From positions 62,001 to 126,000 of the forward strand of contig JAKATN010000001.1 of assembly GCA_021818715.1 (NCBI GenBank): DNA of 64,000 nucleotides. The letters are read 5' to 3'. The notes beneath the pieces were generated by a model, which saw nothing but the letters and a program-made list of their open reading frames with translations, made no database searches and had not been told where the DNA came from. This document shows, piece after piece, positions 1 through 64,000 of this stretch. This DNA comes from Thermoplasmata archaeon. GTDB taxonomy: Archaea; Thermoplasmatota; Thermoplasmata; Thermoplasmatales; Thermoplasmataceae. The position numbers and the translations under genes are program-made. Each line of letters opens with the position of its first letter. Position 1 is the stretch's first letter.

Positions 1-1
1 G

Positions 2-550
2 CTTGTCATGGAATTCTTCAAGATCAGCAGAACCGTTAGAGGAATGCGATCAGATTTGAGGATAAAGCTGCAGGATTCCATTGAAAGCCTCAAGACAGCG
101 GATGTGATCGACGGATCGGTAGTCGTGGAAGCGATAGCAAACATGTACGCCGAAACAAGAGCAGCTGTTACCACCAAGAACGTGATGGGCGTCAGGATAC
201 CCACGGTTGAGATCGATCCGGGCACATCGGTCATTTCAGAAATATACAGGGCGACATCCGTACCGGTGGCAATCAATGAAGCCATATCCAGGTTCGAGGA
301 ATTAATGAAACTCATACTGGAAGTGGCCGAAAAGGAGAGCTCTCTCAGAAGGTTACTCAGGGAGATTGAGAAAACGAAAAGGAGGTCAAATGCCATAGAG
401 AACATTCTGATCCCAAGGCTGAAAGGCAACTCCAAGTACATCAGGATGAGGCTTGACGAGATAGAGAGGGACACCTTCACCACCCTGAAAACCGTGAAGA
501 GGAATATTGAAAGGAGGGGAGAAATTGAATCCAATGAAGTACCTCAGTAA
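2..550 (+). CDS. atpD: A-type ATP synthase subunit D, 5' truncated by window edge
   Basis: Central-stalk (rotor) subunit D of the archaeal A-type ATP synthase, which couples catalysis in the A3B3 head to the membrane ring. Family features seen: the TKNVMGV segment in the middle and the C-terminal coiled coil with KRRSNAIENILIPR and the KYIRMRLDE-IERDTF run. An ATG at base 8 could be taken as the start, but the frame is open to the window edge (Leu-Val before that Met), and family members have about 35 more N-terminal residues (a long helix). The real start is therefore probably outside the window. The 3' end overlaps the next small gene, and subunits H and I follow, confirming the operon. Confidence 0.93.
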   Translation, partial: LVMEFFKISRTVRGMRSDLRIKLQDSIESLKTADVIDGSVVVEAIANMYAETRAAVTTKNVMGVRIPTVEIDPGTSVISEIYRATSVPVAINEAISRFEELMKLILEVAEKESSLRRLLREIEKTKRRSNAIENILIPRLKGNSKYIRMRLDEIERDTFTTLKTVKRNIERRGEIESNEVPQ

Positions 551-698
551 GGATCCAAAGAGATTCATTCCCAGCGTGCCCGATCTCAGCAATCCTGCGG
601 TACGAAGATTCCTTAGGATAAAATACCTGGTGACAGCAATGAACGTGTTCATAACTTTTGGAGTGCTTCTGCTGCTCTATCTGGAGGGAACATTATGA
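525..698 (+). CDS. small single-span membrane protein inside the ATP synthase operon
   Basis: About 57 residues, unrecognised. The N-terminal half is basic and polar; residues from about 36 to the end form one hydrophobic segment (LVTAMNVFITFGVLLLLYL). The TTG at 525 is preferred as start because a strong Shine-Dalgarno run GGAGGGG (513-519) lies about 6 bases before it; ATG 534 is the alternative. It overlaps the end of atpD by 26 bases, and its stop codon overlaps the ATG of the H subunit (ATGA), so it is translated as part of the ATP synthase operon. It could be an assembly factor or accessory subunit; the function is inferred from position only. Confidence 0.7.
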   Translation: MNPMKYLSKDPKRFIPSVPDLSNPAVRRFLRIKYLVTAMNVFITFGVLLLLYLEGTL

Positions 699-1018
699 AC
701 TCAGGAGTCGACGAAATTCAGAGAATAAAGGAAACCGAGGAAAGAGCCCAGCTGGAGATTGACAAAGCGAGGAAGGAAACGGAAAGGACCCTCAGGGAGC
801 TTGAGGATCGGCACAAATCAGAAATTGCAGATCTCAGGAGCAGGCTGGAAAAGGAGTTTCAGAGATCGCATTCCATACTGGTCGCCAAGACCCAGGAATA
901 CAGAGAAAAAGTCACGAAGGAAGCGAGGCAAAAGGCAGCGTCCCTGAAGCTGGGCATTTCAGAGAAAGAGATCAAGCAACTTGTGAATGATATCATGAGG
1001 AGAGCAATCGGTGACTGA
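695..1018 (+). CDS. atpH: A-type ATP synthase subunit H (peripheral stalk)
   Basis: 107 residues, almost entirely charged heptad-like coiled coil (EEIQRIKETEERAQ onwards, rich in E, K, R and A) ending in a short helical foot (EKEIKQLVNDIMRRAI). This is the architecture of subunit H/G, which pairs with subunit E to form the peripheral stalk that holds the head against subunit I. The start codon overlaps the stop of the preceding small membrane protein by 4 bases, and subunit I begins 3 bases after its stop. Length is typical for AhaH. Assignment rests on composition plus position, since coiled coils carry little family-specific signal. Confidence 0.85.
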   Translation: MNSGVDEIQRIKETEERAQLEIDKARKETERTLRELEDRHKSEIADLRSRLEKEFQRSHSILVAKTQEYREKVTKEARQKAASLKLGISEKEIKQLVNDIMRRAIGD

Positions 1019-1021
1019 ACA

Positions 1022-2977
1022 ATGGTTCTGAAGCCCCGAAGGATGGCGAGGATAAGGATAATCGGTGCAGATTCCGCAAAAGAAAAGGTTGTAGCAGCCC
1101 TTCATGACTTCGGGGTTATCCAGCTTGAGGCCGTCACCGGGGATGTGAAGGACCTCCTGGAACAGGGTAAAACAGAGGAAAGAAGCCGCACGATTCAGGA
1201 CATGCTTCAGAAGTTCAGGGGGTTTGAGAATTCCCTGCCAAAGTTCCATATCAGCGGCAAGAGGGTATTCTCATCCTTCGAGGACGTGATAGAGGAAGCA
1301 AAGACCGTACAGGTTGAACCAAGCATATGGGTACTGAAGAGGGAGGAAGAGGATCTTGACAGCGAAATTAAGCTGATCAGGAGCAGGATCGCCGTTCTGG
1401 AGAGAATGACGGAATTCAATTATGATCTGAGGATCCTCAACGGACAGAATATAGTTTCATTCCTCTTTGAGACAGACGACACTGAATCGCTCAAATCGCT
1501 TCTTGAAAGCGAGGTTCCGGATGCAACAATTGTTCACGTTCAGGGAAATTCGGCAATAGTATGCGTGCCGAGGACAAACGAGCATCTCGTCGGTAAACTG
1601 GCGACAGGTTCTGCACTTGACATAACCCAGATACCTGAAATGAGCGGGCTGCCTTCCTTGCAGCTTTCCGACCTGCGCCAGAAGCTAGAAGCCAGAAAGA
1701 GCAGGCTTGCAGAAGTTGACATAGAGCAGTTGAAACTTTCTGAGAAGTATCTCGAAAAAATCGTCCAGATCAGGGAACAGCTTGAAGTTGAACTGAAGAA
1801 GGCCGAGATATCAGAGAAGCTGGCATCCACGAAGTTCTCCTTCGTGCTCGAGGGGTGGACACCTGATGACACATTCCAGCGCCTTTCGGAAAGGCTCGAG
1901 GAAATCTCGCGGGGCAGGATAATCATTTCCAAGATCGAATCTAACGACATTCCGCCCACGATGCTTTACAACCCGAGAAGGATAAGACTCTTCGAGTTTT
2001 TTATCAGATTTTATTCGCTTCCACAGGAAACCGAATTTGATCCCACTCTTATATTCGCCCTCATCTTCCCGATATTCTTCGGCCTGATGGTTGGAGACGT
2101 TGGATATGGCATAATCATCCTTGGTGTATCTCTGTGGCTGAATCACAGGCTTGCGTTCCCACCAAAAAAATCCCACCTGCCCAAAAAGTTATCAAACTTC
2201 GTCCTGATGATAATGGGGCCAAATGCGCTCAGAATACTAGCTAGAGCCCTTATTCCCGGTTCATTAATCGCAATCTTCTTCGGAGTGGTATTCAATTCCC
2301 TTTTTGGATTTACAGTACCGTATCTGCCTCAGATTCTGCCAAATCATTCAGCCTCTCCCACTGTCATAGTATATCTGCCCACGTTGCTGGTGATATCCGG
2401 TTACATCGGCCTCGGGATGGTTTCTCTTGGCCTCATCCTGGGATTCATGGACGAGCTGGGGCGAAACGAGAAGAAAAAATCCATGGGAAAGATAGGCTGG
2501 CTTATGATCGCCTGGGGGGTTGCACTTTTTGGTCTCGGGATGCTACATCAGCATTACGGAATCGCGAGTTATGTGTACATTGGCGTTGCACTTGCCGGGC
2601 TGGCCCTGGTATTTCTTGCCGAGGGATCGCGTGGAGCGATGGAACTCCCTTCCATAATAAGCCATGTTCTTTCCTACACGAGGATTGTCGGGATTCTGCT
2701 GTCCTCCGTCATTCTGGCGTACGTGGTGGATTCCGTTTTCCAGGGAAGCACAGGCTCTATAGGCATGATGATTTTCGGCGGATTCATCCTCGTGCTTGGG
2801 CAGATCTTCAACCTGGCGATTGCAGTATTTGAACCCGGTATTCAGGGGGCAAGGTTGATCTATGTGGAATTCTTCTCCAAGTTCTTCCACGGGAACGGAA
2901 GGCCGTTCGTTCCCTTCAACACGAAAAGGAATTACACCGTCAAGCAATATGAGTTCAGCAGGGGAAAGGGAGACTGA
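1022..2977 (+). CDS. atpI: A-type ATP synthase subunit I (membrane a-subunit)
   Basis: 651 residues. The N-terminal cytoplasmic half (about 1-320) has alternating alpha/beta and coiled-coil segments that bind the peripheral stalks. The C-terminal half has about 7-8 membrane segments forming the ion half-channels next to the c-ring. Diagnostic motifs: FPIFFGLMVGDVGYG in the first membrane hairpin, SHVLSYTRIVG carrying the essential arginine, and the C-terminal stretch FEPGIQGARLIYVEFFSKFF. Length matches the V/A-type subunit a family. This is the last gene of the visible operon; no proteolipid (K) gene follows, so it must lie upstream or elsewhere. Confidence 0.96.
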   Translation: MVLKPRRMARIRIIGADSAKEKVVAALHDFGVIQLEAVTGDVKDLLEQGKTEERSRTIQDMLQKFRGFENSLPKFHISGKRVFSSFEDVIEEAKTVQVEPSIWVLKREEEDLDSEIKLIRSRIAVLERMTEFNYDLRILNGQNIVSFLFETDDTESLKSLLESEVPDATIVHVQGNSAIVCVPRTNEHLVGKLATGSALDITQIPEMSGLPSLQLSDLRQKLEARKSRLAEVDIEQLKLSEKYLEKIVQIREQLEVELKKAEISEKLASTKFSFVLEGWTPDDTFQRLSERLEEISRGRIIISKIESNDIPPTMLYNPRRIRLFEFFIRFYSLPQETEFDPTLIFALIFPIFFGLMVGDVGYGIIILGVSLWLNHRLAFPPKKSHLPKKLSNFVLMIMGPNALRILARALIPGSLIAIFFGVVFNSLFGFTVPYLPQILPNHSASPTVIVYLPTLLVISGYIGLGMVSLGLILGFMDELGRNEKKKSMGKIGWLMIAWGVALFGLGMLHQHYGIASYVYIGVALAGLALVFLAEGSRGAMELPSIISHVLSYTRIVGILLSSVILAYVVDSVFQGSTGSIGMMIFGGFILVLGQIFNLAIAVFEPGIQGARLIYVEFFSKFFHGNGRPFVPFNTKRNYTVKQYEFSRGKGD

Positions 2978-3130
2978 ATCTTAATTCATTACGGGATAGG
3001 TAATAACTGCCACATGTTGGCTGCCATGCAGTTGCATTTCTCCTTGACAAAGGGAAAGTCCAGGAAATACCTTCAGGGAAGGTTTTCATATCAGCACCAA
3101 CATTATGGCAAATAAATTTACGGGCGAGGT

Positions 3131-3140
3131 ATAAAATATA
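3131..3140 (+). promoter_or_regulatory. TATA box of the LURP-one-like gene
   Basis: ATAAAATATA lies about 25 bases before the GTG start at 3161, so transcription would begin at or next to the start codon (leaderless mRNA). The 183-base gap after atpI supports a separate transcription unit. Confidence 0.6.
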
Positions 3141-3160
3141 ACCTTGAACATGTTGTAATT

Positions 3161-3754
3161 GTGACAAAACAGGCACTGGACAATATCAGAAGTGCGCTCG
3201 CAGGAAATAGAGATCTTCTCATGAAACAGAAGATACTCCAGTTTGGAAAGAATTATACAGTAATGGACATCAATCAGACGCCACTCTGCTTTGTCAGGCT
3301 AGACTGGGGGGCGAATGCTGCAGGCAGGATGCTGTCCGCCTTTGCCGGAAAATGGGCTGGCAGGATGATGAAATACACGTATAAGGTCAGCGACGCTACC
3401 GATCAGCCCGCTCTTGAAATCAGGAAAGGTTCCGGCTCATTCAAGTCTTACTTTGATATTATTGAACCCGAAGGCAACGAAAGAATCGGCGGGATCGGGT
3501 TGAGGAGAAGCCTGATCGGCGGAATGAGGGCGGAATGGCAGGATCCAGCCAGCGGCCAGGCGCTGATCAGGACAGAGGGAAATGTAATAAGGAGAAAATA
3601 CCGGATGGTCGGATCCGACGGCAGTGAAATAGCCACTGTCAGGCACAAGATTGCTGCGATAAGGGATGTATGGAAGCTGGAGATAAAGACCGACACAAAC
3701 CACCTGCATGCAGTAATTTTTTCGGCAGTACTTGACTTTGAGAAGGAAATGTGA
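3161..3754 (+). CDS. LURP-one/scramblase-like (tubby-fold) protein
   Basis: 197 residues with the pattern of the LURP-one-related/YxjI-type beta-barrel: an N-terminal helix, then repeated short strands (ILQFGKNYTVMD, LEIRKGSGSF, KYRMVGSDGSEIATVRHK) ending in a hydrophobic helix (AVIFSAVLDFEKEM). Related proteins in bacteria and plants include phospholipid-scramblase-like folds; the biochemical role in archaea is unknown. A TATA box at 3131-3140 and a GTG start at 3161 suggest a leaderless transcript. No Shine-Dalgarno sequence is visible. Neighbours (ATP synthase upstream, epimerase downstream) give no functional hint. Family call is moderate; function is not assigned. Confidence 0.6.
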   Translation: MTKQALDNIRSALAGNRDLLMKQKILQFGKNYTVMDINQTPLCFVRLDWGANAAGRMLSAFAGKWAGRMMKYTYKVSDATDQPALEIRKGSGSFKSYFDIIEPEGNERIGGIGLRRSLIGGMRAEWQDPASGQALIRTEGNVIRRKYRMVGSDGSEIATVRHKIAAIRDVWKLEIKTDTNHLHAVIFSAVLDFEKEM

Positions 3755-3851
3755 GGGGCAACCGATCTGTTGTTATTTAACTCTCTATCCTTTTCAACTC
3801 AGCATTTCCTTCCGTGATTAATTAAAAGATTGCAATATTTTTAAGCATACC

Positions 3852-4781
3852 ATGAATGACTCTTTCATGTCTGAAAAGGGACAGATTGCCATTTTCGGTG
3901 GAACGGGACTTATAGGATCTGCCGTAGGCAGGGCACTCTGTTCGAACGGGGAAACCGTACTTGTATTCGCAAGGAATATTGAGAAGGCGAGAATGGCGGT
4001 GCCCGGGGCTTCGTTCAGGAAACTCGGTGTCCAGGAAAACCTGGCCGACGATCTTGCCGAGGCCAGGATGGTTGTCAACTTCAGCGGGTCGCCAATATTC
4101 GGAAGGAATCTTTCAGAGGCTGAAGAAAGCAGGATAGAACTGGTAAAGAATATAGTCTACGCCATGTCGCGCCAGTCCAGGCCGCCATCAGTGTTTGTGA
4201 ATGGAAGTGCTTCCGGCTATTATGGTTACGATAATCCGCCAGAAACGGATCTGAAGGAGGAAATGCAGCCTGGGAGGGATTACTGGGGTAACCTGGTTGC
4301 AAGATGGGAAAGGGAGGCAAACAAGGCTACCAGTTTCGGCACCAGGGTAGTGAATGTGAGAACCAGCGTTGTATTATCAACAGAAGGAGGTGCATTAAAA
4401 CAGATTTACCCGACATTCAAAAGATACATGGGAGGGTATATCAAGCCAGGCAGCCAGTGGTTTTCGTGGATTCATATTGAAGATGAAGTCAAACTGGTCC
4501 TCGAGGCTCTTTCCAACAACTCGTACACCGGGCCGATAAACGCAGCTTCCCCAAATCCTGTGCGCATCAGGGAATTCACCGATACTTTGGGAAAGGTGAT
4601 GAAAAGGCCATCATCGATACCAATTCCATCATTTCTGATCAGGTTGAAATTCGGCAGGGGCGCAGATCTAATTTTCAGGGGCGGGAAGGTTTCTGCCTCG
4701 AAGCTGCTAAGTACTGGCTTCAGTTTTAAATTCCCCGATCTTATGCCTGCCCTATCTGACGTGATCAGGCGTAGAGTATGA
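3852..4781 (+). CDS. TIGR01777-family NAD(P)-dependent epimerase
   Basis: 309 residues. N-terminal Rossmann nucleotide-binding motif GGTGLIGSAVG (residues about 14-24), the family signature NGSASGYYG near residue 120, and a C-terminal DUF1731-type segment (SFLIRLKFGRGADLIFRGGKVSASKLLSTGF-like). This is the SDR-related family represented by YfcH/SulA in bacteria; the substrate is unknown. ATG 3852 is used; ATG 3870 is a possible alternative start just before the conserved KGQIAIFGG. A TATA-like ATTAAAAGAT lies about 25 bases upstream. The stop overlaps the next start (ATGA), so it is co-transcribed with the Nudix gene. Confidence 0.85.
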   Translation: MNDSFMSEKGQIAIFGGTGLIGSAVGRALCSNGETVLVFARNIEKARMAVPGASFRKLGVQENLADDLAEARMVVNFSGSPIFGRNLSEAEESRIELVKNIVYAMSRQSRPPSVFVNGSASGYYGYDNPPETDLKEEMQPGRDYWGNLVARWEREANKATSFGTRVVNVRTSVVLSTEGGALKQIYPTFKRYMGGYIKPGSQWFSWIHIEDEVKLVLEALSNNSYTGPINAASPNPVRIREFTDTLGKVMKRPSSIPIPSFLIRLKFGRGADLIFRGGKVSASKLLSTGFSFKFPDLMPALSDVIRRRV

Positions 4782-5212
4782 TTGAAAAAAGCAAGATTCA
4801 GGCAGTGATTTACAGGCCATCGGATGGGATGGAGTTCCTACTCCTTCACTATACCAATCCCAGATCCTACTGGGAAAATTTGACTGCAAACGTGGAAGAC
4901 GGGGAGTCAGACGTGGAAGCGATTATAAGGGAAATGCAGGAAGAGTGCGGCATAAAACCGGAAATGATCCTTGACCTGGTCTATCTTGGTTCATCCCATT
5001 ACGAGAAAGCAGGAACCGGTTACCGGGAACACATATACGGGGTGAAGGTAAAGCATGAAACCGTGGTCGACATTTCAGGCAATCCTGAAATGGAACACGA
5101 TAAATTCAAATGGGCAAGGCCAGGGATGGCGATATCAATGCTCAAGTGGCAGCACATGAAGGATGCCGTCCGCGATCTATCGGAACTCTGCCTGCAACCT
5201 ATCTTTTCCTGA
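4778..5212 (+). CDS. Nudix hydrolase with an atypical Nudix box
   Basis: 144 residues with the Nudix box near residues 39-61: E-x7-REMQEECGI matches the catalytic helix of Nudix pyrophosphohydrolases, including the metal-binding EE pair. The first glycine of the G-x5-E part is replaced (Ala-Asn-Val-Glu-Asp-Gly-Glu), so activity on the usual nucleoside diphosphate substrates is likely but not certain. Small Nudix proteins of this size often clean up dihydroneopterin or oxidised nucleotides; the substrate cannot be read from sequence. It overlaps the epimerase stop by 4 bases, and its 3' end overlaps the convergent methyltransferase by 14 bases. Confidence 0.82.
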   Translation: MIEKSKIQAVIYRPSDGMEFLLLHYTNPRSYWENLTANVEDGESDVEAIIREMQEECGIKPEMILDLVYLGSSHYEKAGTGYREHIYGVKVKHETVVDISGNPEMEHDKFKWARPGMAISMLKWQHMKDAVRDLSELCLQPIFS

Positions 5213-6212
5213 ATACGAAAATATACTCGTGCCTGAAGGTATAATATCCGCCTTTCAGTGCGCGGAATCGCCAAAGGTTTTCCTGCAGCCTCTTCCCCCT
5301 CGTCCCCTCAAAATTCTTGACCACTATGCTCTTCAGCAAATACCCGTTTTCCTGGAAAATGCGCATGCTCAGGAAACCAAGCGGAATCCACTCACCACCG
5401 CTGTATTTGTCCCCTATGACCAGCACAAGAAACCTTCCGGCAGGAAGATACCGGTTGAGGTTTTCAAGAACCTCCTTCAATCTCTGGAGAAAATGATCTA
5501 CCGATTTCGAATTTGAAAGGTCATCCGGACTGTCGGAAAACCTGATAATGTCGTGGTAAGGAGGATGCATGATTATTAGGTCCACTGATCTTTTCCACTC
5601 CCCGAAAAGTGCTTTTTCTGTCACCTTTGAGGCGTCACCCTCCACCACCCTCACATGACCGTCAAGCAAACCCGCTTTTGCGAGTTTCTCTGTGGCTTTG
5701 CCGATTATCTCGCCTGACAGTTCAACTCCTATTACGCTGCGTCCCAGCCTCCTTGCTTCGGCTATGGTTGTGCCCATTCCCATGAATGGGTCGAGAATCA
5801 CCTCACCGGCCTTTGAAAACCTTGTAATTAACTGCTCAGGAATCTGCGGAACGAAGTTTCCCCAGTAGGATGCATCATGAAATTCGTCTCTCTTGCGGGA
5901 TTTCATAATCCAGATGGACTCGGTCTTTACATCTGGATAATTCATCCATCTCGATGGAATTATGTCGCTGTACGGCAGTGAATCCCTTCCCCTGATGAGT
6001 GAAATTGCCCTCTTGCAGTAATGTTTCTTTCTTTCGACGGTGTAGCTTTTCCTGGCCTTGTCAAGGCAGTATATGACATGGCTTTCACCAGGATCAGCAT
6101 TCAGCAGCGACGAAGCAGTATCCACTGCAGAGTCAATTACTTCCCTTTCCTGTGATGACATGGCTCCCATAAGGGCTGCTTCAACCTGCTTCAGCATGTC
6201 CTCATGAATCAC
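5199..6212 (-). CDS. DNA methyltransferase (N4/N6 type, motif order X-I-IV)
   Basis: 337 residues. SAM-binding motif DPFMGMGTT lies near residue 143, preceded by a motif-X-like segment (WGNFVPQIPEQLI). A catalytic (D/N/S/H)PPY motif reads HPPY near residue 216, and a C-terminal recognition-like region follows. The order FxGxG then PPY matches amino-methyltransferases acting on adenine N6 or cytosine N4 of DNA; the histidine in place of Asp/Asn/Ser is a variant. The N-terminal 90 residues (helical, with a Cys-rich patch) are not part of the core. It overlaps the upstream gene by 4 bases (ATGA). No restriction endonuclease is evident, so it may be an orphan enzyme or the partner of the next gene. 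Confidence 0.85.
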   Translation of the reverse strand: MIHEDMLKQVEAALMGAMSSQEREVIDSAVDTASSLLNADPGESHVIYCLDKARKSYTVERKKHYCKRAISLIRGRDSLPYSDIIPSRWMNYPDVKTESIWIMKSRKRDEFHDASYWGNFVPQIPEQLITRFSKAGEVILDPFMGMGTTIAEARRLGRSVIGVELSGEIIGKATEKLAKAGLLDGHVRVVEGDASKVTEKALFGEWKRSVDLIIMHPPYHDIIRFSDSPDDLSNSKSVDHFLQRLKEVLENLNRYLPAGRFLVLVIGDKYSGGEWIPLGFLSMRIFQENGYLLKSIVVKNFEGTRGKRLQENLWRFRALKGGYYTFRHEYIFVFRKR

Positions 6213-6859
6213 TTGGAACCCTCATCTGTCGGAATTCCTACAAATGAAGTCAGCTTGAATGGGGTGCCCAGTAGAGACCGCCTGAAGGATATGACACTTC
6301 TCCTGGTCTGCTTCATCTTCATTCCTATTGAAGAGTAAAGTTCTGAAATTTTCATCCTTACTGCAGTTTCAGCTGCATTCATCAGTCCGGGGTTGCTATT
6401 CATGGTGATCCGTAAAGCAAACGAATATTTTGTCCTGGATCTGGTCCCCTTCGACACCACTATTACCTCATAGTCAAGCATCAGTCCCGCAGCGGAATAA
6501 GGCAGGTATGTCAGGAATCTCACAAAACCAGGTTCCTGGAGTTCCTTTGCATTTAAGTTCACCCTGCTAGCGTTGACGTAGGCAATGGTTTTTCCCGATA
6601 TCCTCTCAGGGGTTGACTCCTGCGCGGTGGCATCGTAACACAGGAAAAAATAGCTTTCGAGAAGTTTTCTGCATTCCACTGAAGTGCTTGAAAGGTAAAA
6701 ATCGACCTTCCCGTTTCTTGACTCAATGAAGAACCGGTTGGTTTCTCCCGGTGCCGGGATCAGGTAGGAAGAAAAATCCTTCTCCCTCGCCTGATCCCTC
6801 TTTTCAATGGGATGGGAGAAAACAAGCCTTCTCCACGAAGTTGCATGCTGATCTTCCAT
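6209..6859 (-). CDS. unrecognised protein coupled to the DNA methyltransferase
   Basis: 216 residues, no confident family. It begins with a polar region (TSWRRLVFSHPIEKRDQAR), continues as mixed alpha/beta, and ends with a helix followed by LLGTPFKLTSFVGIPT. That helix plus loop plus 'lxxLxxIPT' ending weakly recalls the N-terminal region of HerA/VirB4-type DNA-pumping ATPases, but no Walker motifs follow, so this would be the domain without its motor. It is translationally coupled to the methyltransferase (ATGA overlap) and starts just after the oxidoreductase stop, so the three genes may be one operon. Function not assigned. Confidence 0.6.
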   Translation of the reverse strand: MEDQHATSWRRLVFSHPIEKRDQAREKDFSSYLIPAPGETNRFFIESRNGKVDFYLSSTSVECRKLLESYFFLCYDATAQESTPERISGKTIAYVNASRVNLNAKELQEPGFVRFLTYLPYSAAGLMLDYEVIVVSKGTRSRTKYSFALRITMNSNPGLMNAAETAVRMKISELYSSIGMKMKQTRRSVISFRRSLLGTPFKLTSFVGIPTDEGSK

Positions 6860-6860
6860 C

Positions 6861-7829
6861 CTACAACCTTACCGTGATTCTGTTCTGCGAAGATAGATGA
6901 ACGCCCTCAAGCTCTCTGGTTACGAGCGCCCCCTCCTCGGCTGTAGCAATCCTGGATTCTCTCCCCCCTGCATAATCCACAAAACCCCTGATCTCTTCCT
7001 CGTATATGCTTCTCTTCGGGTATTTCCGGACAACCTTTCCGTTCTTCAGAAGGGATCCACCGATTTCCGTGCCATATACTCCTGTGGCTTCAACAGTCCA
7101 CTCATCTGTCATTATCCTCAAGGAATTCTCTGGATAAGCAACGCCCCCGGATACGGTAGTGTAGGCGGGGAAATGGTCGTACCTGATCAGGATGGAGGTT
7201 GTGTATTCCAGAACGATGTCAGGAAACCTCATCGCAGTTATCTCCAGAGGGGGCTCCCCTGTCACATAATTTAACGAGTCCAGCACATGAACTCCGGTGC
7301 CTACGAGAGATCCGCCCCCAGCCATTTCTTCCTCACCCCACCAAGTACCCTCCCTGCCGTGACGGTCCCTGAGGCTTCCCCATTCAGCGGTAATGTATGA
7401 AATACCGGGCAGGTCAATTTCTCCGGAGGTGATCATATCCCGTATCTCAATCAGCGCCGGATGGAATCTCAGGTGGAAACCAACAGCCAGTTTCATACCG
7501 GTACTTTCTGCAATCGAAACCAGTTTATCCGCCTCCGTAGACCTGAGAGTCATAGGCTTTTCAAGCAGGACGTGCTTTCCTGCTTCCAGGCAGGCACTGG
7601 CATCAGCGTAATGCAGCGAATTGGGGGACGAAATGTAAACGGCTTCGAAATCGCCCTTCAGAAATTCCTCCAGATCAGATGTTACTGGTAGCTGTGTCTC
7701 TTCGACAATCTGACTGCTGAAGGTCCCACGCCTTGAGTATACGGCGGAAATCTGCGACCTGGTTTTTTTCATTGCAGGGTATATCCTGTTGATGAAATGA
7801 TTTCCAGGCGATATTATGCCGAACTTCAT
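6861..7829 (-). CDS. Gfo/Idh/MocA-family NAD(P)-dependent oxidoreductase
   Basis: 322 residues. The N-terminal Rossmann fold (residues 1-120) starts KFGIISPGNHF and contains the family's EKPM motif (residues about 93-96: LLEKPMTL) with the catalytic lysine. The C-terminal alpha/beta domain carries GGGSLVGTGVHVLDSLNY, the usual segment with a glycine-rich turn and a conserved histidine. These enzymes oxidise or reduce sugars, inositol and related compounds; the substrate is not predictable here. It is transcribed divergently from the DedA-like gene, with the two start regions only about 30-140 bases apart, and may head the operon with the two downstream genes. Confidence 0.88.
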   Translation of the reverse strand: MKFGIISPGNHFINRIYPAMKKTRSQISAVYSRRGTFSSQIVEETQLPVTSDLEEFLKGDFEAVYISSPNSLHYADASACLEAGKHVLLEKPMTLRSTEADKLVSIAESTGMKLAVGFHLRFHPALIEIRDMITSGEIDLPGISYITAEWGSLRDRHGREGTWWGEEEMAGGGSLVGTGVHVLDSLNYVTGEPPLEITAMRFPDIVLEYTTSILIRYDHFPAYTTVSGGVAYPENSLRIMTDEWTVEATGVYGTEIGGSLLKNGKVVRKYPKRSIYEEEIRGFVDYAGGRESRIATAEEGALVTRELEGVHLSSQNRITVRL

Positions 7830-7968
7830 GAAACATGATTGATACCCGAATATTTTTCATTTGCTAAATCTGGTCTCTGGAAACACAGAAATACGGATTC
7901 AATCTTACAGTATCGGGTCATTCTGCATCGCAAAGCGTAAGCGGCTGGGGCAGCATGGGACCTCCGAT

Positions 7969-8721
7969 ATGGAAGTGGAAGCAAGCGTGAAGGGAGAGGG
8001 GAAAAAATGGAAACTTCTGCGTTATTCCCTTATTTTTGCCATTATTTTACTGGCTATTTCAGCATTCTGGCTTGTCAACAATTACTTCAGCCTGGTTTCT
8101 CCAGGAAATACGGCTTTCATTGGATCGTCAGCCCAGCAAACGTTCCGGGATGTAGGCTATCCTGAATACTTACTGATCCTGCTGCTTTCCCCTGTCCCAG
8201 ATTACGTAATAGTCACTGCAGGAGGGTATGCTTCCTCCCTGGGAGATTATAACCCATTTGTGATACTTCTAATTTCTACAGTGGCCATGGCCTTCCTGCT
8301 GCAGGGGATCTATTACTCTACCCGCCTGGGAGGAAGGCCTATTGTCATGCGAATAATGAAGTATTTCGGAGTTTCCGATAAAGGGTTCGAGAGTAGCGAA
8401 AGGTGGATAAAGGATCATGGAGCAATCTCGGTTTTTGCAATAAGCTTCGTTCCATATGTGACCATTCCGATGGCGCTCACATCCGGAATGCTCGCCATGA
8501 AGCAGTTGAGATATCTGATCGCAAATATTGCGGGCCTGGGATCAAGATACGCCTTACTGGTTGCAGCCGGATACTTTGGTGTGGACATTCTCGCGGAATC
8601 TCTGAAGAGAACCAATCTCCCCATATTTGGAGCGGTTGCGGCCCTCTCAGCAATTTACATCGCTGTCTATTTTACGCATTCCAGGCGCATGAAGAGAGAA
8701 ATGCACCCTATCTCAGATTAG
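7969..8721 (+). CDS. DedA/VTT-domain membrane protein
   Basis: About 250 residues from ATG 7969; the frame is open from a TTG at 7861, but the extra 36 residues are polar and look non-coding. About five hydrophobic segments are visible. The central part has the VTT (DedA/SNARE-associated) pattern: a re-entrant region with PVPDYVIVTAGGYASSLGDYNP, then GRPIVMRIMKYFG and the arginine-helix region WIKDHGAISVFAISFVPYVTIPMALTSG. DedA proteins support membrane lipid and proton homeostasis and can scramble lipids. No partner genes are nearby. Confidence 0.75.
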   Translation: MEVEASVKGEGKKWKLLRYSLIFAIILLAISAFWLVNNYFSLVSPGNTAFIGSSAQQTFRDVGYPEYLLILLLSPVPDYVIVTAGGYASSLGDYNPFVILLISTVAMAFLLQGIYYSTRLGGRPIVMRIMKYFGVSDKGFESSERWIKDHGAISVFAISFVPYVTIPMALTSGMLAMKQLRYLIANIAGLGSRYALLVAAGYFGVDILAESLKRTNLPIFGAVAALSAIYIAVYFTHSRRMKREMHPISD

Positions 8722-8775
8722 CTGGAAACGGAATCTATTCTCATCTCTGGCTTCCCCTGCCAGGGCTACCTCATT

Positions 8776-8785
8776 GGTATATATT
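8776..8785 (+). promoter_or_regulatory. TATA box of alaX
   Basis: GTATATATTA lies about 25 bases before the ATG at 8805, predicting a leaderless transcript. It also supports that ATG as the true start rather than the much longer open frame that begins inside the DedA-like gene. Confidence 0.6.
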
Positions 8786-8804
8786 ACCCAACAAATTACA
8801 GAGC

Positions 8805-9533
8805 ATGACCAGAAAGGTATACTGGGAGGATTCATACATCAGGAAATTCCAGGCGACAGTAATCGATGCAAGCGATGAATCAGTGATCCTGGACAGGACT
8901 GCATTTTATCCTGCAGGAGGCGGGCAACCGGCTGACACTGGAATCATTACCGCAGGAGGGACAGTGTTTAAAGTGACAGACACGAGGAAGGCAGGTGAGG
9001 ATGTTTCCCATTTTGTAAGTGGATTTTCCGGCAAGATCGGGGATATAGTTGGGGGGGAGATAGACTGGGATCGGAGGTACCAGCACATGAAGTACCATAC
9101 CGCAATACACCTGATAGACGCCGTTGTGAACAGAAATCCCGAGTATGCAGGGATTATCACCGGGAGCCAGATATATGAGGACAGGGCAAGGGTGGATTTT
9201 GCACTTGAAGGCCTCAGCATGGAACAGGCGAACGAGTTCATAAGGCAGTCAAACCTGATCATCGGGGAAAAGCACCCGGTCAGATCGTATTTTATTTCAG
9301 CGGAAGAGGCCGCAGGCATTGAAAACCTGGCCAGGACAGCTCCTGGAAGAGATCTACTTAAGACGATGGACAAGGTCCGCATAGTCGAAATCGAAGGGAT
9401 AGACAGGCAGGCGGATGGTGGGACTCATGTCTCCAGCCTGGCTGAGATTGGAAAGATCACCCTGTCAAAGATTGAGAACAAGGGAAGAAATAACAAGCGC
9501 ATGGTCATAGTACTTGAAAGCGGGGGAGAATAG
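8805..9533 (+). CDS. alaX: alanyl-tRNA editing protein AlaX
   Basis: 242 residues, a stand-alone homologue of the AlaRS editing domain that hydrolyses mischarged Ser/Gly-tRNA(Ala). Visible: the N-terminal beta-barrel with TAFYPAGGGQPADTG, the first zinc motif HxxxH in KYHTAIHL (near residues 99-103), and the second zinc region DGGTHVSSLAEIG near residue 205. Asp occupies the place where a CGGTH form would have Cys; metal ligation there should be checked. Start ATG 8805 follows a TATA box. The adenosyltransferase gene begins 2 bases after its stop, so the two are co-transcribed. Confidence 0.92.
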   Translation: MTRKVYWEDSYIRKFQATVIDASDESVILDRTAFYPAGGGQPADTGIITAGGTVFKVTDTRKAGEDVSHFVSGFSGKIGDIVGGEIDWDRRYQHMKYHTAIHLIDAVVNRNPEYAGIITGSQIYEDRARVDFALEGLSMEQANEFIRQSNLIIGEKHPVRSYFISAEEAAGIENLARTAPGRDLLKTMDKVRIVEIEGIDRQADGGTHVSSLAEIGKITLSKIENKGRNNKRMVIVLESGGE

Positions 9534-9534
9534 G

Positions 9535-10068
9535 ATGTTCACAAGGAAGGGAGATTCCGGCGAAACAGACAATCCGTCCAGAGGGAGGCTTTCAAAGGGT
9601 GACATGGTGGTGGAAATAGAGGGAGAGATAGATTCCCTGATTTCAGTGATCGGCCTTGCATCCACGGTCGTGAAGTGGCCTGACATCGCTTCTGATCTCG
9701 GGCAAACGCAGGTTGACCTGTTCACCATAGGCGAGGATATACTGGCCGATGGGAAGAAAAGGACAATCACGGAGGAAAGGACTCAGTGGCTTGAGGAAAG
9801 GACCCTGTTCTACAGGAAGGAAGTTGGCAGGATAAAACTCTTCGTGATTCCAGGGGGGTCAGAGGAATCTGCTGTCCTTCATGTTGCGAGAACCTCTGCG
9901 AGAACTGTAGAAAGGATGGTTGTGAGGTATTCCGACTCGATCCACACAAGCAAGGCGATTCTGTCCTACCTGAACAGGCTATCTTCACTCCTCTTTATGC
10001 AGTCCCTCTCCGCCAACCTGAGAAAAGGAATCCCTGAGAGGATCTGGGAGATTGGAAGGGAGTCTTGA
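9535..10068 (+). CDS. ATP:cob(I)alamin adenosyltransferase, PduO type
   Basis: 177 residues. It transfers the adenosyl group of ATP to cob(I)alamin, making coenzyme B12. Family signatures: N-terminal FTRKGDSGETD (ATP-binding loop), EIEGEIDSLISVIGLA, and the C-terminal helix ARTSARTVERMVVRYSD holding the conserved arginines. A Thermoplasma acidophilum member of this family has a known trimeric structure. ATG 9535 is chosen over a TTG at 9514 because GGGGGAGA sits about 6 bases ahead and the conserved sequence starts right after it. The 3' end overlaps the convergent lipB gene by 84 bases. Confidence 0.92.
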   Translation: MFTRKGDSGETDNPSRGRLSKGDMVVEIEGEIDSLISVIGLASTVVKWPDIASDLGQTQVDLFTIGEDILADGKKRTITEERTQWLEERTLFYRKEVGRIKLFVIPGGSEESAVLHVARTSARTVERMVVRYSDSIHTSKAILSYLNRLSSLLFMQSLSANLRKGIPERIWEIGRES

Positions 10069-10713
10069 AAGCCCCTCAATGAATTCCTCCCTTGGCATTT
10101 TCTCGAAAGAACCGAACTTCCCTGAAAACTCAGATATGAGGGCAGCGACGAGGCGATCTCTTTCCACCTCTGCGTAAGAGATAACCGATGGATCCATCCC
10201 GCACGGCCTTATTCTTGAAAAGCCGTCCAGTACGCTTTTTGAAATGTTGATCGATACTCCATGATATGATACGTTTTCGTCCACGGCAATGCCCACCGAT
10301 CCTATTTTCATTCCGTTGCACCATATTCCTGGCTCGATCTCGCCTTTTCCAGCCGAAACACCGCATGTGGAGAGTGCATCGATCGTGGCTTCCATTATCC
10401 GGTTCACGAAAACCCTAAGGTCTCTTCTGCCGTCTCTACGGACATCAAGGATAGGGTAGACGACAAGCTGGCCTGGCCCATGATAGGTTATGTCCCCGCC
10501 GCGTTCCGTTGCAACAGGAACTATGCCAATGTAGTTTTCAGGGACAGGTTTCCTGCCGACAGTGTATACCGGCGGATGCTCTAAAAACAGGATCGCCCTG
10601 TCAATATACCCGCGTTTCACGGCCAGAACGGCCTTCTTCTGCATGCGAAGAGCTTCGTCATATCCGGTTGGACCGAGATCAACGGCCGGATTTGAAATGA
10701 AGCGGTTTTCCAA
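9985..10713 (-). CDS. lipB: lipoyl (octanoyl) transferase LipB
   Basis: 242 residues. LipB moves an octanoyl group onto the lipoyl-domain lysine of E2. Motifs: RGGDITYHGPGQ (about residue 91), GMKIGSVGIAV with the conserved lysine, YHGVSINI, and the catalytic cysteine in RIRPCGMD (about residue 170). Length is close to bacterial LipB with a slightly long C-terminus, which overlaps the convergent adenosyltransferase by 84 bases. It is the last gene of the lipA-E1-E2-E3-lipB operon and overlaps the E3 gene by 35 bases. The usual donor is octanoyl-ACP, which archaea generally lack, so the donor here is an open question. Confidence 0.93.
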   Translation of the reverse strand: MENRFISNPAVDLGPTGYDEALRMQKKAVLAVKRGYIDRAILFLEHPPVYTVGRKPVPENYIGIVPVATERGGDITYHGPGQLVVYPILDVRRDGRRDLRVFVNRIMEATIDALSTCGVSAGKGEIEPGIWCNGMKIGSVGIAVDENVSYHGVSINISKSVLDGFSRIRPCGMDPSVISYAEVERDRLVAALISEFSGKFGSFEKMPREEFIEGLSRLPSNLPDPLRDSFSQVGGEGLHKEE

Positions 10714-12010
10714 ATGCTCCCTCGGCAGACTCCATTACCCCCTCGGAAATCGTTGGATGCGGGTGAATGGTAAGAGCAATGTCGTTTACAGAGAGCCCTG
10801 CTTCCACGGAAAGAGTAAGCTCGCTTATCATTTCCGATGAGTGAGGGGCAACTATCCCTGCTCCAGTGACTATGCCATCATCGTCAATGAAAATGCGGTA
10901 CGTACCAATGCTTGAATTCATGCCAAGGGCCCTGCCATTGGCTGCAAGCGGAAACACTGTCTCTCTGGTCCCTTTTTTGCCGGTATACGAGATCTCTGGA
11001 TCAGAATAGATCACATAAGGCATGGAATGATAGTCCACCTCCGCGTCATGCCCCGCAATATTCTGAGCTACAACACCTGCCTGATAGTATGCCCTGTGGG
11101 CAAGCATAGGCTCCCCAGAAACGTCGCCGAGTGCATAGACACCCTTGATTGAAGTCTCACAGCGTGAATCTATTTTTATGAATCTTCTATTCATCTCCAG
11201 ATGCAGGTTCTCAAGCCCGAAACCCTCAGTATTGGGCCGCCGGCCAACAGTGACCAGAACATTTTCCACCTGAAGCTTCTTCCCGTCTGAGAGGTCTGCT
11301 TCAAAAGCACTCTCGGATTTTACTATTTTTTCAACCTTTGTTTCGGTCAATATAGTTACGCCCATGGATCTGAGCTTCCTGTCTACGGGATTCACCAGTT
11401 CCTTTTCCACTCCCGGCAGTATTCCCGGCATCATCTCCACAATCGTGACAGTTGAACCCAACTTTGAGAAAGCGGTCCCGAGCTCAACTCCTATGTAACC
11501 TCCTCCAACAATAAGCAGTGACTTAGGTATCCTAGGTATGTCAAGGATCTCCCTGTTGTACGCCACCCCCTCAAACGATGGGAACCTGACAGGCGAAGAA
11601 CCTGTGGCAATCACAAGATTCATGGCAGTGATTTGCTTCCCCTGAACTTCCACAGTGTTCCTGTCAATTATTTTTCCTTCACCCTTTACCACCGTGACTC
11701 CCTGGGCTTTGCAGAGAGTCTCAACGCCTGAGGTCAGTTTTCCAATCATTTCCCATTTCCACTTCTGCCATTTCGCCATGTCTATTTCGGGATTTGCATT
11801 CACACCCGGCAGTTCCTTAAGATATCCGATTGAATTCGCCATTTCGATCAGCGCCTTAGAAGGTATGCATCCGTAGTTGAGGCACTCCCCCCCGATCTTT
11901 TCCTTCTCTATCAATGCCACCTTCTTGCCGTGCTGACCGAGCCTTATCGCAGCACCGTAGCCACCTGGTCCTCCACCAAGTATTATCGCATCGTAATCCA
12001 TATCCATCAA
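10679..12010 (-). CDS. lpdA: dihydrolipoyl dehydrogenase (E3)
   Basis: 443 residues. The flavoprotein that reoxidises dihydrolipoamide on E2 and reduces NAD+. N-terminal FAD motif GGGPGGYGAA (residues 12-21), redox disulfide in GECLNYGCIPSKA (Cys43/Cys48), second dinucleotide motif GGGYIGVELG, the FAD-binding YALGDV segment, and the C-terminal His-Glu pair in HPHPTISEG. All catalytic residues expected for E3 are present. The start overlaps the E2 stop by 4 bases, and the 3' end overlaps lipB by 35 bases, so it is fully embedded in the 2-oxoacid dehydrogenase operon. Confidence 0.96.
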   Translation of the reverse strand: MMDMDYDAIILGGGPGGYGAAIRLGQHGKKVALIEKEKIGGECLNYGCIPSKALIEMANSIGYLKELPGVNANPEIDMAKWQKWKWEMIGKLTSGVETLCKAQGVTVVKGEGKIIDRNTVEVQGKQITAMNLVIATGSSPVRFPSFEGVAYNREILDIPRIPKSLLIVGGGYIGVELGTAFSKLGSTVTIVEMMPGILPGVEKELVNPVDRKLRSMGVTILTETKVEKIVKSESAFEADLSDGKKLQVENVLVTVGRRPNTEGFGLENLHLEMNRRFIKIDSRCETSIKGVYALGDVSGEPMLAHRAYYQAGVVAQNIAGHDAEVDYHSMPYVIYSDPEISYTGKKGTRETVFPLAANGRALGMNSSIGTYRIFIDDDGIVTGAGIVAPHSSEMISELTLSVEAGLSVNDIALTIHPHPTISEGVMESAEGAFGKPLHFKSGR

Positions 12011-13236
12011 TCCACAAATATCAGCGAAGGTTTCTCCAGCAATCCTTTCACCCTGCTTATGAATCGTGCAGCATCGGCACCGTCAATCAACCTGTGATCA
12101 CATGAAAGGGTGATGTACATTTTTTCCTTCCCGGCCGGGTTCTTCTCATCCACAAGTGTTCTGTGGAAGGCTATAATCGCCACTTCTGGATAATTGATTA
12201 TTGGGGTCGAAAATATACCGCCAATGGTTCCCACGTTGGAAATCGTGAAGGTGGAATCCTGTACGTCCTGTAATGCCAGCTTCCCGCTTCTTGCCTTATC
12301 TGCCAGGCTGGCTATTTCAGAGGATATGGCAAACACGTTCTTCCTGTCAGCATCCTTGACTACAACGACGTTTAGCCCATCCGGCGTGTCGACCGCGACC
12401 CCTATGTTGTAATATTTCTTTATAGAGTACGATCTGGACTTCTCATCATATACCGCGTTGAATCTAGGGAACTCTTTCAATGCAAGTGTAAGGGCCTTAA
12501 CGAATATCGGCGTGAAGGTGACGTTCTGGTCCCTGCTTTTTAGATCTTCCCTGGTATCTCTCAGCTTTGTGAAATCTATCTCCTCGCCGATCATGAAATG
12601 CGGAATTGTTGCCTTGGACTTGCTCATTTTCTCAAAAATTATTCGCCTGAGCCCCTTTGGTTCGTACTGCTCCTCCATTCCTGGCCTGAGTTCCAGCACG
12701 CTCTTATGCACCTCAGTTGCCTGTTTTTCAGCCTTCTTCTCCTGCCTGGGAGTTTCACTGGAAGCCCTGGATGCAGAAGCGAAGTTTTCCAGGTCTTTCA
12801 TGGTAATCCTCCCTCCTTCGCCGGAGGGAGTCACGCTCTCTATGTCTATCCCCATGTCCTTTGCAGCCTTCCTGATAGCCGGAGTCGCAATTGACCTCTG
12901 CGCGACAGGCTTTTCCGCTGCAGTCTGCTGGACCTCGTGTGGCTTTTCAACCGATGTCTTTTCTGCAGTTGCCGCAGAGATATTACTCGTGATCTCAGGC
13001 TTGCCGTCATCAATCTTTATTAGAAGATCGCCCACCTTTGCCACTTTTCCCTCGGCGGCAAGGATCTCAGACACCTTTCCGCTCACAGGGGACGGAATCC
13101 GCACGGTGACCTTGTCGGTCATAATCTCCACCATGTCCTGATCGCTAGAGATGGTATCGCCTACCACTACGTGCCACTTTACAATTTCGCCTTCTGCGAC
13201 TCCTTCACCAATATCCGGTAACCTGAATTCAAACAT
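12007..13236 (-). CDS. dihydrolipoamide acyltransferase (E2) of 2-oxoacid dehydrogenase
   Basis: 409 residues in three domains: one N-terminal lipoyl domain with the lipoylation lysine in MTDKVTV (Lys42); a flexible linker rich in A, E, K and T; a small E1/E3-binding domain (about 115-150, ATPAIRKAAKDMGID then GGRITMKDL); and the catalytic acyltransferase domain (about 185-409) ending in the active-site motif CDHRLIDGADAARF. A core of 24 or 60 copies is usual. Substrate preference (pyruvate or branched-chain oxoacids) cannot be read with confidence; the Thermoplasma acidophilum complex prefers branched-chain oxoacids. It sits 4 bases after E1-beta and overlaps E3. Confidence 0.95.
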   Translation of the reverse strand: MFEFRLPDIGEGVAEGEIVKWHVVVGDTISSDQDMVEIMTDKVTVRIPSPVSGKVSEILAAEGKVAKVGDLLIKIDDGKPEITSNISAATAEKTSVEKPHEVQQTAAEKPVAQRSIATPAIRKAAKDMGIDIESVTPSGEGGRITMKDLENFASASRASSETPRQEKKAEKQATEVHKSVLELRPGMEEQYEPKGLRRIIFEKMSKSKATIPHFMIGEEIDFTKLRDTREDLKSRDQNVTFTPIFVKALTLALKEFPRFNAVYDEKSRSYSIKKYYNIGVAVDTPDGLNVVVVKDADRKNVFAISSEIASLADKARSGKLALQDVQDSTFTISNVGTIGGIFSTPIINYPEVAIIAFHRTLVDEKNPAGKEKMYITLSCDHRLIDGADAARFISRVKGLLEKPSLIFVD

Positions 13237-13240
13237 ATCT

Positions 13241-14209
13241 TCACCCGTAAGTCTGTAAACGATTTATTGCATTCATTATGCGTTTTTCATTTGGAATATA
13301 GTACTCCTCCCACCTGTAGGGGAACGGAGAATCTGGCCCAGTCACTCTCAGGATCGGGCCCAGAAGGCTGTCTATTGCTCTCTCTGAAATGAGAGCAGAT
13401 ATCTCCGCGCCCATCCCTAAGGTTCTTGGCGCCTCATGGACTATGGCAACCCTGCCAGTTTTCTTGACGGATTTTATTATAGCGTCTATGTCCAGGGGGA
13501 GAAGAGTTCTCAAATCAATGACGTCAGCGTCAATCTTGTTTTTCTCCACGGTGCTTAAGACCGTTGGCACCATGGATCCATAGGTGATTATGGATACTGA
13601 ATTGCCTTCCTTAAGCAAATTCGCTTCTCCTATGGGCACCTTGTATTCCTTGTCCGGAACGGAACCCTTGATGGTTCTGTAAAGCCTCTTTGGTTCAAGG
13701 AAAATCACTGGATCACCGTATTCCATGGCAGATATCAGGAGCCCCTTTGCATCGTAGGGGTTGGAAGGTGTCACCACCGTCAGGCCCGCAGTGTGGGCAA
13801 AATACGTCTCGCCACTCTGTGAATGGTAGAGGCCGCCCTTTACTCCCCCTCCGTATGGTGTGCGCAGTACCATTGGAACGGTGTAATCTCCGCCGGATCT
13901 GTACCTGATCTTCGCCATCTGGTTAATTATCTGATCCATCGCAGTATAGATGAAATCCTGGAACTGAATCTCGGCTATGGGCTTGAGTCCGGTGAGGGCC
14001 ATGCCGATTGACATGCCAACTATGCCAAGTTCGACCAGAGGGGTATCCAGTACACGGTCTTCCCCATACTTTGACTGAAGCCCGTCGGTAACGCGGAATA
14101 CTCCGCCGTCCTTTCCAATGTCTTCTCCGAGCAAAATCACCGATTTGTCTGTTCCGAGCAGATAATCAAGTGCCGAATTGAGCGCCTGAACCATTGTCAT
14201 TTCGCTCAT
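13241..14209 (-). CDS. 2-oxoacid dehydrogenase E1 component, beta subunit
   Basis: 322 residues. Transketolase-like pyrimidine-binding fold: LGEDIGKDGGVFRVTDGL, the GIVGMSIGMALTGLKPIAEIQFQDFI segment with the TPP-contacting glutamate region, and a C-terminal domain with DVIDLRTLLPLD and HEAPRTLGMGAEI. It pairs with E1-alpha to form the alpha2beta2 thiamine-diphosphate enzyme that decarboxylates the 2-oxoacid. The start overlaps the E1-alpha stop by 4 bases (ATGA); E2 begins 4 bases downstream. Confidence 0.96.
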   Translation of the reverse strand: MSEMTMVQALNSALDYLLGTDKSVILLGEDIGKDGGVFRVTDGLQSKYGEDRVLDTPLVELGIVGMSIGMALTGLKPIAEIQFQDFIYTAMDQIINQMAKIRYRSGGDYTVPMVLRTPYGGGVKGGLYHSQSGETYFAHTAGLTVVTPSNPYDAKGLLISAMEYGDPVIFLEPKRLYRTIKGSVPDKEYKVPIGEANLLKEGNSVSIITYGSMVPTVLSTVEKNKIDADVIDLRTLLPLDIDAIIKSVKKTGRVAIVHEAPRTLGMGAEISALISERAIDSLLGPILRVTGPDSPFPYRWEEYYIPNEKRIMNAINRLQTYG

Positions 14210-15210
14210 AGTATGTCCTCAACCTCCTCTTTGAGCATCCATGTAAGCTTTGCATTCACGTCGGCGAATGCAGTCGACGGGTCGGGAGCAGGGATTTTTT
14301 CGCATTCGTTGAACTTTTCCTCAACCAGTTTCGCTGTTCTGGATTTAATGCCCTCAATCATCTTGTCGTCAAGGAATTTCTTTTCTTTCAGGATCTTGCC
14401 GCTTATAACAAGGGGGTCTTTTTCGCTGCCCTCATCAACGGTTTCGCTTCTATATTTCGTGGGATCGTCAGAAGTCGAATGGGGGCCCATCCTGAAGCTT
14501 ATTGCATCAATAAGGGTGGCGCCTTTTCCATCCCTGGCCCTTTTGACAGCATCTCTTACCTTTTCGTATGTGTCAACAAAGTTATTTCCGTCTGCCTTGA
14601 CGCCTTTTATTCCGTATGCTTCTGCCTTTGTCCAGATCTCAACCTTGGTCTGTTTTTCAACAGGGAGCGAAATAGCCCAGCCATTGTTTTCACACATGAA
14701 TATTACTGGAAGATCGTATACTCCGGCCAGATTCATGGCAGCATGGAAATCCGGGGTGGAACTCGATCCATCGCCGAAAGTAGCCAAAACAATGCTTTTC
14801 TTTTTCTGGTACTTAAGAGCATAAGCAGCGCCTGCGGCAAGCGGAAGATTGGTCGCTACTGGGCTCTGTATGGACATGAAGTTGAATTCTTTGGAACTGA
14901 AATGGCTCGGCATCTGCCTTCCCTTTGCTTTATCCGAATCATTGCCCATTATCTGGTTGATTATGGTCTCAATAGGGACTCCCCGGTGAAGCATCAGCGG
15001 CACGTCCCTGTAATATCCGTAAATAAGGTCGTTTGGTTCCATTGCCATGGAAGCACCAACCTGAAGGGCTTCCTGTCCCATGGTGGGAGTGTAGAATCCG
15101 ACCCTCCCCTGCCTCTGTGCCGTCACTATCTTCTTGTCCAGAGTCCTGGACAACACCATCGCAGTGTAAGCCTTTATGTATTTATTCCTCTCCTCGTTAT
15201 CTTCAGGCAT
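14206..15210 (-). CDS. 2-oxoacid dehydrogenase E1 component, alpha subunit
   Basis: 334 residues. Thiamine-diphosphate-binding motif [26 protein letters not shown] ending in CENN (the GDG...NN motif), with [16 protein letters not shown] near the N-terminus and the phosphorylation-loop-like region [13 protein letters not shown]. Length and motifs fit the branched-chain/pyruvate E1-alpha family of archaea and Gram-positive bacteria. It overlaps the end of lipA by 8 bases and the beta subunit by 4, so translation of all subunits is coupled. Confidence 0.96.
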
Positions 15211-16060
15211 TCAATATCCTCCTTCTGGCCCAGGCCTCTGAAGCTTTATAGGAAGTTCTCACCAGCGGACCAGAAGCCACATAAGAGAAACCTCTGGAAT
15301 AACCCTGTGCTTCCAGTTCCTTGAACCTATCCATGGGGGAATATTCAGAGACCTCTATTTGCATCCTTGACGGGCGCAAATATTGCCCTATTGTTAGTAT
15401 ATCTACCCCCTCTTCCCGCAAATCGTCCATGGTTGATAATACTTCCTCATTGCTCTCTCCGAGTCCCAGCATTATTGATGATTTTGTCAGGATCTTTGGG
15501 GCAACCTCCTTGACATGAGCTAACACCTTCAGCGACTGGTCATAGCCTGCCCTCGGATCCCTTATCTTCGGTGTAAGCCTCCTTACGGTCTCAACGTTAT
15601 GTGCATAAACGTCCGGTCCAGACTCTATTACTCTGTCGACCAGAGAAAGATTTCCACGGAAATCCGGGGTTAGCACCTCTACCAATATACCAAGCTCCTT
15701 TACTTTCCTTACCACACCCGCATAATGGGATGCCCCCTGATCAGGGAGATCATCCCTGTCCACAGATGTAATAACTGCGTATCTGAGCCCCATCTTTTTA
15801 ACGGCAGCCTGCACCTTTTCAGGTTCCTCAGTATCCAGAGGTTGCATCCCTCCATGCGTGACGGAACAGAATCTGCATCCCCTGGAACAGTTTCCGCCCA
15901 TAATCATAAAGGTTGCAGTGCCGCTTTCCCAGCATTCTGCGATGTTAGGACACCTTGCCTCCTCGCATACAGTATGAAGCGAATTTTCCCTCACATTTTT
16001 CTTAATGGAAAGATAACTTTCTCCAGAAGGAATTTTTACTCTTGTATACTCCGGTTTCAC
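15203..16060 (-). CDS. lipA: lipoyl synthase LipA
   Basis: 285 residues. Radical SAM enzyme that inserts two sulfurs into the octanoyl group on E2. Both cluster motifs are intact: the auxiliary cluster C-x4-C-x5-C ([12 protein letters not shown], near residues 32-43) and the radical SAM C-x3-C-x2-C (CSRGCRFC, near 58-65). The C-terminal VRTSY corresponds to the family's R-S-S-Y motif, whose serine ligates the auxiliary cluster. The GTG start at 16060 lies about 28 bases from a TATA-like box, so the mRNA is probably leaderless. It is the first gene of the operon that continues with E1-alpha. Confidence 0.95.
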
Positions 16061-16084
16061 GTACCTTCATTTTAGGAGGGTATT

Positions 16085-16092
16085 CTTATTTT
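16085..16092 (-). promoter_or_regulatory. probable TATA box of the lipA-E1-E2-E3-lipB operon
   Basis: On the minus strand this reads AAAATAAG, centred about 28 bases before the GTG start of lipA, the usual spacing for a leaderless archaeal transcript. Confidence 0.45.
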
Positions 16093-16408
16093 GCTGTGAT
16101 CAGTCAATAATCTCTCAAGCATAATCCAGAAGTTGGAAAATTAAAAGTGAAAAATTCAGGAAATCCGTTGTCCTGATGCCACTTTCTCAAGATCATCGGA
16201 TTTTGTGGTTTAAAGGATCACCATGAGAGTAAACAGTTTTCCGCTCATCTAACTTTTAGATAGGCAGTCGTCTTTAGGCTTTCTTACGGAATTTCCGAAA
16301 GGTACCCGCTCCAGATGTTCACATTCGCAAATAGAAATATTTTGGTTGAAGACTTGTCGCAGTGAATTCTTAATTAAGTTTTATTACTTTGTGATATTAC
16401 GTATAACA
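16093..16408. other. intergenic region between divergent lipA and NifX-like genes
   Basis: About 315 bases with no convincing gene. It holds a short inverted repeat (ATCTAACTTTTAGAT, about 16249-16263) and, at the right end, the TATA-like TTTTATTA at 16379-16386, 27 bases before the ATG at 16409. Nothing else recognisable. Confidence 0.5.
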
Positions 16409-16759
16409 ATGAAAATAATAGCGGTCGTTGATGACGAGAATTACATTTCGCCACTGGAATACGGTAACTCAATAATGGTAATTGACGATCAGACGAAGCA
16501 GATAAAGGAATACGAGAACCCCGGATTCGGAGCGACGCACGGCGGAAAGGAAAGAGCGATGGCTGCAATTTTGACACTTAAGGCAGATGCCATAGTGGTT
16601 AAGGAGGGGAGCCTCTGTCCAGGATCATATTTCATGTCACAGGGACGCCTGAAATACATCCCTGTAGAATATGAGAAATTTGACGAGGTAATGAAGAATC
16701 TGGATTCCGTCAGAACAAAGGCGCAGAATGAACTCGAACCTTTGATGTACCAGGAGTAA
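16409..16759 (+). CDS. small NifX/FeMo-cofactor-binding-like protein
   Basis: 116 residues from ATG 16409, which follows the TATA-like box at 16379-16386; the frame is open further upstream, but that part lacks a promoter-consistent start. The sequence begins MKIIAVVDDENYISPLEYG and has FGATHGGKERAMAAILTLKADAIVV, a pattern like the RNase-H-fold dinitrogenase cofactor-binding family (NifX/NifB-C/MTH1175), in which a strand, a helix with a glycine turn and a second strand carry a ligand. No nitrogenase genes are nearby, so a general metal- or cluster-related role is more likely. The family call is tentative. It converges on the DUF99 gene. Confidence 0.45.
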   Translation: MKIIAVVDDENYISPLEYGNSIMVIDDQTKQIKEYENPGFGATHGGKERAMAAILTLKADAIVVKEGSLCPGSYFMSQGRLKYIPVEYEKFDEVMKNLDSVRTKAQNELEPLMYQE

Positions 16760-16762
16760 ATC

Positions 16763-17351
16763 TTAAGCTCTACCCTTAGAGATCCCATACCTGATTGCCG
16801 ACCCAATCAGGTGAGAAACCCTTATTGCCTCCGGTACAGAATTCAGTACGCACTGCCTGGAGAGTATTTCGACAGTTTGATCAATGGTGATACCGCTCAA
16901 ATTCACGTAAACTGATTTTCCATTGGCTAATTTGATCCCGATGGGCCGCAATTTTTCAAGTAGTGATCTTTTCCCGTCCGCCGAACCGTGGTGTAAATCT
17001 ATTACCCTGTACATTGACTGGATTGAAGGATGTTTCCTCACCACGCTTATAACTGGAGTTCCTGTGGCCCTGACAACTTCATCCAGATCTGCGATATTCA
17101 TCCCGCCGAAAGTAACCCCGTTGAGCAGTATTGCAGTGATGTTTTTCGCGGGAAATCTTTTACAGAGTTTGATGATAGATGAAGTCGAATCCTCTCCATC
17201 CAGAGTTATCTTCTCAGATGAAAACCCCTCTATCCTGTAATCAAATCTCATCAAAGTGCCGATTATGGTTGTTTCCCGGTCGAATTCACGCGAAAACGGA
17301 AAGTCATCTATGCCGATTACAAGGTTACCTTTTTTTACCGTAACCAGCCAC
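16763..17351 (-). CDS. DUF99 (UPF0215) protein, start disrupted or non-canonical
   Basis: The first standard start in frame is a TTG at 17254 (163 residues), yet the same frame upstream encodes what family members have at their N-terminus: GIDDFPFS followed by TTIIGTLM. That frame contains no ATG, GTG or TTG before a stop at 17354-17356; a CTG at 17345-17347 is the only near-start. A GTG at 17349-17351 lies in the neighbouring frame and would join the conserved frame if one base were lost in the run of seven A (17330-17336, minus strand). The core has LLNGVTFGGMNIADLDEV and VVRKHPSIQSM, typical of DUF99, a fold related to endonuclease V with unknown role. Confidence 0.8.
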
Positions 17352-17654
17352 GCCTACAGCATTTAACTATCTTTCCATCGCAAATCTGTTCACAGGCATC
17401 TTGATAGTGGAACATCTGGGCCCAACCGGATTACCTTTGCGAAAGTTCTTCATAATTAGTGATGATCCTAAGAAGAATTTATGTATCTCAAATTCCCAAA
17501 ATTCGAGCGCGGCATTCCCTTGAAATTCATCATTCATGGGAGACTGAGGAAGACCATTAGCGTGTACTTGCATTTCCTATGCTCAAAATCCATCAGGCAG
17601 CCACATAATGCTATTTCATTCATAACCATGAGTAAAATCGATCTGACCTAAATC
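17352..17654. other. gene-free region between the DUF99 gene and the 23S rRNA promoter
   Basis: About 300 bases. Open frames here are short and without recognisable products. A box-C-like GTGATGA occurs at about 17459, but without the matching D, C' and D' boxes at snoRNA spacing. No tRNA or repeat seen. Confidence 0.5.
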
Positions 17655-17675
17655 CTTATATTGACTCTAAATATG
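17655..17675 (+). promoter_or_regulatory. probable promoter of 23S rRNA
   Basis: Two TATA-like boxes, CTTATATT (17655-17662) and TAAATATG (17668-17675), lie about 100 bases before the mature 23S end. An 8-bp hairpin, CCTTCAAC/GTTGGAGG, follows in the leader at 17701-17719. Confidence 0.45.
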
Positions 17676-17750
17676 CAGGGCTTACGCTCTCTTGGTGCAC
17701 CCTTCAACAATGTTGGAGGGGAAGGGTAAGAGGATTAATTTCCGATGAAG

Positions 17751-17764
17751 CCGGTATAGGTTTA
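17751..17764 (+). other. 5' half of the 23S rRNA processing stem
   Basis: CCGGTATAGG (17751-17760) is fully complementary, with one G-U pair, to CCTATGCCGG (20710-20719) downstream of 23S. The next TTTA pairs with TAAA (20702-20705) after a short bulge. Such flanking stems with a bulge are the cutting sites for archaeal splicing endonuclease during pre-rRNA maturation. Confidence 0.7.
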
Positions 17765-17769
17765 AAGAG

Positions 17770-20697
<2,928 letters not shown>

Positions 20698-20737
20698 ATG
20701 CTAAACTAACCTATGCCGGTGGATCATTACCCTTGAG

Positions 20738-20756
20738 CGTTTTTTATTTTTCTTGA
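20738..20756 (+). terminator. T-rich terminator after 23S rRNA
   Basis: GCGTTTTTTATTTTTCTTG follows the 3' processing stem; T-runs are sufficient for archaeal termination. Confidence 0.5.
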
Positions 20757-20912
20757 TATGTTGGTAGTCTGATCAATTTTATGCGTTTTCCATCTCGCGT
20801 GTATTCAGCGGGAGGCAGGCATTCAAACTCAACTTATTGTTGTACATATGGCGGATAAGCGGGTAGTGGTCAGTGCGATCCTGCGATCTTAGCACAGGTG
20901 TTCAGTGTCTAT

Positions 20913-21593
20913 TCACGCATCGCGATTTTCATTCTTTCTTCGAAAGCTGACAATCAGAAGTCTGCGATCGCCGCTATGTTCAATCGTTGTGTCATAACCC
21001 GGGAAGGTCAACTCCTCTGCATATCTTTTCGACAGGGCATGTTTCCTGATCAACGGGAGGCGGCCGTAAAGGCCGTCGTAATCTGCTTCAAATATGGCAA
21101 GGGTGCCGTCGTCCGTCAATTTCTGCAGAAGATATTCCAGGCTCTGCCTCTTCTCGATCCAGTGATGGAATGAAAACGATGAAATTATCATATCATAATT
21201 TCCAGGGAGATCAATTTTTCGGCTGCTGCCTTCAGCAACCGTCACCCTCGTGGTTAAACCAAGTTTGGCAGCACGCTTCTCTGCTATCTTCACCATTGGC
21301 ACTGAAGGGTCAATCCCATAGAGTGATGCATCAGGCATTTCGCCTGCAAGATGCAAGAGGACGTCACCCGGGCCACAGCCCACATCAAGAATGTGCATTG
21401 GTTTCCTCACCTTGACGAAATCAATAATCTGCCTGTACGGCTTCCATACACTCATACCTGAAAAGCGGGAATACAGGCATGAAGTGATCCTGCCGAATCT
21501 TTCCTCGCCGTCAAGGTAGAGATCCGGCTTACTGTGATGTGTTATACTTTCGTTTTCTGGCATTTCCATATCTGTCCAATGGCATTCAGGCAA
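20913..21593 (-). CDS. class I SAM-dependent methyltransferase
   Basis: 226 residues with the standard Rossmann methyltransferase motifs: motif I LDVGCGPGDVLLHLA (near residue 69), the acidic residue of motif II in YGIDPSVPM, and post-II/motif IV DMIISSFSFHHW. The C-terminal third (LAIFEADYDGLYGRLPL) fits UbiE/small-molecule methyltransferases. The substrate is unknown. Several in-frame Met codons near the N-terminus (residues 1, 9, 11) leave the start uncertain. It lies between 23S rRNA and an HTH regulator on the same strand as the regulator; an rRNA substrate is possible but not indicated by motifs. Confidence 0.85.
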   Translation of the reverse strand: MPECHWTDMEMPENESITHHSKPDLYLDGEERFGRITSCLYSRFSGMSVWKPYRQIIDFVKVRKPMHILDVGCGPGDVLLHLAGEMPDASLYGIDPSVPMVKIAEKRAAKLGLTTRVTVAEGSSRKIDLPGNYDMIISSFSFHHWIEKRQSLEYLLQKLTDDGTLAIFEADYDGLYGRLPLIRKHALSKRYAEELTFPGYDTTIEHSGDRRLLIVSFRRKNENRDA

Positions 21594-21633
21594 TAATACT
21601 TGGTACCGTTCTGCATCGGTAGTGGGTACGCGA

Positions 21634-22428
21634 TCATTCCCTGTGGTCGAAATAGAAGTTTACTGATTTCTTCAGGCCTCGCCGGAGAATCTCGGAGAGA
21701 GAAGATGGAGAAATGCCAATCATCCCTGCCAGTTTGGTGAGCGATGTCCTTGAATCCTGTTCAAAATAACCTTTATCCAGAGCGATCTTTAGTATGTCCC
21801 TCTGTCTCTCCGTCAGTTCCCGTCTCGCATAGGGGGCAATGGCCTTAATGTTGTAATGAATAGAAGTCGTGGCCATGCGGGCTTCGAGATTCCTGAGATC
21901 GCGAATGGAATGTAGCAGCAGCCTGTACTGCATCGTGTCATTTCCCACTGCCCTGGCACTAAGGACTGTGTAGAATGGAGACGAAAAAAATGAGCACGCT
22001 GGGCAATTCGGGGTATTAACCCAGAGCGATCCTGCAGCCCTGTGCACTTTTAATTTTCTTCTGGCGAGCCTCCTCATCACCACGCGTCCCCCGTCATTGC
22101 ATACCATCCTGTGCGTGGTGGCATTTGCACCCAGGGAAATGCGATCGATCGCGCAGTCAAATCCGGATAGGGCTTGTGAAAGTTCGCAATCCTTCGTCTC
22201 CATCTCTATTACAGCCTCGATGCGATTCTTTCTGAGCCTATGCAGAGTCCTATTTTCCGTATGTAATAATTTGTATCTCAGTAGTATTCTTTCTGCTTTA
22301 CAGCTAAGGGAAATTGACCTGATCCGTTTGTGCAATCCATGTAGGAGGGCACAGTTAGTATTATTGGGTGCGAACTTTATCTCTTCCCACTCAGGCCCGA
22401 ATCCCGTTTGATGGAAGGTAAACCACAA
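21634..22428 (-). CDS. HTH_10-type (bacterio-opsin activator-like) regulator, start uncertain
   Basis: C-terminal HTH of the bacterio-opsin-activator type: ELTERQRDILKIALDKGYFEQ, then SLTKLAGMIGISPSSLSEILRRGLKK and a terminal NFYFDHRE. The middle has CPACSFFSSPF, a CxxC motif shared with a paralogue at 53210-53881, with which it aligns along nearly the full length. Conserved sequence (RKNRIEAVIEM) begins upstream of the Met that starts METKDCEL. No ATG/GTG/TTG lies close to the alignment start, only a TTG about 44 residues further up and the frame's first codon at 22428. True length is probably 220-235 residues. Ligand unknown; the cysteines suggest a metal- or redox-sensing input. Confidence 0.78.
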   Translation of the reverse strand: MWFTFHQTGFGPEWEEIKFAPNNTNCALLHGLHKRIRSISLSCKAERILLRYKLLHTENRTLHRLRKNRIEAVIEMETKDCELSQALSGFDCAIDRISLGANATTHRMVCNDGGRVVMRRLARRKLKVHRAAGSLWVNTPNCPACSFFSSPFYTVLSARAVGNDTMQYRLLLHSIRDLRNLEARMATTSIHYNIKAIAPYARRELTERQRDILKIALDKGYFEQDSRTSLTKLAGMIGISPSSLSEILRRGLKKSVNFYFDHRE

Positions 22429-22586
22429 AAGCCCACCGAATCTTCAGTTCTTTGCTCATTAAGTTTGATCGATATGGCGCGAGAAACTTAGGTCCATTCT
22501 CGCGTCAGCAGTTTCCGGAAATTACTATCTGCACTGAGCCACTTCAATACCTACTGTTCTGGAATGCGAGTCTGTCATCATCGCGT

Positions 22587-23453
22587 TTATGCGCTTGGAG
22601 ACGCATTTAAGGACTTTATCAGTCCTGCAGCGATACCCTCGTAGATCTTGGCAAGATTTCTGTCTTTTGTAACAGCCGGAATCCCCGCATCCGAATTGGA
22701 CACTATTTCCGGAATAAGCGGAATCCTGCCAAGAAAATTCAGGTTGTTTGATTTGGCAACTTCCTCTGCACCCCCCTTCTTGAAAATAGGCACCTCCTTG
22801 CCGCAATGGGGGCAGATAAAACCGCTCATATTCTCCACGATACCAAGAACCTTGAGTTTCAGGGTCTCTGCGAAATTGATCGCCTTCTTTGCGTCAAGTA
22901 GCGCAAGTTCCTGCGGTGTGACTATTACCACAACGCCGTCCGTAACATCAGGAATGAGTTGTGCCACTGTCAGGGCTTCATCGCCAGTGCCCGGCGGAAA
23001 ATCCATGATGACATAATCCATGTCTTTCCACACAACATCTTCAAGGAACTGCTGGACTGCCTTGTGCCTCAGCGCCCCTCTCCATATGACTGCTGTGTTT
23101 TCGTCAGGGAGCATGAAGGCCATGGATATCACGCTCACTCCGTACTGTGTCTGTACCGGCCTTATGCCTGTCTCGTCTGCATAAAGTTTCATATCAGAAA
23201 CTCCGAGCAGCTTGGGATCATCAGGACCATTGATGTCTGCATCTATAAGCCCAACTTTGTTCCCCATTGATGCAAGGGTAACCGCAAGGTTTACGGAAAA
23301 AGTGGACTTACCAACGCCCCCCTTTCCGCTCATCACGAGTATGGTGTGCTTGACCCCCTTATATTTTGTTGATTTCTGAGGGGCCGTTATGATAAGTGGC
23401 GGTGGAGCATTGTCCATTTTTATGGTTCCTTTGGGCATCTTACTGAATTTCAT
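22587..23453 (-). CDS. Mrp/NBP35-family Fe-S cluster carrier ATPase
   Basis: 288 residues. Deviant Walker A GKGGVGKST (near residue 43), switch-like DADINGPDDPKLLG, Walker B DYVIMDFPPGTGDE, and a C-terminal C-x2-C (CPHC) that bridges a labile [4Fe-4S] cluster between two subunits. Members load clusters into target proteins and are nearly universal in archaea. It is preceded by a roughly 350-base divergent intergenic region shared with an MFS transporter; a 158-base gap separates its end from the HTH regulator. Confidence 0.93.
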   Translation of the reverse strand: MKFSKMPKGTIKMDNAPPPLIITAPQKSTKYKGVKHTILVMSGKGGVGKSTFSVNLAVTLASMGNKVGLIDADINGPDDPKLLGVSDMKLYADETGIRPVQTQYGVSVISMAFMLPDENTAVIWRGALRHKAVQQFLEDVVWKDMDYVIMDFPPGTGDEALTVAQLIPDVTDGVVVIVTPQELALLDAKKAINFAETLKLKVLGIVENMSGFICPHCGKEVPIFKKGGAEEVAKSNNLNFLGRIPLIPEIVSNSDAGIPAVTKDRNLAKIYEGIAAGLIKSLNASPSA

Positions 23454-23803
23454 CTCTTTATTTTACCCTTGTTTAATTCCTGCAGAAACAATCATAACAT
23501 GCCGCAGGCAACTTAAGATTATGCAAAAAGCAAAAGTAACTTTCAGAGTGAGCAATTTTGCGAAACCATTCCCTTTCAATACTGGCAGTAGCTTTAGTCA
23601 TGAACTCTACCCTCTTGCGCCGTTTACTTTTTTGCAAAATAACGGAATAAATGCTTTATTTCCAAGGTATTTCAAATTGTCTTTTTCTACGGATCGTAAA
23701 CAATATAAATACTAGATGATTCAGGCATCGTATTCAAGTTATTTCCATTATTTCCCAAGCCAAGTAAGGCTTGGTGCCAAAGTATAAGCATGGTGTATGC
23801 AAA
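23454..23803. other. divergent intergenic region between mrp and the MFS gene
   Basis: About 350 AT-rich bases with no supported gene. It contains a TATA-like ATATAAATA (23703-23711) oriented to the transporter and the hairpin described separately; small open frames here show no recognisable product. Confidence 0.5.
23755..23774 (+). promoter_or_regulatory. perfect hairpin in the MFS transporter leader
   Basis: CCAAGCC-AAGTAA-GGCTTGG, a 7-bp stem with a 6-base loop, about 45 bases after the TATA-like box and 30 bases before ATG 23804. It could be an operator or an RNA structure controlling translation. It is not followed by a T-run, so a terminator is unlikely. Confidence 0.5.
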
Positions 23804-25114
23804 ATGGTTGAAGATTTGATCAAAGAGAATGTTCTGGATAAAGGTAGATTGGATACAAGGAAACAGATACTTGCCGCCTGGGGGGGATGGCTACTTGATG
23901 GCTATTCATCAATTGCCTACCTTGTGGTCATATTTATTCTGGCCGCAAGCCTGTTTCCATCGTCTCTCGGTGCATGGGCGCTGATTCTTACAGTAGGTGG
24001 AACCTCTTTTGGTGCTGCTGCAAGGGTTGTTGGATCAACGGTGCTTGGAAATTACATCGGTGACAAGATAGGAAGGAAGGCACTGCTGACATGGTCCATC
24101 GTAGGTTTCTCTGTTTTCACTGCCTCAATAGGGCTGGTTCCGTCATACGAAAGCATTGGCTTGTTTTCTCCTGTGCTGGTGTATATCTTCGTCATTTTTG
24201 CAGGCGTTTTTGCCGGGGCAGAGTATGGTGGAGGAGCTTCGCTGGCAATGGAGAGCGTTCCAAAGGAAAAGAGAAACACAGTTGGTGCATTCGTTCAGAG
24301 TGGCTTCGGGACGGGATATTTTCTGGTAGTGCTGGTTGCGTTGTCTCTTGAGCACTTCTTCGGAAGGGCAGACTACATGGCATATGGCTGGAGGTGGGTC
24401 TTCATCATTGCCCTGATTCCCGGTCTTCTCACATTGCTAGTAAGATACATTTCACACGAATCTCCTGTGTTTGAGGAAATGCACCGGAAAAATGAGGTAG
24501 CCAGGACCCCTGCTAGGGACATGCTGAAACAGCGAATGTTTCTGCCAGCCATACTGATGATGACGGGCCTGCTCTTCATCAATCAGGCTACATTCTCTTT
24601 CTATCCAGTCCTCACGGGATACGTTGGGATCATAGGCAATAACTATTTCTATGCCCTGCTGGCAATAAACTTCATCTCTCTGATAGGCGTATGGACGGGC
24701 GGTATACTGTTTGCCAATGACCTGAGAAGAAGGAACGTGATGATGACTCTTGCAGCTATATTTATAGTGCCCAGCGCGATCTACGTATACCTTGGCTATT
24801 CCACCAGCTTTGTCCAGTTCACTGTTGTTTTCTCCGTTCAGGCGTTCTTTGAGGCGATGATGTTTTCGTTGCTCCCAGCCTTCCTGAGCCAGAACTTCAG
24901 CAAAAGATCGCGCTCCACTTCCGTGGGGGTATCGTACAACAGCGGCGCAGTTGTAGGCGGGCTGGCGCTTGTGATCCTTACGTTAGAAGCCAAAGTGGTG
25001 GATCTGAAGCTTGCCTGGAGCCTGGATCTGTACATAGCCGGTATAGCAATGCTGGTCGGCCTGTATTTATCCGTGGACAGGTCAAACCAGAAAGGAGACT
25101 CCATCAACGAGTAA
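23804..25114 (+). CDS. MFS transporter, metabolite:H+ symporter type
   Basis: About 436 residues from ATG 23804 (an in-frame TTG at 23771 lies within the hairpin stem and adds a polar tail). Twelve hydrophobic segments. The loop between segments 2 and 3 carries GDKIGRKALL, the major facilitator signature; PAFLSQNFSKRSRSTSVGVSYNSGAVVGG is the equivalent in the second half. The cytoplasmic loop after segment 6 has HESPVFEEMHRKNEVA, characteristic of the metabolite:H+ symporter and sugar-porter groups. Substrate not predictable; proton-driven uptake fits an acidic habitat. A TATA-like box and a hairpin precede it. Confidence 0.88.
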   Translation: MVEDLIKENVLDKGRLDTRKQILAAWGGWLLDGYSSIAYLVVIFILAASLFPSSLGAWALILTVGGTSFGAAARVVGSTVLGNYIGDKIGRKALLTWSIVGFSVFTASIGLVPSYESIGLFSPVLVYIFVIFAGVFAGAEYGGGASLAMESVPKEKRNTVGAFVQSGFGTGYFLVVLVALSLEHFFGRADYMAYGWRWVFIIALIPGLLTLLVRYISHESPVFEEMHRKNEVARTPARDMLKQRMFLPAILMMTGLLFINQATFSFYPVLTGYVGIIGNNYFYALLAINFISLIGVWTGGILFANDLRRRNVMMTLAAIFIVPSAIYVYLGYSTSFVQFTVVFSVQAFFEAMMFSLLPAFLSQNFSKRSRSTSVGVSYNSGAVVGGLALVILTLEAKVVDLKLAWSLDLYIAGIAMLVGLYLSVDRSNQKGDSINE

Positions 25115-25205
25115 GAAAGTGGTGCTGAACGCACGTATGCACCAAATTTTATTTTTATGTTTTTTCCTTCTTTCTTTGTAATGTCCTGTTACGATAATTC
25201 AGCCT

Positions 25206-26168
25206 TCAAATCCGTCTCATCCTTACGCTACCGATGGAGTGATCCTGAAGCTTTTCCAGGATGAGGTGGGCATGGTATTTTGTGGGATCTATATTTTCTC
25301 TCAGGTTCACTGCGTTTATTTCATCCCAAATTCCGCCTGCAATTTTTACGGCCTCATCTTCCGTGAGATATGAATAGGAATGGAAGAACGACTCGCTGTC
25401 GGCAAACGCGGTTTTCATCAATACCTTGAATCTTTCCAGGAACCAGTTCTTGATATCGTTTTCCTGTGCATCAATATATATGGAGAAATCAAAGAAGTCT
25501 GAGACAAAGAATCCAGGCGCTTTTCCTGTCTTTGAGGTCCTGGTCTGAAGAACATTCAGCCCCTCAAGAATCACAATGTCAGGATCATCCACTATGTGGA
25601 ACTGGTCTGGCACTATGTCGTACTTCAGATGGGAATACACCGGCACCTTCAATCCGGTGGAACCGGATTTCAGGTCATAAAGAAATCCTATCAGCGAATG
25701 AATATTGTAGCTTTCCGGGAAACCCTTTTTGTTCATTAACCCTCTTTCTTCAAGGTTTTTGTTGTCGTAAAGGAACCCGTCAGTTGGTATCAGGTCAACC
25801 ACCGGATGTTCTGGCCAGGAAGAAATGAGGGTCTTAAGCAGCCTAGATATGGTGCTTTTTCCAACAGCGACGCTGCCTGCAATTCCGATTATGAACGGAA
25901 TCTTCTCGTGGCGGGTGCCCAGGAATTCTTTCCTGGAATTGTAAAGGTCTCTGGCAGACTGGTAGTATATATTCAGCAATCTCGACAGGGCGAGATATAT
26001 ATCCTCCACCTCAGAAATCGATATCTTCTCGTTTATGCCTTTTATCTGGTCCAGGTCGGCCGAATTCAGCGTTAAGGGCGTGTTATTCCTGAGATTCCTC
26101 CAAGCTTCCCTGGAGAAGGAAACGTATGGAGAAAGCCTTCCCTGTTGTGGGTCTTTTTTTGCCTGCAA
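25206..26168 (-). CDS. coaA: type I (bacterial-type) pantothenate kinase
   Basis: 320 residues. P-loop GSVAVGKST (near residue 107), then PTDGFLYDN and LMNKKGFPESYN, the CoaA substrate-binding signatures, plus ILEGLNVLQ and the C-terminal HLILEKLQDHSIGSVRMRRI. It phosphorylates pantothenate in CoA synthesis. Most archaea instead use pantoate kinase plus phosphopantothenate synthetase; a pantothenate kinase has been characterised from Picrophilus torridus, so its presence in this order has precedent. It stands alone on the minus strand and converges on the MFS transporter. Confidence 0.94.
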   Translation of the reverse strand: MQAKKDPQQGRLSPYVSFSREAWRNLRNNTPLTLNSADLDQIKGINEKISISEVEDIYLALSRLLNIYYQSARDLYNSRKEFLGTRHEKIPFIIGIAGSVAVGKSTISRLLKTLISSWPEHPVVDLIPTDGFLYDNKNLEERGLMNKKGFPESYNIHSLIGFLYDLKSGSTGLKVPVYSHLKYDIVPDQFHIVDDPDIVILEGLNVLQTRTSKTGKAPGFFVSDFFDFSIYIDAQENDIKNWFLERFKVLMKTAFADSESFFHSYSYLTEDEAVKIAGGIWDEINAVNLRENIDPTKYHAHLILEKLQDHSIGSVRMRRI

Positions 26169-26260
26169 CGGTTACTGAATGCCCAACTCATATTTACCAT
26201 CTGCCAGTGTGCCTTCAGATCCAATAAACCCCTAATTCTCCTTCATTGCCAGGTGCACGG

Positions 26261-27241
26261 TTATAGCACGAGATAAGCAAAGATTGCAAAGAATATCAGG
26301 CCCAATGAAAGCGCATGCGCCGGGAATCGGCCCCTCAGGAGAAGCAACCCATATATCAGGGAAACCGTCTCGGTGGCAATCACGCTTATCACGGCGCTAT
26401 CGTTAACAACCAGCGGAAAAATTAAGAGGGCTATCCCCGGATAGAGCGTGGAATATAGCACCTTCTCTCCCACCAGCGAACCAACCGCAAGGGAATCCTT
26501 CCCCCTGTAACCCCATATCATCGCCGTCATTGTTTCCGGGATTATTGTGGCAAAAGGGACAACCAAAATCGCAAGTGTGAGCGGGCTCAGCCCTAATTGC
26601 AGAGAAACGCTGCCTATTCCTACAACAACAAGTTCCGAGCCATAGAACAGGATTGCAATGGAAGCCACGATCTGGATCAATTCGGCTTTTCCGGTGGAAA
26701 TGAATCTCGACAGATAGGGATCGGCCGGAATTTCCGCCATCCCAGCGCCTGCCTTCGCCCTCATCAGACGCACATAATATGCATATGAAACGAGAAAAAC
26801 CACGCCCAGAAACAAATCGAATTCCCTGGACACATACCCGGCCAGCAGGAGCAAAGGATACAGGATAGAGATCAGGAGGTAAGGATAGGAAAGCGATCTG
26901 TCAATTTGCAATGTGGAGGACCTCCGGTTTCCCCTGATAAACGATGGCAGGATGGCAAGCAGTACCAGAGTGTAAGCAAGAGAGGAAGAAATGAAAGGTT
27001 CACCAAATATCACGCCTGTTGCAATCTCGTGGCCTTCTGTCTTGTCTGGAAGCAGCAAAGCCATAATGAATACAACAAATTCAGGGAATGAAGTAAAGAA
27101 AGGAGAAACTATAGATCCCATGAAAGAATCCGGCCATTTCATCTCGAACGCGGCGTATTCAATCACATTTACAAAAATCAGCGATCCGAAGAATACTGCC
27201 AGGACTCCGGAAAGGAGTTCCAGATATTGATACACCTGCAC
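26261..27241 (-). CDS. Na+/Ca2+ (or H+/Ca2+) exchanger-family membrane protein
   Basis: 326 residues with about 10 hydrophobic segments in two halves. Each half carries an alpha-repeat: SPFFTSFPEFVVFIMALLL near residue 46, and VPFATIIPETMTAMIWGYRGKDSLAVGSLVGE near residue 235, with the ion-coordinating Glu after a proline (the PE pairs). This is the CaCA superfamily (YrbG/NCX_Mj relatives). The central acidic loop is short, as in prokaryotic members. Exchange of Ca2+ for H+ or Na+ is inferred from family. No neighbours in the same operon. Confidence 0.85.
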   Translation of the reverse strand: MQVYQYLELLSGVLAVFFGSLIFVNVIEYAAFEMKWPDSFMGSIVSPFFTSFPEFVVFIMALLLPDKTEGHEIATGVIFGEPFISSSLAYTLVLLAILPSFIRGNRRSSTLQIDRSLSYPYLLISILYPLLLLAGYVSREFDLFLGVVFLVSYAYYVRLMRAKAGAGMAEIPADPYLSRFISTGKAELIQIVASIAILFYGSELVVVGIGSVSLQLGLSPLTLAILVVPFATIIPETMTAMIWGYRGKDSLAVGSLVGEKVLYSTLYPGIALLIFPLVVNDSAVISVIATETVSLIYGLLLLRGRFPAHALSLGLIFFAIFAYLVL

Positions 27242-27332
27242 TGTGTATCGATTTCCAAGTGATTAACCTTGCACTGGAATTTCGCGTACGGGAAACGATC
27301 TGCAATCCCGGATCATAACAAATATTAAGCGA

Positions 27333-27476
27333 ATGCAGATGACAGATTTGCACGAAGTTGGAAACTGGCGGCTATTCAGGGGCTGGTATGTCATGTATGT
27401 GGATGGTGTTATTGATCCCGGCACTCTCACAGCAGATGACCTCGTTCACTGCGTATATGGAAGTGCATGGATTTGA
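27333..27476 (+). CDS. possible small ORF overlapping the HIT gene start
   Basis: Open frame of 47 codons starting ATG 27333 (or ATG 27339) and ending TGA 27474-27476, overlapping the HIT start codon by 10 bases. A TATA-like AAATATTAAG (27321-27330) lies very close upstream. The sequence has tryptophan- and tyrosine-rich NWRLFRGWYVMYVDG, unlike random sequence, but no family is recognised. It could be a short leader peptide coupled to HIT translation, or chance. Confidence 0.25.
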   Translation: MQMTDLHEVGNWRLFRGWYVMYVDGVIDPGTLTADDLVHCVYGSAWI

Positions 27477-27949
27477 CGGTTTCAGGCAGGCATGGAGATA
27501 CTGGGCTTGAAAGGGGCCTTAAGAGGGGGTGCGTGTTCTGTGAAAATATACTCACCCACAGGGCCGGCTATTTCGTTTACGAAAATGAATTCCTGGCAAT
27601 ATTCCTGGATCATGCGCCCGTAGAACTCGGGCACCTCCTCATTATCCCAAAAGTGCACTTTGAGAATATTTTTGACATTGATCAGGAATATTATTTGAAG
27701 ATCTGCGAGGCAGCCAGAAGGATTGCGCCAGTACTGCTAAGGGCAACCGACGCAGATGGGCTGAACATAAGCCAGAATAATGGAGCATGCGCTAACCAGC
27801 GCATAATGCACTACCATCTGCATATGATCCCAAGATTCTGCTCTGACAGAATATCGTGGGAAAGAAAGGAATTCAGCCAGGAAGAGATGAAGGGCATCTC
27901 TACCAGGATCAGGGAGAGCATCGAAAGGAAGCGCCCAAATGAACCATGA
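27467..27949 (+). CDS. HIT-family nucleotide hydrolase/transferase
   Basis: 160 residues. N-terminal CVFCENIL (zinc-type CxxC start), LGHLLIIPKVHFENIFDI in the middle, and the histidine triad HYHLHMIPRF near residue 124, containing the nucleophilic histidine. HIT proteins hydrolyse AMP-X or dinucleoside compounds such as AppppA or AMP-lysine. Conserved sequence begins at the CVFC, so the first 20 residues after ATG 27467 may not be translated; no better start is visible. The gap before the next gene is about 160 bases. Confidence 0.9.
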   Translation: MDLTVSGRHGDTGLERGLKRGCVFCENILTHRAGYFVYENEFLAIFLDHAPVELGHLLIIPKVHFENIFDIDQEYYLKICEAARRIAPVLLRATDADGLNISQNNGACANQRIMHYHLHMIPRFCSDRISWERKEFSQEEMKGISTRIRESIERKRPNEP

Positions 27950-28056
27950 TGTCTGCACTCCTTGTTCTTGTAAAGCCTGCAGTCTCAGGTAAGGGAATCC
28001 ATATTCATCATTTTTCCGAGGTAGAATATTCACCGGGAGGGCTGTATCACGGAAAT

Positions 28057-28097
28057 AGGGGTATATCCCCTGAAGACATATTTATACCCTGTGGGGT
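28057..28097 (+). promoter_or_regulatory. promoter with two inverted repeats ahead of the GfcR-like gene
   Basis: TATA box ATATTTATAC (28078-28087) is about 27 bases before ATG 28110, predicting a leaderless mRNA. It is flanked by two short inverted repeats of similar base content: AGGGG-TATAT-CCCCT (28057-28071) upstream, and ACCC-TGTG-GGGT (28086-28097) overlapping the start-site side. They are candidate binding sites for the regulator encoded just downstream. Confidence 0.5.
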
Positions 28098-28109
28098 TTT
28101 ACTGATCAT

Positions 28110-28709
28110 ATGAAAAGCATAGAGGAACTCTACAAGAAAGCTCTTGAACTCAAGAATAAGGGCATTTCGGACAAGGAGATATCCACAGAGTTACACCTTT
28201 CAGTCAACACAGTCACCTGGCTGCTCAGCCAGGAGTTCCTCAAGGGATCAAAGGTTGAAGATGTCAGGGTGGGCTGGAGATCAATAGGGGTCTATGGAAA
28301 CAGGATAATGTACATTGCACAGATAATGGCAGATATCATAGATGAGGAATTATCGAAGGACGGAGGAAAGAGGATAGACTCTATCCTCGGAATAACTATA
28401 AACGGGATACCTTTTGCGACGATGGCCTCCTACCTCATGGAAAAAGAACTCATTGTTTACAGGCCGCACCACTCGAGACAGGAGGGCTTTTTCAGCAGCA
28501 ACTTTGCCTCAGTCAAGGGAAAGAACGTGGTTATAATTGATGACGTAGCGAGCACCGGTGAAACCCTGAGAAGAACCATAACAGACATCAAGAATGAAGG
28601 CGGAATCGTCCTGCTGGTAATTGTGCTGGCCTCAAAACTCCACTCCGATGAGATTTCTGGAGTTAGGATCAGGTCTATTATCAGGACAAACATTATCGGC
28701 AACTCATAA
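28110..28709 (+). CDS. PRTase-fold transcription regulator (GfcR/PyrE-like)
   Basis: 199 residues. N-terminal helix-turn-helix ([31 protein letters not shown], residues 12-43) fused to an orotate-phosphoribosyltransferase-like domain with the PRPP loop [14 protein letters not shown] (near residue 147). The haloarchaeal relative GfcR is a regulator of sugar catabolism, and these proteins use the PRTase domain as a ligand sensor. The promoter has paired inverted repeats, consistent with autoregulation. The lysyl-tRNA synthetase gene follows after 9 bases and probably shares the transcript. Confidence 0.85.
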
Positions 28710-28718
28710 TGGTAAGTT

Positions 28719-30215
28719 ATGCACTGGGCTGAAGCTTTTTTCACGGATGATTCAGACGAAGTGATAGCTACCGGCATCTCCCCTTCGGGCGCCATTCATA
28801 TTGGCAACATGAGGGAGATACTTACAGGGGACATTCTCAGCAAGGCAGCCGTTCGAAGGAAAAAGAAGACCCGTTTCATCTATCTTGGAGATGATGCAGA
28901 TCCGCTCAGAAAGGTTTACCCCTTCCTGCCAGCAAGCTACTCGGAGCATGTGGGAAAACCACTTTACAGGATCCCCGCGCCTGAGGGAAAGCAGTCATAC
29001 TCTGAATACTACCTGGCTCCATTCCTGAAGACACTCGATATCGTAAACGTAAGGGTAGAGGTTATAAGGTCATCCGATCTTTACAAGAACGGAACACTGG
29101 CAGAAGCTGCGAAATTGATTTTTGAAAACATAGGCAAGGTCGAGCAGATACTTCAGGAAGTGTCCCAGAGAAAGCTTGAGAGCAACTGGGCGCCATACAA
29201 TCCCATGTGCAGCATGTGCGGCAGGATCACCACCACAACAGTTACAGGTATCTCTTTTCCCTATGTGGAGTACACCTGTAAATGCGGTAACAGCGGAAAG
29301 AGCGACGTCAGGAAGGATGATGGTAAGCTACCATGGAGGCTGGAGTGGCCGGCCAAATGGTTTGCCCTGGGGGTGACCACCGAACCCTTCGGGAAGGATC
29401 ATGGAGCCGCTGGCGGATCGTATGATACCGGAAAGCGGATTGCAGAAGAGATATTCCACATAAAGGCGCCCAAGCCCATGATGTTCGAGAGAATTCTCCT
29501 GAAGGGAAAAGGCGTAATGCACTCTTCCACTGGAATCAACGTCTCTGCCTATGATTTCGTTAGCAATTCCCCGCCGGAGGCTCTGAGGTATATACTTGCC
29601 AAGAATCAGCCGTCAAGGCACATCAACTTTGATCCAGGACTTGGACTTCTCAGTGTGATGGACGAAATGGAGAAATACAGGAGGGCCTACTTCGGGTTGG
29701 ACAGGGTGTCTGATGAAAACCTGGAAAGCATTCTGCTGTACAGCTCAGTCACCGGAATGATAGAAAAACCTGCTCCAGTCAGCTTCCGTCACCTGGTTAC
29801 ACTTATCCAGATATACAGGGACCCGGACTCCATTATCAGACTCGCAAGGGTCGATGCTGGCGGGGAGGAAATTGTCCGCAGGGAGATTGAGATAGCCAGA
29901 AGGTGGCTGAGTTCATATGCGCCTGAGGAAATAAAGTTCAAGATGCTGCCTGCAGATGAAAGAGTGAATCTGCCCGAGAATGAGAGGCAGTTCATCTTGG
30001 CCCTCCTGACATCCATTGAAGGTGCGGAATGGGATGCAGAAAACATCCACAATGTAATTCATGAGTCGATAAAGGCATGCGCCATAGATCAGGAGGAAGG
30101 ATTCATGGCAATCTACAGGCTCCTCATCGGAAAGGAAAAGGGGCCAAGGCTTGGCTATTTCTTGTATGGACTGGGCAAGGAATTCGTAACCAGGAGGCTG
30201 CGAATCAATGCTTGA
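28719..30215 (+). CDS. lysS: lysyl-tRNA synthetase, class I
   Basis: 498 residues. Class I synthetase fold: HIGH-type motif PSGAIHIGN (residues 22-30) and a KMSKS-equivalent loop near residue 263-275 (LKGKGVMHSSTG), plus a zinc-binding insertion with Cys164-x2-Cys167 and Cys187-x-Cys189. The C-terminal helical domain matches the anticodon-binding cage of archaeal class I LysRS, the form found in most Euryarchaeota in place of class II. It follows the regulator by 9 bases and overlaps the MiaB-like gene by 8, forming a three-gene unit. Confidence 0.93.
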   Translation: MHWAEAFFTDDSDEVIATGISPSGAIHIGNMREILTGDILSKAAVRRKKKTRFIYLGDDADPLRKVYPFLPASYSEHVGKPLYRIPAPEGKQSYSEYYLAPFLKTLDIVNVRVEVIRSSDLYKNGTLAEAAKLIFENIGKVEQILQEVSQRKLESNWAPYNPMCSMCGRITTTTVTGISFPYVEYTCKCGNSGKSDVRKDDGKLPWRLEWPAKWFALGVTTEPFGKDHGAAGGSYDTGKRIAEEIFHIKAPKPMMFERILLKGKGVMHSSTGINVSAYDFVSNSPPEALRYILAKNQPSRHINFDPGLGLLSVMDEMEKYRRAYFGLDRVSDENLESILLYSSVTGMIEKPAPVSFRHLVTLIQIYRDPDSIIRLARVDAGGEEIVRREIEIARRWLSSYAPEEIKFKMLPADERVNLPENERQFILALLTSIEGAEWDAENIHNVIHESIKACAIDQEEGFMAIYRLLIGKEKGPRLGYFLYGLGKEFVTRRLRINA

Positions 30216-31452
30216 AACGCAGGTTTCTACGAATCAGTCAAGGAAGATATATCTGGAAGCTTACGGATGCACCCTCTCAAAGTCAGAGGCGGGCATCTAC
30301 GTAAATTCCCTTCTGCGAGAAGGTGATACCATAGTGTCTGATCCATCAGAAGCCGACCTCAGGGTTATCAACACGTGTGTAGTCATCTCACAAACAGAAA
30401 ATAGGATGATTCGCAGGATACAGGAACTTTCGGGCTTTGGTGATGTGGAAGTCACCGGCTGCCTGCCTGCTGTTTCTGCGCAGTCGCTTGATCAACCCGG
30501 AATAAAGCTGATCTCTGCCGGCACATTCAGGAATTTTTACAGGGGGGCGTTTGATGACGTGGAAATCAGGGATATTTCCATCTTTGACGGAATCCCGATA
30601 AACCAGGGATGCACTGGCAACTGCAGTTTCTGCATATCGCGGATAGCCAGGGGAAAACTGCTTTCCCGTGCCCGGGAGAAAATCGTTGGCCAGGTGAGGC
30701 TGCAGCTGGACAGGGGAATTAAGGAAGTAAGGATAACGTCGCTGGACACTGCGGCTTATGGCAGGGATATTGGAACACGGTTACCTGATCTTATTGGGGA
30801 TATTACAGCAATCAATGGTGACTTCCAGCTCAGGGTCGGGATGATGGAGCCAATGAACACGTCCGAGATCCTGCAGGATTTATTGTACCGTTACTCTGAT
30901 TGCAAAGTCTATAAATTCATGCACCTTCCCGTCCAGAGCGGAAGTGATTCTGTACTCGTGAAGATGAACAGAGGGTACTCCTCATCAGATTTCCTGAGAA
31001 TTGCGTCCAGCTTCAAGAAGAGGTTTCCGGAAGGAATGCTATCCACAGATATCATTACTGGCTATCCGGGAGAGGGCGATGCTGAGTTTGAGGAGACCAT
31101 AGAAGTGATCGAAAAATCGAGGCCAAACATAGTGAACGTGACCCGGTTCTCACCACGTCCATATACCAGGGATTTTTCTTCCACCCCCATATCATCCAAT
31201 GAGACAAAGAAAAGGGACAAGGCCATAATGGAGATTCACAGAAGGATATCCGGGGAGGAATTTTCCAAATCCGTGGGAAATCAGTTATCAGTACTTATCA
31301 CCGAACAGGGCAAAGGTGAAACTATGGTGGGCCGGGACCAGAATTACCGTCCAGTTGTCATCCCCGGCAGGTTTAATCTTTACAGCCGGGTGAACTGCGA
31401 GATTGTGGGCTATGGAGAAACCTACCTGATAGCAAAAGAATCTAATTCTTGA
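30208..31452 (+). CDS. tRNA t6A methylthiotransferase (MtaB/CDKAL1-like)
   Basis: 414 residues. N-terminal UPF0004 domain with the three cluster cysteines (Cys21, Cys57, Cys85); the radical SAM domain with C-x3-C-x2-C (GCTGNCSFC, Cys135/139/142); and a C-terminal TRAM domain ending YGETYLIAKE. This is the MiaB family; the archaeal branch converts t6A37 to ms2t6A37 in tRNAs including tRNA(Lys). Position after lysyl-tRNA synthetase, overlapping it by 8 bases, fits that role. All six catalytic cysteines are present. Confidence 0.9.
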   Translation: MLETQVSTNQSRKIYLEAYGCTLSKSEAGIYVNSLLREGDTIVSDPSEADLRVINTCVVISQTENRMIRRIQELSGFGDVEVTGCLPAVSAQSLDQPGIKLISAGTFRNFYRGAFDDVEIRDISIFDGIPINQGCTGNCSFCISRIARGKLLSRAREKIVGQVRLQLDRGIKEVRITSLDTAAYGRDIGTRLPDLIGDITAINGDFQLRVGMMEPMNTSEILQDLLYRYSDCKVYKFMHLPVQSGSDSVLVKMNRGYSSSDFLRIASSFKKRFPEGMLSTDIITGYPGEGDAEFEETIEVIEKSRPNIVNVTRFSPRPYTRDFSSTPISSNETKKRDKAIMEIHRRISGEEFSKSVGNQLSVLITEQGKGETMVGRDQNYRPVVIPGRFNLYSRVNCEIVGYGETYLIAKESNS

Positions 31453-31686
31453 GTCGTCCAGTTTGCATCTCAGCCATCTATCAGCCGCCATGGTACGTGG
31501 TGGTCAGAATAGTGAAGCCGTTTCTATGCCTGCACCGTGTTTCATTCATTCCTGAGTTTGGAAAAGTCGAAACTTTGTCCCCATTCCACCAGCATCCAGA
31601 TACGGTGGCGTCCGGGAATTCATGGGCCAACGCTCTCTGCTTCTGGGCCAAGCGTAACACCATGTTAATCCCTTTGATCGGGCAGG

Positions 31687-32694
31687 CTAATTTAGCCTGT
31701 CCACTTCAACTATTTCGTCAAGCACGTACCTGTCAGACTTCTTAAAGCCAAAAAGAGTCTGGAATTCAACCGGGGTCAGTATGGGAAACGGAAACCTGTC
31801 ATAGTCATCTATCGGTACCCGGGGGCAGCCGGTAAAGATAACCGCATCTGAGCCGGAATTGACTATGTCGTTAGAGTTGAATTCATTTGAGTACATCATT
31901 ATGTAATCCTTCCCGAGTTCCTTCAGTTGTGTACAGATCAGATCTGCCAGTTTCTTCCTGTATTGCCCAACCTTTGTATCCACTATTACGCAGAACCTGT
32001 TTGCCTTCAGGGATTGAGAGATCTTGGCATAGCGCTTCCTGAGGAATTTCTCGGTCTCATCCTTCATGCTGCTGACCTTTCTCTCATTCAGGTCAAGAAT
32101 GAAGGATTCCTTAGATCCGGAAAGTTGCGCACCAATGGCATGAAATCTTCCCGTGCTGATAACAAGGAAGCAGTCCACGTCGGCAGAAATGGAATGTGCT
32201 GCGCTGAAATTGCATCCCAGGACCTGGCCAGGGTATCCCATTCTTGAATCCTGCCTGCCTATTTTTGCTGCAAGTCCCAGCCGTTCAAGGTGATCCTTCA
32301 CATCGTTGATAGTGTCAAGATACTGGATTGAAGCAAGCAGGCCAACAGTTCTATACCCCTTGCCCACAATTGGATCGTATACCTGGTCGGGCAGGTCATA
32401 GGTGAATTCAGTCCTGTATTCCTCAAAAATTACGGGCCTTGGATAGTTGATATTTGGTATCACGGAATGCCCGAACTGCACTATTACGTCAACGTCCCGG
32501 TAAATATCCGGGTTCCCGATATCGCAGGCACCATAAAAAGCGTCGGAGGCGAGGATCACTGCAAATTTCCTGCTCAACTCATTGAACAGGTCATAGGACG
32601 ACCGCTTAAGGCCGTCCGGAAGCATCAGCATAATTTTCCTGGCGTTCATAGCCCGAAGCCTTTCAACTAGCGATGTTGTATCCCTGATTCCCAC
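31687..32694 (-). CDS. dph2: 2-(3-amino-3-carboxypropyl)histidine synthase Dph2
   Basis: 335 residues. The radical enzyme for the first step of diphthamide synthesis on elongation factor 2. The three cysteines that hold the non-classical [4Fe-4S] cluster are present: Cys57 in FYGACDIG, Cys161 in LGCNFSAA and Cys290 in FTGCPRVPIDDYDRF. Other family stretches: MLMLPDGLKR near the N-terminus and VQFGHSVIPN. Length matches archaeal Dph2 homodimers. It is a monocistronic gene on the minus strand with a 234-base convergent gap on the miaB-like side. Confidence 0.94.
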   Translation of the reverse strand: MGIRDTTSLVERLRAMNARKIMLMLPDGLKRSSYDLFNELSRKFAVILASDAFYGACDIGNPDIYRDVDVIVQFGHSVIPNINYPRPVIFEEYRTEFTYDLPDQVYDPIVGKGYRTVGLLASIQYLDTINDVKDHLERLGLAAKIGRQDSRMGYPGQVLGCNFSAAHSISADVDCFLVISTGRFHAIGAQLSGSKESFILDLNERKVSSMKDETEKFLRKRYAKISQSLKANRFCVIVDTKVGQYRKKLADLICTQLKELGKDYIMMYSNEFNSNDIVNSGSDAVIFTGCPRVPIDDYDRFPFPILTPVEFQTLFGFKKSDRYVLDEIVEVDRLN

Positions 32695-32849
32695 AAAGGT
32701 GTATGGATTCAGGTGATTAATAGTAATTCAAATGTATTCACTTTATAGAGAGATGCAGTAAAAAATATTCCGAAACCAGATACCGTTGCCAGACGCAATG
32801 GAATCAGTCCGGGCTTTAGATTCAGTATTGCCAGGAACCATTATAGGTG

Positions 32850-33584
32850 TCACAGGGCTTCATAATCAAACAGCGTACTTGGCCTGACTCTTACGAATTT
32901 TCTGAAATAGTATTCCAGGAATTTCCGTTCAAATGAGGATACGGATTTCGGCCCGGCAACATTCACTGAATTTCCCCTCAATACTCCTGCGGTGATCATA
33001 TTCCTTAGCAGCATTGTGAAATCGGATCTTATGGTTGGAACGTCGCTTATATCGGAGTTGGCAAGTGCAAAGTTTGTTGCCTCCTCTATGACATCGCCTA
33101 TCCTCCTGTCCCTGCCCGGGTAAAGATAGCGCAAGAGGAAATGGGATTTCAGAAATGGGTGCATGTTGTAAAGATAAGGTGCGGGAAAATTAGGAAAAAC
33201 AAGATCGCCTTCCTGGAAGATCCTTCCAGCCATCACTTTCGCCCTTTCTGTTATCAGCCTTATGTTCCCTTCTGATGGGGAAACAATCACGTCCGATCCG
33301 CTACCCTCGCCTGTATCTGGATCAGCAATCAGCAGAGCGGACTCCTGATCTGCCGAAAGGGACCTGAATTCCGATTCGTAGCCAGGGAAACCAAGGGTGA
33401 AACCCCTTGCATTGCCCTCCCCCTTAATTGCCAGTACGTAATTTCCATTTCTGGAATCCCGGAATACGTCTTTCATTCCCAGTGACCTAAGTCTCGCATC
33501 AATGCAGGAAACAATCAGATGCCTCCTCTTCAACTGTCTCATCTCCTTCAGGTACTTTGAGAACAGACTTGCTCCGGAAGGCAT
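32850..33584 (-). CDS. unrecognised protein A of an adjacent unknown pair
   Basis: 244 residues, no known family recognised. Mixed alpha/beta: an N-terminal basic helix (KEMRQLKRRHLIVSCIDARLRSLGM), a strand-rich middle (NYVLAIKGEGNARGFTLGFPGYE), then PAPYLYNMHPFLKSHFLLRYLYPGRD, aromatic-rich and possibly a binding site, and a C-terminal helix with ERKFLEYYFRKFV. No signal peptide or membrane span. Its start is 1 base from the stop of the next unknown gene upstream, so the two form an operon. Codon use looks like the neighbours. Confidence 0.75.
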   Translation of the reverse strand: MPSGASLFSKYLKEMRQLKRRHLIVSCIDARLRSLGMKDVFRDSRNGNYVLAIKGEGNARGFTLGFPGYESEFRSLSADQESALLIADPDTGEGSGSDVIVSPSEGNIRLITERAKVMAGRIFQEGDLVFPNFPAPYLYNMHPFLKSHFLLRYLYPGRDRRIGDVIEEATNFALANSDISDVPTIRSDFTMLLRNMITAGVLRGNSVNVAGPKSVSSFERKFLEYYFRKFVRVRPSTLFDYEAL

Positions 33585-33585
33585 A

Positions 33586-34437
33586 TCACACCTCCATTGA
33601 TTCCGAAATCTCGATCAATCTGGTCGCTATTTCCGGAGAGAACAGCGAGTCGGGGATCATCCGGATGTGGACGCCCTTGATGATCGGGACAAACCCGTTT
33701 GCCCTGGTGCCTGAAACAAGGTACTGCATGAAGCCAGGTTCGTTTACAGTTCTGATCAGGGAATATTCTTCTGCTACCCTTTCCAGGAAAAGATCCTGGG
33801 AGGATTGTGCCCTGTGAAGCACAAAATTTTCCATATGCGAAGAGGATCCGGCTATGAGCCTCATTCCGGCAAGTTTTTCCATTAACTTCCAGGAGGAATC
33901 CAGCAATACTTCGTATATCATGGAAATGTCCCTGGCGACGGAAACAGGGTCCCCTCTGACCCTTACCGAGCAGTCTCTCTTCAGGTTCAGGTTACACTGT
34001 GTTCCTTCAAATTCAAGCGAAGTCGGCATGAATCCTCTTTTCCGGAACGAATTGAAAGTCTCAGATACAATGCCCCTGTTCATGCCCCTCATCGTTATCC
34101 TGCCTGAACCCCTTGAGATGAAAGACGAAAGCACGAGCCCGTGGTCTATGAGTTTTTCTGGAAGATCGAGAAAACTTGATATCGGTGCCAGAAAAAATAG
34201 GAGCCTGTCATAGTATTGTTTCTTGAATGCGGCATATTCAATTTCGTTGAGCTGTCCGATCACAATGCGGAAGTTGTCTCTGAATGGAATGAAGTTTACT
34301 TTTTCAAAGAGCTCCGGGATCAGTTTTGGGACAAAATGATCTCCCGGACTCATAACCAGGACGGCCCTGACTGGGCTGTTCTTCCTGTACGTTGCAAGTT
34401 GCTGTGCAAGGATTTCCCTAAGCTCTTCTTTATCCAA
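33586..34437 (-). CDS. unrecognised protein B of an adjacent unknown pair
   Basis: 283 residues from a TTG start at 34437; an A/T-rich TATA-like stretch lies about 25 bases upstream on the minus strand. No family recognised. The N-terminal part has a hydrophobic strand VRAVLVMSPGDHFVPKLIPELFEK, and the middle has RGSGRITMRGMNRGIVSETFNSFRKRGF (basic, perhaps nucleic-acid-binding). The rest is mixed alpha/beta with no membrane span. Operon partner of the gene at 32850-33584. Lineage-specific proteins of this size in pairs often form complexes, but nothing in the sequence proves it. Confidence 0.75.
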   Translation of the reverse strand: MDKEELREILAQQLATYRKNSPVRAVLVMSPGDHFVPKLIPELFEKVNFIPFRDNFRIVIGQLNEIEYAAFKKQYYDRLLFFLAPISSFLDLPEKLIDHGLVLSSFISRGSGRITMRGMNRGIVSETFNSFRKRGFMPTSLEFEGTQCNLNLKRDCSVRVRGDPVSVARDISMIYEVLLDSSWKLMEKLAGMRLIAGSSSHMENFVLHRAQSSQDLFLERVAEEYSLIRTVNEPGFMQYLVSGTRANGFVPIIKGVHIRMIPDSLFSPEIATRLIEISESMEV

Positions 34438-34747
34438 CGTGCTTTTATCCCGAACTGATTAAAAATAATTCGGATGAAACCGAACATCTCAATTCAGGGT
34501 AGGACAGATTAACTTTTTCAGTTCTCCCCTTTCGCACCTTCGTGGATAACCAGCTTCACGAGGGAAAATGAGGCCTGAGGGTAGCTAAGTTTTGCGCCCC
34601 CGCAGCAAAAGCATTTAAATGACAACAAATGAAAAATTTAGAGCGGCACACGTTCGTGAGGATCATTATTGATTCATGAATAAACCTGAGAAGTTGGGAC
34701 CCAGTTCCTTGAGTAACCCTTAAATAGCCAACTTCCTCTTCATTTTC
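34438..34747. other. divergent intergenic region with promoter of the MoxR operon
   Basis: About 310 bases without a gene. On the right, TATA box TTAAATAGCC (34720-34729) is centred about 24 bases before the GTG at 34748, predicting a leaderless operon mRNA. On the left, an A/T-rich stretch near 34457-34470 serves the unknown pair. Confidence 0.5.
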
Positions 34748-35872
34748 GTGGTTTCAAAGTCTACTGCTACTCTGGTAGTTCTGGCAATAGTCGTTACCTG
34801 GCTGCTGATATCATCGATAGGCCAGATTAACTCGCCAGCCAGCCAGGGCGGTGGCACGGGTAATCTCAATGGCGGGACGGGAAATCATGGTTCCGGATCA
34901 AATTCCGGATATACGTTTTCATTCCCATCGTTTCCGGGGTTCACATTGCCATTTTCAATTACGCTTCCAGGTTTCTCAAATTTGTTCAATGTGCAGTGGC
35001 CATCATTGAGCCCGGAGATCCACACGGTTGATTTATACGTCTCCTTCTTCAACCCATTCAGCCAGAAGCAATTCCAGTTCTTTAACCCCTTCAATGGGAT
35101 TAATCATGGCCTAGGTAATCTTCTCAACACACAAGTCTTTGGAGGAGGAACGCAGAACTTCCTGAAAATTCCGGATATCCTTCTGTATGCGGCGCTTGGC
35201 CTGGTGATCGTAGCCCTCATTTCCACCTTCGTGGTCCGGATTGTTACCAGGGACAGGAGCAAGGGGAGCATCGTAAAGGGTGGGGAAATGGAGACATTAC
35301 CGGTGCTTAACCCGGAAAGTACTGAAAGCATGACAGTCACATACAGCTATGCCACAACCGCTTATCCTGGATGGAACCAGGGCGATCATTTCCTGAAGCC
35401 TGCAATACCGTCTTCATACCCTCTGGTTGCTATGACCGGAGAGGAGTTGATCGTGGGCTATCCGAAAGGTACGATATTTAACCCGGGATCTGCCTCACTG
35501 CTGAAATCTGAAGATACGCAGGCAAAAATCGGGATTGTGGAAGGCTGCAACCTTGTCAACGGAATATACCAAAACGAGGAGGACAGTCTTCATCTTAGGG
35601 GAGTCATCCCAGGGGATGAAATAATCAGAATGACGGAGGCCAACATAATCTCGGGCGGAAACGTTTCAAATACCGTCAGGGAACTTGTGCGTAGTGAGAT
35701 TGAAAGCGGGCGCGTGAAGGATGCTGCCAGGATCGATCAGATCGTTCGTGCATTTGAACGCGTGCGGTATGGCGGTAAGCAGGCCAGCATGAAGGAGCTG
35801 CGTGAATATTTTGACAATCTCAGGGAATCGTTAGCCTCGCCGTTAGCCATAATCTGCAACGGAGAAAGTTGA
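34748..35872 (+). CDS. membrane protein with C-terminal DUF4129-like domain
   Basis: 374 residues from GTG 34748. An N-terminal hydrophobic anchor (about 7-25), then a Gly/Asn/Ser-rich and Phe/Pro-rich extracellular stretch (about 30-140), a second membrane span (about 145-166, ILLYAALGLVIVALISTFVV), and a cytoplasmic C-terminal part. The last 60 residues (IVRAFERVRYGGKQASMKELREYFDNLRE) match the DUF4129 pattern commonly encoded beside MoxR and DUF58 genes. First gene of the operon; a TATA box lies 24 bases upstream. Role unknown, probably assembly or quality control of envelope proteins together with the MoxR ATPase. Confidence 0.75.
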   Translation: MVSKSTATLVVLAIVVTWLLISSIGQINSPASQGGGTGNLNGGTGNHGSGSNSGYTFSFPSFPGFTLPFSITLPGFSNLFNVQWPSLSPEIHTVDLYVSFFNPFSQKQFQFFNPFNGINHGLGNLLNTQVFGGGTQNFLKIPDILLYAALGLVIVALISTFVVRIVTRDRSKGSIVKGGEMETLPVLNPESTESMTVTYSYATTAYPGWNQGDHFLKPAIPSSYPLVAMTGEELIVGYPKGTIFNPGSASLLKSEDTQAKIGIVEGCNLVNGIYQNEEDSLHLRGVIPGDEIIRMTEANIISGGNVSNTVRELVRSEIESGRVKDAARIDQIVRAFERVRYGGKQASMKELREYFDNLRESLASPLAIICNGES

Positions 35873-35873
35873 A

Positions 35874-36977
35874 TTGAGGGTCTACCAGGGTGAAACACTA
35901 TCCGCGCTGTTGAAGTATGTTATATCCGCGCTGGTGCTTGTAATAGCTGGGGCAGTCATTCTCACAGTATCCCCGCTTATAGGCGGGATGCTGCTTGTGA
36001 TTGCAGTTTCATTCCCCCTGCTTCTTGCGGGAAAACTTCTGCTGGATTCCGGCAGATCTTATTCTCCGGTGTTAATGAAGCGTTTTATAGCGCCACTGCC
36101 GGTTGAAGTAGCATTATCGGCACTGACATATGATCTTGGAATATCCTCCCTGGGCGTATTCGCTGCAACGGGAGCATCGCTCGCACTGTTTTTCTTCCTT
36201 CTGTTCGTATCCTTGAGATACACAGGTTCGGGTCTTCTTGAAAGGGGGCAAAAACCTGAACCGAGTAGATGGCTACATAGAACCTCAAATGCCCTGCTTT
36301 TTCTGGCAGTATATTTTGCATTCTTCCTGACGGGCGATTTTTATTATTTCGGGTATCCATTCCTTTTTGCAGGAATCGGCATCATCCCGTTCTCCATCGA
36401 TCCACTGCTGTCCCTTTCCCGGAACAGGCAGGTTAAGGAGCTTTCAGTGTGGATAAGAGACAGTTCAACTTCATACATTACCGGCTTTTTTGTGTTGGGA
36501 TTAGCATATTCCATTCTTGAAATCCCGAAACCTTATCAGGCAAACGAGTTCATACTGTTCTTCCTGCTGATGGGCACGGTGGTTCTGATCATGTATGCTT
36601 TCTGGAGAGGATATTCCATCGGGACAGGGAAAATTGAAACGCTTTACAACACAATCTACATGAAACACAGGTTCACGCCGAAAGTGATATCAGAGACCGA
36701 ATCCGATCTCTTTGCGAATTCCGTGAAGGAATTTGTAGTCCATGGAAGAAAGCCGGACCTGCTTATAGCACTCTCCCATATGCTGGGATCTGCCGGAACG
36801 AGCCTGGAGGATACCGAAGCTATTCTCGCCAGGCTGGCAGGGTACGGAGGGTTGGGGGAATCAGCCGTCAACAATGCCTTTACAAGAAGGTCAATACAGA
36901 ATGAGGTGTCTCAGAGGCTTGACATGATCAACAGTGTTGCAGTGGTGATTAAAAAAAGATTGGAGGCGAATGCATGA
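35874..36977 (+). CDS. polytopic membrane protein of the MoxR-DUF58 operon
   Basis: 367 residues from TTG 35874, 1 base after the previous stop, with GGAGAAAG about 6 bases ahead. About seven hydrophobic segments in the first 250 residues (ALVLVIAGAVILTV, MLLVIAVSFPLLLAG, ALFFFLLFVSL and others), then a soluble helical C-terminal third (SETESDLFANSVKEFVVHGRKPD onwards). No family recognised beyond its position in the operon. The stop overlaps the MoxR start (ATGA). Confidence 0.7.
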   Translation: MRVYQGETLSALLKYVISALVLVIAGAVILTVSPLIGGMLLVIAVSFPLLLAGKLLLDSGRSYSPVLMKRFIAPLPVEVALSALTYDLGISSLGVFAATGASLALFFFLLFVSLRYTGSGLLERGQKPEPSRWLHRTSNALLFLAVYFAFFLTGDFYYFGYPFLFAGIGIIPFSIDPLLSLSRNRQVKELSVWIRDSSTSYITGFFVLGLAYSILEIPKPYQANEFILFFLLMGTVVLIMYAFWRGYSIGTGKIETLYNTIYMKHRFTPKVISETESDLFANSVKEFVVHGRKPDLLIALSHMLGSAGTSLEDTEAILARLAGYGGLGESAVNNAFTRRSIQNEVSQRLDMINSVAVVIKKRLEANA

Positions 36978-37927
36978 GCACAAAACAGTTGGAAGAGTAC
37001 AGAAACAGCATATTAGACGCAATGACGGAGATATCAAAGTATTATGTAGGAAATCCGGAAACTGTGGTCAAAATCATGGCAGCAGTCCTCTCTTCAGGAC
37101 ACGTGCTCCTCAAGGATTTTCCAGGGATCGGCAAGACATTCATAGTAAAACTGTTTGCCCGCGTTATGGGCATGACAAGCAAGAGGATCCAGTTCACCCC
37201 TGATCTTCTGCCTTCCGATATAGTAGGAACGAAGGTATGGAAACAGAATTTGGGAGAATTCCAGACAATCAAAGGGCCTGTTTTCGCGAACCTGATCCTT
37301 GCCGACGAGATCAACAGGGCTCCTCCAAAGACCCAGTCTGCGTTGCTTGAGGCGATGGAAGAGAGACAGGTGACGATAGAGGGTGAAACGATGCTGCTTG
37401 ATCGCCCCTTTATAGTTCTGGCGACACAGAATCCGGTGGAACTCGAGGGTACTTATCCCCTGCCAGAAGCGCAGATGGACAGATTCATGATCGAACTCAC
37501 CCTGGGATATCCTACAGACGACATCGAAGTGCTCAGAAGGAGGATTTCCTGGCAGAGCGACGATCCCAGTTCGACTGCCAGCATAATGCTTGATTCAAAG
37601 GAACTTCTTGAAATCCAGAAATACGTAGAATCCGAAATAAAGGTGGACAAGGACATCCTTGAATATATATCCGAATTCGCAAAATGCCGCACGGACGAAA
37701 GGGTACTTGCTGGGCCAAGCCCGAGAGGCTTGATCTCACTGCTCAGGATATCCAAGGCGATCGCCTTCATAGACGGCAGGGATTTCGTGATTCCAGACGA
37801 CATCAAGAAAGTGGCAAGGGACGTACTCGGTCACAGGGTGATACTGAAGCCGGAGCTTACCCTTGAGGACATAGACGGGGAGCGTATAGTCAGCGAATAC
37901 CTGGTGAAGATCCAGGTTCCAAAATAG
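36974..37927 (+). CDS. MoxR-family AAA+ ATPase
   Basis: 317 residues. Walker A in KDFPGIGKTFIVK (near residue 51-59), Walker B LILADEINRAPPKTQSALLEAMEE, the family's sensor and arginine-finger region NPVELEGTYPLPEAQMDRFMI, and the C-terminal lid with GPSPRGLISLLRISKA. MoxR ATPases act as chaperones for maturation or insertion of partner proteins, usually together with vWA/DUF58 proteins, which follow directly here. The start overlaps the preceding membrane protein by 4 bases; DUF58 begins 6 bases after the stop. Confidence 0.95.
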   Translation: MSTKQLEEYRNSILDAMTEISKYYVGNPETVVKIMAAVLSSGHVLLKDFPGIGKTFIVKLFARVMGMTSKRIQFTPDLLPSDIVGTKVWKQNLGEFQTIKGPVFANLILADEINRAPPKTQSALLEAMEERQVTIEGETMLLDRPFIVLATQNPVELEGTYPLPEAQMDRFMIELTLGYPTDDIEVLRRRISWQSDDPSSTASIMLDSKELLEIQKYVESEIKVDKDILEYISEFAKCRTDERVLAGPSPRGLISLLRISKAIAFIDGRDFVIPDDIKKVARDVLGHRVILKPELTLEDIDGERIVSEYLVKIQVPK

Positions 37928-37933
37928 GTTAAA

Positions 37934-39238
37934 ATGGTAAAGGAATGGAGCAAAAGCCTCCTTGCAATGATACTCGTGGGTGCACTCTCCGGGACAACGG
38001 CCATAATCACCACGAATCGTTTCCTAGCCACCTCCATTCTGTTTGTCGCATTCACGATCATCGCCCTTTACTCTCTTGACAGGGAAGGAAAATTCTCGGT
38101 GGGCGCAGTTTTTCCATCCAAGGCAAAGGCGGAGGATCCTATAGAGTTCACAATGCAGGCAAGGTCCGAATCAGGTTTCGGGTTCTATCTGGTTGAACTG
38201 CCACTTCCTGAAGCCTTCCTCCTGCGGGAAGGATCAAACATCCATGCGATTTTCAAGGGTTTCAGGAAAGGGTCCTGGAAATTTACATTCCGAGCCGCGG
38301 GGATGAGGCGTGGTACTTTTCTGCTCGACCATGTAAATTATACTTATTATCCCGCACTTGGGGTGATAAACAAAAAGGACGGAAAACTTGAGACAGGAGG
38401 GGAATTGGAGATTCTTCCCAAACTGAGCATTCCAAAACTCCGGGTTAAAAGATTAAAAAGCGAACAGGTCTCTCCGAAGAATTCGATCTCGAGAACTGGT
38501 CCGATTTCTTCTGATTTTGAGTCGGTGAGGGAATACCAGGCAGGAGATTCATACAGGAATATCAACTGGAAGGCAACCGCAAGAAATTCCTTCTCAAATC
38601 TCATGGTAAACCAGTACGAGAGGGAGGGTGAAAAGACATTAATTTACCTTCTGGACCGCAGCTTTCCCATGTCCAGGGGTACTGCGGAGGAGAACCCCCT
38701 TGAATACGGAATATCCTTCATATTTGCCCATTCTAGGGCACTAATGAAGGAAAACATAAACACAGGCTTCTGGACTGCACAGTCGGGCAGGGGATTTAGC
38801 AGCCAATCCGTCATGCCATCATCAGGGATAGAAAATGAGTACAGGTTTCGTAAGGCGCTATTGAGAACAGAACCACTGGCATCCAAATATGTCGTCTATC
38901 AGGTTGACCCAAAGTTCTTCACCGTTGTGAGGGAGACGAGAGCGACGGTGCTTTTCATAACATCAGTGTGGAAGGAGAATTACGAAGAACTTTCGCGCTT
39001 CATCAGACGGATACGGAAATATTCAGGAAATGTGCTGCTTGTCAATGTCTTATCTTCAGGGATCATCATGAAGCACATACTTTCCGGGATAGAGGCCTTC
39101 TATGGAAAAAAGACAGCGTTGAGAAATTCATCCAGGTTTCTGGAAGAACTGCCGCGTATCAGGAGAGTAGACTGGGACCCAATCAATGAACCGCTTGGAT
39201 ATCTTGTGGGTTCTGTGTCTATGGTGACGGGAATATGA
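37934..39238 (+). CDS. DUF58 (vWA-like) protein
   Basis: 434 residues. Two N-terminal hydrophobic helices (about 9-45), a beta-rich region, then the DUF58 signature FESVREYQAGDSYRNINWKATARN near residue 195, followed by the vWA-like domain with LIYLLDRSFPM (a MIDAS-like D-x-S). DUF58 proteins are the regular partners of MoxR ATPases. The stop overlaps the next start by 4 bases. Confidence 0.93.
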   Translation: MVKEWSKSLLAMILVGALSGTTAIITTNRFLATSILFVAFTIIALYSLDREGKFSVGAVFPSKAKAEDPIEFTMQARSESGFGFYLVELPLPEAFLLREGSNIHAIFKGFRKGSWKFTFRAAGMRRGTFLLDHVNYTYYPALGVINKKDGKLETGGELEILPKLSIPKLRVKRLKSEQVSPKNSISRTGPISSDFESVREYQAGDSYRNINWKATARNSFSNLMVNQYEREGEKTLIYLLDRSFPMSRGTAEENPLEYGISFIFAHSRALMKENINTGFWTAQSGRGFSSQSVMPSSGIENEYRFRKALLRTEPLASKYVVYQVDPKFFTVVRETRATVLFITSVWKENYEELSRFIRRIRKYSGNVLLVNVLSSGIIMKHILSGIEAFYGKKTALRNSSRFLEELPRIRRVDWDPINEPLGYLVGSVSMVTGI

Positions 39239-39816
39239 ACAGGCAGATGCTTTCACTGGTCTCCCTCATATTGATGATGCCTCCAGGACTGATACTTGCA
39301 GGCAGCGGGTATCCCCCAGCTATCATCGCCGGGATCACGGAAATCATATTTGCCGTTGCGGCGGGTATAATCCCATCAGAAAAGGGGGGCGGTTTTACAA
39401 TATTCCTTCCCTTTCTCATTCTTGCCGTGGCAATGGCCCTTTCTCAGGGGTATCTGCAGAGGCTGTTTGGCATTTCCCCTATTGTTCCGTCAATCTATGA
39501 GAATACCGTTGCATTCCTGATGGTCTTTGTCGTACTGGGCATTTTCCTCTCAATGACATCTGGCACGAGCAAATCCATGGCCATTTCATTCAGGCAGTCT
39601 GGATTCGATGAGAAGGAATACAAATCAGCTCTGTCATCGTTCAACTCGAACGCAGCCATTCTTGGGTTCGGAATGCTATTTCTATCCATAGCTGCATACA
39701 TTGCTGTTTCCCTGCTGCCGGAACTAAACATAGGATTTTTCCCGGCCGTCATTGCCTTTGGGGTAGTTTACCTCTTAATATTCAGGGCTATATTTTCACA
39801 AAAAAGGCAGATCTGA
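39235..39816 (+). CDS. membrane protein, last gene of the MoxR operon
   Basis: 193 residues with five or six hydrophobic segments (LVSLILMMPPGLILAGSG, IIAGITEIIFAVAAGI, FLPFLILAVAMAL, AFLMVFVVLGIFL, AILGFGMLFLSIAAYIAVS, FFPAVIAFGVVYLLIF). No soluble domain and no recognised family. Translationally coupled to DUF58 (ATGA). It converges on rpoK with a 6-base gap. Confidence 0.7.
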   Translation: MNRQMLSLVSLILMMPPGLILAGSGYPPAIIAGITEIIFAVAAGIIPSEKGGGFTIFLPFLILAVAMALSQGYLQRLFGISPIVPSIYENTVAFLMVFVVLGIFLSMTSGTSKSMAISFRQSGFDEKEYKSALSSFNSNAAILGFGMLFLSIAAYIAVSLLPELNIGFFPAVIAFGVVYLLIFRAIFSQKRQI

Positions 39817-39822
39817 AAAGGT

Positions 39823-39999
39823 TTATTTCCTGGTTCTCTTGATGGTGATCGGTACCAGCCCGTTTTCAAATTCATGCATCGCTATATCGACTGGATCGAT
39901 CATTGTTGAAGGCACGTCAATTATTACCGGAGCGCCCATAGATATCTGGAGAGCCCTTGCACCTATAATCCTAGCTTTTTCAAATTTAGTAAGGGCCAT
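39823..39999 (-). CDS. rpoK: DNA-directed RNA polymerase subunit K (Rpb6/omega)
   Basis: 58 residues from ATG 39999: [28 protein letters not shown] then [22 protein letters not shown], the compact archaeal RpoK that stabilises the polymerase largest subunit. A longer open frame reaches back to 40059, but the family sequence begins at the internal Met. A TATA-like TTTTATTA lies about 25 bases upstream on the minus strand, supporting that start. Single gene, not in the usual ribosomal-protein context. Confidence 0.92.
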
Positions 40000-40383
40000 A
40001 ATGCTCAGCAAAACGATACGATAATAAAACCTCCTATTAATATGTTGCTGCCGGCACAAAAAGATACGCAGGTCGTCTCATCATTATCAATTCCTGAAGG
40101 GAATCAAAGGTATCTAGAGGCTACTGGACAATCTATTGCCTTTCGAATAGTTGATTCCTCCCGCCATCGCTCTAGGATCGTGAAGACCATCCGGCAGTCA
40201 AATTAGGAAATGTATTGCCGGCAATTAATCCGCGTTTTCTTATCAGGCTGACTTGCTTTTGGAAGCAATTCAGGCAGTGCGAAATCTGGCAATACAGCGA
40301 CCGAAAATCTTAACGAAAGAGACAGTTGAATTCTTACTATGTAATAGCACGTTTTAATAACAATACCTGCGTTACGATTCTGT
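40000..40383. other. divergent intergenic region, possible 54-codon ORF
   Basis: About 380 bases. Left end: TATA for rpoK (minus strand). Right end: ACGTTTTAATAAC (about 40350-40362), TATA-like, about 25 bases before ATG 40384. Between them is a 54-codon frame on the plus strand (ATG 40042 to TAG 40204-40206) with no recognisable product and no clear promoter; it is probably chance. Confidence 0.4.
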
Positions 40384-41088
40384 ATGTACAATTATGTACT
40401 TATCCCGGGCGCATGGCTGGGCGGCTGGGTCTGGAGCAAGGTGGATCCATTTCTGGTAAGGAAGGGAAATAGCGTGTTCCCTATTACTCTTACAGGGATG
40501 GGGGATAGAATTCACCTCGCAAGACCTGAGATCGGAATGGATACCGCAATAGATGATGTCCTGAATGTGGTGAAATTCAACGACCTGGATGACATTGTAC
40601 TTGTTGGACATAGTTTCGCGGGTAAGGTCGCAGCAGCTGTTGCAGACAGGATACCTGAAAAGATCAGGTTAACCGTCTATCTGGACTCCTTCAGGCCAGC
40701 TGATACGAGAGAGCCGCAGGGAAGTTTTGATCCAACGGAGGAATTCGGCCCCCTTCCGAAAGGATCGTTCAGCGTTCCTTTCTCGGAAAAAGTGCTAGAA
40801 AGTATTGGAAAGGACGTTACTGGCGAGAACAGAAAATGGATGCTTGATAAATCCACACCATGGCCTATAAGATTTGCCCTCGACCCTATCGTACTTTCCA
40901 GATCTACCAGCAATAGCAGGGTTGCCTACGTCTTTTGTACACAGACGGGTGACCCGGTGGACGAAATAATTCAGGGTAAATGGGGCAAGTTGCTTGGCCC
41001 ATACCGCATAATGGACACCGGGCATTATCCCATGGTTACAAAACCCGGGGAACTCGCAAAACATCTTCTGGAATTTTCAGAAATTTGA
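40384..41088 (+). CDS. alpha/beta hydrolase (esterase-like)
   Basis: 234 residues. N-terminal YVLIPGAWLGGWVW (the HG-type oxyanion region appears as PGAWLGG), the nucleophile elbow VGHSFAG (Ser near residue 80), a probable catalytic Asp in the YVFCTQTGDPVDE segment, and the terminal histidine in DTGHYPMVTKP. This resembles the small methyl-ester/salicylate-esterase and hydroxynitrile-lyase-like branch, in which the second residues of the oxyanion motif vary. Substrate unknown. TATA-like box upstream, probably leaderless; monocistronic. Confidence 0.85.
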   Translation: MYNYVLIPGAWLGGWVWSKVDPFLVRKGNSVFPITLTGMGDRIHLARPEIGMDTAIDDVLNVVKFNDLDDIVLVGHSFAGKVAAAVADRIPEKIRLTVYLDSFRPADTREPQGSFDPTEEFGPLPKGSFSVPFSEKVLESIGKDVTGENRKWMLDKSTPWPIRFALDPIVLSRSTSNSRVAYVFCTQTGDPVDEIIQGKWGKLLGPYRIMDTGHYPMVTKPGELAKHLLEFSEI

Positions 41089-41746
41089 CGCTGGATAATT
41101 CTTTCCATGGGAATTTCAGGGCCCCATAGTCTCATCCCTGAAGGCGATGATCCAAGGAAGTTTTGCAGACCAACGTGACCACAAATACTGCCCAGAATCT
41201 CCTTTCCGAATAACAAGGGAAAAACCGGGTCTAGGCCATCAGTGCTCAGCCCCTATAGACTCTACGATGGAATGGTGATATCTATCGCAATACTGGCAAA
41301 CGACAGCTTAATCATTTGTTACCTGGATTTTGACATGAGTGTGAATAAATCACTAGGAATCAGCAACATTCACTTTATAGAGTCAGGTCTCACAAAGGAT
41401 TTGCTGCTACACAATCGATTCTGTTCACATAAGACGATCCCAGGTAACGATTCATCAAACAACACGACTGGAAATCAAATGTCATCGGGATGCTAAAACG
41501 AATTGCGATACCGTTCGCGAACCAGGTTGCCCTGATGAGTTCTTATCCCCTACTTGAGATTGCTTCGGCAGCATCGCAATTCCCTTATTACTGCGGTTAT
41601 ACTGTTCCTGAGGAGAAATGTCCGGTATTGTTCCATAAAGGAAAGATGCCAATTCGCCTATTTTAAACGGCACACCCATATTCCGCTGTTCAGCGTCATC
41701 AACTATATTATATAGATAAAGTTGCTAGCTGCCATAGGGTTCTTAT
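41089..41746. other. large gene-poor gap before the S53 protease
   Basis: About 660 bases. Short open frames on both strands (for example 41242-41496 plus, 41482-41679 minus) have no recognisable products, promoters or ribosome sites. The right end has a strong TATA region, TATATTATATAG (41703-41714), about 35 bases before ATG 41747. No tRNA, repeat or known RNA fold identified. Confidence 0.45.
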
Positions 41747-44059
41747 ATGGGCTACTCAACCTTGAAAGGTATTGCTGCAATAGTCGTGGCGATTGCTGTT
41801 GTTACAATGTCGCTGACCACCGTTTCGTCTGCAGATCCCAGCGGTAGCGCAGGCACTTCGGGGTTTAACATCAACACGCCGGTTCATATAGCGGCATTTA
41901 ACCATTATTCACCTTCGTGGAAATCTACGATTTCCGGAGATCCAACGATTATAGGCCCCCCGATTCTCGGCGGCCAGAATATTAGCGTATTACTGAGTCT
42001 GTATCCTTCGAACCTCTCAGAGCTGACCTATTTCCTGTCAGGTATTAGCAACCCCATATCGGGTTTTTATCACCACTATCTCAGCCAGGCACAGTTCATT
42101 GCACAGTATTCACCTTCACCCCTGGTATATTCCTACCTGGAGAAGTATTATGCAGGGAAAGGGCTCACAATTACAACCTACAAAGACAGAATGACAATGG
42201 GCATCTCGGGAACACCTGAGGAAATCGGCAGTGCATTCAACACAACAATCGTCCAGTATTCTTATAGGGGGCTATCATTCTATGGCCCAACTGCCTCGCC
42301 GGGCATACCATCTGCAGTGATGAAATACGTCGCGGATCTGAAGGGTTTTTCTGACTTTTCAAGGTACATCATTTCTACCCATTCGGGATCGGTTTATTCC
42401 GCGGGCGGTGCCACATCTGCGGGCTCTTATAACGGGTACCTGCTTCCTGCCACATACGATGGTCTTCAGCTGATCTTCGGCCCTGATACGCAGATGGCCT
42501 ATCAGGAACAACCTCTGCTCAGTCAATACGGATATCCTACGGGGCAGTCTGAGGCAACGATCCTCTGGAGCGGTCAATATACGGGAAGCACCACTAACAC
42601 GCCATTTGGAACACTCAACCAGGACCAGTACGTTGGTCCATTCGTGTATGCGGATATATATTCGTACTACAATGAAACACTCCCTTCCGGGCAGCCTCAC
42701 AGCACTGTGGTTGCCGTTCCGCTGAACGGTGCACCTTCTCCCGGGCCATTTGCGTCTTATGATTCAACTGGAGCAACACTGGAAAATACGCTGGACCTGG
42801 AAATGCTGGGCAGCACCGCACCAGGATCGACAATTTATAACGTATATTGGAACGTGCCGACCATCAGCGGCCTGGACTCAGCGTTTTCCTATATCCTGAA
42901 TTCTCTTCCCAGCGTTTCTGTCATCTCCAACTCATGGGGATCAGGCGACCAGAATGATACTGCCTGGTATAACAACCTCATGGAGGCCCAGGCAAGGGGA
43001 ATAACCGTACTTGTGGCAAGCGGAGACTCGGGAGACAATACCGGCAGTTCGAAGGCATTCAACACTCTGCTATGGTATCCTGCCACAATGGCATACGATT
43101 CCTTCGGAGATATAGCAGTTGGGGGCACGAATCTTTCGCTGACCAACACACTGGCCATAGAAAGGCAGTCCAACTGGTATATCCCTAAATCTGAAACCGC
43201 CCTTGGTGGGCCCTTGGGTACGACATCTGGAGTCAGTAACGTGACCAGTGAGCCGTCATGGCAGAAGGACACATCGGCAAACGTTCAGATTTCGAACAAT
43301 GCGTACAATAACCACGGCAGGGGGGTACCGGATATCTCCGCTGTAGCGAACAACACCTTGATAACCATTAGCGTGGAGGGAAACCGTTATTATGCTACAA
43401 ATGCAACCAGCGGCAACCCGTTCTATTACGTTTTCGGTACCAGCGTTGCCTGCCCGGTAGTCGCAGGAATAATATCAGAAATCGATCACGTCCTCCTGAA
43501 GGAGGGCCAGCCGATTCTGGGTTTTGCGGATCCCACAATTTACAATCTGGGTAACCTAGAGTATTCCACCAACCCCCCACATGGAACAATGCCATTTTCT
43601 CCGGTGCTTTACGGACATAACGCGATCTATTCTGCCGCGTATGGATATACTCTCCTGAATGGGTGGGGAACTATCAACGCCTATAACTTCACGACCTCGA
43701 ACGAACTGCTCAAAACCTACAACGTGACATTCTATGAAAAGGGGCTCAAAAACGGTACCTCATGGCAAGTGACGATCAACGGGACCTCGTACCAGTCATC
43801 CAACATAACACTTACAGTACTGCTTCCGAATGGAACATACTCGTACACTGCCAGTGCCTCCTCCTACACATTTTCCAGTAATTCCACCACATTTCTGGTT
43901 AACGGAGGCAGCGTTTCGATCACCGTGAATTTCACTGCCCAGCCTGCTGGTTCTCCCATTGAGGCAATCATCATCTTAGGGGTTATTCTCGTGGTCATAC
44001 TTGCAATAGTTGGCGCACTGGCTTCCGCGTCGAGAAAGAGGAAGGGAAATGAACCGTGA
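41747..44059 (+). CDS. secreted, membrane-anchored S53 (sedolisin/kumamolisin-type) protease
   Basis: 770 residues. Signal peptide (about 1-29, GIAAIVVAIAVVTMSL). A pro-domain of the kumamolisin activation type (about 70-215, HYLSQAQFIAQYSPS through YVADLKGF). Then the catalytic domain, with Glu346 and Asp350 in LENTLDLEM, SNSWGSG, the oxyanion Asp in VASGDSGDN, and nucleophile Ser566 in GTSVACPVVAG. The calcium-site end GYTLLNGWGTINAYNF follows. After it comes a Thr/Ser/Asn-rich beta domain with many N-x-S/T sites, then a C-terminal membrane helix (about 738-763) and a basic tail. S53 enzymes work at acid pH, fitting an acidophile that digests external protein. Confidence 0.93.
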   Translation: MGYSTLKGIAAIVVAIAVVTMSLTTVSSADPSGSAGTSGFNINTPVHIAAFNHYSPSWKSTISGDPTIIGPPILGGQNISVLLSLYPSNLSELTYFLSGISNPISGFYHHYLSQAQFIAQYSPSPLVYSYLEKYYAGKGLTITTYKDRMTMGISGTPEEIGSAFNTTIVQYSYRGLSFYGPTASPGIPSAVMKYVADLKGFSDFSRYIISTHSGSVYSAGGATSAGSYNGYLLPATYDGLQLIFGPDTQMAYQEQPLLSQYGYPTGQSEATILWSGQYTGSTTNTPFGTLNQDQYVGPFVYADIYSYYNETLPSGQPHSTVVAVPLNGAPSPGPFASYDSTGATLENTLDLEMLGSTAPGSTIYNVYWNVPTISGLDSAFSYILNSLPSVSVISNSWGSGDQNDTAWYNNLMEAQARGITVLVASGDSGDNTGSSKAFNTLLWYPATMAYDSFGDIAVGGTNLSLTNTLAIERQSNWYIPKSETALGGPLGTTSGVSNVTSEPSWQKDTSANVQISNNAYNNHGRGVPDISAVANNTLITISVEGNRYYATNATSGNPFYYVFGTSVACPVVAGIISEIDHVLLKEGQPILGFADPTIYNLGNLEYSTNPPHGTMPFSPVLYGHNAIYSAAYGYTLLNGWGTINAYNFTTSNELLKTYNVTFYEKGLKNGTSWQVTINGTSYQSSNITLTVLLPNGTYSYTASASSYTFSSNSTTFLVNGGSVSITVNFTAQPAGSPIEAIIILGVILVVILAIVGALASASRKRKGNEP

Positions 44060-44310
44060 TGTTTAGGCGGAGTCTTCCCATGCAGGAAGGCTAAAAACAA
44101 TGCGAATGGGCCGCCGGCAACAGGCGACCTTACATTCATTCTGCTCGTGTTGGATCGATCTCTTCGGAAGTGCTTTCAGTGGCAGATTCTCATAGTACAC
44201 GAAGAACGGCATAACTCAAACTCGATTACCTGTAAGCAGTGAAAAGTTTCACTCCATGCGGGGATCATGCCAATGCCTGGAACTCTGACTCCCGGGCCTG
44301 GAAAAAGACG

Positions 44311-44790
44311 TCAATGCAATATTTCCTTAAAAACGGCGTATATTTTGTCGTTGGGAAAGTGAATGCTCCTGGCGGCTTCCCCCTTTCTGTCCTTCATTAT
44401 CTCCTCTGTACTCCTGGATGCCCTCATTATGGAGAAATATACCCCTTTCCCGTTCCTCACAAACACCATGTCTCCAGGCCTTATGCTGCTGTCCATGGAA
44501 ACTATGCCAGCAGCGAAAAGATTCGCGCCATCCACCAGATGGGACACGGCCCCATCGTCAACCTCTATCCAGTTTCGTTTTGGCGGGTAGGCATTCAATG
44601 CCTGGAGGGACGGGAAGAAATTCTCTCCGCGGTACGCAAGAGGCTTGCCGTTGATCAGATAGAATTCGCCGTCCTTTCTTGTTTCAACCTCTATTTTGGA
44701 CTCCGTCAGGCCGCTCATTCCAAAACCTGTTACCATCTCGATTATCGCACTGCTCTCTTTTTTGGATACGAAGTGTCTTGACATCAACAT
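44311..44790 (-). CDS. archaeal PUA-domain RNA-binding protein (MCT-1-like)
   Basis: 159 residues. The N-terminal pre-PUA half (about 1-75) is followed by a PUA domain with WIEVDDGAVSHLVDGANLFAAGIVSMDSSIRPGDMVFVRNGKGVYFSIMRAS, close to the standard PUA pattern (GA-V--G---APGI). This is the family of archaeal proteins related to MCT-1/Tma20 and the N-terminus of eIF2D. It begins 3 bases after the stop of the unknown 464-residue gene in the secE-spt5 operon, so it is co-transcribed with transcription and secretion genes. RNA partner unknown. Confidence 0.85.
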   Translation of the reverse strand: MLMSRHFVSKKESSAIIEMVTGFGMSGLTESKIEVETRKDGEFYLINGKPLAYRGENFFPSLQALNAYPPKRNWIEVDDGAVSHLVDGANLFAAGIVSMDSSIRPGDMVFVRNGKGVYFSIMRASRSTEEIMKDRKGEAARSIHFPNDKIYAVFKEILH

Positions 44791-44793
44791 TCC

Positions 44794-46188
44794 TCAGATA
44801 TACGCCTTCAGGGAATCAAAGATACTACTGAATGCTTCTCCTCCCACCTTCAAGAGGTTTTCCACTATCGGCCTAATCTTCTCTCCCAGATCAACGGAAG
44901 CCCTTTCAAACATCCACTCCCTCCCCTTCAGCCCGTCGGTGGCCTCAAGGAAGGCATAACAGACGGCTTCAGACTTTGCCGAAAGTTTTATGGAAGAGAC
45001 AGCCTCCTTCACTGCAGCATCACGTCCATCAGCCCTGTATGCTTTGAGGAGCCTGAGCATAAGCGATGCGCCGTCCGACCAGGCGAGCACGTCAATGTCC
45101 GCAGTTACGTTCCTGGCCTGAAGCCTGTGCTGTAAGGTCTCAATCTGCTTTATCGGGTTTCCCTTCAGTCCATCCAATGTGGCGCCGGGAAACAGCGATC
45201 CAAGAATCTTCTCGGAATATTGGGGCCAGAGCAATTCGAGCAGTTTACCTATGCTGGGAGAGTCAAGCTTTATGCCTCCTCTCTCAACGATCAGAGGCAG
45301 AAGTATTCCCGTGTCAAAAGGGGCGACCTTGAATTCCTGCAGAAAGGCTTCAGCTGTATCGAATATCTTTTGCCCAATCACATAAGCGCCGCCTTTCATG
45401 GATGTATCGATGTGCTTCGTCCTTGCGGACCTGATAAATTCCCTATCTGTGATTTTTCCTGCAAAGTATTCAGCCAGGGCCTTTTCACGGGAGAGGTCTA
45501 CCCTGTCGCTGAATGAGAACTTGAAAGAAAAGTCCTTTATGGGATTCTTTGACAGGATGTGTTTCAGCACCTTGCTCAGTGAGCTCTCTGTGGAGCTTTC
45601 AAATATCCTCATAACCCTGTCCCCCAGGTAGAGGACATCAAAATAAAGTTCACCCGAACCTATTTGCACAGCATCTCCGGTCCCATAAGCGATCTTCTCA
45701 TCCTTCAGGCAGTCAGCAAAGAATTCCTGTCCCGGAGAGGAACCCTTGCACGATGCCAGGTAGTAGTTTGTCGAAGAGAAGACCCTCACGTCCCTGTTTG
45801 TGGCGAGCGAATAGAAAGCAAGCATCCTCCACATCGGGTTTATGGAGTTCTGTATGCCGGCAAGCACGGAAGGATCGGCATTTGCACGCTTTGCGTACTC
45901 CACGCTTCCGTACGCTGTGGTGAATATTCCCACCATCGGGACGGAATTGGATTCCAGTACTTCATGGGTTTCTGCCAGCCCCTTGAGGAACTGGTCAGAT
46001 GATCTGGAAAACTTGTCATAATCCTCAAGAGACTCTATTGCGCTTAGTTTCTTCCGATAAGACGCGAAGGGACAGAACATCCCACCGTCAATGCAGTCAG
46101 GAACGAGCTTGGATGGCTCGCTCAGGGCACTCTCAATCCTCGCAAGAAGTTCATTCTGTTCCTTCTTTGACTTGGACTTAAGCTTCAT
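44794..46188 (-). CDS. unrecognised 464-residue protein in the secE-spt5 operon
   Basis: 464 residues, no family recognised. Mostly alpha-helical, soluble, with no membrane span. An N-terminal Cys pair in VPDCIDGGMFCPFAS (near residues 31-41) could bind a metal or cluster. The middle has a strand-rich stretch (ELYFDVLYLGDRVMRIFESS), and the second half is helical with repeated Leu-rich helices (GKLLELLWPQYSEKILGSLFPG). It starts 5 bases after the spt5 stop and is followed by the PUA gene after 3 bases. In other archaea, ribosomal proteins L11 and L1 usually occupy this operon slot, so this gene may act in transcription, RNA binding or translation; inference from position only. Confidence 0.75.
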   Translation of the reverse strand: MKLKSKSKKEQNELLARIESALSEPSKLVPDCIDGGMFCPFASYRKKLSAIESLEDYDKFSRSSDQFLKGLAETHEVLESNSVPMVGIFTTAYGSVEYAKRANADPSVLAGIQNSINPMWRMLAFYSLATNRDVRVFSSTNYYLASCKGSSPGQEFFADCLKDEKIAYGTGDAVQIGSGELYFDVLYLGDRVMRIFESSTESSLSKVLKHILSKNPIKDFSFKFSFSDRVDLSREKALAEYFAGKITDREFIRSARTKHIDTSMKGGAYVIGQKIFDTAEAFLQEFKVAPFDTGILLPLIVERGGIKLDSPSIGKLLELLWPQYSEKILGSLFPGATLDGLKGNPIKQIETLQHRLQARNVTADIDVLAWSDGASLMLRLLKAYRADGRDAAVKEAVSSIKLSAKSEAVCYAFLEATDGLKGREWMFERASVDLGEKIRPIVENLLKVGGEAFSSIFDSLKAYI

Positions 46189-46193
46189 CTGCT

Positions 46194-47069
46194 CTAACGC
46201 CTGTCCAGCACTCTCAGGGCCTCCGCCCTCACCGTAACCGGAATGGGTATCATGGACTCGACAAGCTGGACAGTCACCTCTTCCTTTGCTTTGTCTATAG
46301 ACATTATTTTTGCCTTCTCCCCCTTGAATGGTCCATCAATGAGTTCAACAAACGATCCAAGTTCAAGCCCAGAAACTGCAGGCTTTGGAGTGAGGTAATG
46401 GGAAATTTCCTCGAATTTTATGTCACCTTCAACAATCCCCTTGAAGCCCTTGATGCCCTTGGCGATAAACCCGACCCTGTCAGGATGCATTGTTTCAACG
46501 AAAACATACCCTCTAAGGTCCTTTGGCGACACTATGCTCATTATCTCATTCTCAGGGTCAGGTGTGCCCGTAATCCTTCTCTCATCCATGTCCTTGTAGC
46601 TCTTGTTTGATAAATCCATGGATACCTGAAGCTCATTTCCTACGGTAGTCTTCATTGCTATGAAGACAGGCATCAGGGTGACAGATATTGTTCCCTTTTC
46701 AGCGTTGAGGCCGTCCTTCGATTCAACAAAGTAATCCAGCTTCATCGAATCCCCCTTGAATCCTCCCCTGGGTGTCTTGATGATGAGGGAAAGCGTTTCG
46801 AGATCGTCCCCCTTCACGCTGAATTCCAAATTCATCGATTTTGGCTCCACAGATGAGGAGTTGATCTCTGCAGCCTTCTTCCCTTCAATTGATATTCCCC
46901 ACTCTATCAACCCCTCCTTCTGCTGGAAAGAGGTGGAAATTGCGATCTTGAAGTCCCTTTCCTTTGCATGGGTATTCTTTATCGAGATCGGGATGGTGAG
47001 AGTCCTGCCGCATCCGGCTATGATATCGTCTGATCCGACGCTGATCCATTCATTCAAAGTCTTTTCCAT
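46194..47069 (-). CDS. spt5: Spt5/NusG transcription factor with an N-terminal extension
   Basis: 291 residues, about twice the usual archaeal Spt5. The C-terminal 140 residues are standard: the NGN domain (about 150-235, IMSIVSPKDLRGYVFVETMHPDRVGFIAKGIKGFKG) that closes the polymerase cleft with Spt4, and the KOW domain (about 238-285, GSFVELIDGPFKGEKAKIMSIDKAKEEVTVQL). The first 140 residues form an additional strand-rich domain (LTIPISIKNTHAKERDFKIAIS through KGTISVTLMP), resembling a CARDB-like beta-sandwich, of unknown role. It follows secE after 10 bases, the usual archaeal order. Confidence 0.92.
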   Translation of the reverse strand: MEKTLNEWISVGSDDIIAGCGRTLTIPISIKNTHAKERDFKIAISTSFQQKEGLIEWGISIEGKKAAEINSSSVEPKSMNLEFSVKGDDLETLSLIIKTPRGGFKGDSMKLDYFVESKDGLNAEKGTISVTLMPVFIAMKTTVGNELQVSMDLSNKSYKDMDERRITGTPDPENEIMSIVSPKDLRGYVFVETMHPDRVGFIAKGIKGFKGIVEGDIKFEEISHYLTPKPAVSGLELGSFVELIDGPFKGEKAKIMSIDKAKEEVTVQLVESMIPIPVTVRAEALRVLDRR

Positions 47070-47079
47070 AAATCTGCAC

Positions 47080-47298
47080 CTACTGGAGGCCAGTATAGAG
47101 GGTTATAAGATAGATGACAAACCCAAGAACCCCAAGGAATATGATGCCCATCCCGGTAATAAATAATATCTTCACGTATTCCTGACTCGTAGGCTTTCTT
47201 GCCATTTTCAGTATTCTGGCATACTTTCCCTTGCCTATGTTGGAAAACCTTCTTTCAACCTTCTTCTGAACATCCAGAAGAGAATCTTCTATTGCCAT
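47080..47298 (-). CDS. secE: protein translocase subunit SecE (Sec61 gamma)
   Basis: 72 residues. An amphipathic N-terminal helix (QKKVERRFSNIGKGKYARILKMARKPTSQEYVKI), then one membrane span (ILFITGMGIIFLGVLGFVIYLI). The KPT--EY motif before the span is the SecE/Sec61-gamma signature. It clamps the two halves of SecY. First gene of the secE-spt5 operon. Confidence 0.93.
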   Translation of the reverse strand: MAIEDSLLDVQKKVERRFSNIGKGKYARILKMARKPTSQEYVKILFITGMGIIFLGVLGFVIYLITLYTGLQ

Positions 47299-47517
47299 CT
47301 TTTACCATCCAACATTATTACCCATTATAACATTTTTCCTGATCGTATGCATGGCGATTCGCATTCAGGCACTGGAAGTAATTTACAATGAAAAAAGGGA
47401 ACACCAACGGCTCAAGCAAACGATCAGCCAATCAAAATCGCATGCAAGCCTTCATCGGGTAGAATCTGCGAAGTTTAAAAAATGAACTGTGATCTACTGG
47501 CGATCACAGTCCCTTGT

Positions 47518-47832
47518 TCAATCATTTTTTTCCTGCAGGAATTGGCTAATTACCTCCGGACCCGTGGAATGAAGCTTCAACGCAGTGGAGAAGATGCGGT
47601 CCTTTGCCTCCCTGGGGATAAGCTCTATTGAATGCGTGGTGGACGAATCATACTTGGCCGATGGATATTTCCGCAGAAGTGCGTCCTTCAGTTCTTCAGT
47701 GCATGCGATTTCCAGGACCATCATTCCTGCGAACTTTTCCCTGGCAATTTCAGCCAGGCCCGCCGCTTTCAGTTTTTCCAGCCGCTCCTCATTTATCCAT
47801 ACATCTATCTTTATTCCGCCATCTTTGGTCAT
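47518..47832 (-). CDS. unrecognised 104-residue protein coupled to sat
   Basis: 104 residues, family not recognised. Begins with KIDVWINEERLEKLKAAGLAEIA (strand then helix), then MVLEIACTEELKDALLRKYPSAKYD, and ends with two helices. Ferredoxin-like or small alpha/beta folding is possible. The start overlaps the sat stop by 4 bases (ATGA), making it the fourth gene of aprB-aprA-sat-orf. A role in APS/sulfite metabolism is likely from position, but nothing in the sequence names it. One cysteine (near residue 44). Confidence 0.7.
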   Translation of the reverse strand: MTKDGGIKIDVWINEERLEKLKAAGLAEIAREKFAGMMVLEIACTEELKDALLRKYPSAKYDSSTTHSIELIPREAKDRIFSTALKLHSTGPEVISQFLQEKND

Positions 47833-49094
47833 GATGCAAACACCTCCATCTTTTTAAGGTTGAATACAGGCTGCCTGGACTTGAGGTATTCATTTGTCAC
47901 AAAGGGTGAACCAAACCCGTATTTCTCGGCGCTGCTCATTACAACGTCAAACACCTCAGGCCGCATCACCCTTTTAGTAGGCTTTACGCCGTCTGTCAGA
48001 ATGCTTCTTATAAGGGTGCCGCTGAAATTCTGGCTTTGGCTTTCGTGGCTGCAGAGCGCTTCATTGGTTACCTCATTGCAGACCGGACAGTACCAGTTTT
48101 CCCTGAGAAAGACAGGTTTTATCCTGAGTTTGTCCCTCTCCGCCTTGAGCATGTCCTGCGCATCGTATGGCTTATAGAAGTTTCCCACTCCTGCATGATC
48201 CCTTCCGAACATATGATGGGTGCACCCGAGGTTCGTTCTCAGTATCGCATGGAATATTGCCTCCCTTGGACCGGCGTATCTCATGTCCCACAGCGTGAAA
48301 GTCACCATATGGACATTGTCCTTGAAGTAGCCACCTTTTCTCAACGCATCCTGGCCAAGGAGGATAGCCTCATCGATGTAGTCACCGGTTCTCTTCTCGC
48401 CTATTATTGCATTCACCAGAACCCCCGTATGTATCTCATCTACCGGCATATCCTCATTAGCTGCAAACCATGCCTGTTTCATCAATGACTCGTGCCCGGT
48501 GTGAGGGACATTCCTGGTCTGGTGAGCAACGACATTCTTCCAGTTCTTCATCGCAAACGCCTCGCGGTGCTGCAAGGGGGTCTTCCAGAACTCGGAGAAA
48601 GGCTCGTTGAACACAGGCTCGTTCACCAGATTGATCCGTCCGGCAACGAAGTCGCCGCTGTACTCCATCGTTCTTTTTACGCCTGGGTGCTTCACGTCTC
48701 TGGTTCCGTATGTCATTTCGGCCATCTTGCCAAGGTCATAAGAAAAGAATTCGTCTATGTCAAGCGTGGCTAGAGGTGCCCCAAGGTATTCGAGTAGCAC
48801 GCTGTCACCTGGCTTGAGTCCCAGTCTCTTGACTTCCTCCCGCTTCACATCCAGCACAATGGGAATGCTCCAGAGGGTTCCGTCCGGCAACTCCATCCTG
48901 CTGAGGGTGGTGTCCACTTCATCCCTTCCCATAAAACCGGAAACCGGTGTGAAGAACCCGTAGGCCAAGCTAATGACCTCATGTGCAATTTCCCTCCTTA
49001 CGGGAAGAACCTGGAGGCCATGCAGCTTTTTCTCCACTTCTCCCCTCATTATGTGCTCTAAGACGGGCTTGTAGTTGTGACCCAGATTGTTCAT
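47829..49094 (-). CDS. sat: sulfate adenylyltransferase (ATP sulfurylase)
   Basis: 421 residues. Interconverts ATP + sulfate and APS + pyrophosphate. PUA-like N-terminal domain (about 1-150, with GFFTPVSGFMGRDEVD); catalytic domain with RNVPHTGHESLMKQA (the RNxxHxxHE nucleotide motif) and HHMFGRDHAGVGNFY. A zinc-finger-like WYCPVCNEVTNEALCSHE near residue 345 is the metal site found in dissimilatory-type ATP sulfurylases; no APS-kinase domain. It overlaps aprA upstream by 4 bases and the small unknown downstream by 4, a tightly coupled APS operon. Confidence 0.96.
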   Translation of the reverse strand: MNNLGHNYKPVLEHIMRGEVEKKLHGLQVLPVRREIAHEVISLAYGFFTPVSGFMGRDEVDTTLSRMELPDGTLWSIPIVLDVKREEVKRLGLKPGDSVLLEYLGAPLATLDIDEFFSYDLGKMAEMTYGTRDVKHPGVKRTMEYSGDFVAGRINLVNEPVFNEPFSEFWKTPLQHREAFAMKNWKNVVAHQTRNVPHTGHESLMKQAWFAANEDMPVDEIHTGVLVNAIIGEKRTGDYIDEAILLGQDALRKGGYFKDNVHMVTFTLWDMRYAGPREAIFHAILRTNLGCTHHMFGRDHAGVGNFYKPYDAQDMLKAERDKLRIKPVFLRENWYCPVCNEVTNEALCSHESQSQNFSGTLIRSILTDGVKPTKRVMRPEVFDVVMSSAEKYGFGSPFVTNEYLKSRQPVFNLKKMEVFAS

Positions 49095-50929
49095 GGGGCA
49101 ACACCTTCGTTACCTACCAGGACGTGCACGGGCGCCTTTTCGAAGGACCAGAGCCTGGAATCCGCATCAAACTGGGACAGTACGAAAACATTCCAGTTCT
49201 TGTCGTCGATCGAAGGGAAATCCGACCTGTAATAATAGCCGGGCCACCTTGTCTCTTCCCTGAACATCGTATGCCTCAGGACTGCCTCTGCTGTAAGAAC
49301 CCTGTGGTTAAGTTCCCACGCCCTCTGCAGCTGGTGCAAATCTTCAGCCCCGAGGAGCGGAAGGTCTTCCTTTAGCATGCTCAGAAGCTCAAGACCACGG
49401 TTCATGTTCACCTTGTTGGTGGTGTACAGCGTTGAGACCCCGCCGGCATACTCGTCCATTATCTTCTCGAGCCTCTTAAGTCCCTGGCTTGGGTACAGGT
49501 AATATGGAGAAACAGTTCCCTTTGTGATGAAAGTATGTCCTATCTCGTAATTTTCAAGGGGCTGGAAAACTTCGCCTTTGAGTCTTTCGATCGTCTGATC
49601 ATCGATAGCCGGTAACCGGTCCTTGCTTTCATGCACGAATTTGGCCGCGCTCTTTCCTGCGATTCTGCCCTCCGCGAACGATCCTGAAGAGAACTTGTGC
49701 GCAGCTCCTCCCGCTGCATCGCCAGCTGCGAAAAGACCGGTGATGGTGGTCATGCGGTTCCAGCCCCACTGGTAATCCTCGGGCGCAATATCCGAGGGAC
49801 CGCTAACCCATGCCCCTGCATTGACGGCATGGGATCCCATGATATACGGTTCGGTAGGGACAAGCTCGGACCACTTTTCTTTCGGATCGGTGTTCTGGGA
49901 TGCCCATACCATTGCCTGGCTCACGGTCATGTCAAGAAAGTCTTCCCAGCCAGCTTCCTCTTTTTCCTTCGTATCAAGCACCTTTTCAGTGTGCATAATT
50001 ATGGGGTTCTTTCCTTCCTTGATCTCCTCGATCATCAGATGGTTTCGGAGGCAAGTCGGCATGGGCTTGGCATCTGCGTACTTGCCGTATTTAGCCCTCA
50101 ATTTTTCCCTGTCATTATCATACAGTTCGCCATTGGAGTTGGTTGCGTATGACTTCAGGTAGAGGAACCACGAACCTACCGGTCCATAGCCATCCTTGAA
50201 CCTGGTGGGCACAAGCCTGACCTCCATCTGCACCATCTTTGCGCCGGCCATTATTGGTAGGGCATAGGCGGAACCTGTGCTCCAAGGGGAGTACCATGTT
50301 CTCCCCCAGCCTTCCCCTACCGATCTCGGGCGAAAGATGTGCGTCGCTCCGCCGGAGGCAAGGATAACGGCCTTGCTTTTGAAAACCCAGAAGGATCCAT
50401 CCCTGACATTGAACCCAACTGCCCCGGCAATCCTGTTGCTGTTCTTCGGATCCTTGATCAGGTGTGTTATCATGATCCTGTTGTAGACTTCCGAGGCTGC
50501 CTTTTTTGCTGCCTCCGCGACTATCGGCTTGTAGCTTTCCCCGTGGATTAGAATCTGCCATTTGCCCTCCCTCAGGTATTTCCCGGAAGCATCCTTCATT
50601 ATGGGCAGGCCCCACTCCTCAAGGAGATGGACAGACGAATCCACATGTCTCGCCACATCGTAAACCAGGTCTTCCCTGACGAGGCCCATCAGATCACCTC
50701 TCACGTACCTGACAAAATCCTCCGGGGTGTTCTGATTCCATCTCATTCCCAGATAAGTGTTGATAGCGGAGAGCCCCATGGCAACGGCTCCACTGCGATC
50801 GATATTGGCCTTTTCTGCAATGACAATCTTTAGATCCTTTCCCCATGTCCTTGCCTCATAGGCTGCACCGCATCCCGCCATTCCCCCTCCTACAATCAGA
50901 ATATCTGATTCAACTGTGTGCACTTGCAT
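49091..50929 (-). CDS. aprA: adenylylsulfate reductase, alpha subunit
   Basis: 612 residues. Flavoprotein of the fumarate-reductase fold that interconverts APS and sulfite + AMP. FAD motif ILIVGGGMAGCGAAYEAR at the N-terminus; AprA-specific stretches GAVAMGLSAINTYLG, RGDLMGLVREDLVYDV, SGGATHIFRPRSVGEGWGRTWYSP and METHIONINE-rich VQMEVRLVPTRFKDGYGPVGSWFLYLKS around the FAD/substrate cavity; and GLFAAGDAAGGAAHKFSSGSFAEGR. Length is close to the Archaeoglobus enzyme. It begins 3 bases after aprB and overlaps sat by 4 bases. Confidence 0.96.
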   Translation of the reverse strand: MQVHTVESDILIVGGGMAGCGAAYEARTWGKDLKIVIAEKANIDRSGAVAMGLSAINTYLGMRWNQNTPEDFVRYVRGDLMGLVREDLVYDVARHVDSSVHLLEEWGLPIMKDASGKYLREGKWQILIHGESYKPIVAEAAKKAASEVYNRIMITHLIKDPKNSNRIAGAVGFNVRDGSFWVFKSKAVILASGGATHIFRPRSVGEGWGRTWYSPWSTGSAYALPIMAGAKMVQMEVRLVPTRFKDGYGPVGSWFLYLKSYATNSNGELYDNDREKLRAKYGKYADAKPMPTCLRNHLMIEEIKEGKNPIIMHTEKVLDTKEKEEAGWEDFLDMTVSQAMVWASQNTDPKEKWSELVPTEPYIMGSHAVNAGAWVSGPSDIAPEDYQWGWNRMTTITGLFAAGDAAGGAAHKFSSGSFAEGRIAGKSAAKFVHESKDRLPAIDDQTIERLKGEVFQPLENYEIGHTFITKGTVSPYYLYPSQGLKRLEKIMDEYAGGVSTLYTTNKVNMNRGLELLSMLKEDLPLLGAEDLHQLQRAWELNHRVLTAEAVLRHTMFREETRWPGYYYRSDFPSIDDKNWNVFVLSQFDADSRLWSFEKAPVHVLVGNEGVAP

Positions 50930-50932
50930 ATC

Positions 50933-51385
50933 TCATCGCCCTCCCTTGCCGGTTTTGATCCTTATAGTCGGAAGATCATTTCCCGTGAGCAATCCTTCAG
51001 GTTCCATGGAAAGCTCCTGCCCATCAATGTCCCCATTCCCATTGAGGTCCGGTATTTCTATGGAGTTCCACTGGGTTGTCCTTATGGGAAAACTGAACTC
51101 CTTCTTCCTGCTATCCCTGTACTTTATTTTCCACCCTATCGTGTTCAAATTCTCATCCCTGGATACTGAGATTTCAGATCCAAGAGGGGAGATGTCCGCA
51201 TATGGCCTGACCTCAATTGCGTGCTCCGGACAGGCTTTCACGCATGAGAGACATTCCCAGCACATGTCCGGCTCGATGTTATATGCCTTCTGAAGCACCG
51301 GGTCTATCCGCATAATGTCGCTTGGGCAGATCTCTTCGCACTTTCCGTTGTTCTTGCATTTTGAAGCTATCACAAATGTAGGCAT
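50933..51385 (-). CDS. aprB: adenylylsulfate reductase, beta (iron-sulfur) subunit
   Basis: 150 residues from ATG 51385, preceded by GGAGGTG about 6 bases ahead (a longer frame starts at 51400). Two [4Fe-4S] ferredoxin motifs: CKNNGKCEEICP near the N-terminus and CWECLSCVKACP near residues 46-57. These are followed by the AprB-specific AIEVRPYADISPLGSEI and KYRDSRKKEFSFPIRTTQW, which wraps the alpha subunit. It passes electrons to or from AprA. First gene of aprB-aprA-sat-orf. A TATA-like AAATTTGTATAGG (about 51445-51457) lies upstream on the minus strand. Confidence 0.95.
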   Translation of the reverse strand: MPTFVIASKCKNNGKCEEICPSDIMRIDPVLQKAYNIEPDMCWECLSCVKACPEHAIEVRPYADISPLGSEISVSRDENLNTIGWKIKYRDSRKKEFSFPIRTTQWNSIEIPDLNGNGDIDGQELSMEPEGLLTGNDLPTIRIKTGKGGR

Positions 51386-51400
51386 TTTCAGCACCTCCAC

Positions 51401-51646
51401 GAATAGTCACTTGCGCATAATCCAGGAAATTTTGGCAGTTTTCCTATACAAATTTCCACGGCATCCGAAGATCTGGTGCCGCAACCATGGCCTCCTCCCG
51501 CAAAAGTCGTCTTTTCCATAATTATCTATCCTAAATCGTAAAATGAGTAATAAGCCACTTACCGAATCCATGAGGTATCATGTGCAATAGCTCTCTAAGG
51601 ATCAAAAAAAAAGGCAATCCACAGAAACATGTCATCGGCCAGCGAA
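51401..51646. other. intergenic region upstream of aprB
   Basis: About 245 bases between the DUF1634 stop and aprB, A/T-rich, with a probable aprB promoter near 51445. A run of nine A's near 51605 (a T-run on the coding strand) just after the DUF1634 stop could end the TSUP-DUF1634 transcript. No other gene seen. Confidence 0.4.
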
Positions 51647-52048
51647 TCATGGAAATTTATAAAGGCCCGCCTCTATTGGGCCGACGACAAGAAAACTGAT
51701 GGCGACGATGGCAAGGATAATCAGAGAGACAAGAGCAAAGATTCTATCCCCGTTCAGGGCGAACTGCATTGCCGTGAAGCAGGTTCTCGCAATCGGTATT
51801 GCAATCAGTATAACAATACCAGATGCCAGCAGTACCGAAGCAATTTCCTCCGTAAGGCTGCTTTTCAGGCCAAGCTCAATCAGATCAGCTCCCCCGTTCC
51901 ACCCGTTCGTGGTAACGTTGATTGAAGTCCATGCATCGCCCGTCTTGAAAACCAGAATCAGCGCCCCAGCGATCAAAGAGGAGAGACTTGCGATAACCCC
52001 ATAATACAGAATTCCGCGGATTGCAGATTTGATCCTGGTTTCATTCAT
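51647..52048 (-). CDS. DUF1634 membrane protein, partner of TSUP transporter
   Basis: 133 residues from ATG 52048. Three hydrophobic segments (GVIASLSSLIAGALILVF, ASVLLASGIVILIAIPIART, LVSLIILAIVAISFLVVG) with a short hydrophilic loop; the pattern IGI-I-I-PIART-- is typical of DUF1634. This family is commonly encoded next to TauE/SafE-type transporters in archaea. The start overlaps the stop of the transporter gene (ATGA). Longer frames reaching to 52588 are read-through of the transporter region and not real. Confidence 0.8.
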   Translation of the reverse strand: MNETRIKSAIRGILYYGVIASLSSLIAGALILVFKTGDAWTSINVTTNGWNGGADLIELGLKSSLTEEIASVLLASGIVILIAIPIARTCFTAMQFALNGDRIFALVSLIILAIVAISFLVVGPIEAGLYKFP

Positions 52049-52905
52049 ATGGCAACTGCCCCCTTCCCTATCATCTCTATGCCTACGGCGACTATCACTA
52101 ATATGAAAATCGCCCTGAGGATGGTGGGCCTGGCGATTCTCATCATTTTCCTTCCGTAAATGGAACCGATCACAATGCCTGCCGCAACCGGGGCAACCAG
52201 AAGAGGGTAAACATACCCACACAGAAGATAAACACCTAGGCTGGCGGCTGCAGTTGTTCCCAGCATGAAGTTGCTGGTAGCGACCGTAACCCTGAAGGGG
52301 AGCTTCATAACCCCATTCATTGCAATTCCGTTGAATACTCCTCCGCCTATCCCAAGCAGCCCGGACAGTATTCCTGCGATGAACATCAATCCCAGACCTT
52401 TTCCAACGCTGTCCGGGGAATAGTACACCTGCGCTCCGTAAGTGGGATCGTAGTAGCTCGAATCCAGATCGAGCGAGGAAGAAGTCCCTTCCTTTCGATA
52501 TGGGAATTTGCCCTCGTTCGTTCTCCGCATGGCCAGGTCTAAGGCACAGAATATCATTGCTATACCGAAGATCACAAAGATGATCCATTCATAGGACCCT
52601 CTGGTAATCAGGACAGTACCAATGGCGCCCAGAATTCCTCCAAAAGCGGTCATAGTTACCAGCAGCGAACCGACTCTGTAATTCGCAGGGGAATCCTTGC
52701 CATACGATGTAAAACCTGCTCCGCTGGAAGTGGCTATGACTGCTATAAGGCTTGTACCGGCAGCAAATGCAGGAGCAATGCCAAACAGCAGTGTCATTAC
52801 CGGCACAATAATTATGCCACCACCAATTCCGACCAACGATCCCAGATAACCCGCAAGGAAAGCGATCGCAAACATTATGACATAATAGGTTAGAATCGGG
52901 ACCAT
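52045..52905 (-). CDS. TSUP (TauE/SafE) family anion exporter
   Basis: 286 residues, about eight hydrophobic segments in two homologous halves, each beginning with a Gly-rich turn: LGSLVGIGGGIIIVPVMTLLFG at the N-terminus and ILSGLLGIGGGVFNGIAMN in the second half, the TSUP signature. Some members export sulfite, sulfoacetate or taurine-derived anions. Directly upstream of the APS operon on the same strand, with DUF1634, so export of sulfite or sulfate is a reasonable inference. Confidence 0.87.
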   Translation of the reverse strand: MVPILTYYVIMFAIAFLAGYLGSLVGIGGGIIIVPVMTLLFGIAPAFAAGTSLIAVIATSSGAGFTSYGKDSPANYRVGSLLVTMTAFGGILGAIGTVLITRGSYEWIIFVIFGIAMIFCALDLAMRRTNEGKFPYRKEGTSSSLDLDSSYYDPTYGAQVYYSPDSVGKGLGLMFIAGILSGLLGIGGGVFNGIAMNGVMKLPFRVTVATSNFMLGTTAAASLGVYLLCGYVYPLLVAPVAAGIVIGSIYGRKMMRIARPTILRAIFILVIVAVGIEMIGKGAVAI

Positions 52906-53160
52906 GGTGGTTCACCTGATTATTTTAGTCATCGTAAAATGAAATATGAACATCCTACCTTATGCGTACGTAGTTGCGATCTTCTATTTGTTATTGGCAG
53001 AGGCCCCTAACGGTCACATTGCAAGATTCAATCTAAGAAATGGGTAAAACGGTTTTGCGGCAATATAATGATCATCGGGTCAGCAGGAATAGGTATAACC
53101 CATTTCCATTCTCTCAAATTCCTTTTGACATGCGCATCTTAGCATAAAAGAACAGTTTTC
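52906..53160. other. divergent intergenic region between TSUP and HTH genes
   Basis: About 255 bases, nothing recognised apart from A/T-rich promoter-like stretches toward each flanking gene. Confidence 0.4.
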
Positions 53161-53210
53161 CTAAAATAGTATTCGCGGCAGGTGCGAAAGCTTAGGTTGG
53201 CAATACCTAA
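53161..53210 (+). promoter_or_regulatory. promoter and candidate operator of the second HTH regulator
   Basis: TATA-like CTAAAATAGT (53161-53170) is followed by the inverted repeat TTAGGT-TGGCAAT-ACCTAA (53192-53197 and 53205-53210), whose last base is the A of the ATG. If transcription starts about 25 bases after the TATA box, the repeat covers the start site, a classic position for autorepression. Confidence 0.5.
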
Positions 53211-53881
53211 TGGATGAGGGTATGATAATACAATCGCTCATGGGATCACAGAGCACGTACAACGCCAGCTACAGGGGCATTAAGAACGGCCAGGTGGAGG
53301 CCATAATACAGGTGCGCAGGGAGGACTGTATACTCACGAAAATACTGGCAAAGGAAAACTGCAGGATTGAGCGCATCGCCATTGGGCCAAGTGAGACGCT
53401 GCATAAAATCTCGCATTCTGGAAACACATCGTTCCAGGAAAAACTTTCAAAAAGCCAGATCGGGTACAAAAAAGCCGGGAAACATTCAGTTTGGGTGGAA
53501 ACCCCAAGCTGTTCATCGTGTTCATTCTTCTCTTCATCGTTCACTGAAGTGCTTGGATCAAGGACATTGTGCGATGACAGCGTGCAATACAGGTTGCTGC
53601 TTCCGTCGCTCAAGGGGCTGAGAGCGCTTGAGACCAGGATGAAGGCTGCGAATCTGTCATACACTATTCTGAGAGTGTTGCCCTATGTGCATCAGGAGTT
53701 GACAGATAGGCAGAGGGAAATTTTGAACATAGCCATGGAATCGGGGTACTTCGAGAGCAGGTCAAGGATCTCGCTGACCGAACTCTCCGAGGTTATTGGG
53801 ATCACTCCCTCTTCCCTATCCGAGATTCTGCGCAGAAGTCTCAAGAAATTGGTTAATTTCTATTTTGATCACAGGCCATAA
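53210..53881 (+). CDS. HTH_10-type regulator with CxxC motif (paralogue of 21634-22428)
   Basis: 223 residues. C-terminal HTH: ELTDRQREILNIAMESGYFE then SLTELSEVIGITPSSLSEILRRSLKKL, terminal NFYFDHRP. The middle sensor part has PSCSSCSFFSSSF, with CxxC, and SVQYRLLLPSL; both aligned with the other regulator in this window. Start ATG 53210 overlaps an inverted repeat; ATG 53222 is an alternative. It lies directly upstream of the 16S rRNA promoter, on the same strand. The ligand is unknown; paired cysteines suggest metal or redox sensing. Confidence 0.88.
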   Translation: MDEGMIIQSLMGSQSTYNASYRGIKNGQVEAIIQVRREDCILTKILAKENCRIERIAIGPSETLHKISHSGNTSFQEKLSKSQIGYKKAGKHSVWVETPSCSSCSFFSSSFTEVLGSRTLCDDSVQYRLLLPSLKGLRALETRMKAANLSYTILRVLPYVHQELTDRQREILNIAMESGYFESRSRISLTELSEVIGITPSSLSEILRRSLKKLVNFYFDHRP

Positions 53882-54033
53882 TACCTGGGCCTTGAATAGG
53901 TGCGTGAGCATCCAAACTGAAAGTTTCCAAAAGGGCGCAAATACGGCCACGGGTATCAATGCTTGAATATCAAAATTAATCCACCGTTAAACAAAAAGTG
54001 CATGCAAGTAAGGCGGAGATTGTCTAAAAAGGA
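53882..54033. other. gap between HTH gene and 16S promoter
   Basis: About 150 bases without a gene; contains GTTTCCAAAAGG (53923-53934), whose reverse strand includes TTGGAAAC, similar to part of an archaeal origin recognition box. Weak on its own. Confidence 0.25.
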
Positions 54034-54041
54034 TTAAATAT
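54034..54041 (+). promoter_or_regulatory. TATA box of 16S rRNA
   Basis: TTAAATAT with purine-rich AAAAAGGA just upstream (BRE-like), about 220 bases before mature 16S. The start site would be near 54062, giving a leader of about 200 bases. Confidence 0.6.
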
Positions 54042-54141
54042 CCCGCTCCCATTGTGTAACTTACGCATCTTCAGATGCGTGATTAAAACCCAGTACTACG
54101 GCAGAAGGGGGACTGGTCATGTGACCTGTATGAACCCGGAT

Positions 54142-54155
54142 TTCCAGTGCTGGAA
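54142..54155. repeat. inverted repeat in the 16S leader
   Basis: TTCCAG-TG-CTGGAA, perfect 6-bp arms, followed by GAAATGGGG. It may fold in the pre-rRNA leader. It also resembles the core of an archaeal origin recognition box (TTCCAGTGGAAAC-type followed by a G-run), with two extra bases in the centre. Confidence 0.4.
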
Positions 54156-54258
54156 GAAATGGGGTTTTGAGGTTACTGTGACTCAGAACCGACTGGAAGT
54201 AAATGGTGCAAACTGTGGCTCGCCAATTCTAACTTTAATAAAGGCAGATTAATCTGTT

Positions 54259-55729
<1,471 letters not shown>

Positions 55730-55797
55730 TAAAAAAAGGCGAGCCACGGGCACAAACACTTCCATTCACAGTTTTTTTATCATTTGGATAAGGCTGC

Positions 55798-55821
55798 AGG
55801 CTGATCAGCCTTTGGTTTTTT
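55798..55821 (+). terminator. probable terminator after 16S rRNA
   Basis: Perfect palindrome AGGCTGATCAGCCT (55798-55811) followed by TTGGTTTTTT. Located about 70 bases after the 16S end. Confidence 0.45.
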
Positions 55822-56032
55822 GTCAGTCAGTATGGCAATACGGCTGGGACGCAGGTACCTTTGCCACCTCAATTAGTGGTAAATCACAGTTTGGCGGAAG
55901 ACACTTAAGCTTTTTCTATGAGATAGTGTTTTTAAACTTATGAATACAGAGCTTCCTCCGGGCATTGTGTAGAGGCAAGGAAACATAATGTTTATAAAAG
56001 TTTACAAAATACTTGACCCCTGAGGGAAATTA
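55822..56032. other. leader region of the radical SAM gene
   Basis: About 210 bases without a gene. TATA box TTTATAAA (55991-55998) and a Shine-Dalgarno GAGGG (56022-56026) precede ATG 56033, so this transcript has a short leader, unlike the mostly leaderless genes in this window. Confidence 0.5.
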
Positions 56033-57712
56033 ATGACAAGATTCGTTCTGGTATCCGATACTACATTAAGTTACGAATACAGGAATTTCCCGCTGCTCGA
56101 CTTTCTACCGAGTGCACCCAGCAGGGCCATTCCTCCAGCAATCTATAAATTTCTGAAGGGGCCTCCGCCGGAGGTGAAGCCGAACGGCGAACTGCTCAGG
56201 GCGCCCTATTCCGTAAGGAAACTGCAGGCATCCCTCCTGAGGAAGTTTGACAGGAAGGACATCGCTGTTGCGCACGACGACTATCTTGCGAATTTCATAG
56301 ATGACAAAACCGAGGTCATCGGCATTTCGACAATGGATCCATTGGGCGTTGGCCCGACAACAATGTCATATTACGCTCTCAGGGGCGGAAATATGATGGC
56401 CTGGGTCAGGAAAGACTGGGACAGCCTGCTGGAAAAGGTTAACAGGGCGAGGAGAGGCAAGAAAGCAAAGCTCATTGTCGGTGGTCCAGGTGCATGGGAG
56501 TTTACCATCCTCAGGGACGAAATTGAAAAATACAACTTTGATTATATTTTCCAGGGAGAGACAGATGACATAGCTCCAGCGCTGTTCGAACAGGTTGCAA
56601 CAGATAGCATTGATAGCACGATGTTTTACAGGGGCTACATGTCCTACGACGATAATTTCAGGAAAGTTATCAAGAAGGATGATAAGTTTCTCGCAAGGGG
56701 TATGAGCCTTACCCCTTACCCTAAGCTGGATCAGATCCCATTGATATCAGAGCCCTCGGTCAAGGGAATGGTAGAGGTTATGAGGGGATGCGGCATTGGC
56801 TGTGACTTCTGCGAAGTGACACTCAGGCCACTCAGATATTATGAACCGGAGGAAGTTGTGAAGGAAGTGACAATCAACGCCAGATCCGGGCAGATAAACG
56901 GATGGCTGCACTCGGATGAGATATTTGCCTACAAGCATGGGAACATGTATGAGCCCAATGAGGAAGCACTCACTGATCTATTTTCCTCCGTCATGGCTGT
57001 GGACGGAATTGAAAGGGCAAACCCAACGCATGGGAGAATCTCCATTCCTGCCGGTTATCCGGAGATGCTGGGGCGTCTGTCCAAGATTCTAAAGGCCGGG
57101 CCAAGGAACTGGATCGGAGTCCAGACTGGTGTGGAAACCGGAAGTGACTCGCTCGCGAAGAAGCACATGCCAAACAAGACCCTGCCGCTCAAGATCGGGC
57201 CGGATGGATCATGGGCTGACATCGTTTGGCAGGGAGTGTATAACGAGACAAAGTACTACTGGAGGCCAGCATTCACTATCCAGGTAGGGCAGGCTGGAGA
57301 AACGGAAGAAGACTACTGGGACACTATCGGGATGATAAACAGGCTCAGTTATTCGTACTCTGAGAACAGGCCCTTTGAATTCACGATCACGCCCTTGGTG
57401 AACGTTCCTCTTGGGAGGATAAAGTCAAGGAGCCTTAACAAAAGCATGCTTACGAAGAGCCAGCTAGCCGTATATTATGCCTCTTACAGGCATCTTGCCA
57501 AGATGGCAGTTAGGGACGGCTATGGCAATACCGAAGGGAACTTTTTTGCAAGGGCGGGCACAGGATCTATCATCTCTTTCGGTGGCCTGATGATGCTGAA
57601 ATATATCGAAAGGTTGGCAAGGAAGGCCGGCGTGGATCTGGATAAGGTGAAGAATTACTCAGTCCCCAGAGGCAAGGAGATCCATTCACTTAACCAGGCA
57701 ATCCGTGCCTAG
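56033..57712 (+). CDS. B12-binding-like / radical SAM protein (Ta0216-like family)
   Basis: 559 residues. The N-terminal region (about 75-185) has a Rossmann-like B12-binding fold pattern (TEVIGISTMDPLGVGP, AKLIVGGPGAWEF, FDYIFQGETDD). The radical SAM core follows, with C-x3-C-x2-C at Cys253, Cys257 and Cys260 in GCGIGCDFC. A C-terminal domain holds TPLVNVPLGRIKSRS and a Gly-rich FARAGTGSIISFGGLMML. It resembles a family I recall as Ta0216-type B12/SAM proteins from Thermoplasma; the reaction is unknown. The G of its TAG stop is also the first base of the GTG of the Orc1/Cdc6 gene, so the two are translationally coupled. Confidence 0.82.
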   Translation: MTRFVLVSDTTLSYEYRNFPLLDFLPSAPSRAIPPAIYKFLKGPPPEVKPNGELLRAPYSVRKLQASLLRKFDRKDIAVAHDDYLANFIDDKTEVIGISTMDPLGVGPTTMSYYALRGGNMMAWVRKDWDSLLEKVNRARRGKKAKLIVGGPGAWEFTILRDEIEKYNFDYIFQGETDDIAPALFEQVATDSIDSTMFYRGYMSYDDNFRKVIKKDDKFLARGMSLTPYPKLDQIPLISEPSVKGMVEVMRGCGIGCDFCEVTLRPLRYYEPEEVVKEVTINARSGQINGWLHSDEIFAYKHGNMYEPNEEALTDLFSSVMAVDGIERANPTHGRISIPAGYPEMLGRLSKILKAGPRNWIGVQTGVETGSDSLAKKHMPNKTLPLKIGPDGSWADIVWQGVYNETKYYWRPAFTIQVGQAGETEEDYWDTIGMINRLSYSYSENRPFEFTITPLVNVPLGRIKSRSLNKSMLTKSQLAVYYASYRHLAKMAVRDGYGNTEGNFFARAGTGSIISFGGLMMLKYIERLARKAGVDLDKVKNYSVPRGKEIHSLNQAIRA

Positions 57713-58833
57713 TGAGCATGAGAATAATTAGATACCCTGACGCTCTTGAAAGTTCCTTCATTCCTAACAAACTGGCGTACAGGGAAAAAGAGATATCCAC
57801 CATATCAGGCCTTGTGTTTTCATCCCTGATGCGCGGTTTATCCACACCGCTCTGGATTTACGGACCTGCCGGCGTGGGTAAGACAGTCACGTTAAAGTAC
57901 CTCCAGAAAGCTACGACCGAACCCAGGATATTTTACGAAAATGCTCTCTCACACGGATCGATGCGGGCAATACTTGTATCCGTTCTCGGGCAGCTTGGGA
58001 AACTGGTTCCGCCTGCAGGGATCACATACAAGCAGATCTTCACTGCTCTGAGTGAGTTCCGCAAGGGGGCCGGCAAGTCCATGGTCATAGTGATTGACGA
58101 AGCTGCGCATCTTTACATGGAACCGGAAGGCATTTACAACCTTAACAGGGCACCGGAGCTTTATGGACTTAACATCTCGCCAATCTACATTTCCATCGAA
58201 GCGCCTGAAATCCATTCCTCATTCAGGGAGTTTTCAGGTTCGTTGAGGATGGAGTCCCTCAGGTTCAGGAAGTACGATGCCGGGGAACTGTATGGAATAA
58301 TTCTTGACAGGGCAAGGCGATCGCTTTCTGATGGTTCGTGGAACGAGGAAACACTGCGGTACATCGCCGAATCCGCTGAGGGCTACGGCAGTGCAAGAGT
58401 TGCAATTGAGGTGCTGCAGAAATCCGCCCTGATTGCGGAGCACAGAGGATCAGAAGCAATCGAACCTGACGACATCCGCAGTGCAATATCAATGATTGAT
58501 CCCTTCGTTACTGAAAGCAAGCTGTCCGAACTCAGCGACAGGGACCTGATAACACTTCTCGCAATCTGCAGAATCCTCAGGCATTCTGTCAGCACAGGCG
58601 TCAAGGAAATTGCGCGCGAGGTGAGATCCGTTTCAGACGAATTCCCTGTGAGGAGCCAGGATTTCAGGGTTTACGATAGCATCAGGAGACTTGAAAGACT
58701 CGGGTTCATAAAGGGAAAGATAGTGGGAATGGGTGACAGGAAGGGAGTTTCAAAAGTCATACAGATCAGTGACATACCTGTCAGCGTGCTCTCGGGGAAG
58801 ATTGAGAACATCCTTTCGGTCATGGCGGGATGA
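57712..58833 (+). CDS. Orc1/Cdc6-family AAA+ ATPase
   Basis: 373 residues from GTG 57712 (ATG 57718 is an alternative). Walker A GPAGVGKT (51-58), Walker B MVIVIDEAAH (Asp129, Glu130), and a winged-helix C-terminal third (about 275-365, with SVSTGVKEIAREVRSVSDEF and YDSIRRLERLGFIKGKIVG). Archaeal members bind origins or, like Sulfolobus Orc1-2, regulate the DNA-damage response. The N-terminus is short, and it is coupled to a radical SAM gene rather than standing alone. Its 3' end overlaps the convergent PolB gene by 84 bases. Confidence 0.88.
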   Translation: MSMRIIRYPDALESSFIPNKLAYREKEISTISGLVFSSLMRGLSTPLWIYGPAGVGKTVTLKYLQKATTEPRIFYENALSHGSMRAILVSVLGQLGKLVPPAGITYKQIFTALSEFRKGAGKSMVIVIDEAAHLYMEPEGIYNLNRAPELYGLNISPIYISIEAPEIHSSFREFSGSLRMESLRFRKYDAGELYGIILDRARRSLSDGSWNEETLRYIAESAEGYGSARVAIEVLQKSALIAEHRGSEAIEPDDIRSAISMIDPFVTESKLSELSDRDLITLLAICRILRHSVSTGVKEIAREVRSVSDEFPVRSQDFRVYDSIRRLERLGFIKGKIVGMGDRKGVSKVIQISDIPVSVLSGKIENILSVMAG

Positions 58834-60828
58834 AGCCAGGTTCTTTTCTGCCGATTTTATCATGAAATCGAATGGCTCGAAGGATCTTTCCAGCATTTTT
58901 ATGTACATTTCACGATCGAAGCCATGCCCTTCACCGGTTTTGCTGAAGATCCCGCTACGCCTATCCGCGACAACCGCGTCCACGCTTTCGCCAGGATTCA
59001 GCTCTATGCCGGATTTCTTCAGGTCACTGAGCAGTTTCCTGGTTACGGTATTCACGGCGTACTCCTCCGGCCTTCTGGTGATGTGGAACCTTAAGGAAAG
59101 GTCTTCAGCATCCGCCAATTGCAATTTTGCCGCAAACTGCTTTTTCATTTTTTCCAACTCCTGTTTTTTCGCCAGTACCTCTGCGTCATTGCTGCATGAG
59201 GAGAACAATGAAGCTGCGGATCTCTGAAAATCCTTGCATATGCCGGGGACGTTTTTCCTCCTTAAATCGAACCCCCTGATCTTGAACGTGCTGTCATATC
59301 TCCACCCTATGTATGATCCCGGAGATCCATAACCATCTCTGGCAGGGGGAAACAGCACCCATTTGTATCTGCTGTCGACCACTATGTCGATCCTGGTCCT
59401 GTCCTTTATTCTCTGCAGGAGTTCCTCTATCACGCCATCTCCGGAAACCCACAGGGAATCGACAATCCCATGTACGATCCTGAAGCCCATTTTCTGTGCC
59501 TCCTCTATGGCAGCAGAGAGAGCCCATCTGCCTATTGCCGTTATTGACTCATGCACCTCTATCTTCCCGAACTTTGCGTTCTTGTATCCGGTGTATCCGA
59601 AAGAGGTGAGCAGGAGCCATTTTAGGGCTGTATCCCTGTTTCTGTAGGTCGGATTCTTATCCCTTACTGACTTGTAAAACAGCCTTCTTTCCAGGAGTTT
59701 TTCCAGGGCTCCGGAAAGAAACCCCCTGGGGGAACTCCGCACCCTGTAGCCCAGTTCCGGAACAACATAATCACCGTCGCCAAAGGTCTCAGGGGAAAGA
59801 TTGTATCTCACGATTATGCTGGGATACATCGAAGAGAAGTCAATTTCCGAGGTGTTCCAGTAGAGACCTGGATCCGGCTGAAGCGTCAGCCCGCCACGAT
59901 CAGCCAATCTAAGGAGCGAAAGAGGTTTCGGGTTTTCATGGTCATCCTTGTATGATGGCACCAGTATCCCGAATCTTATGGCTTCAGATAGTTCAAGTGC
60001 AGAGACAGCAGTCCCAGGTGTCACTATGGAGGCAGTCTGAGGAGGAAGCCTGGATATTCTTGAGACCTCCATGATGCCGGCGATCCCTGCCTCGGAATAA
60101 ATGAAAGAATCTGAATCGATGCATATCTTTCCACGGATGGAAATTCTTTCTCCGGTGTAGTGTATCTGGCCATACGATTCATAGGTCTCGCCTCTTCTCC
60201 TGTGAAAGTCAACCCTTCCAATCCCTCTCTCATTGAATTCATTCAACAGCTTTGTGAAGCCGGAGGAGCGGTTAGTATAGACCACAATGATTGATGAGGA
60301 AATCCTGTCGTAAATTTCAGAATAGAGGCCGTTATCAATATCCAGGAAAGTTTTCCCGTCCAGTTTGATCTTCACAATTTCATGGCCGGACATTATTGGC
60401 GTTATGGACGTTGAGGGTATTTCAGGGTCTGGGGATTCAGGCGATGCAATATGGAACAGCGTGTAAGATTTCTCCGAAAGGTACCGGTGCGGCATATTAA
60501 GGTCACCGTTGAAGAGCTTTATCTTCCTCCTCAGCCCCGAATCCTCCAGGAATTTCCTTATCAGTCTGATCTTTGATGGGGGCAGCCTGATCTCCAGCCC
60601 TTCAATTTCTCCATAAATGCTTCTTCTGGTGCTTTCGGAGACCCTTATCCCCCTTACTAATTCGAGTTGATCCCTCGCAAAGCTCAGGTCATGCAGATTC
60701 CCCGAAAGAAAGACCCATGTGACATACCTGTGATTCTCGGTCTTTACTGTCCCGTCCCTGTAGTACCAGAGGGAAACAACATCATTCCCGGTTGCATTTA
60801 TCAGTACCGGAGGATCATCGATCGTTAT
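58750..60828 (-). CDS. divergent family-B DNA polymerase (PolB2-like)
   Basis: The first ATG is at 60495 (581 residues), but the same frame is open for another 111 codons to an ATA at 60828, and that part reads like a polymerase N-terminus (ILINATG..., SLWYYRDGTV, LFNGDLNMPHRYL). No ATG/GTG/TTG lies there. ATA 60828 overlaps the preceding TAA as ATAA, like the ATGA overlaps elsewhere; the total would be 692 residues. Motif A DFSSMYPSII is intact (Asp330); motif B Lys403; motif C reads HGIVDS rather than YGDTDS, keeping only the second Asp (Asp457). No exonuclease FD-x-E motif is visible. This fits the short archaeal PolB2 group, thought to have weakened polymerase and lost exonuclease activity. 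Confidence 0.85.
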   Translation of the reverse strand: MTIDDPPVLINATGNDVVSLWYYRDGTVKTENHRYVTWVFLSGNLHDLSFARDQLELVRGIRVSESTRRSIYGEIEGLEIRLPPSKIRLIRKFLEDSGLRRKIKLFNGDLNMPHRYLSEKSYTLFHIASPESPDPEIPSTSITPIMSGHEIVKIKLDGKTFLDIDNGLYSEIYDRISSSIIVVYTNRSSGFTKLLNEFNERGIGRVDFHRRRGETYESYGQIHYTGERISIRGKICIDSDSFIYSEAGIAGIMEVSRISRLPPQTASIVTPGTAVSALELSEAIRFGILVPSYKDDHENPKPLSLLRLADRGGLTLQPDPGLYWNTSEIDFSSMYPSIIVRYNLSPETFGDGDYVVPELGYRVRSSPRGFLSGALEKLLERRLFYKSVRDKNPTYRNRDTALKWLLLTSFGYTGYKNAKFGKIEVHESITAIGRWALSAAIEEAQKMGFRIVHGIVDSLWVSGDGVIEELLQRIKDRTRIDIVVDSRYKWVLFPPARDGYGSPGSYIGWRYDSTFKIRGFDLRRKNVPGICKDFQRSAASLFSSCSNDAEVLAKKQELEKMKKQFAAKLQLADAEDLSLRFHITRRPEEYAVNTVTRKLLSDLKKSGIELNPGESVDAVVADRRSGIFSKTGEGHGFDREMYIKMLERSFEPFDFMIKSAEKNLASSRHDRKDVLNLPREHADRYVTDLYDF

Positions 60829-61061
60829 CCCACGCTTTTATTGTCACGTATCATCTTGAAAAGCTCGAAAATTATCGACATAAGGTACCCGGTCTCGGTG
60901 TTTACCGCCGAAAAATTCACCTCCGGGGCATGCAGTCTTCCAAGGCTGAGCAGGCTGTTAAAAAGGTCCCTATCCTCCACACTCATCAAGGCGCCCATTT
61001 TACTCAACTCAAAAGTTATGGCATCGATTTTCTGCCTTACAGTGGGAGTGGTTCTTCCCAT
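60825..61061 (-). CDS. small helical protein of the PolB2 operon
   Basis: 78 residues, nearly all alpha-helical: TVRQKIDAITFELSKMGALMS, then ERDLFNSLLSLGRLHAP, and a last helix GYLMSIIFELFKMIRDNK. No known family and no HTH obvious. The start lies inside the end of the RecA-like gene (25-base overlap), and the stop overlaps the proposed PolB2 start, so all three are coupled. It is probably a subunit or adaptor of the polymerase; inferred from position. Confidence 0.65.
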   Translation of the reverse strand: MGRTTPTVRQKIDAITFELSKMGALMSVEDRDLFNSLLSLGRLHAPEVNFSAVNTETGYLMSIIFELFKMIRDNKSVG

Positions 61062-61501
61062 AGGTATAACCCTTTATTCCGGTCAAGTTTCGGGTGATCG
61101 AGGGCAGCCTTCTGCATGTAAAGGGAATGGATCCCAAGGTCTCCGACTATGTTGACTGCAATTACTGCACCCTTGAAATAGGTCTTGATCCTGATTATCT
61201 CCATAATAGACTCAAAGCATTCCCTGGACCAGTTCCTTATGATGCTGCCCCTGAGAACGATGTAAAATGCATCACTGTCATTGGTCATCAGGACATTTTC
61301 AAGCTGATATGGGGTAAGTATCCTGACAGCATGGATCTTATCAGTATCATGGCGCGGTAGGTAATTTTCAACATCCAGTATTATGCCATCGGAGGCAAGT
61401 ATTGTGATCTTGCCGCCTCTTGATACAATGGAGGAAGCGAATTTGAATGCGTCTTCACTGCTAAACAGATCGGACTTTTTCACCTGCAATATTCCCTTCA
61501 T
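61037..61501 (-). CDS. probable inactivated RecA-like protein of the PolB2 operon
   Basis: 154 residues. Beta/alpha pattern matching the RecA/RadA core after the P-loop: GGKITILASDGIILDVENYLP, KIHAVRILTPYQLENVLM, DAFYIVLRGSIIRNW in place of Walker B, and FKGAVIAVNIVGDLGI where RecA has the conserved N-Q switch. No Walker A motif is present, so it should not hydrolyse ATP. TATA-like ATATTATTC (61524-61532, minus strand) is 27 bases before ATG 61501. First gene of the operon with the helical protein and PolB2. The RecA-like assignment is by pattern only. Confidence 0.5.
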   Translation of the reverse strand: MKGILQVKKSDLFSSEDAFKFASSIVSRGGKITILASDGIILDVENYLPRHDTDKIHAVRILTPYQLENVLMTNDSDAFYIVLRGSIIRNWSRECFESIMEIIRIKTYFKGAVIAVNIVGDLGIHSLYMQKAALDHPKLDRNKGLYLWEEPLPL

Positions 61502-61523
61502 AGATTAATATATGGTCGATATA

Positions 61524-61532
61524 GAATAATAT
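61524..61532 (-). promoter_or_regulatory. TATA box of the PolB2 operon
   Basis: ATATTATTC on the minus strand, about 27 bases before ATG 61501; implies a leaderless mRNA. Confidence 0.45.
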
Positions 61533-61661
61533 GTTGCCATGGGACAAAAATGTGCAAATGGCTCTATATGCGCTTTTTCCATGATATTATGGTCATCGCA
61601 TGCCAGCAGTTCTGAGAACAATTAAGTAAAGATAAGCAATTGGCAGATCGATAAAAACAGG

Positions 61662-62495
61662 ATGCCGGCACGAAAGGAGAGGATAAGCGACTGTTATGGG
61701 GCGACCGTGGACTATGAGTGGAAAAGGCTGGTCCAGGATACGTACCACAAGCTGGAGTACCGCACCACACTTTTATACCTGAAGAAACACCTTCCAGGGA
61801 ACGGTCTTATCCTTGATGCAGGAGGGGGCCCCGGAAGGTACACAATCGACCTCGCCAAAATGGGATACGAGGTTGACCTGCTTGATCTGACAGAGGAGAA
61901 TATTAATTTTGCAAGGCAAAAGATCAGGGAAAAGAGGGTGGAGGGCAAAGTCAGGGAAACAATGGTTGCTAACATAACCGACCTCTCCCGGATCAGGGAT
62001 AACACCTACGACGCAGTGATCTGCATCGGAGGCCCAATATCACATATCGAAGGAGAAGAGAACAGAAACAAGGCAGTTTCAGAACTCAGGCGGGTTGCAA
62101 AGGAGGGTGCGCCAATATTCATAGGTGTTTTCGGGAGGATAGGTGCACTTATGCTTTCCGTGCAGTTCTGGCCAGACGAAATAGGCCTGCCCAGTTTCAG
62201 GGACTTTTATGAAAAGGGAGACGACAACCGCTGGCATGGGCGGTACTACGCGCATTTTTTCCTGCCTGAAGAACTGGAAGATATGGTGAAGAGGAACGGT
62301 CTCGACCTGATAGAAACGGTGGGTCTGGAAGGAATAGGCGCAAATGCGAAATACGTAAACATTTTTTCCAGGAAGGACAGGCCAGGATGGCAGAATTTCC
62401 TGGAAGCTCACGACAAGCTGGCCGCCCATCCCGCTTCAGTGGGAATGAGTGCCCATATACTGGCGATCAGCAGGAAGCGAAGGACTGGCGCGTAG
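61662..62495 (+). CDS. class I SAM-dependent methyltransferase
   Basis: 277 residues. Motif I LILDAGGGPGRYTIDLAKMG (near residue 49), acidic motif II in YEVDLLDLTEENI, motif IV DAVICIGGPISHI. The C-terminal 100 residues have a helical insertion with FWPDEIGLP and a YYAHFFLPEELEDM segment, as in small-molecule methyltransferases. Substrate unknown. It is 66 bases ahead of the sugar-nucleotide transferase on the same strand and may share its transcript. Confidence 0.85.
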   Translation: MPARKERISDCYGATVDYEWKRLVQDTYHKLEYRTTLLYLKKHLPGNGLILDAGGGPGRYTIDLAKMGYEVDLLDLTEENINFARQKIREKRVEGKVRETMVANITDLSRIRDNTYDAVICIGGPISHIEGEENRNKAVSELRRVAKEGAPIFIGVFGRIGALMLSVQFWPDEIGLPSFRDFYEKGDDNRWHGRYYAHFFLPEELEDMVKRNGLDLIETVGLEGIGANAKYVNIFSRKDRPGWQNFLEAHDKLAAHPASVGMSAHILAISRKRRTGA

Positions 62496-62555
62496 AGAAG
62501 GGCAAAGGCGTTTACAAAACGGCATGGAAATATAGGAACGAAGTCATCCTGTGGC

Positions 62556-63638
62556 ATGTCCATGAAGGGAGTCATAATGGCGGGCGGCAAGGGCACACGC
62601 CTCAGGCCAATAACGTATTCCATACCGAAGCCTCTTGTGCCCATTGCAGGCAAACCCTGCATCAACTACGTTCTTGAATCATTTCACCGGGCAGGGGTCG
62701 ACTCCTCGATAATAACTACCGGCTACAAATTCGAGTCGCTCATAAAAGGTGTGCTCGAGAACCAGATACACAAGGAGCGAACATTGTTCTCAGTGGAAAG
62801 GGAGCCTGCCGGAACGGCAGGCAGCATAAAACTTGCAGTGGAATTCCTGAGCGACACGTTTCTGGTTGGAAGCGGGGATGTGCTGTCCGATTTTGAGCTC
62901 CGTGACCTCATCGCGTTTCACAGAAAAAACGGCTTCAAGATCAGCATAGCCCTAACCACAGTCGAAGATCCAAGTCAGCTGGGGATTGTCGAAACCGACA
63001 AAGGCAGGATAGTGAAATTCCTGGAAAAACCGTCAAAGGGGGAGACATTTTCCAACCTTGTCAATGCGGGGATATACGTTGTAGAAAAGGATGTGATGGA
63101 ACTTGTGCCGGACGACCAGCCTTACGATTTTGCCAGGCAGCTTTTCCCGCACCTGCTGGAAGAGGGGATGCCAATCGGGGGGCTGGAAGTCAACGGGACA
63201 TGGGTTGACACTGGAAGACCTCCTGACCTGATTAAGGCAAACCAGAAAATGACTGAAAAGTACGGAAAATCCATTGGCAGTTATCCGGGCAGGATGATCA
63301 TGGGCAGGGAAGTGAAGGTGGAGGATGAGGTCAGGCTGACCGGCCCGACTTACTTAGGCAGCCGCTCAGTTTACAGACGGGGGGCAACAGTGACAGCTTC
63401 GGCTGTTTACGATTCTGCGACTGTAGGCTCAAAAGCCGAGATCATAAATTCTGTTCTCATGCACGAAAGTTCCGTTGGGGACTCATCAATCGTCGAATCT
63501 TCAGTCATAATGCATGGAACGGTTATAGGAAACAACTGCGAGATACGAAAGAGCGTTCTTCCACCCGGAATCAAGATAGAGGACAATTCAAGGATATACA
63601 ATGTGTCCCTGTCGCCCACAGCCACAGAGGAAGAGTAA
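62556..63638 (+). CDS. NDP-sugar pyrophosphorylase (mannose/glucose-1-P nucleotidyltransferase)
   Basis: 360 residues; ATG 62562 (MKGVIMAGG) is the likely start, ATG 62556 the longer option. N-terminal nucleotidyltransferase with the signature GVIMAGGKGTRLRPITYSIPKPLVPIAGKP, GSGDVLSDF (the metal Asp), and FLEKP (near residue 157). The C-terminal part is a left-handed beta-helix of hexapeptide repeats (from about residue 265, SRSVYRRGATVTASAVYDSATVGSKAEI...). It makes nucleotide-activated sugar for S-layer/protein glycosylation or lipid sugars; exact sugar unknown. It converges on the edge-truncated coiled-coil gene. Confidence 0.9.
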   Translation: MSMKGVIMAGGKGTRLRPITYSIPKPLVPIAGKPCINYVLESFHRAGVDSSIITTGYKFESLIKGVLENQIHKERTLFSVEREPAGTAGSIKLAVEFLSDTFLVGSGDVLSDFELRDLIAFHRKNGFKISIALTTVEDPSQLGIVETDKGRIVKFLEKPSKGETFSNLVNAGIYVVEKDVMELVPDDQPYDFARQLFPHLLEEGMPIGGLEVNGTWVDTGRPPDLIKANQKMTEKYGKSIGSYPGRMIMGREVKVEDEVRLTGPTYLGSRSVYRRGATVTASAVYDSATVGSKAEIINSVLMHESSVGDSSIVESSVIMHGTVIGNNCEIRKSVLPPGIKIEDNSRIYNVSLSPTATEEE

Positions 63639-63646
63639 AACAGGGC

Positions 63647-64000
63647 TTAAAGCAAACCCGCTTTCTGTAGGACGAGTATGTCCTCTGTAGTGAGCTGCTC
63701 CCCGTTCTTGAACTTGTCAAACAGCACAGAAGCCCTCTTCTGGAGCTCACCCTCTTTCTCCTTTTTCCTTGTTGACCGATCTTTTGTCCTCAGTGTGAAG
63801 ATTACCTTTTCGAGATCCCTGAGATCATTCTTTGACTGGATGAAGGCTTCATGCTCCTTGTCTGATTCCTGACCGAATTTCACAAAAAGTTCGTGCTCCT
63901 CATCGGATTTTCTTCTGATCTCGTCCAGTTCCTGCAGGGCGGTGTTGATCTTTTCGCTCAACTGCGAAATTTTGGATGAAATCTCTTCAATGGATTTCTT
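63647..64000 (-). CDS. coiled-coil protein, 5' part beyond window edge
   Basis: The visible C-terminal part is about 117 residues; a TTG at 63961 is not the start, since the frame stays open to base 64000 (KKSIEEISSKISQLSEK). Highly charged helices with a repeated motif: DEIRRKSDEEHELFVKFGQESDKEHEAFIQSKND, then a basic KDRSTRKKEKEGELQKRA and a terminal helix with LTTEDILVLQKAG. It resembles the archaeal coiled-coil proteins with DE.H repeats, of unknown function. Convergent with the sugar-nucleotide transferase. Confidence 0.75.
   Translation of the reverse strand, partial: KKSIEEISSKISQLSEKINTALQELDEIRRKSDEEHELFVKFGQESDKEHEAFIQSKNDLRDLEKVIFTLRTKDRSTRKKEKEGELQKRASVLFDKFKNGEQLTTEDILVLQKAGLL

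Follow-up and report, generated by a model that had tools for sequence, protein, structure and literature searches.

The locus analysed here lies near the end of the window, a 64,000-nucleotide stretch of DNA from a Thermoplasmata archaeon, and raises the question of what three coupled minus-strand genes that face an Orc1/Cdc6 gene do and what controls them. We consider it moderately likely, with a probability of about 0.6, that they form a PolB2 translesion mutasome operon with an operator of the damage-response type, which belongs to a small regulon and has the second Orc1/Cdc6 paralogue (Orc-2) as its inferred regulator. The four genes were confirmed among the window ORFs at the coordinates given by an earlier note, of which the coupling and the convergence were borne out as well; its interpretation is supported, and none of the three outcomes that would have spoken against it was observed. 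The genes and their overlap are as follows.

56033..57712, plus strand: B12-binding-type radical SAM protein (Pfam PF04055).
57712..58833, plus strand: Orc-2, second Orc1/Cdc6 paralogue and candidate regulator (HMMs, Orc tree, co-occurrence).
58750..58833, no strand assigned: antisense overlap of the PolB2 and Orc-2 3' ends, 84 bp (from coordinates).
58750..60828, minus strand: PolB2 polymerase, about 692 aa (NF004416, tree, start analysis, dN/dS).
60825..61061, minus strand: PPB2, arCOG07300-like small helical protein, 78 aa (sequence, iterative profile).
61037..61501, minus strand: iRadA, predicted RecA/RadA-fold protein without Walker A, 154 aa (AF2 model, Foldseek).

The three adjacent minus-strand genes, which converge on Orc-2, are a PolB2 mutasome operon in the order iRadA-PPB2-PolB2. 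The iRadA and PPB2 ORFs share 25 bp, and the PPB2 stop and the PolB2 start meet in an overlapping ATAA. The linkage is kept through the family, with PPB2, as traced by an iterative profile, adjoining PolB2 in 87 of 90 loci and an Orc gene lying nearby in 57, and it is well beyond chance. On the other strand, the stop codon of the radical SAM gene overlaps the GTG start of Orc-2 and the two genes adjoin in most family loci; they are probably co-transcribed. The PolB2 mutasome (PolB2-PPB2-iRadA), known as the Dpo2 operon in Sulfolobus, has been described (Makarova 2014, PMC4104785; Timinskas 2025, PMC11791011), and the present locus resembles it in gene order, in the MGRT motif of PPB2 and in the Orc1/Cdc6 neighbour. 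The cassette itself is therefore not new, since the gene set, the neighbour and the mutasome idea have all been published. Different here are a polymerase without a canonical start, the antisense overlap of PolB2 and Orc, and an operator and regulon that are absent from the descriptions in PMC4104785 and PMC11791011.

The identification of the polymerase as PolB2 with weakened motifs held up. It scored 554 bits against NF004416 (cut-off, 516), and in a tree restricted to PolB2 and PolB3 sequences it grouped with archaeal PolB2 and a bacterial PolB2 in a 100/100 split that placed it far from the PolB3 of its own genome and of Thermoplasma. Its catalytic motif reads GIVDSLW where PolB3 has GDTDS, so that IVD replaces DTD, and its D(K/R) motif is D313-R314, with D313 invariant in 17 sequences. 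In known mutasomes, the first Asp of DxD is replaced in most PolB2 members and D(K/R) contacts PPB2 (PMC11791011), some members have a clamp-binding motif in PolB2 or iRadA, and PolB2, iRadA and a PPB2 trimer assemble into a complex; the IVD and DR motifs are thus shared, as is a RecA fold without Walker A in iRadA. Most of these genomes yielded no Y-family polymerase, so PolB2 may be their main translesion enzyme. PPB2 begins with MGRTTPTVRQ, in line with the proteins of about 80–90 aa that carry MGRT, a motif described for PPB2, at the N-terminus (PMC11791011).

The 154-residue protein had been read as RecA-like without Walker A, and Walker A is indeed absent. In its AlphaFold2 model, pLDDT was 80–92 across most of the core, and the best PDB matches were RecA chains (Foldseek probability 1.0, E ~1e-3, with a modest TM of 0.5). 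Sequence searches of iRadA by Pfam, NCBIfam, phmmer and a profile search of the PDB gave no match to RecA, so the fold assignment rests on the structure model, which indicates a RecA/RadA fold that has lost its ATPase site. Conserved in the protein are the motifs SDGI and RILTxYQL. The analogy drawn earlier with bacterial ImuA stands as a functional one, and the published comparison is instead with Pol V (UmuD'2C-RecA).

Upstream of the operon, two further elements were located.

61521..61530, minus strand: AT-rich TATA-like region ATTATTCTAT, about 20–29 nt before the ATG (sequence, AT profile).
61546..61561, minus strand: candidate operator CCATTTGCACATTTTT (motif discovery; exact 16-mer search).

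The window copy CCATTTGCACATTTTT of the operator consensus cTCATTTTCTCATTTTTT contains two CATTT half-sites 8 bp apart and ends 44 nt 5' of the iRadA ATG. In two Thermoplasmatota families the operator lies 44–52 nt upstream of the PolB2 operon, just upstream of the TATA region. EM motif discovery in 53 promoters yielded 16.9 bits compared with 7.2–7.7 in shuffles, and in 48 of the 53 the operator reached at least 11 bits. When 61 genomes were scanned with the pattern, there were 26 matches as against none for the reversed control, and an ATG followed 43–52 nt downstream at 18 of 24 sites with 0–1 mismatch compared with 72 of 840 with five mismatches. The exact 16-mer occurs twice in its own genome, which has two strong sites. 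The AT fraction reaches 0.86–0.97 at -28 to -25 in 35 operator-bearing promoters, and the position of the TATA-like region suggests a leaderless transcript. Thermoplasma volcanium, which has Orc-2, carries only a weak site (6.1 bits). The motif has not been described previously in the open-access literature searched; as a conserved operator predicted from sequence it appears to be new and is well supported, and we infer its regulator and inducer.

Orc-2 was identified as an Orc1/Cdc6 paralogue, in agreement with the earlier note, by HMM matches (Cdc6_lid, 6.6e-16; Cdc6_C, 3.6e-5; TIGR02928, 2e-43), an AAA+ domain in which Walker A (GPAGVGKT) and Walker B (VIVIDE) are both intact, a winged helix, and a position outside the universal Orc clade (100/100 split in the Orc tree). 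At least one Orc was present in every searched genome, and the operator accompanies a second Orc across families. In family f4, PolB2 operons lack the operator and most of the sampled genomes with PolB2 have a single Orc, the genome G052 having two Orc matches that lie outside the Orc tree sample; family f1 genomes lacking PolB2 have one Orc each among those checked. In genus g5, the operator stands 45 nt before the Orc-2 start. The suggestion that the cassette has its own regulator thus gains support from the operator at the operon, its co-occurrence with the second Orc and the g5 promoter site.

There is also a smaller, unlikely but serious possibility that the operator is real but bound by another transcription factor, with Orc linked to the operon for replication, for example, in origin control at stalled forks. 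Such a role in replication initiation was proposed for the Orc1/Cdc6 neighbour by Makarova et al. (PMC4104785), the window Orc-2 sits in a likely radical SAM operon that is not under the operator, and the 8-bp spacing of the direct repeat is tight, being close for two Orc monomers. The operator was in fact looked for and absent at the radical SAM–orc operon of the window and its genus and at the second Orc genes of family f3, so that autoregulation of Orc-2 is not general. However, operator and Orc-2 co-occur across families, a second Orc is mostly missing in f4 where the operator is missing too, and the two meet at the Orc-2 promoter in g5.

A role for Orc-2 as regulator would have a precedent in Sulfolobus, where Dpo2 (PolB2) is activated by Orc1-2, a protein that binds promoters with ANTTTC (PMC9738581). 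Both systems have, by their features, a second Orc1/Cdc6 of non-initiator type that combines Walker A/B with a winged helix, a PolB2 target and a short T-rich promoter motif, whereas here the operator is a tandem TCATTTT, the targets are mostly small proteins, and the TFB3, Ups and Ced targets were not seen among the operator matches. The family consensus contains ATTTTC, in keeping with ANTTTC (DDRE), and the match to the Sulfolobus motif is loose because the window operator lacks ANTTTC. In the mechanism that we propose, Orc-2 would bind the tandem TCATTTT repeats and, on DNA damage, switch on the mutasome, the PolB2 of which would extend mismatched primers past lesions; activation is suggested by the location of the operator upstream of BRE/TATA.

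Since the regulon was charted through pattern searches, its member list is a lower bound. The same operator at the same spacing precedes genes for small proteins (35–69 aa) and for Nre, a DNA-repair protein (PMC4929162), in one genome at +48. In each of the four members of the genus, one strong site belongs to the PolB2 operon and another to a gene for 59–69 aa, and in a blind test, in which homologues of small-protein family A were picked by protein search alone, the operator was present at 11 of 15 independent homologues compared with 2.5% of random windows. Sites were also found at genes for a MoxR ATPase and a MazE-like protein. The small proteins would be co-induced with the mutasome and may act on replication or division. 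It is rather unlikely that the regulon answers another stress (e.g. acid, oxidative or growth phase), with PolB2 induced in the course of a general mutability programme. The majority of targets, being small proteins without assigned function, would fit such a response, as would the MoxR ATPase and MazE-like protein, but the Nre repair gene under the operator speaks for DNA damage and Sulfolobales PolB2 operons are induced by damage (PMC11791011).

In the bacterial SOS response, LexA boxes control Pol V and cell-division inhibitors. The regulon described here likewise has few sites, which link small proteins to a translesion polymerase of several subunits, but its operator differs and its candidate regulator is an AAA+ Orc, probably an activator, instead of LexA. 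To our knowledge, no SOS system of the LexA type exists in archaea, and the archaeal damage-response circuits in the literature searched are from Sulfolobus only, with no earlier description of a Thermoplasmatales damage regulon in the open-access part. We propose an SOS-like regulon run by Orc-2. A fuller version remains tentative, at slightly less than even odds: Orc-2, as a duplicated replication initiator, would activate TCATTTT-operator promoters in Thermoplasmatota (those of the mutasome, of fast-evolving small proteins with a possible role in the arrest of division or replication, and of repair genes), with a non-AUG start throttling PolB2. In Thermoplasmatota, the operator ties small proteins and a repair gene to the PolB2 mutasome and tracks the second Orc, and damage-response control in a second archaeal phylum becomes directly testable.

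The polymerase gene was found where the earlier note had placed it; its start, taken from the ORF list as 60495 (581 aa), needs correction. The reading frame is open up to 60837, and since the 113 codons upstream of 60495 are conserved and evolve under purifying selection (dN/dS 0.17), the initiation codon of PolB2 is a non-canonical one further upstream and the protein has about 690 aa. None of the five Thermoplasma genomes has an ATG, GTG or TTG start for PolB2, and neither do three of the four members of the genus. The start here is probably AUA (ATA 60826–60828, overlapping the PPB2 stop) or the adjacent ACG (60823–60825), and Thermoplasma PolB2 probably initiates at ACG. The ATG at 60495, which is not kept in L073, was discarded on account of the selection on the upstream codons, and a CTG at codon 12 is unlikely, being shorter than the canonical starts of relatives and lying within the model's first strand. 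It is quite improbable that PolB2 is instead a frameshift fusion with PPB2 or a truncated, dying gene. A PPB2-PolB2 fusion is known from one report (PMC11791011) and three genomes lack a canonical start, but the N-terminal domain is under purifying selection, in relatives PolB2 starts in an ATGA/GTGA overlap at this junction, and inspection revealed no obvious slippery heptamer. No earlier report of non-canonical PolB2 starts was found in the open-access literature searched, within which a PolB2 lacking a canonical start appears to be new. With initiation at AUA, probably coupled to PPB2 termination, PolB2 would be translated weakly, so that the error-prone subunit would stay in short supply compared with the PPB2 trimer; non-AUG starts would then be a translational brake on a mutator.

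That the repeat is a general promoter element or reflects AT-rich bias, without any regulon, is hardly credible: the motif is T-rich and close to TATA, but the reversed control, the information content relative to shuffles (16.9 vs 7.7 bits), the restriction to two strong sites in its own genome and the blind test all argue against it. Among other matches, a third one in this genome (C1:61463), flanked by convergent genes, is probably due to chance, those inside long genes (L246, L274, L283) were taken as chance, and those in IS605/TnpB-like elements of one genome were set aside. Finally, the 84-bp antisense stretch codes for a genus-specific PolB2 tail, which has a pLDDT below 50 in the structure model, and in most relatives outside the genus the PolB2 matches stop before it, near residue 663–665.

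The minus-strand cassette lies in a 1.39-Mb, Thermoplasmatales-type genome and was confirmed to consist of three genes facing Orc1/Cdc6, as the earlier note had described, except that the polymerase comprises about 690 aa and not 581.

Genes of the locus
61037-61501, minus strand, iRadA, a 154-aa protein without Walker A
60825-61061, minus strand, PPB2, a 78-aa protein with MGRT at its N-terminus
58750 to about 60828, minus strand, PolB2, a B-family polymerase of about 690 aa
57712-58833, plus strand, Orc-2, an Orc1/Cdc6 ATPase on which the three minus-strand genes converge
56033-57712, plus strand, a B12-binding-type radical SAM gene preceding Orc-2 and overlapping its start codon

The iRadA-PPB2-PolB2 cassette is of an already published kind, and all of the features tested were found at this locus. 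According to Makarova et al. 2014 (PMC4104785), PolB2 is accompanied by an inactivated RadA and by the small helical protein arCOG07300, and often also by an arORC2 gene. The names PPB2 and iRadA come from Timinskas et al. 2025 (PMC11791011), who suggested that the proteins form a heteropentameric mutasome and found orc1/cdc6 enriched near its genes. The gene order and the N-terminal MGRT of PPB2 are common to the published mutasome and the window locus. The window PolB2 has IVD where DTD is expected, retains D313-R314, and falls in the PolB2 clade, separated from the PolB3 of the same genome at 100/100 support, in agreement with its earlier assignment. The 154-aa iRadA lacks Walker A and does not match RecA by sequence; the top-ranking PDB entries for its AlphaFold2 model (pLDDT 80-92 over most of the core) are RecA structures (probability 1.0, E about 1e-3, TM 0.5), which lends modest support to RecA identity at the fold level, as the earlier note had supposed.

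PolB2 was present in 49 of the 61 genomes searched, and its proposed linkage proved to be conserved, with PPB2 at 87, iRadA at 69 and Orc at 57 of 90 PolB2 loci. In the window's own family, almost every locus has Orc in convergent orientation, and the operon occurs without an adjoining Orc in other families of the order. At one locus (L095:5327-5983), iRadA and PPB2 are apparently fused in a single open frame. Most family loci have the radical SAM gene in close linkage with Orc-2. PolB2 of this genus has a C-terminal tail (58750-58833) whose coding sequence runs antisense to the 3' end of Orc-2 and which has low model confidence. A Y-family polymerase (PF00817) was found in only 3/41 genomes of the order (G012, G020 and G021), G021 being without PolB2.

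Ahead of the conserved N-terminus, ATG, GTG and TTG are all missing from the PolB2 frame in three of the four genus members. Purifying selection acts on codons 12-113 (dN/dS 0.17), which are, therefore, translated. Because the PPB2/PolB2 junction, ATAA here, aligns with ATGA or GTGA of several relatives, initiation at AUA, coupled to PPB2 termination, is the most likely, and initiation at the adjoining ACG is possible. PolB2 likewise lacks ATG, GTG and TTG at the conserved N-terminus in all five Thermoplasma genomes examined (L166-L171), where the likely start would be an ACG shortly after GAGGTG, at the place of ATG in some Ferroplasmaceae relatives; the conservation of this stretch is no independent evidence because it also encodes PPB2.

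The sequences upstream of iRadA have a candidate promoter element with two half-sites in common, the operator, which is CCATTTGCACATTTTT at 61546-61561 in the window. Motif discovery in 53 dereplicated promoters gave cTCATTTTCTCATTTTTT with 16.9 bits, compared with 7.2-7.7 bits in dinucleotide shuffles, and the operator scored at least 11 bits in 48/53 promoters, as counted on these training data. The promoters of family f3 that were examined carry TTCATTTTTTCATTTTTT or a near relative of this sequence, frequently together with additional half-sites. Its 3' end is mostly 44-52 nt upstream of ATG, and operator-bearing promoters have an AT peak at -28 to -25, suggesting a TATA box and leaderless mRNA; the operator would then sit just upstream of BRE.

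The most likely mechanism is that, after DNA damage, Orc-2 would turn on the operon through the operator, and PolB2 together with iRadA and a PPB2 trimer would bypass lesions. Orc-2 is inferred to be the regulator because of the Orc phylogeny, its co-occurrence with the operator, one promoter site and a precedent. The tree separated, with 100/100 support, the universal Orc from a second clade of PolB2-linked Orc and the second Orc of f3. Three family f1 genomes without PolB2 (G004, G021 and G024, two of them incomplete) have the universal Orc only; in family f4, one Orc only was found in 3/4 PolB2-bearing genomes counted (G052 gave two hits, outside the tree), and the operator was not found in its operon promoters. 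In genus g5, the operator is located 45 nt upstream of the Orc-2 start codon. The non-initiator Orc1-2 of Sulfolobus is an activator of Dpo2 (PolB2), and the promoters to which it binds carry ANTTTC (PMC9738581). Against Orc-2, the window operator has no ANTTTC, its half-sites are only 8 bp apart, and no operator is seen at the window radical SAM-orc operon or at the f3 Orc-2 genes.

The pattern CTCATTTNCTCATTTT had 26 matches in the 61 genomes, compared with 0 for the reversed pattern, and ATG lay 43-52 nt downstream of 18/24 sites with 0-1 mismatch versus 72/840 with five mismatches. Many sites outside PolB2 operons stand before small genes with unchanged spacing.

Small-gene families with the operator
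Family A: L196, L197, L208, L238, L263, L312, L314
Family B: L199, L203, L282 (spacing 55-69 nt in L199 and L203)
Family C: L209, L302
Family D, MazE-like (Pfam E 2e-4, below cut-off): L205, L290

In a blind test, in which 77 family genomes were searched with family A proteins only, the operator reached at least 14 bits in 11/15 scorable independent homologues, compared with 2.5% of random windows, and was in every case the top-scoring position of the locus. Small proteins can block division in the bacterial SOS response, to which the operator-linked small proteins might be compared by analogy only. Sites with two mismatches precede an Nre repair gene (PF04894, 1e-20; L264) and a MoxR ATPase gene (L298). 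All four genomes of the window's genus have two strong sites, at the PolB2 operon and at a 59-69 aa protein; the second in the window's own genome is at C42:131109 (ORF 131172). The operator of the PolB2 operon recurs, letter for letter and with identical spacing, ahead of this 66-aa ORF (L187:5172-5372; C42 about 131172-131369, outside the window), and the other genus members (L217/L219, L221, L222) have related small ORFs at their operator sites. In genome G018 (L204, L212-L215, L292, L294), an operator copy lies in the repeated flank of TnpB/IS605-like elements or remnants.
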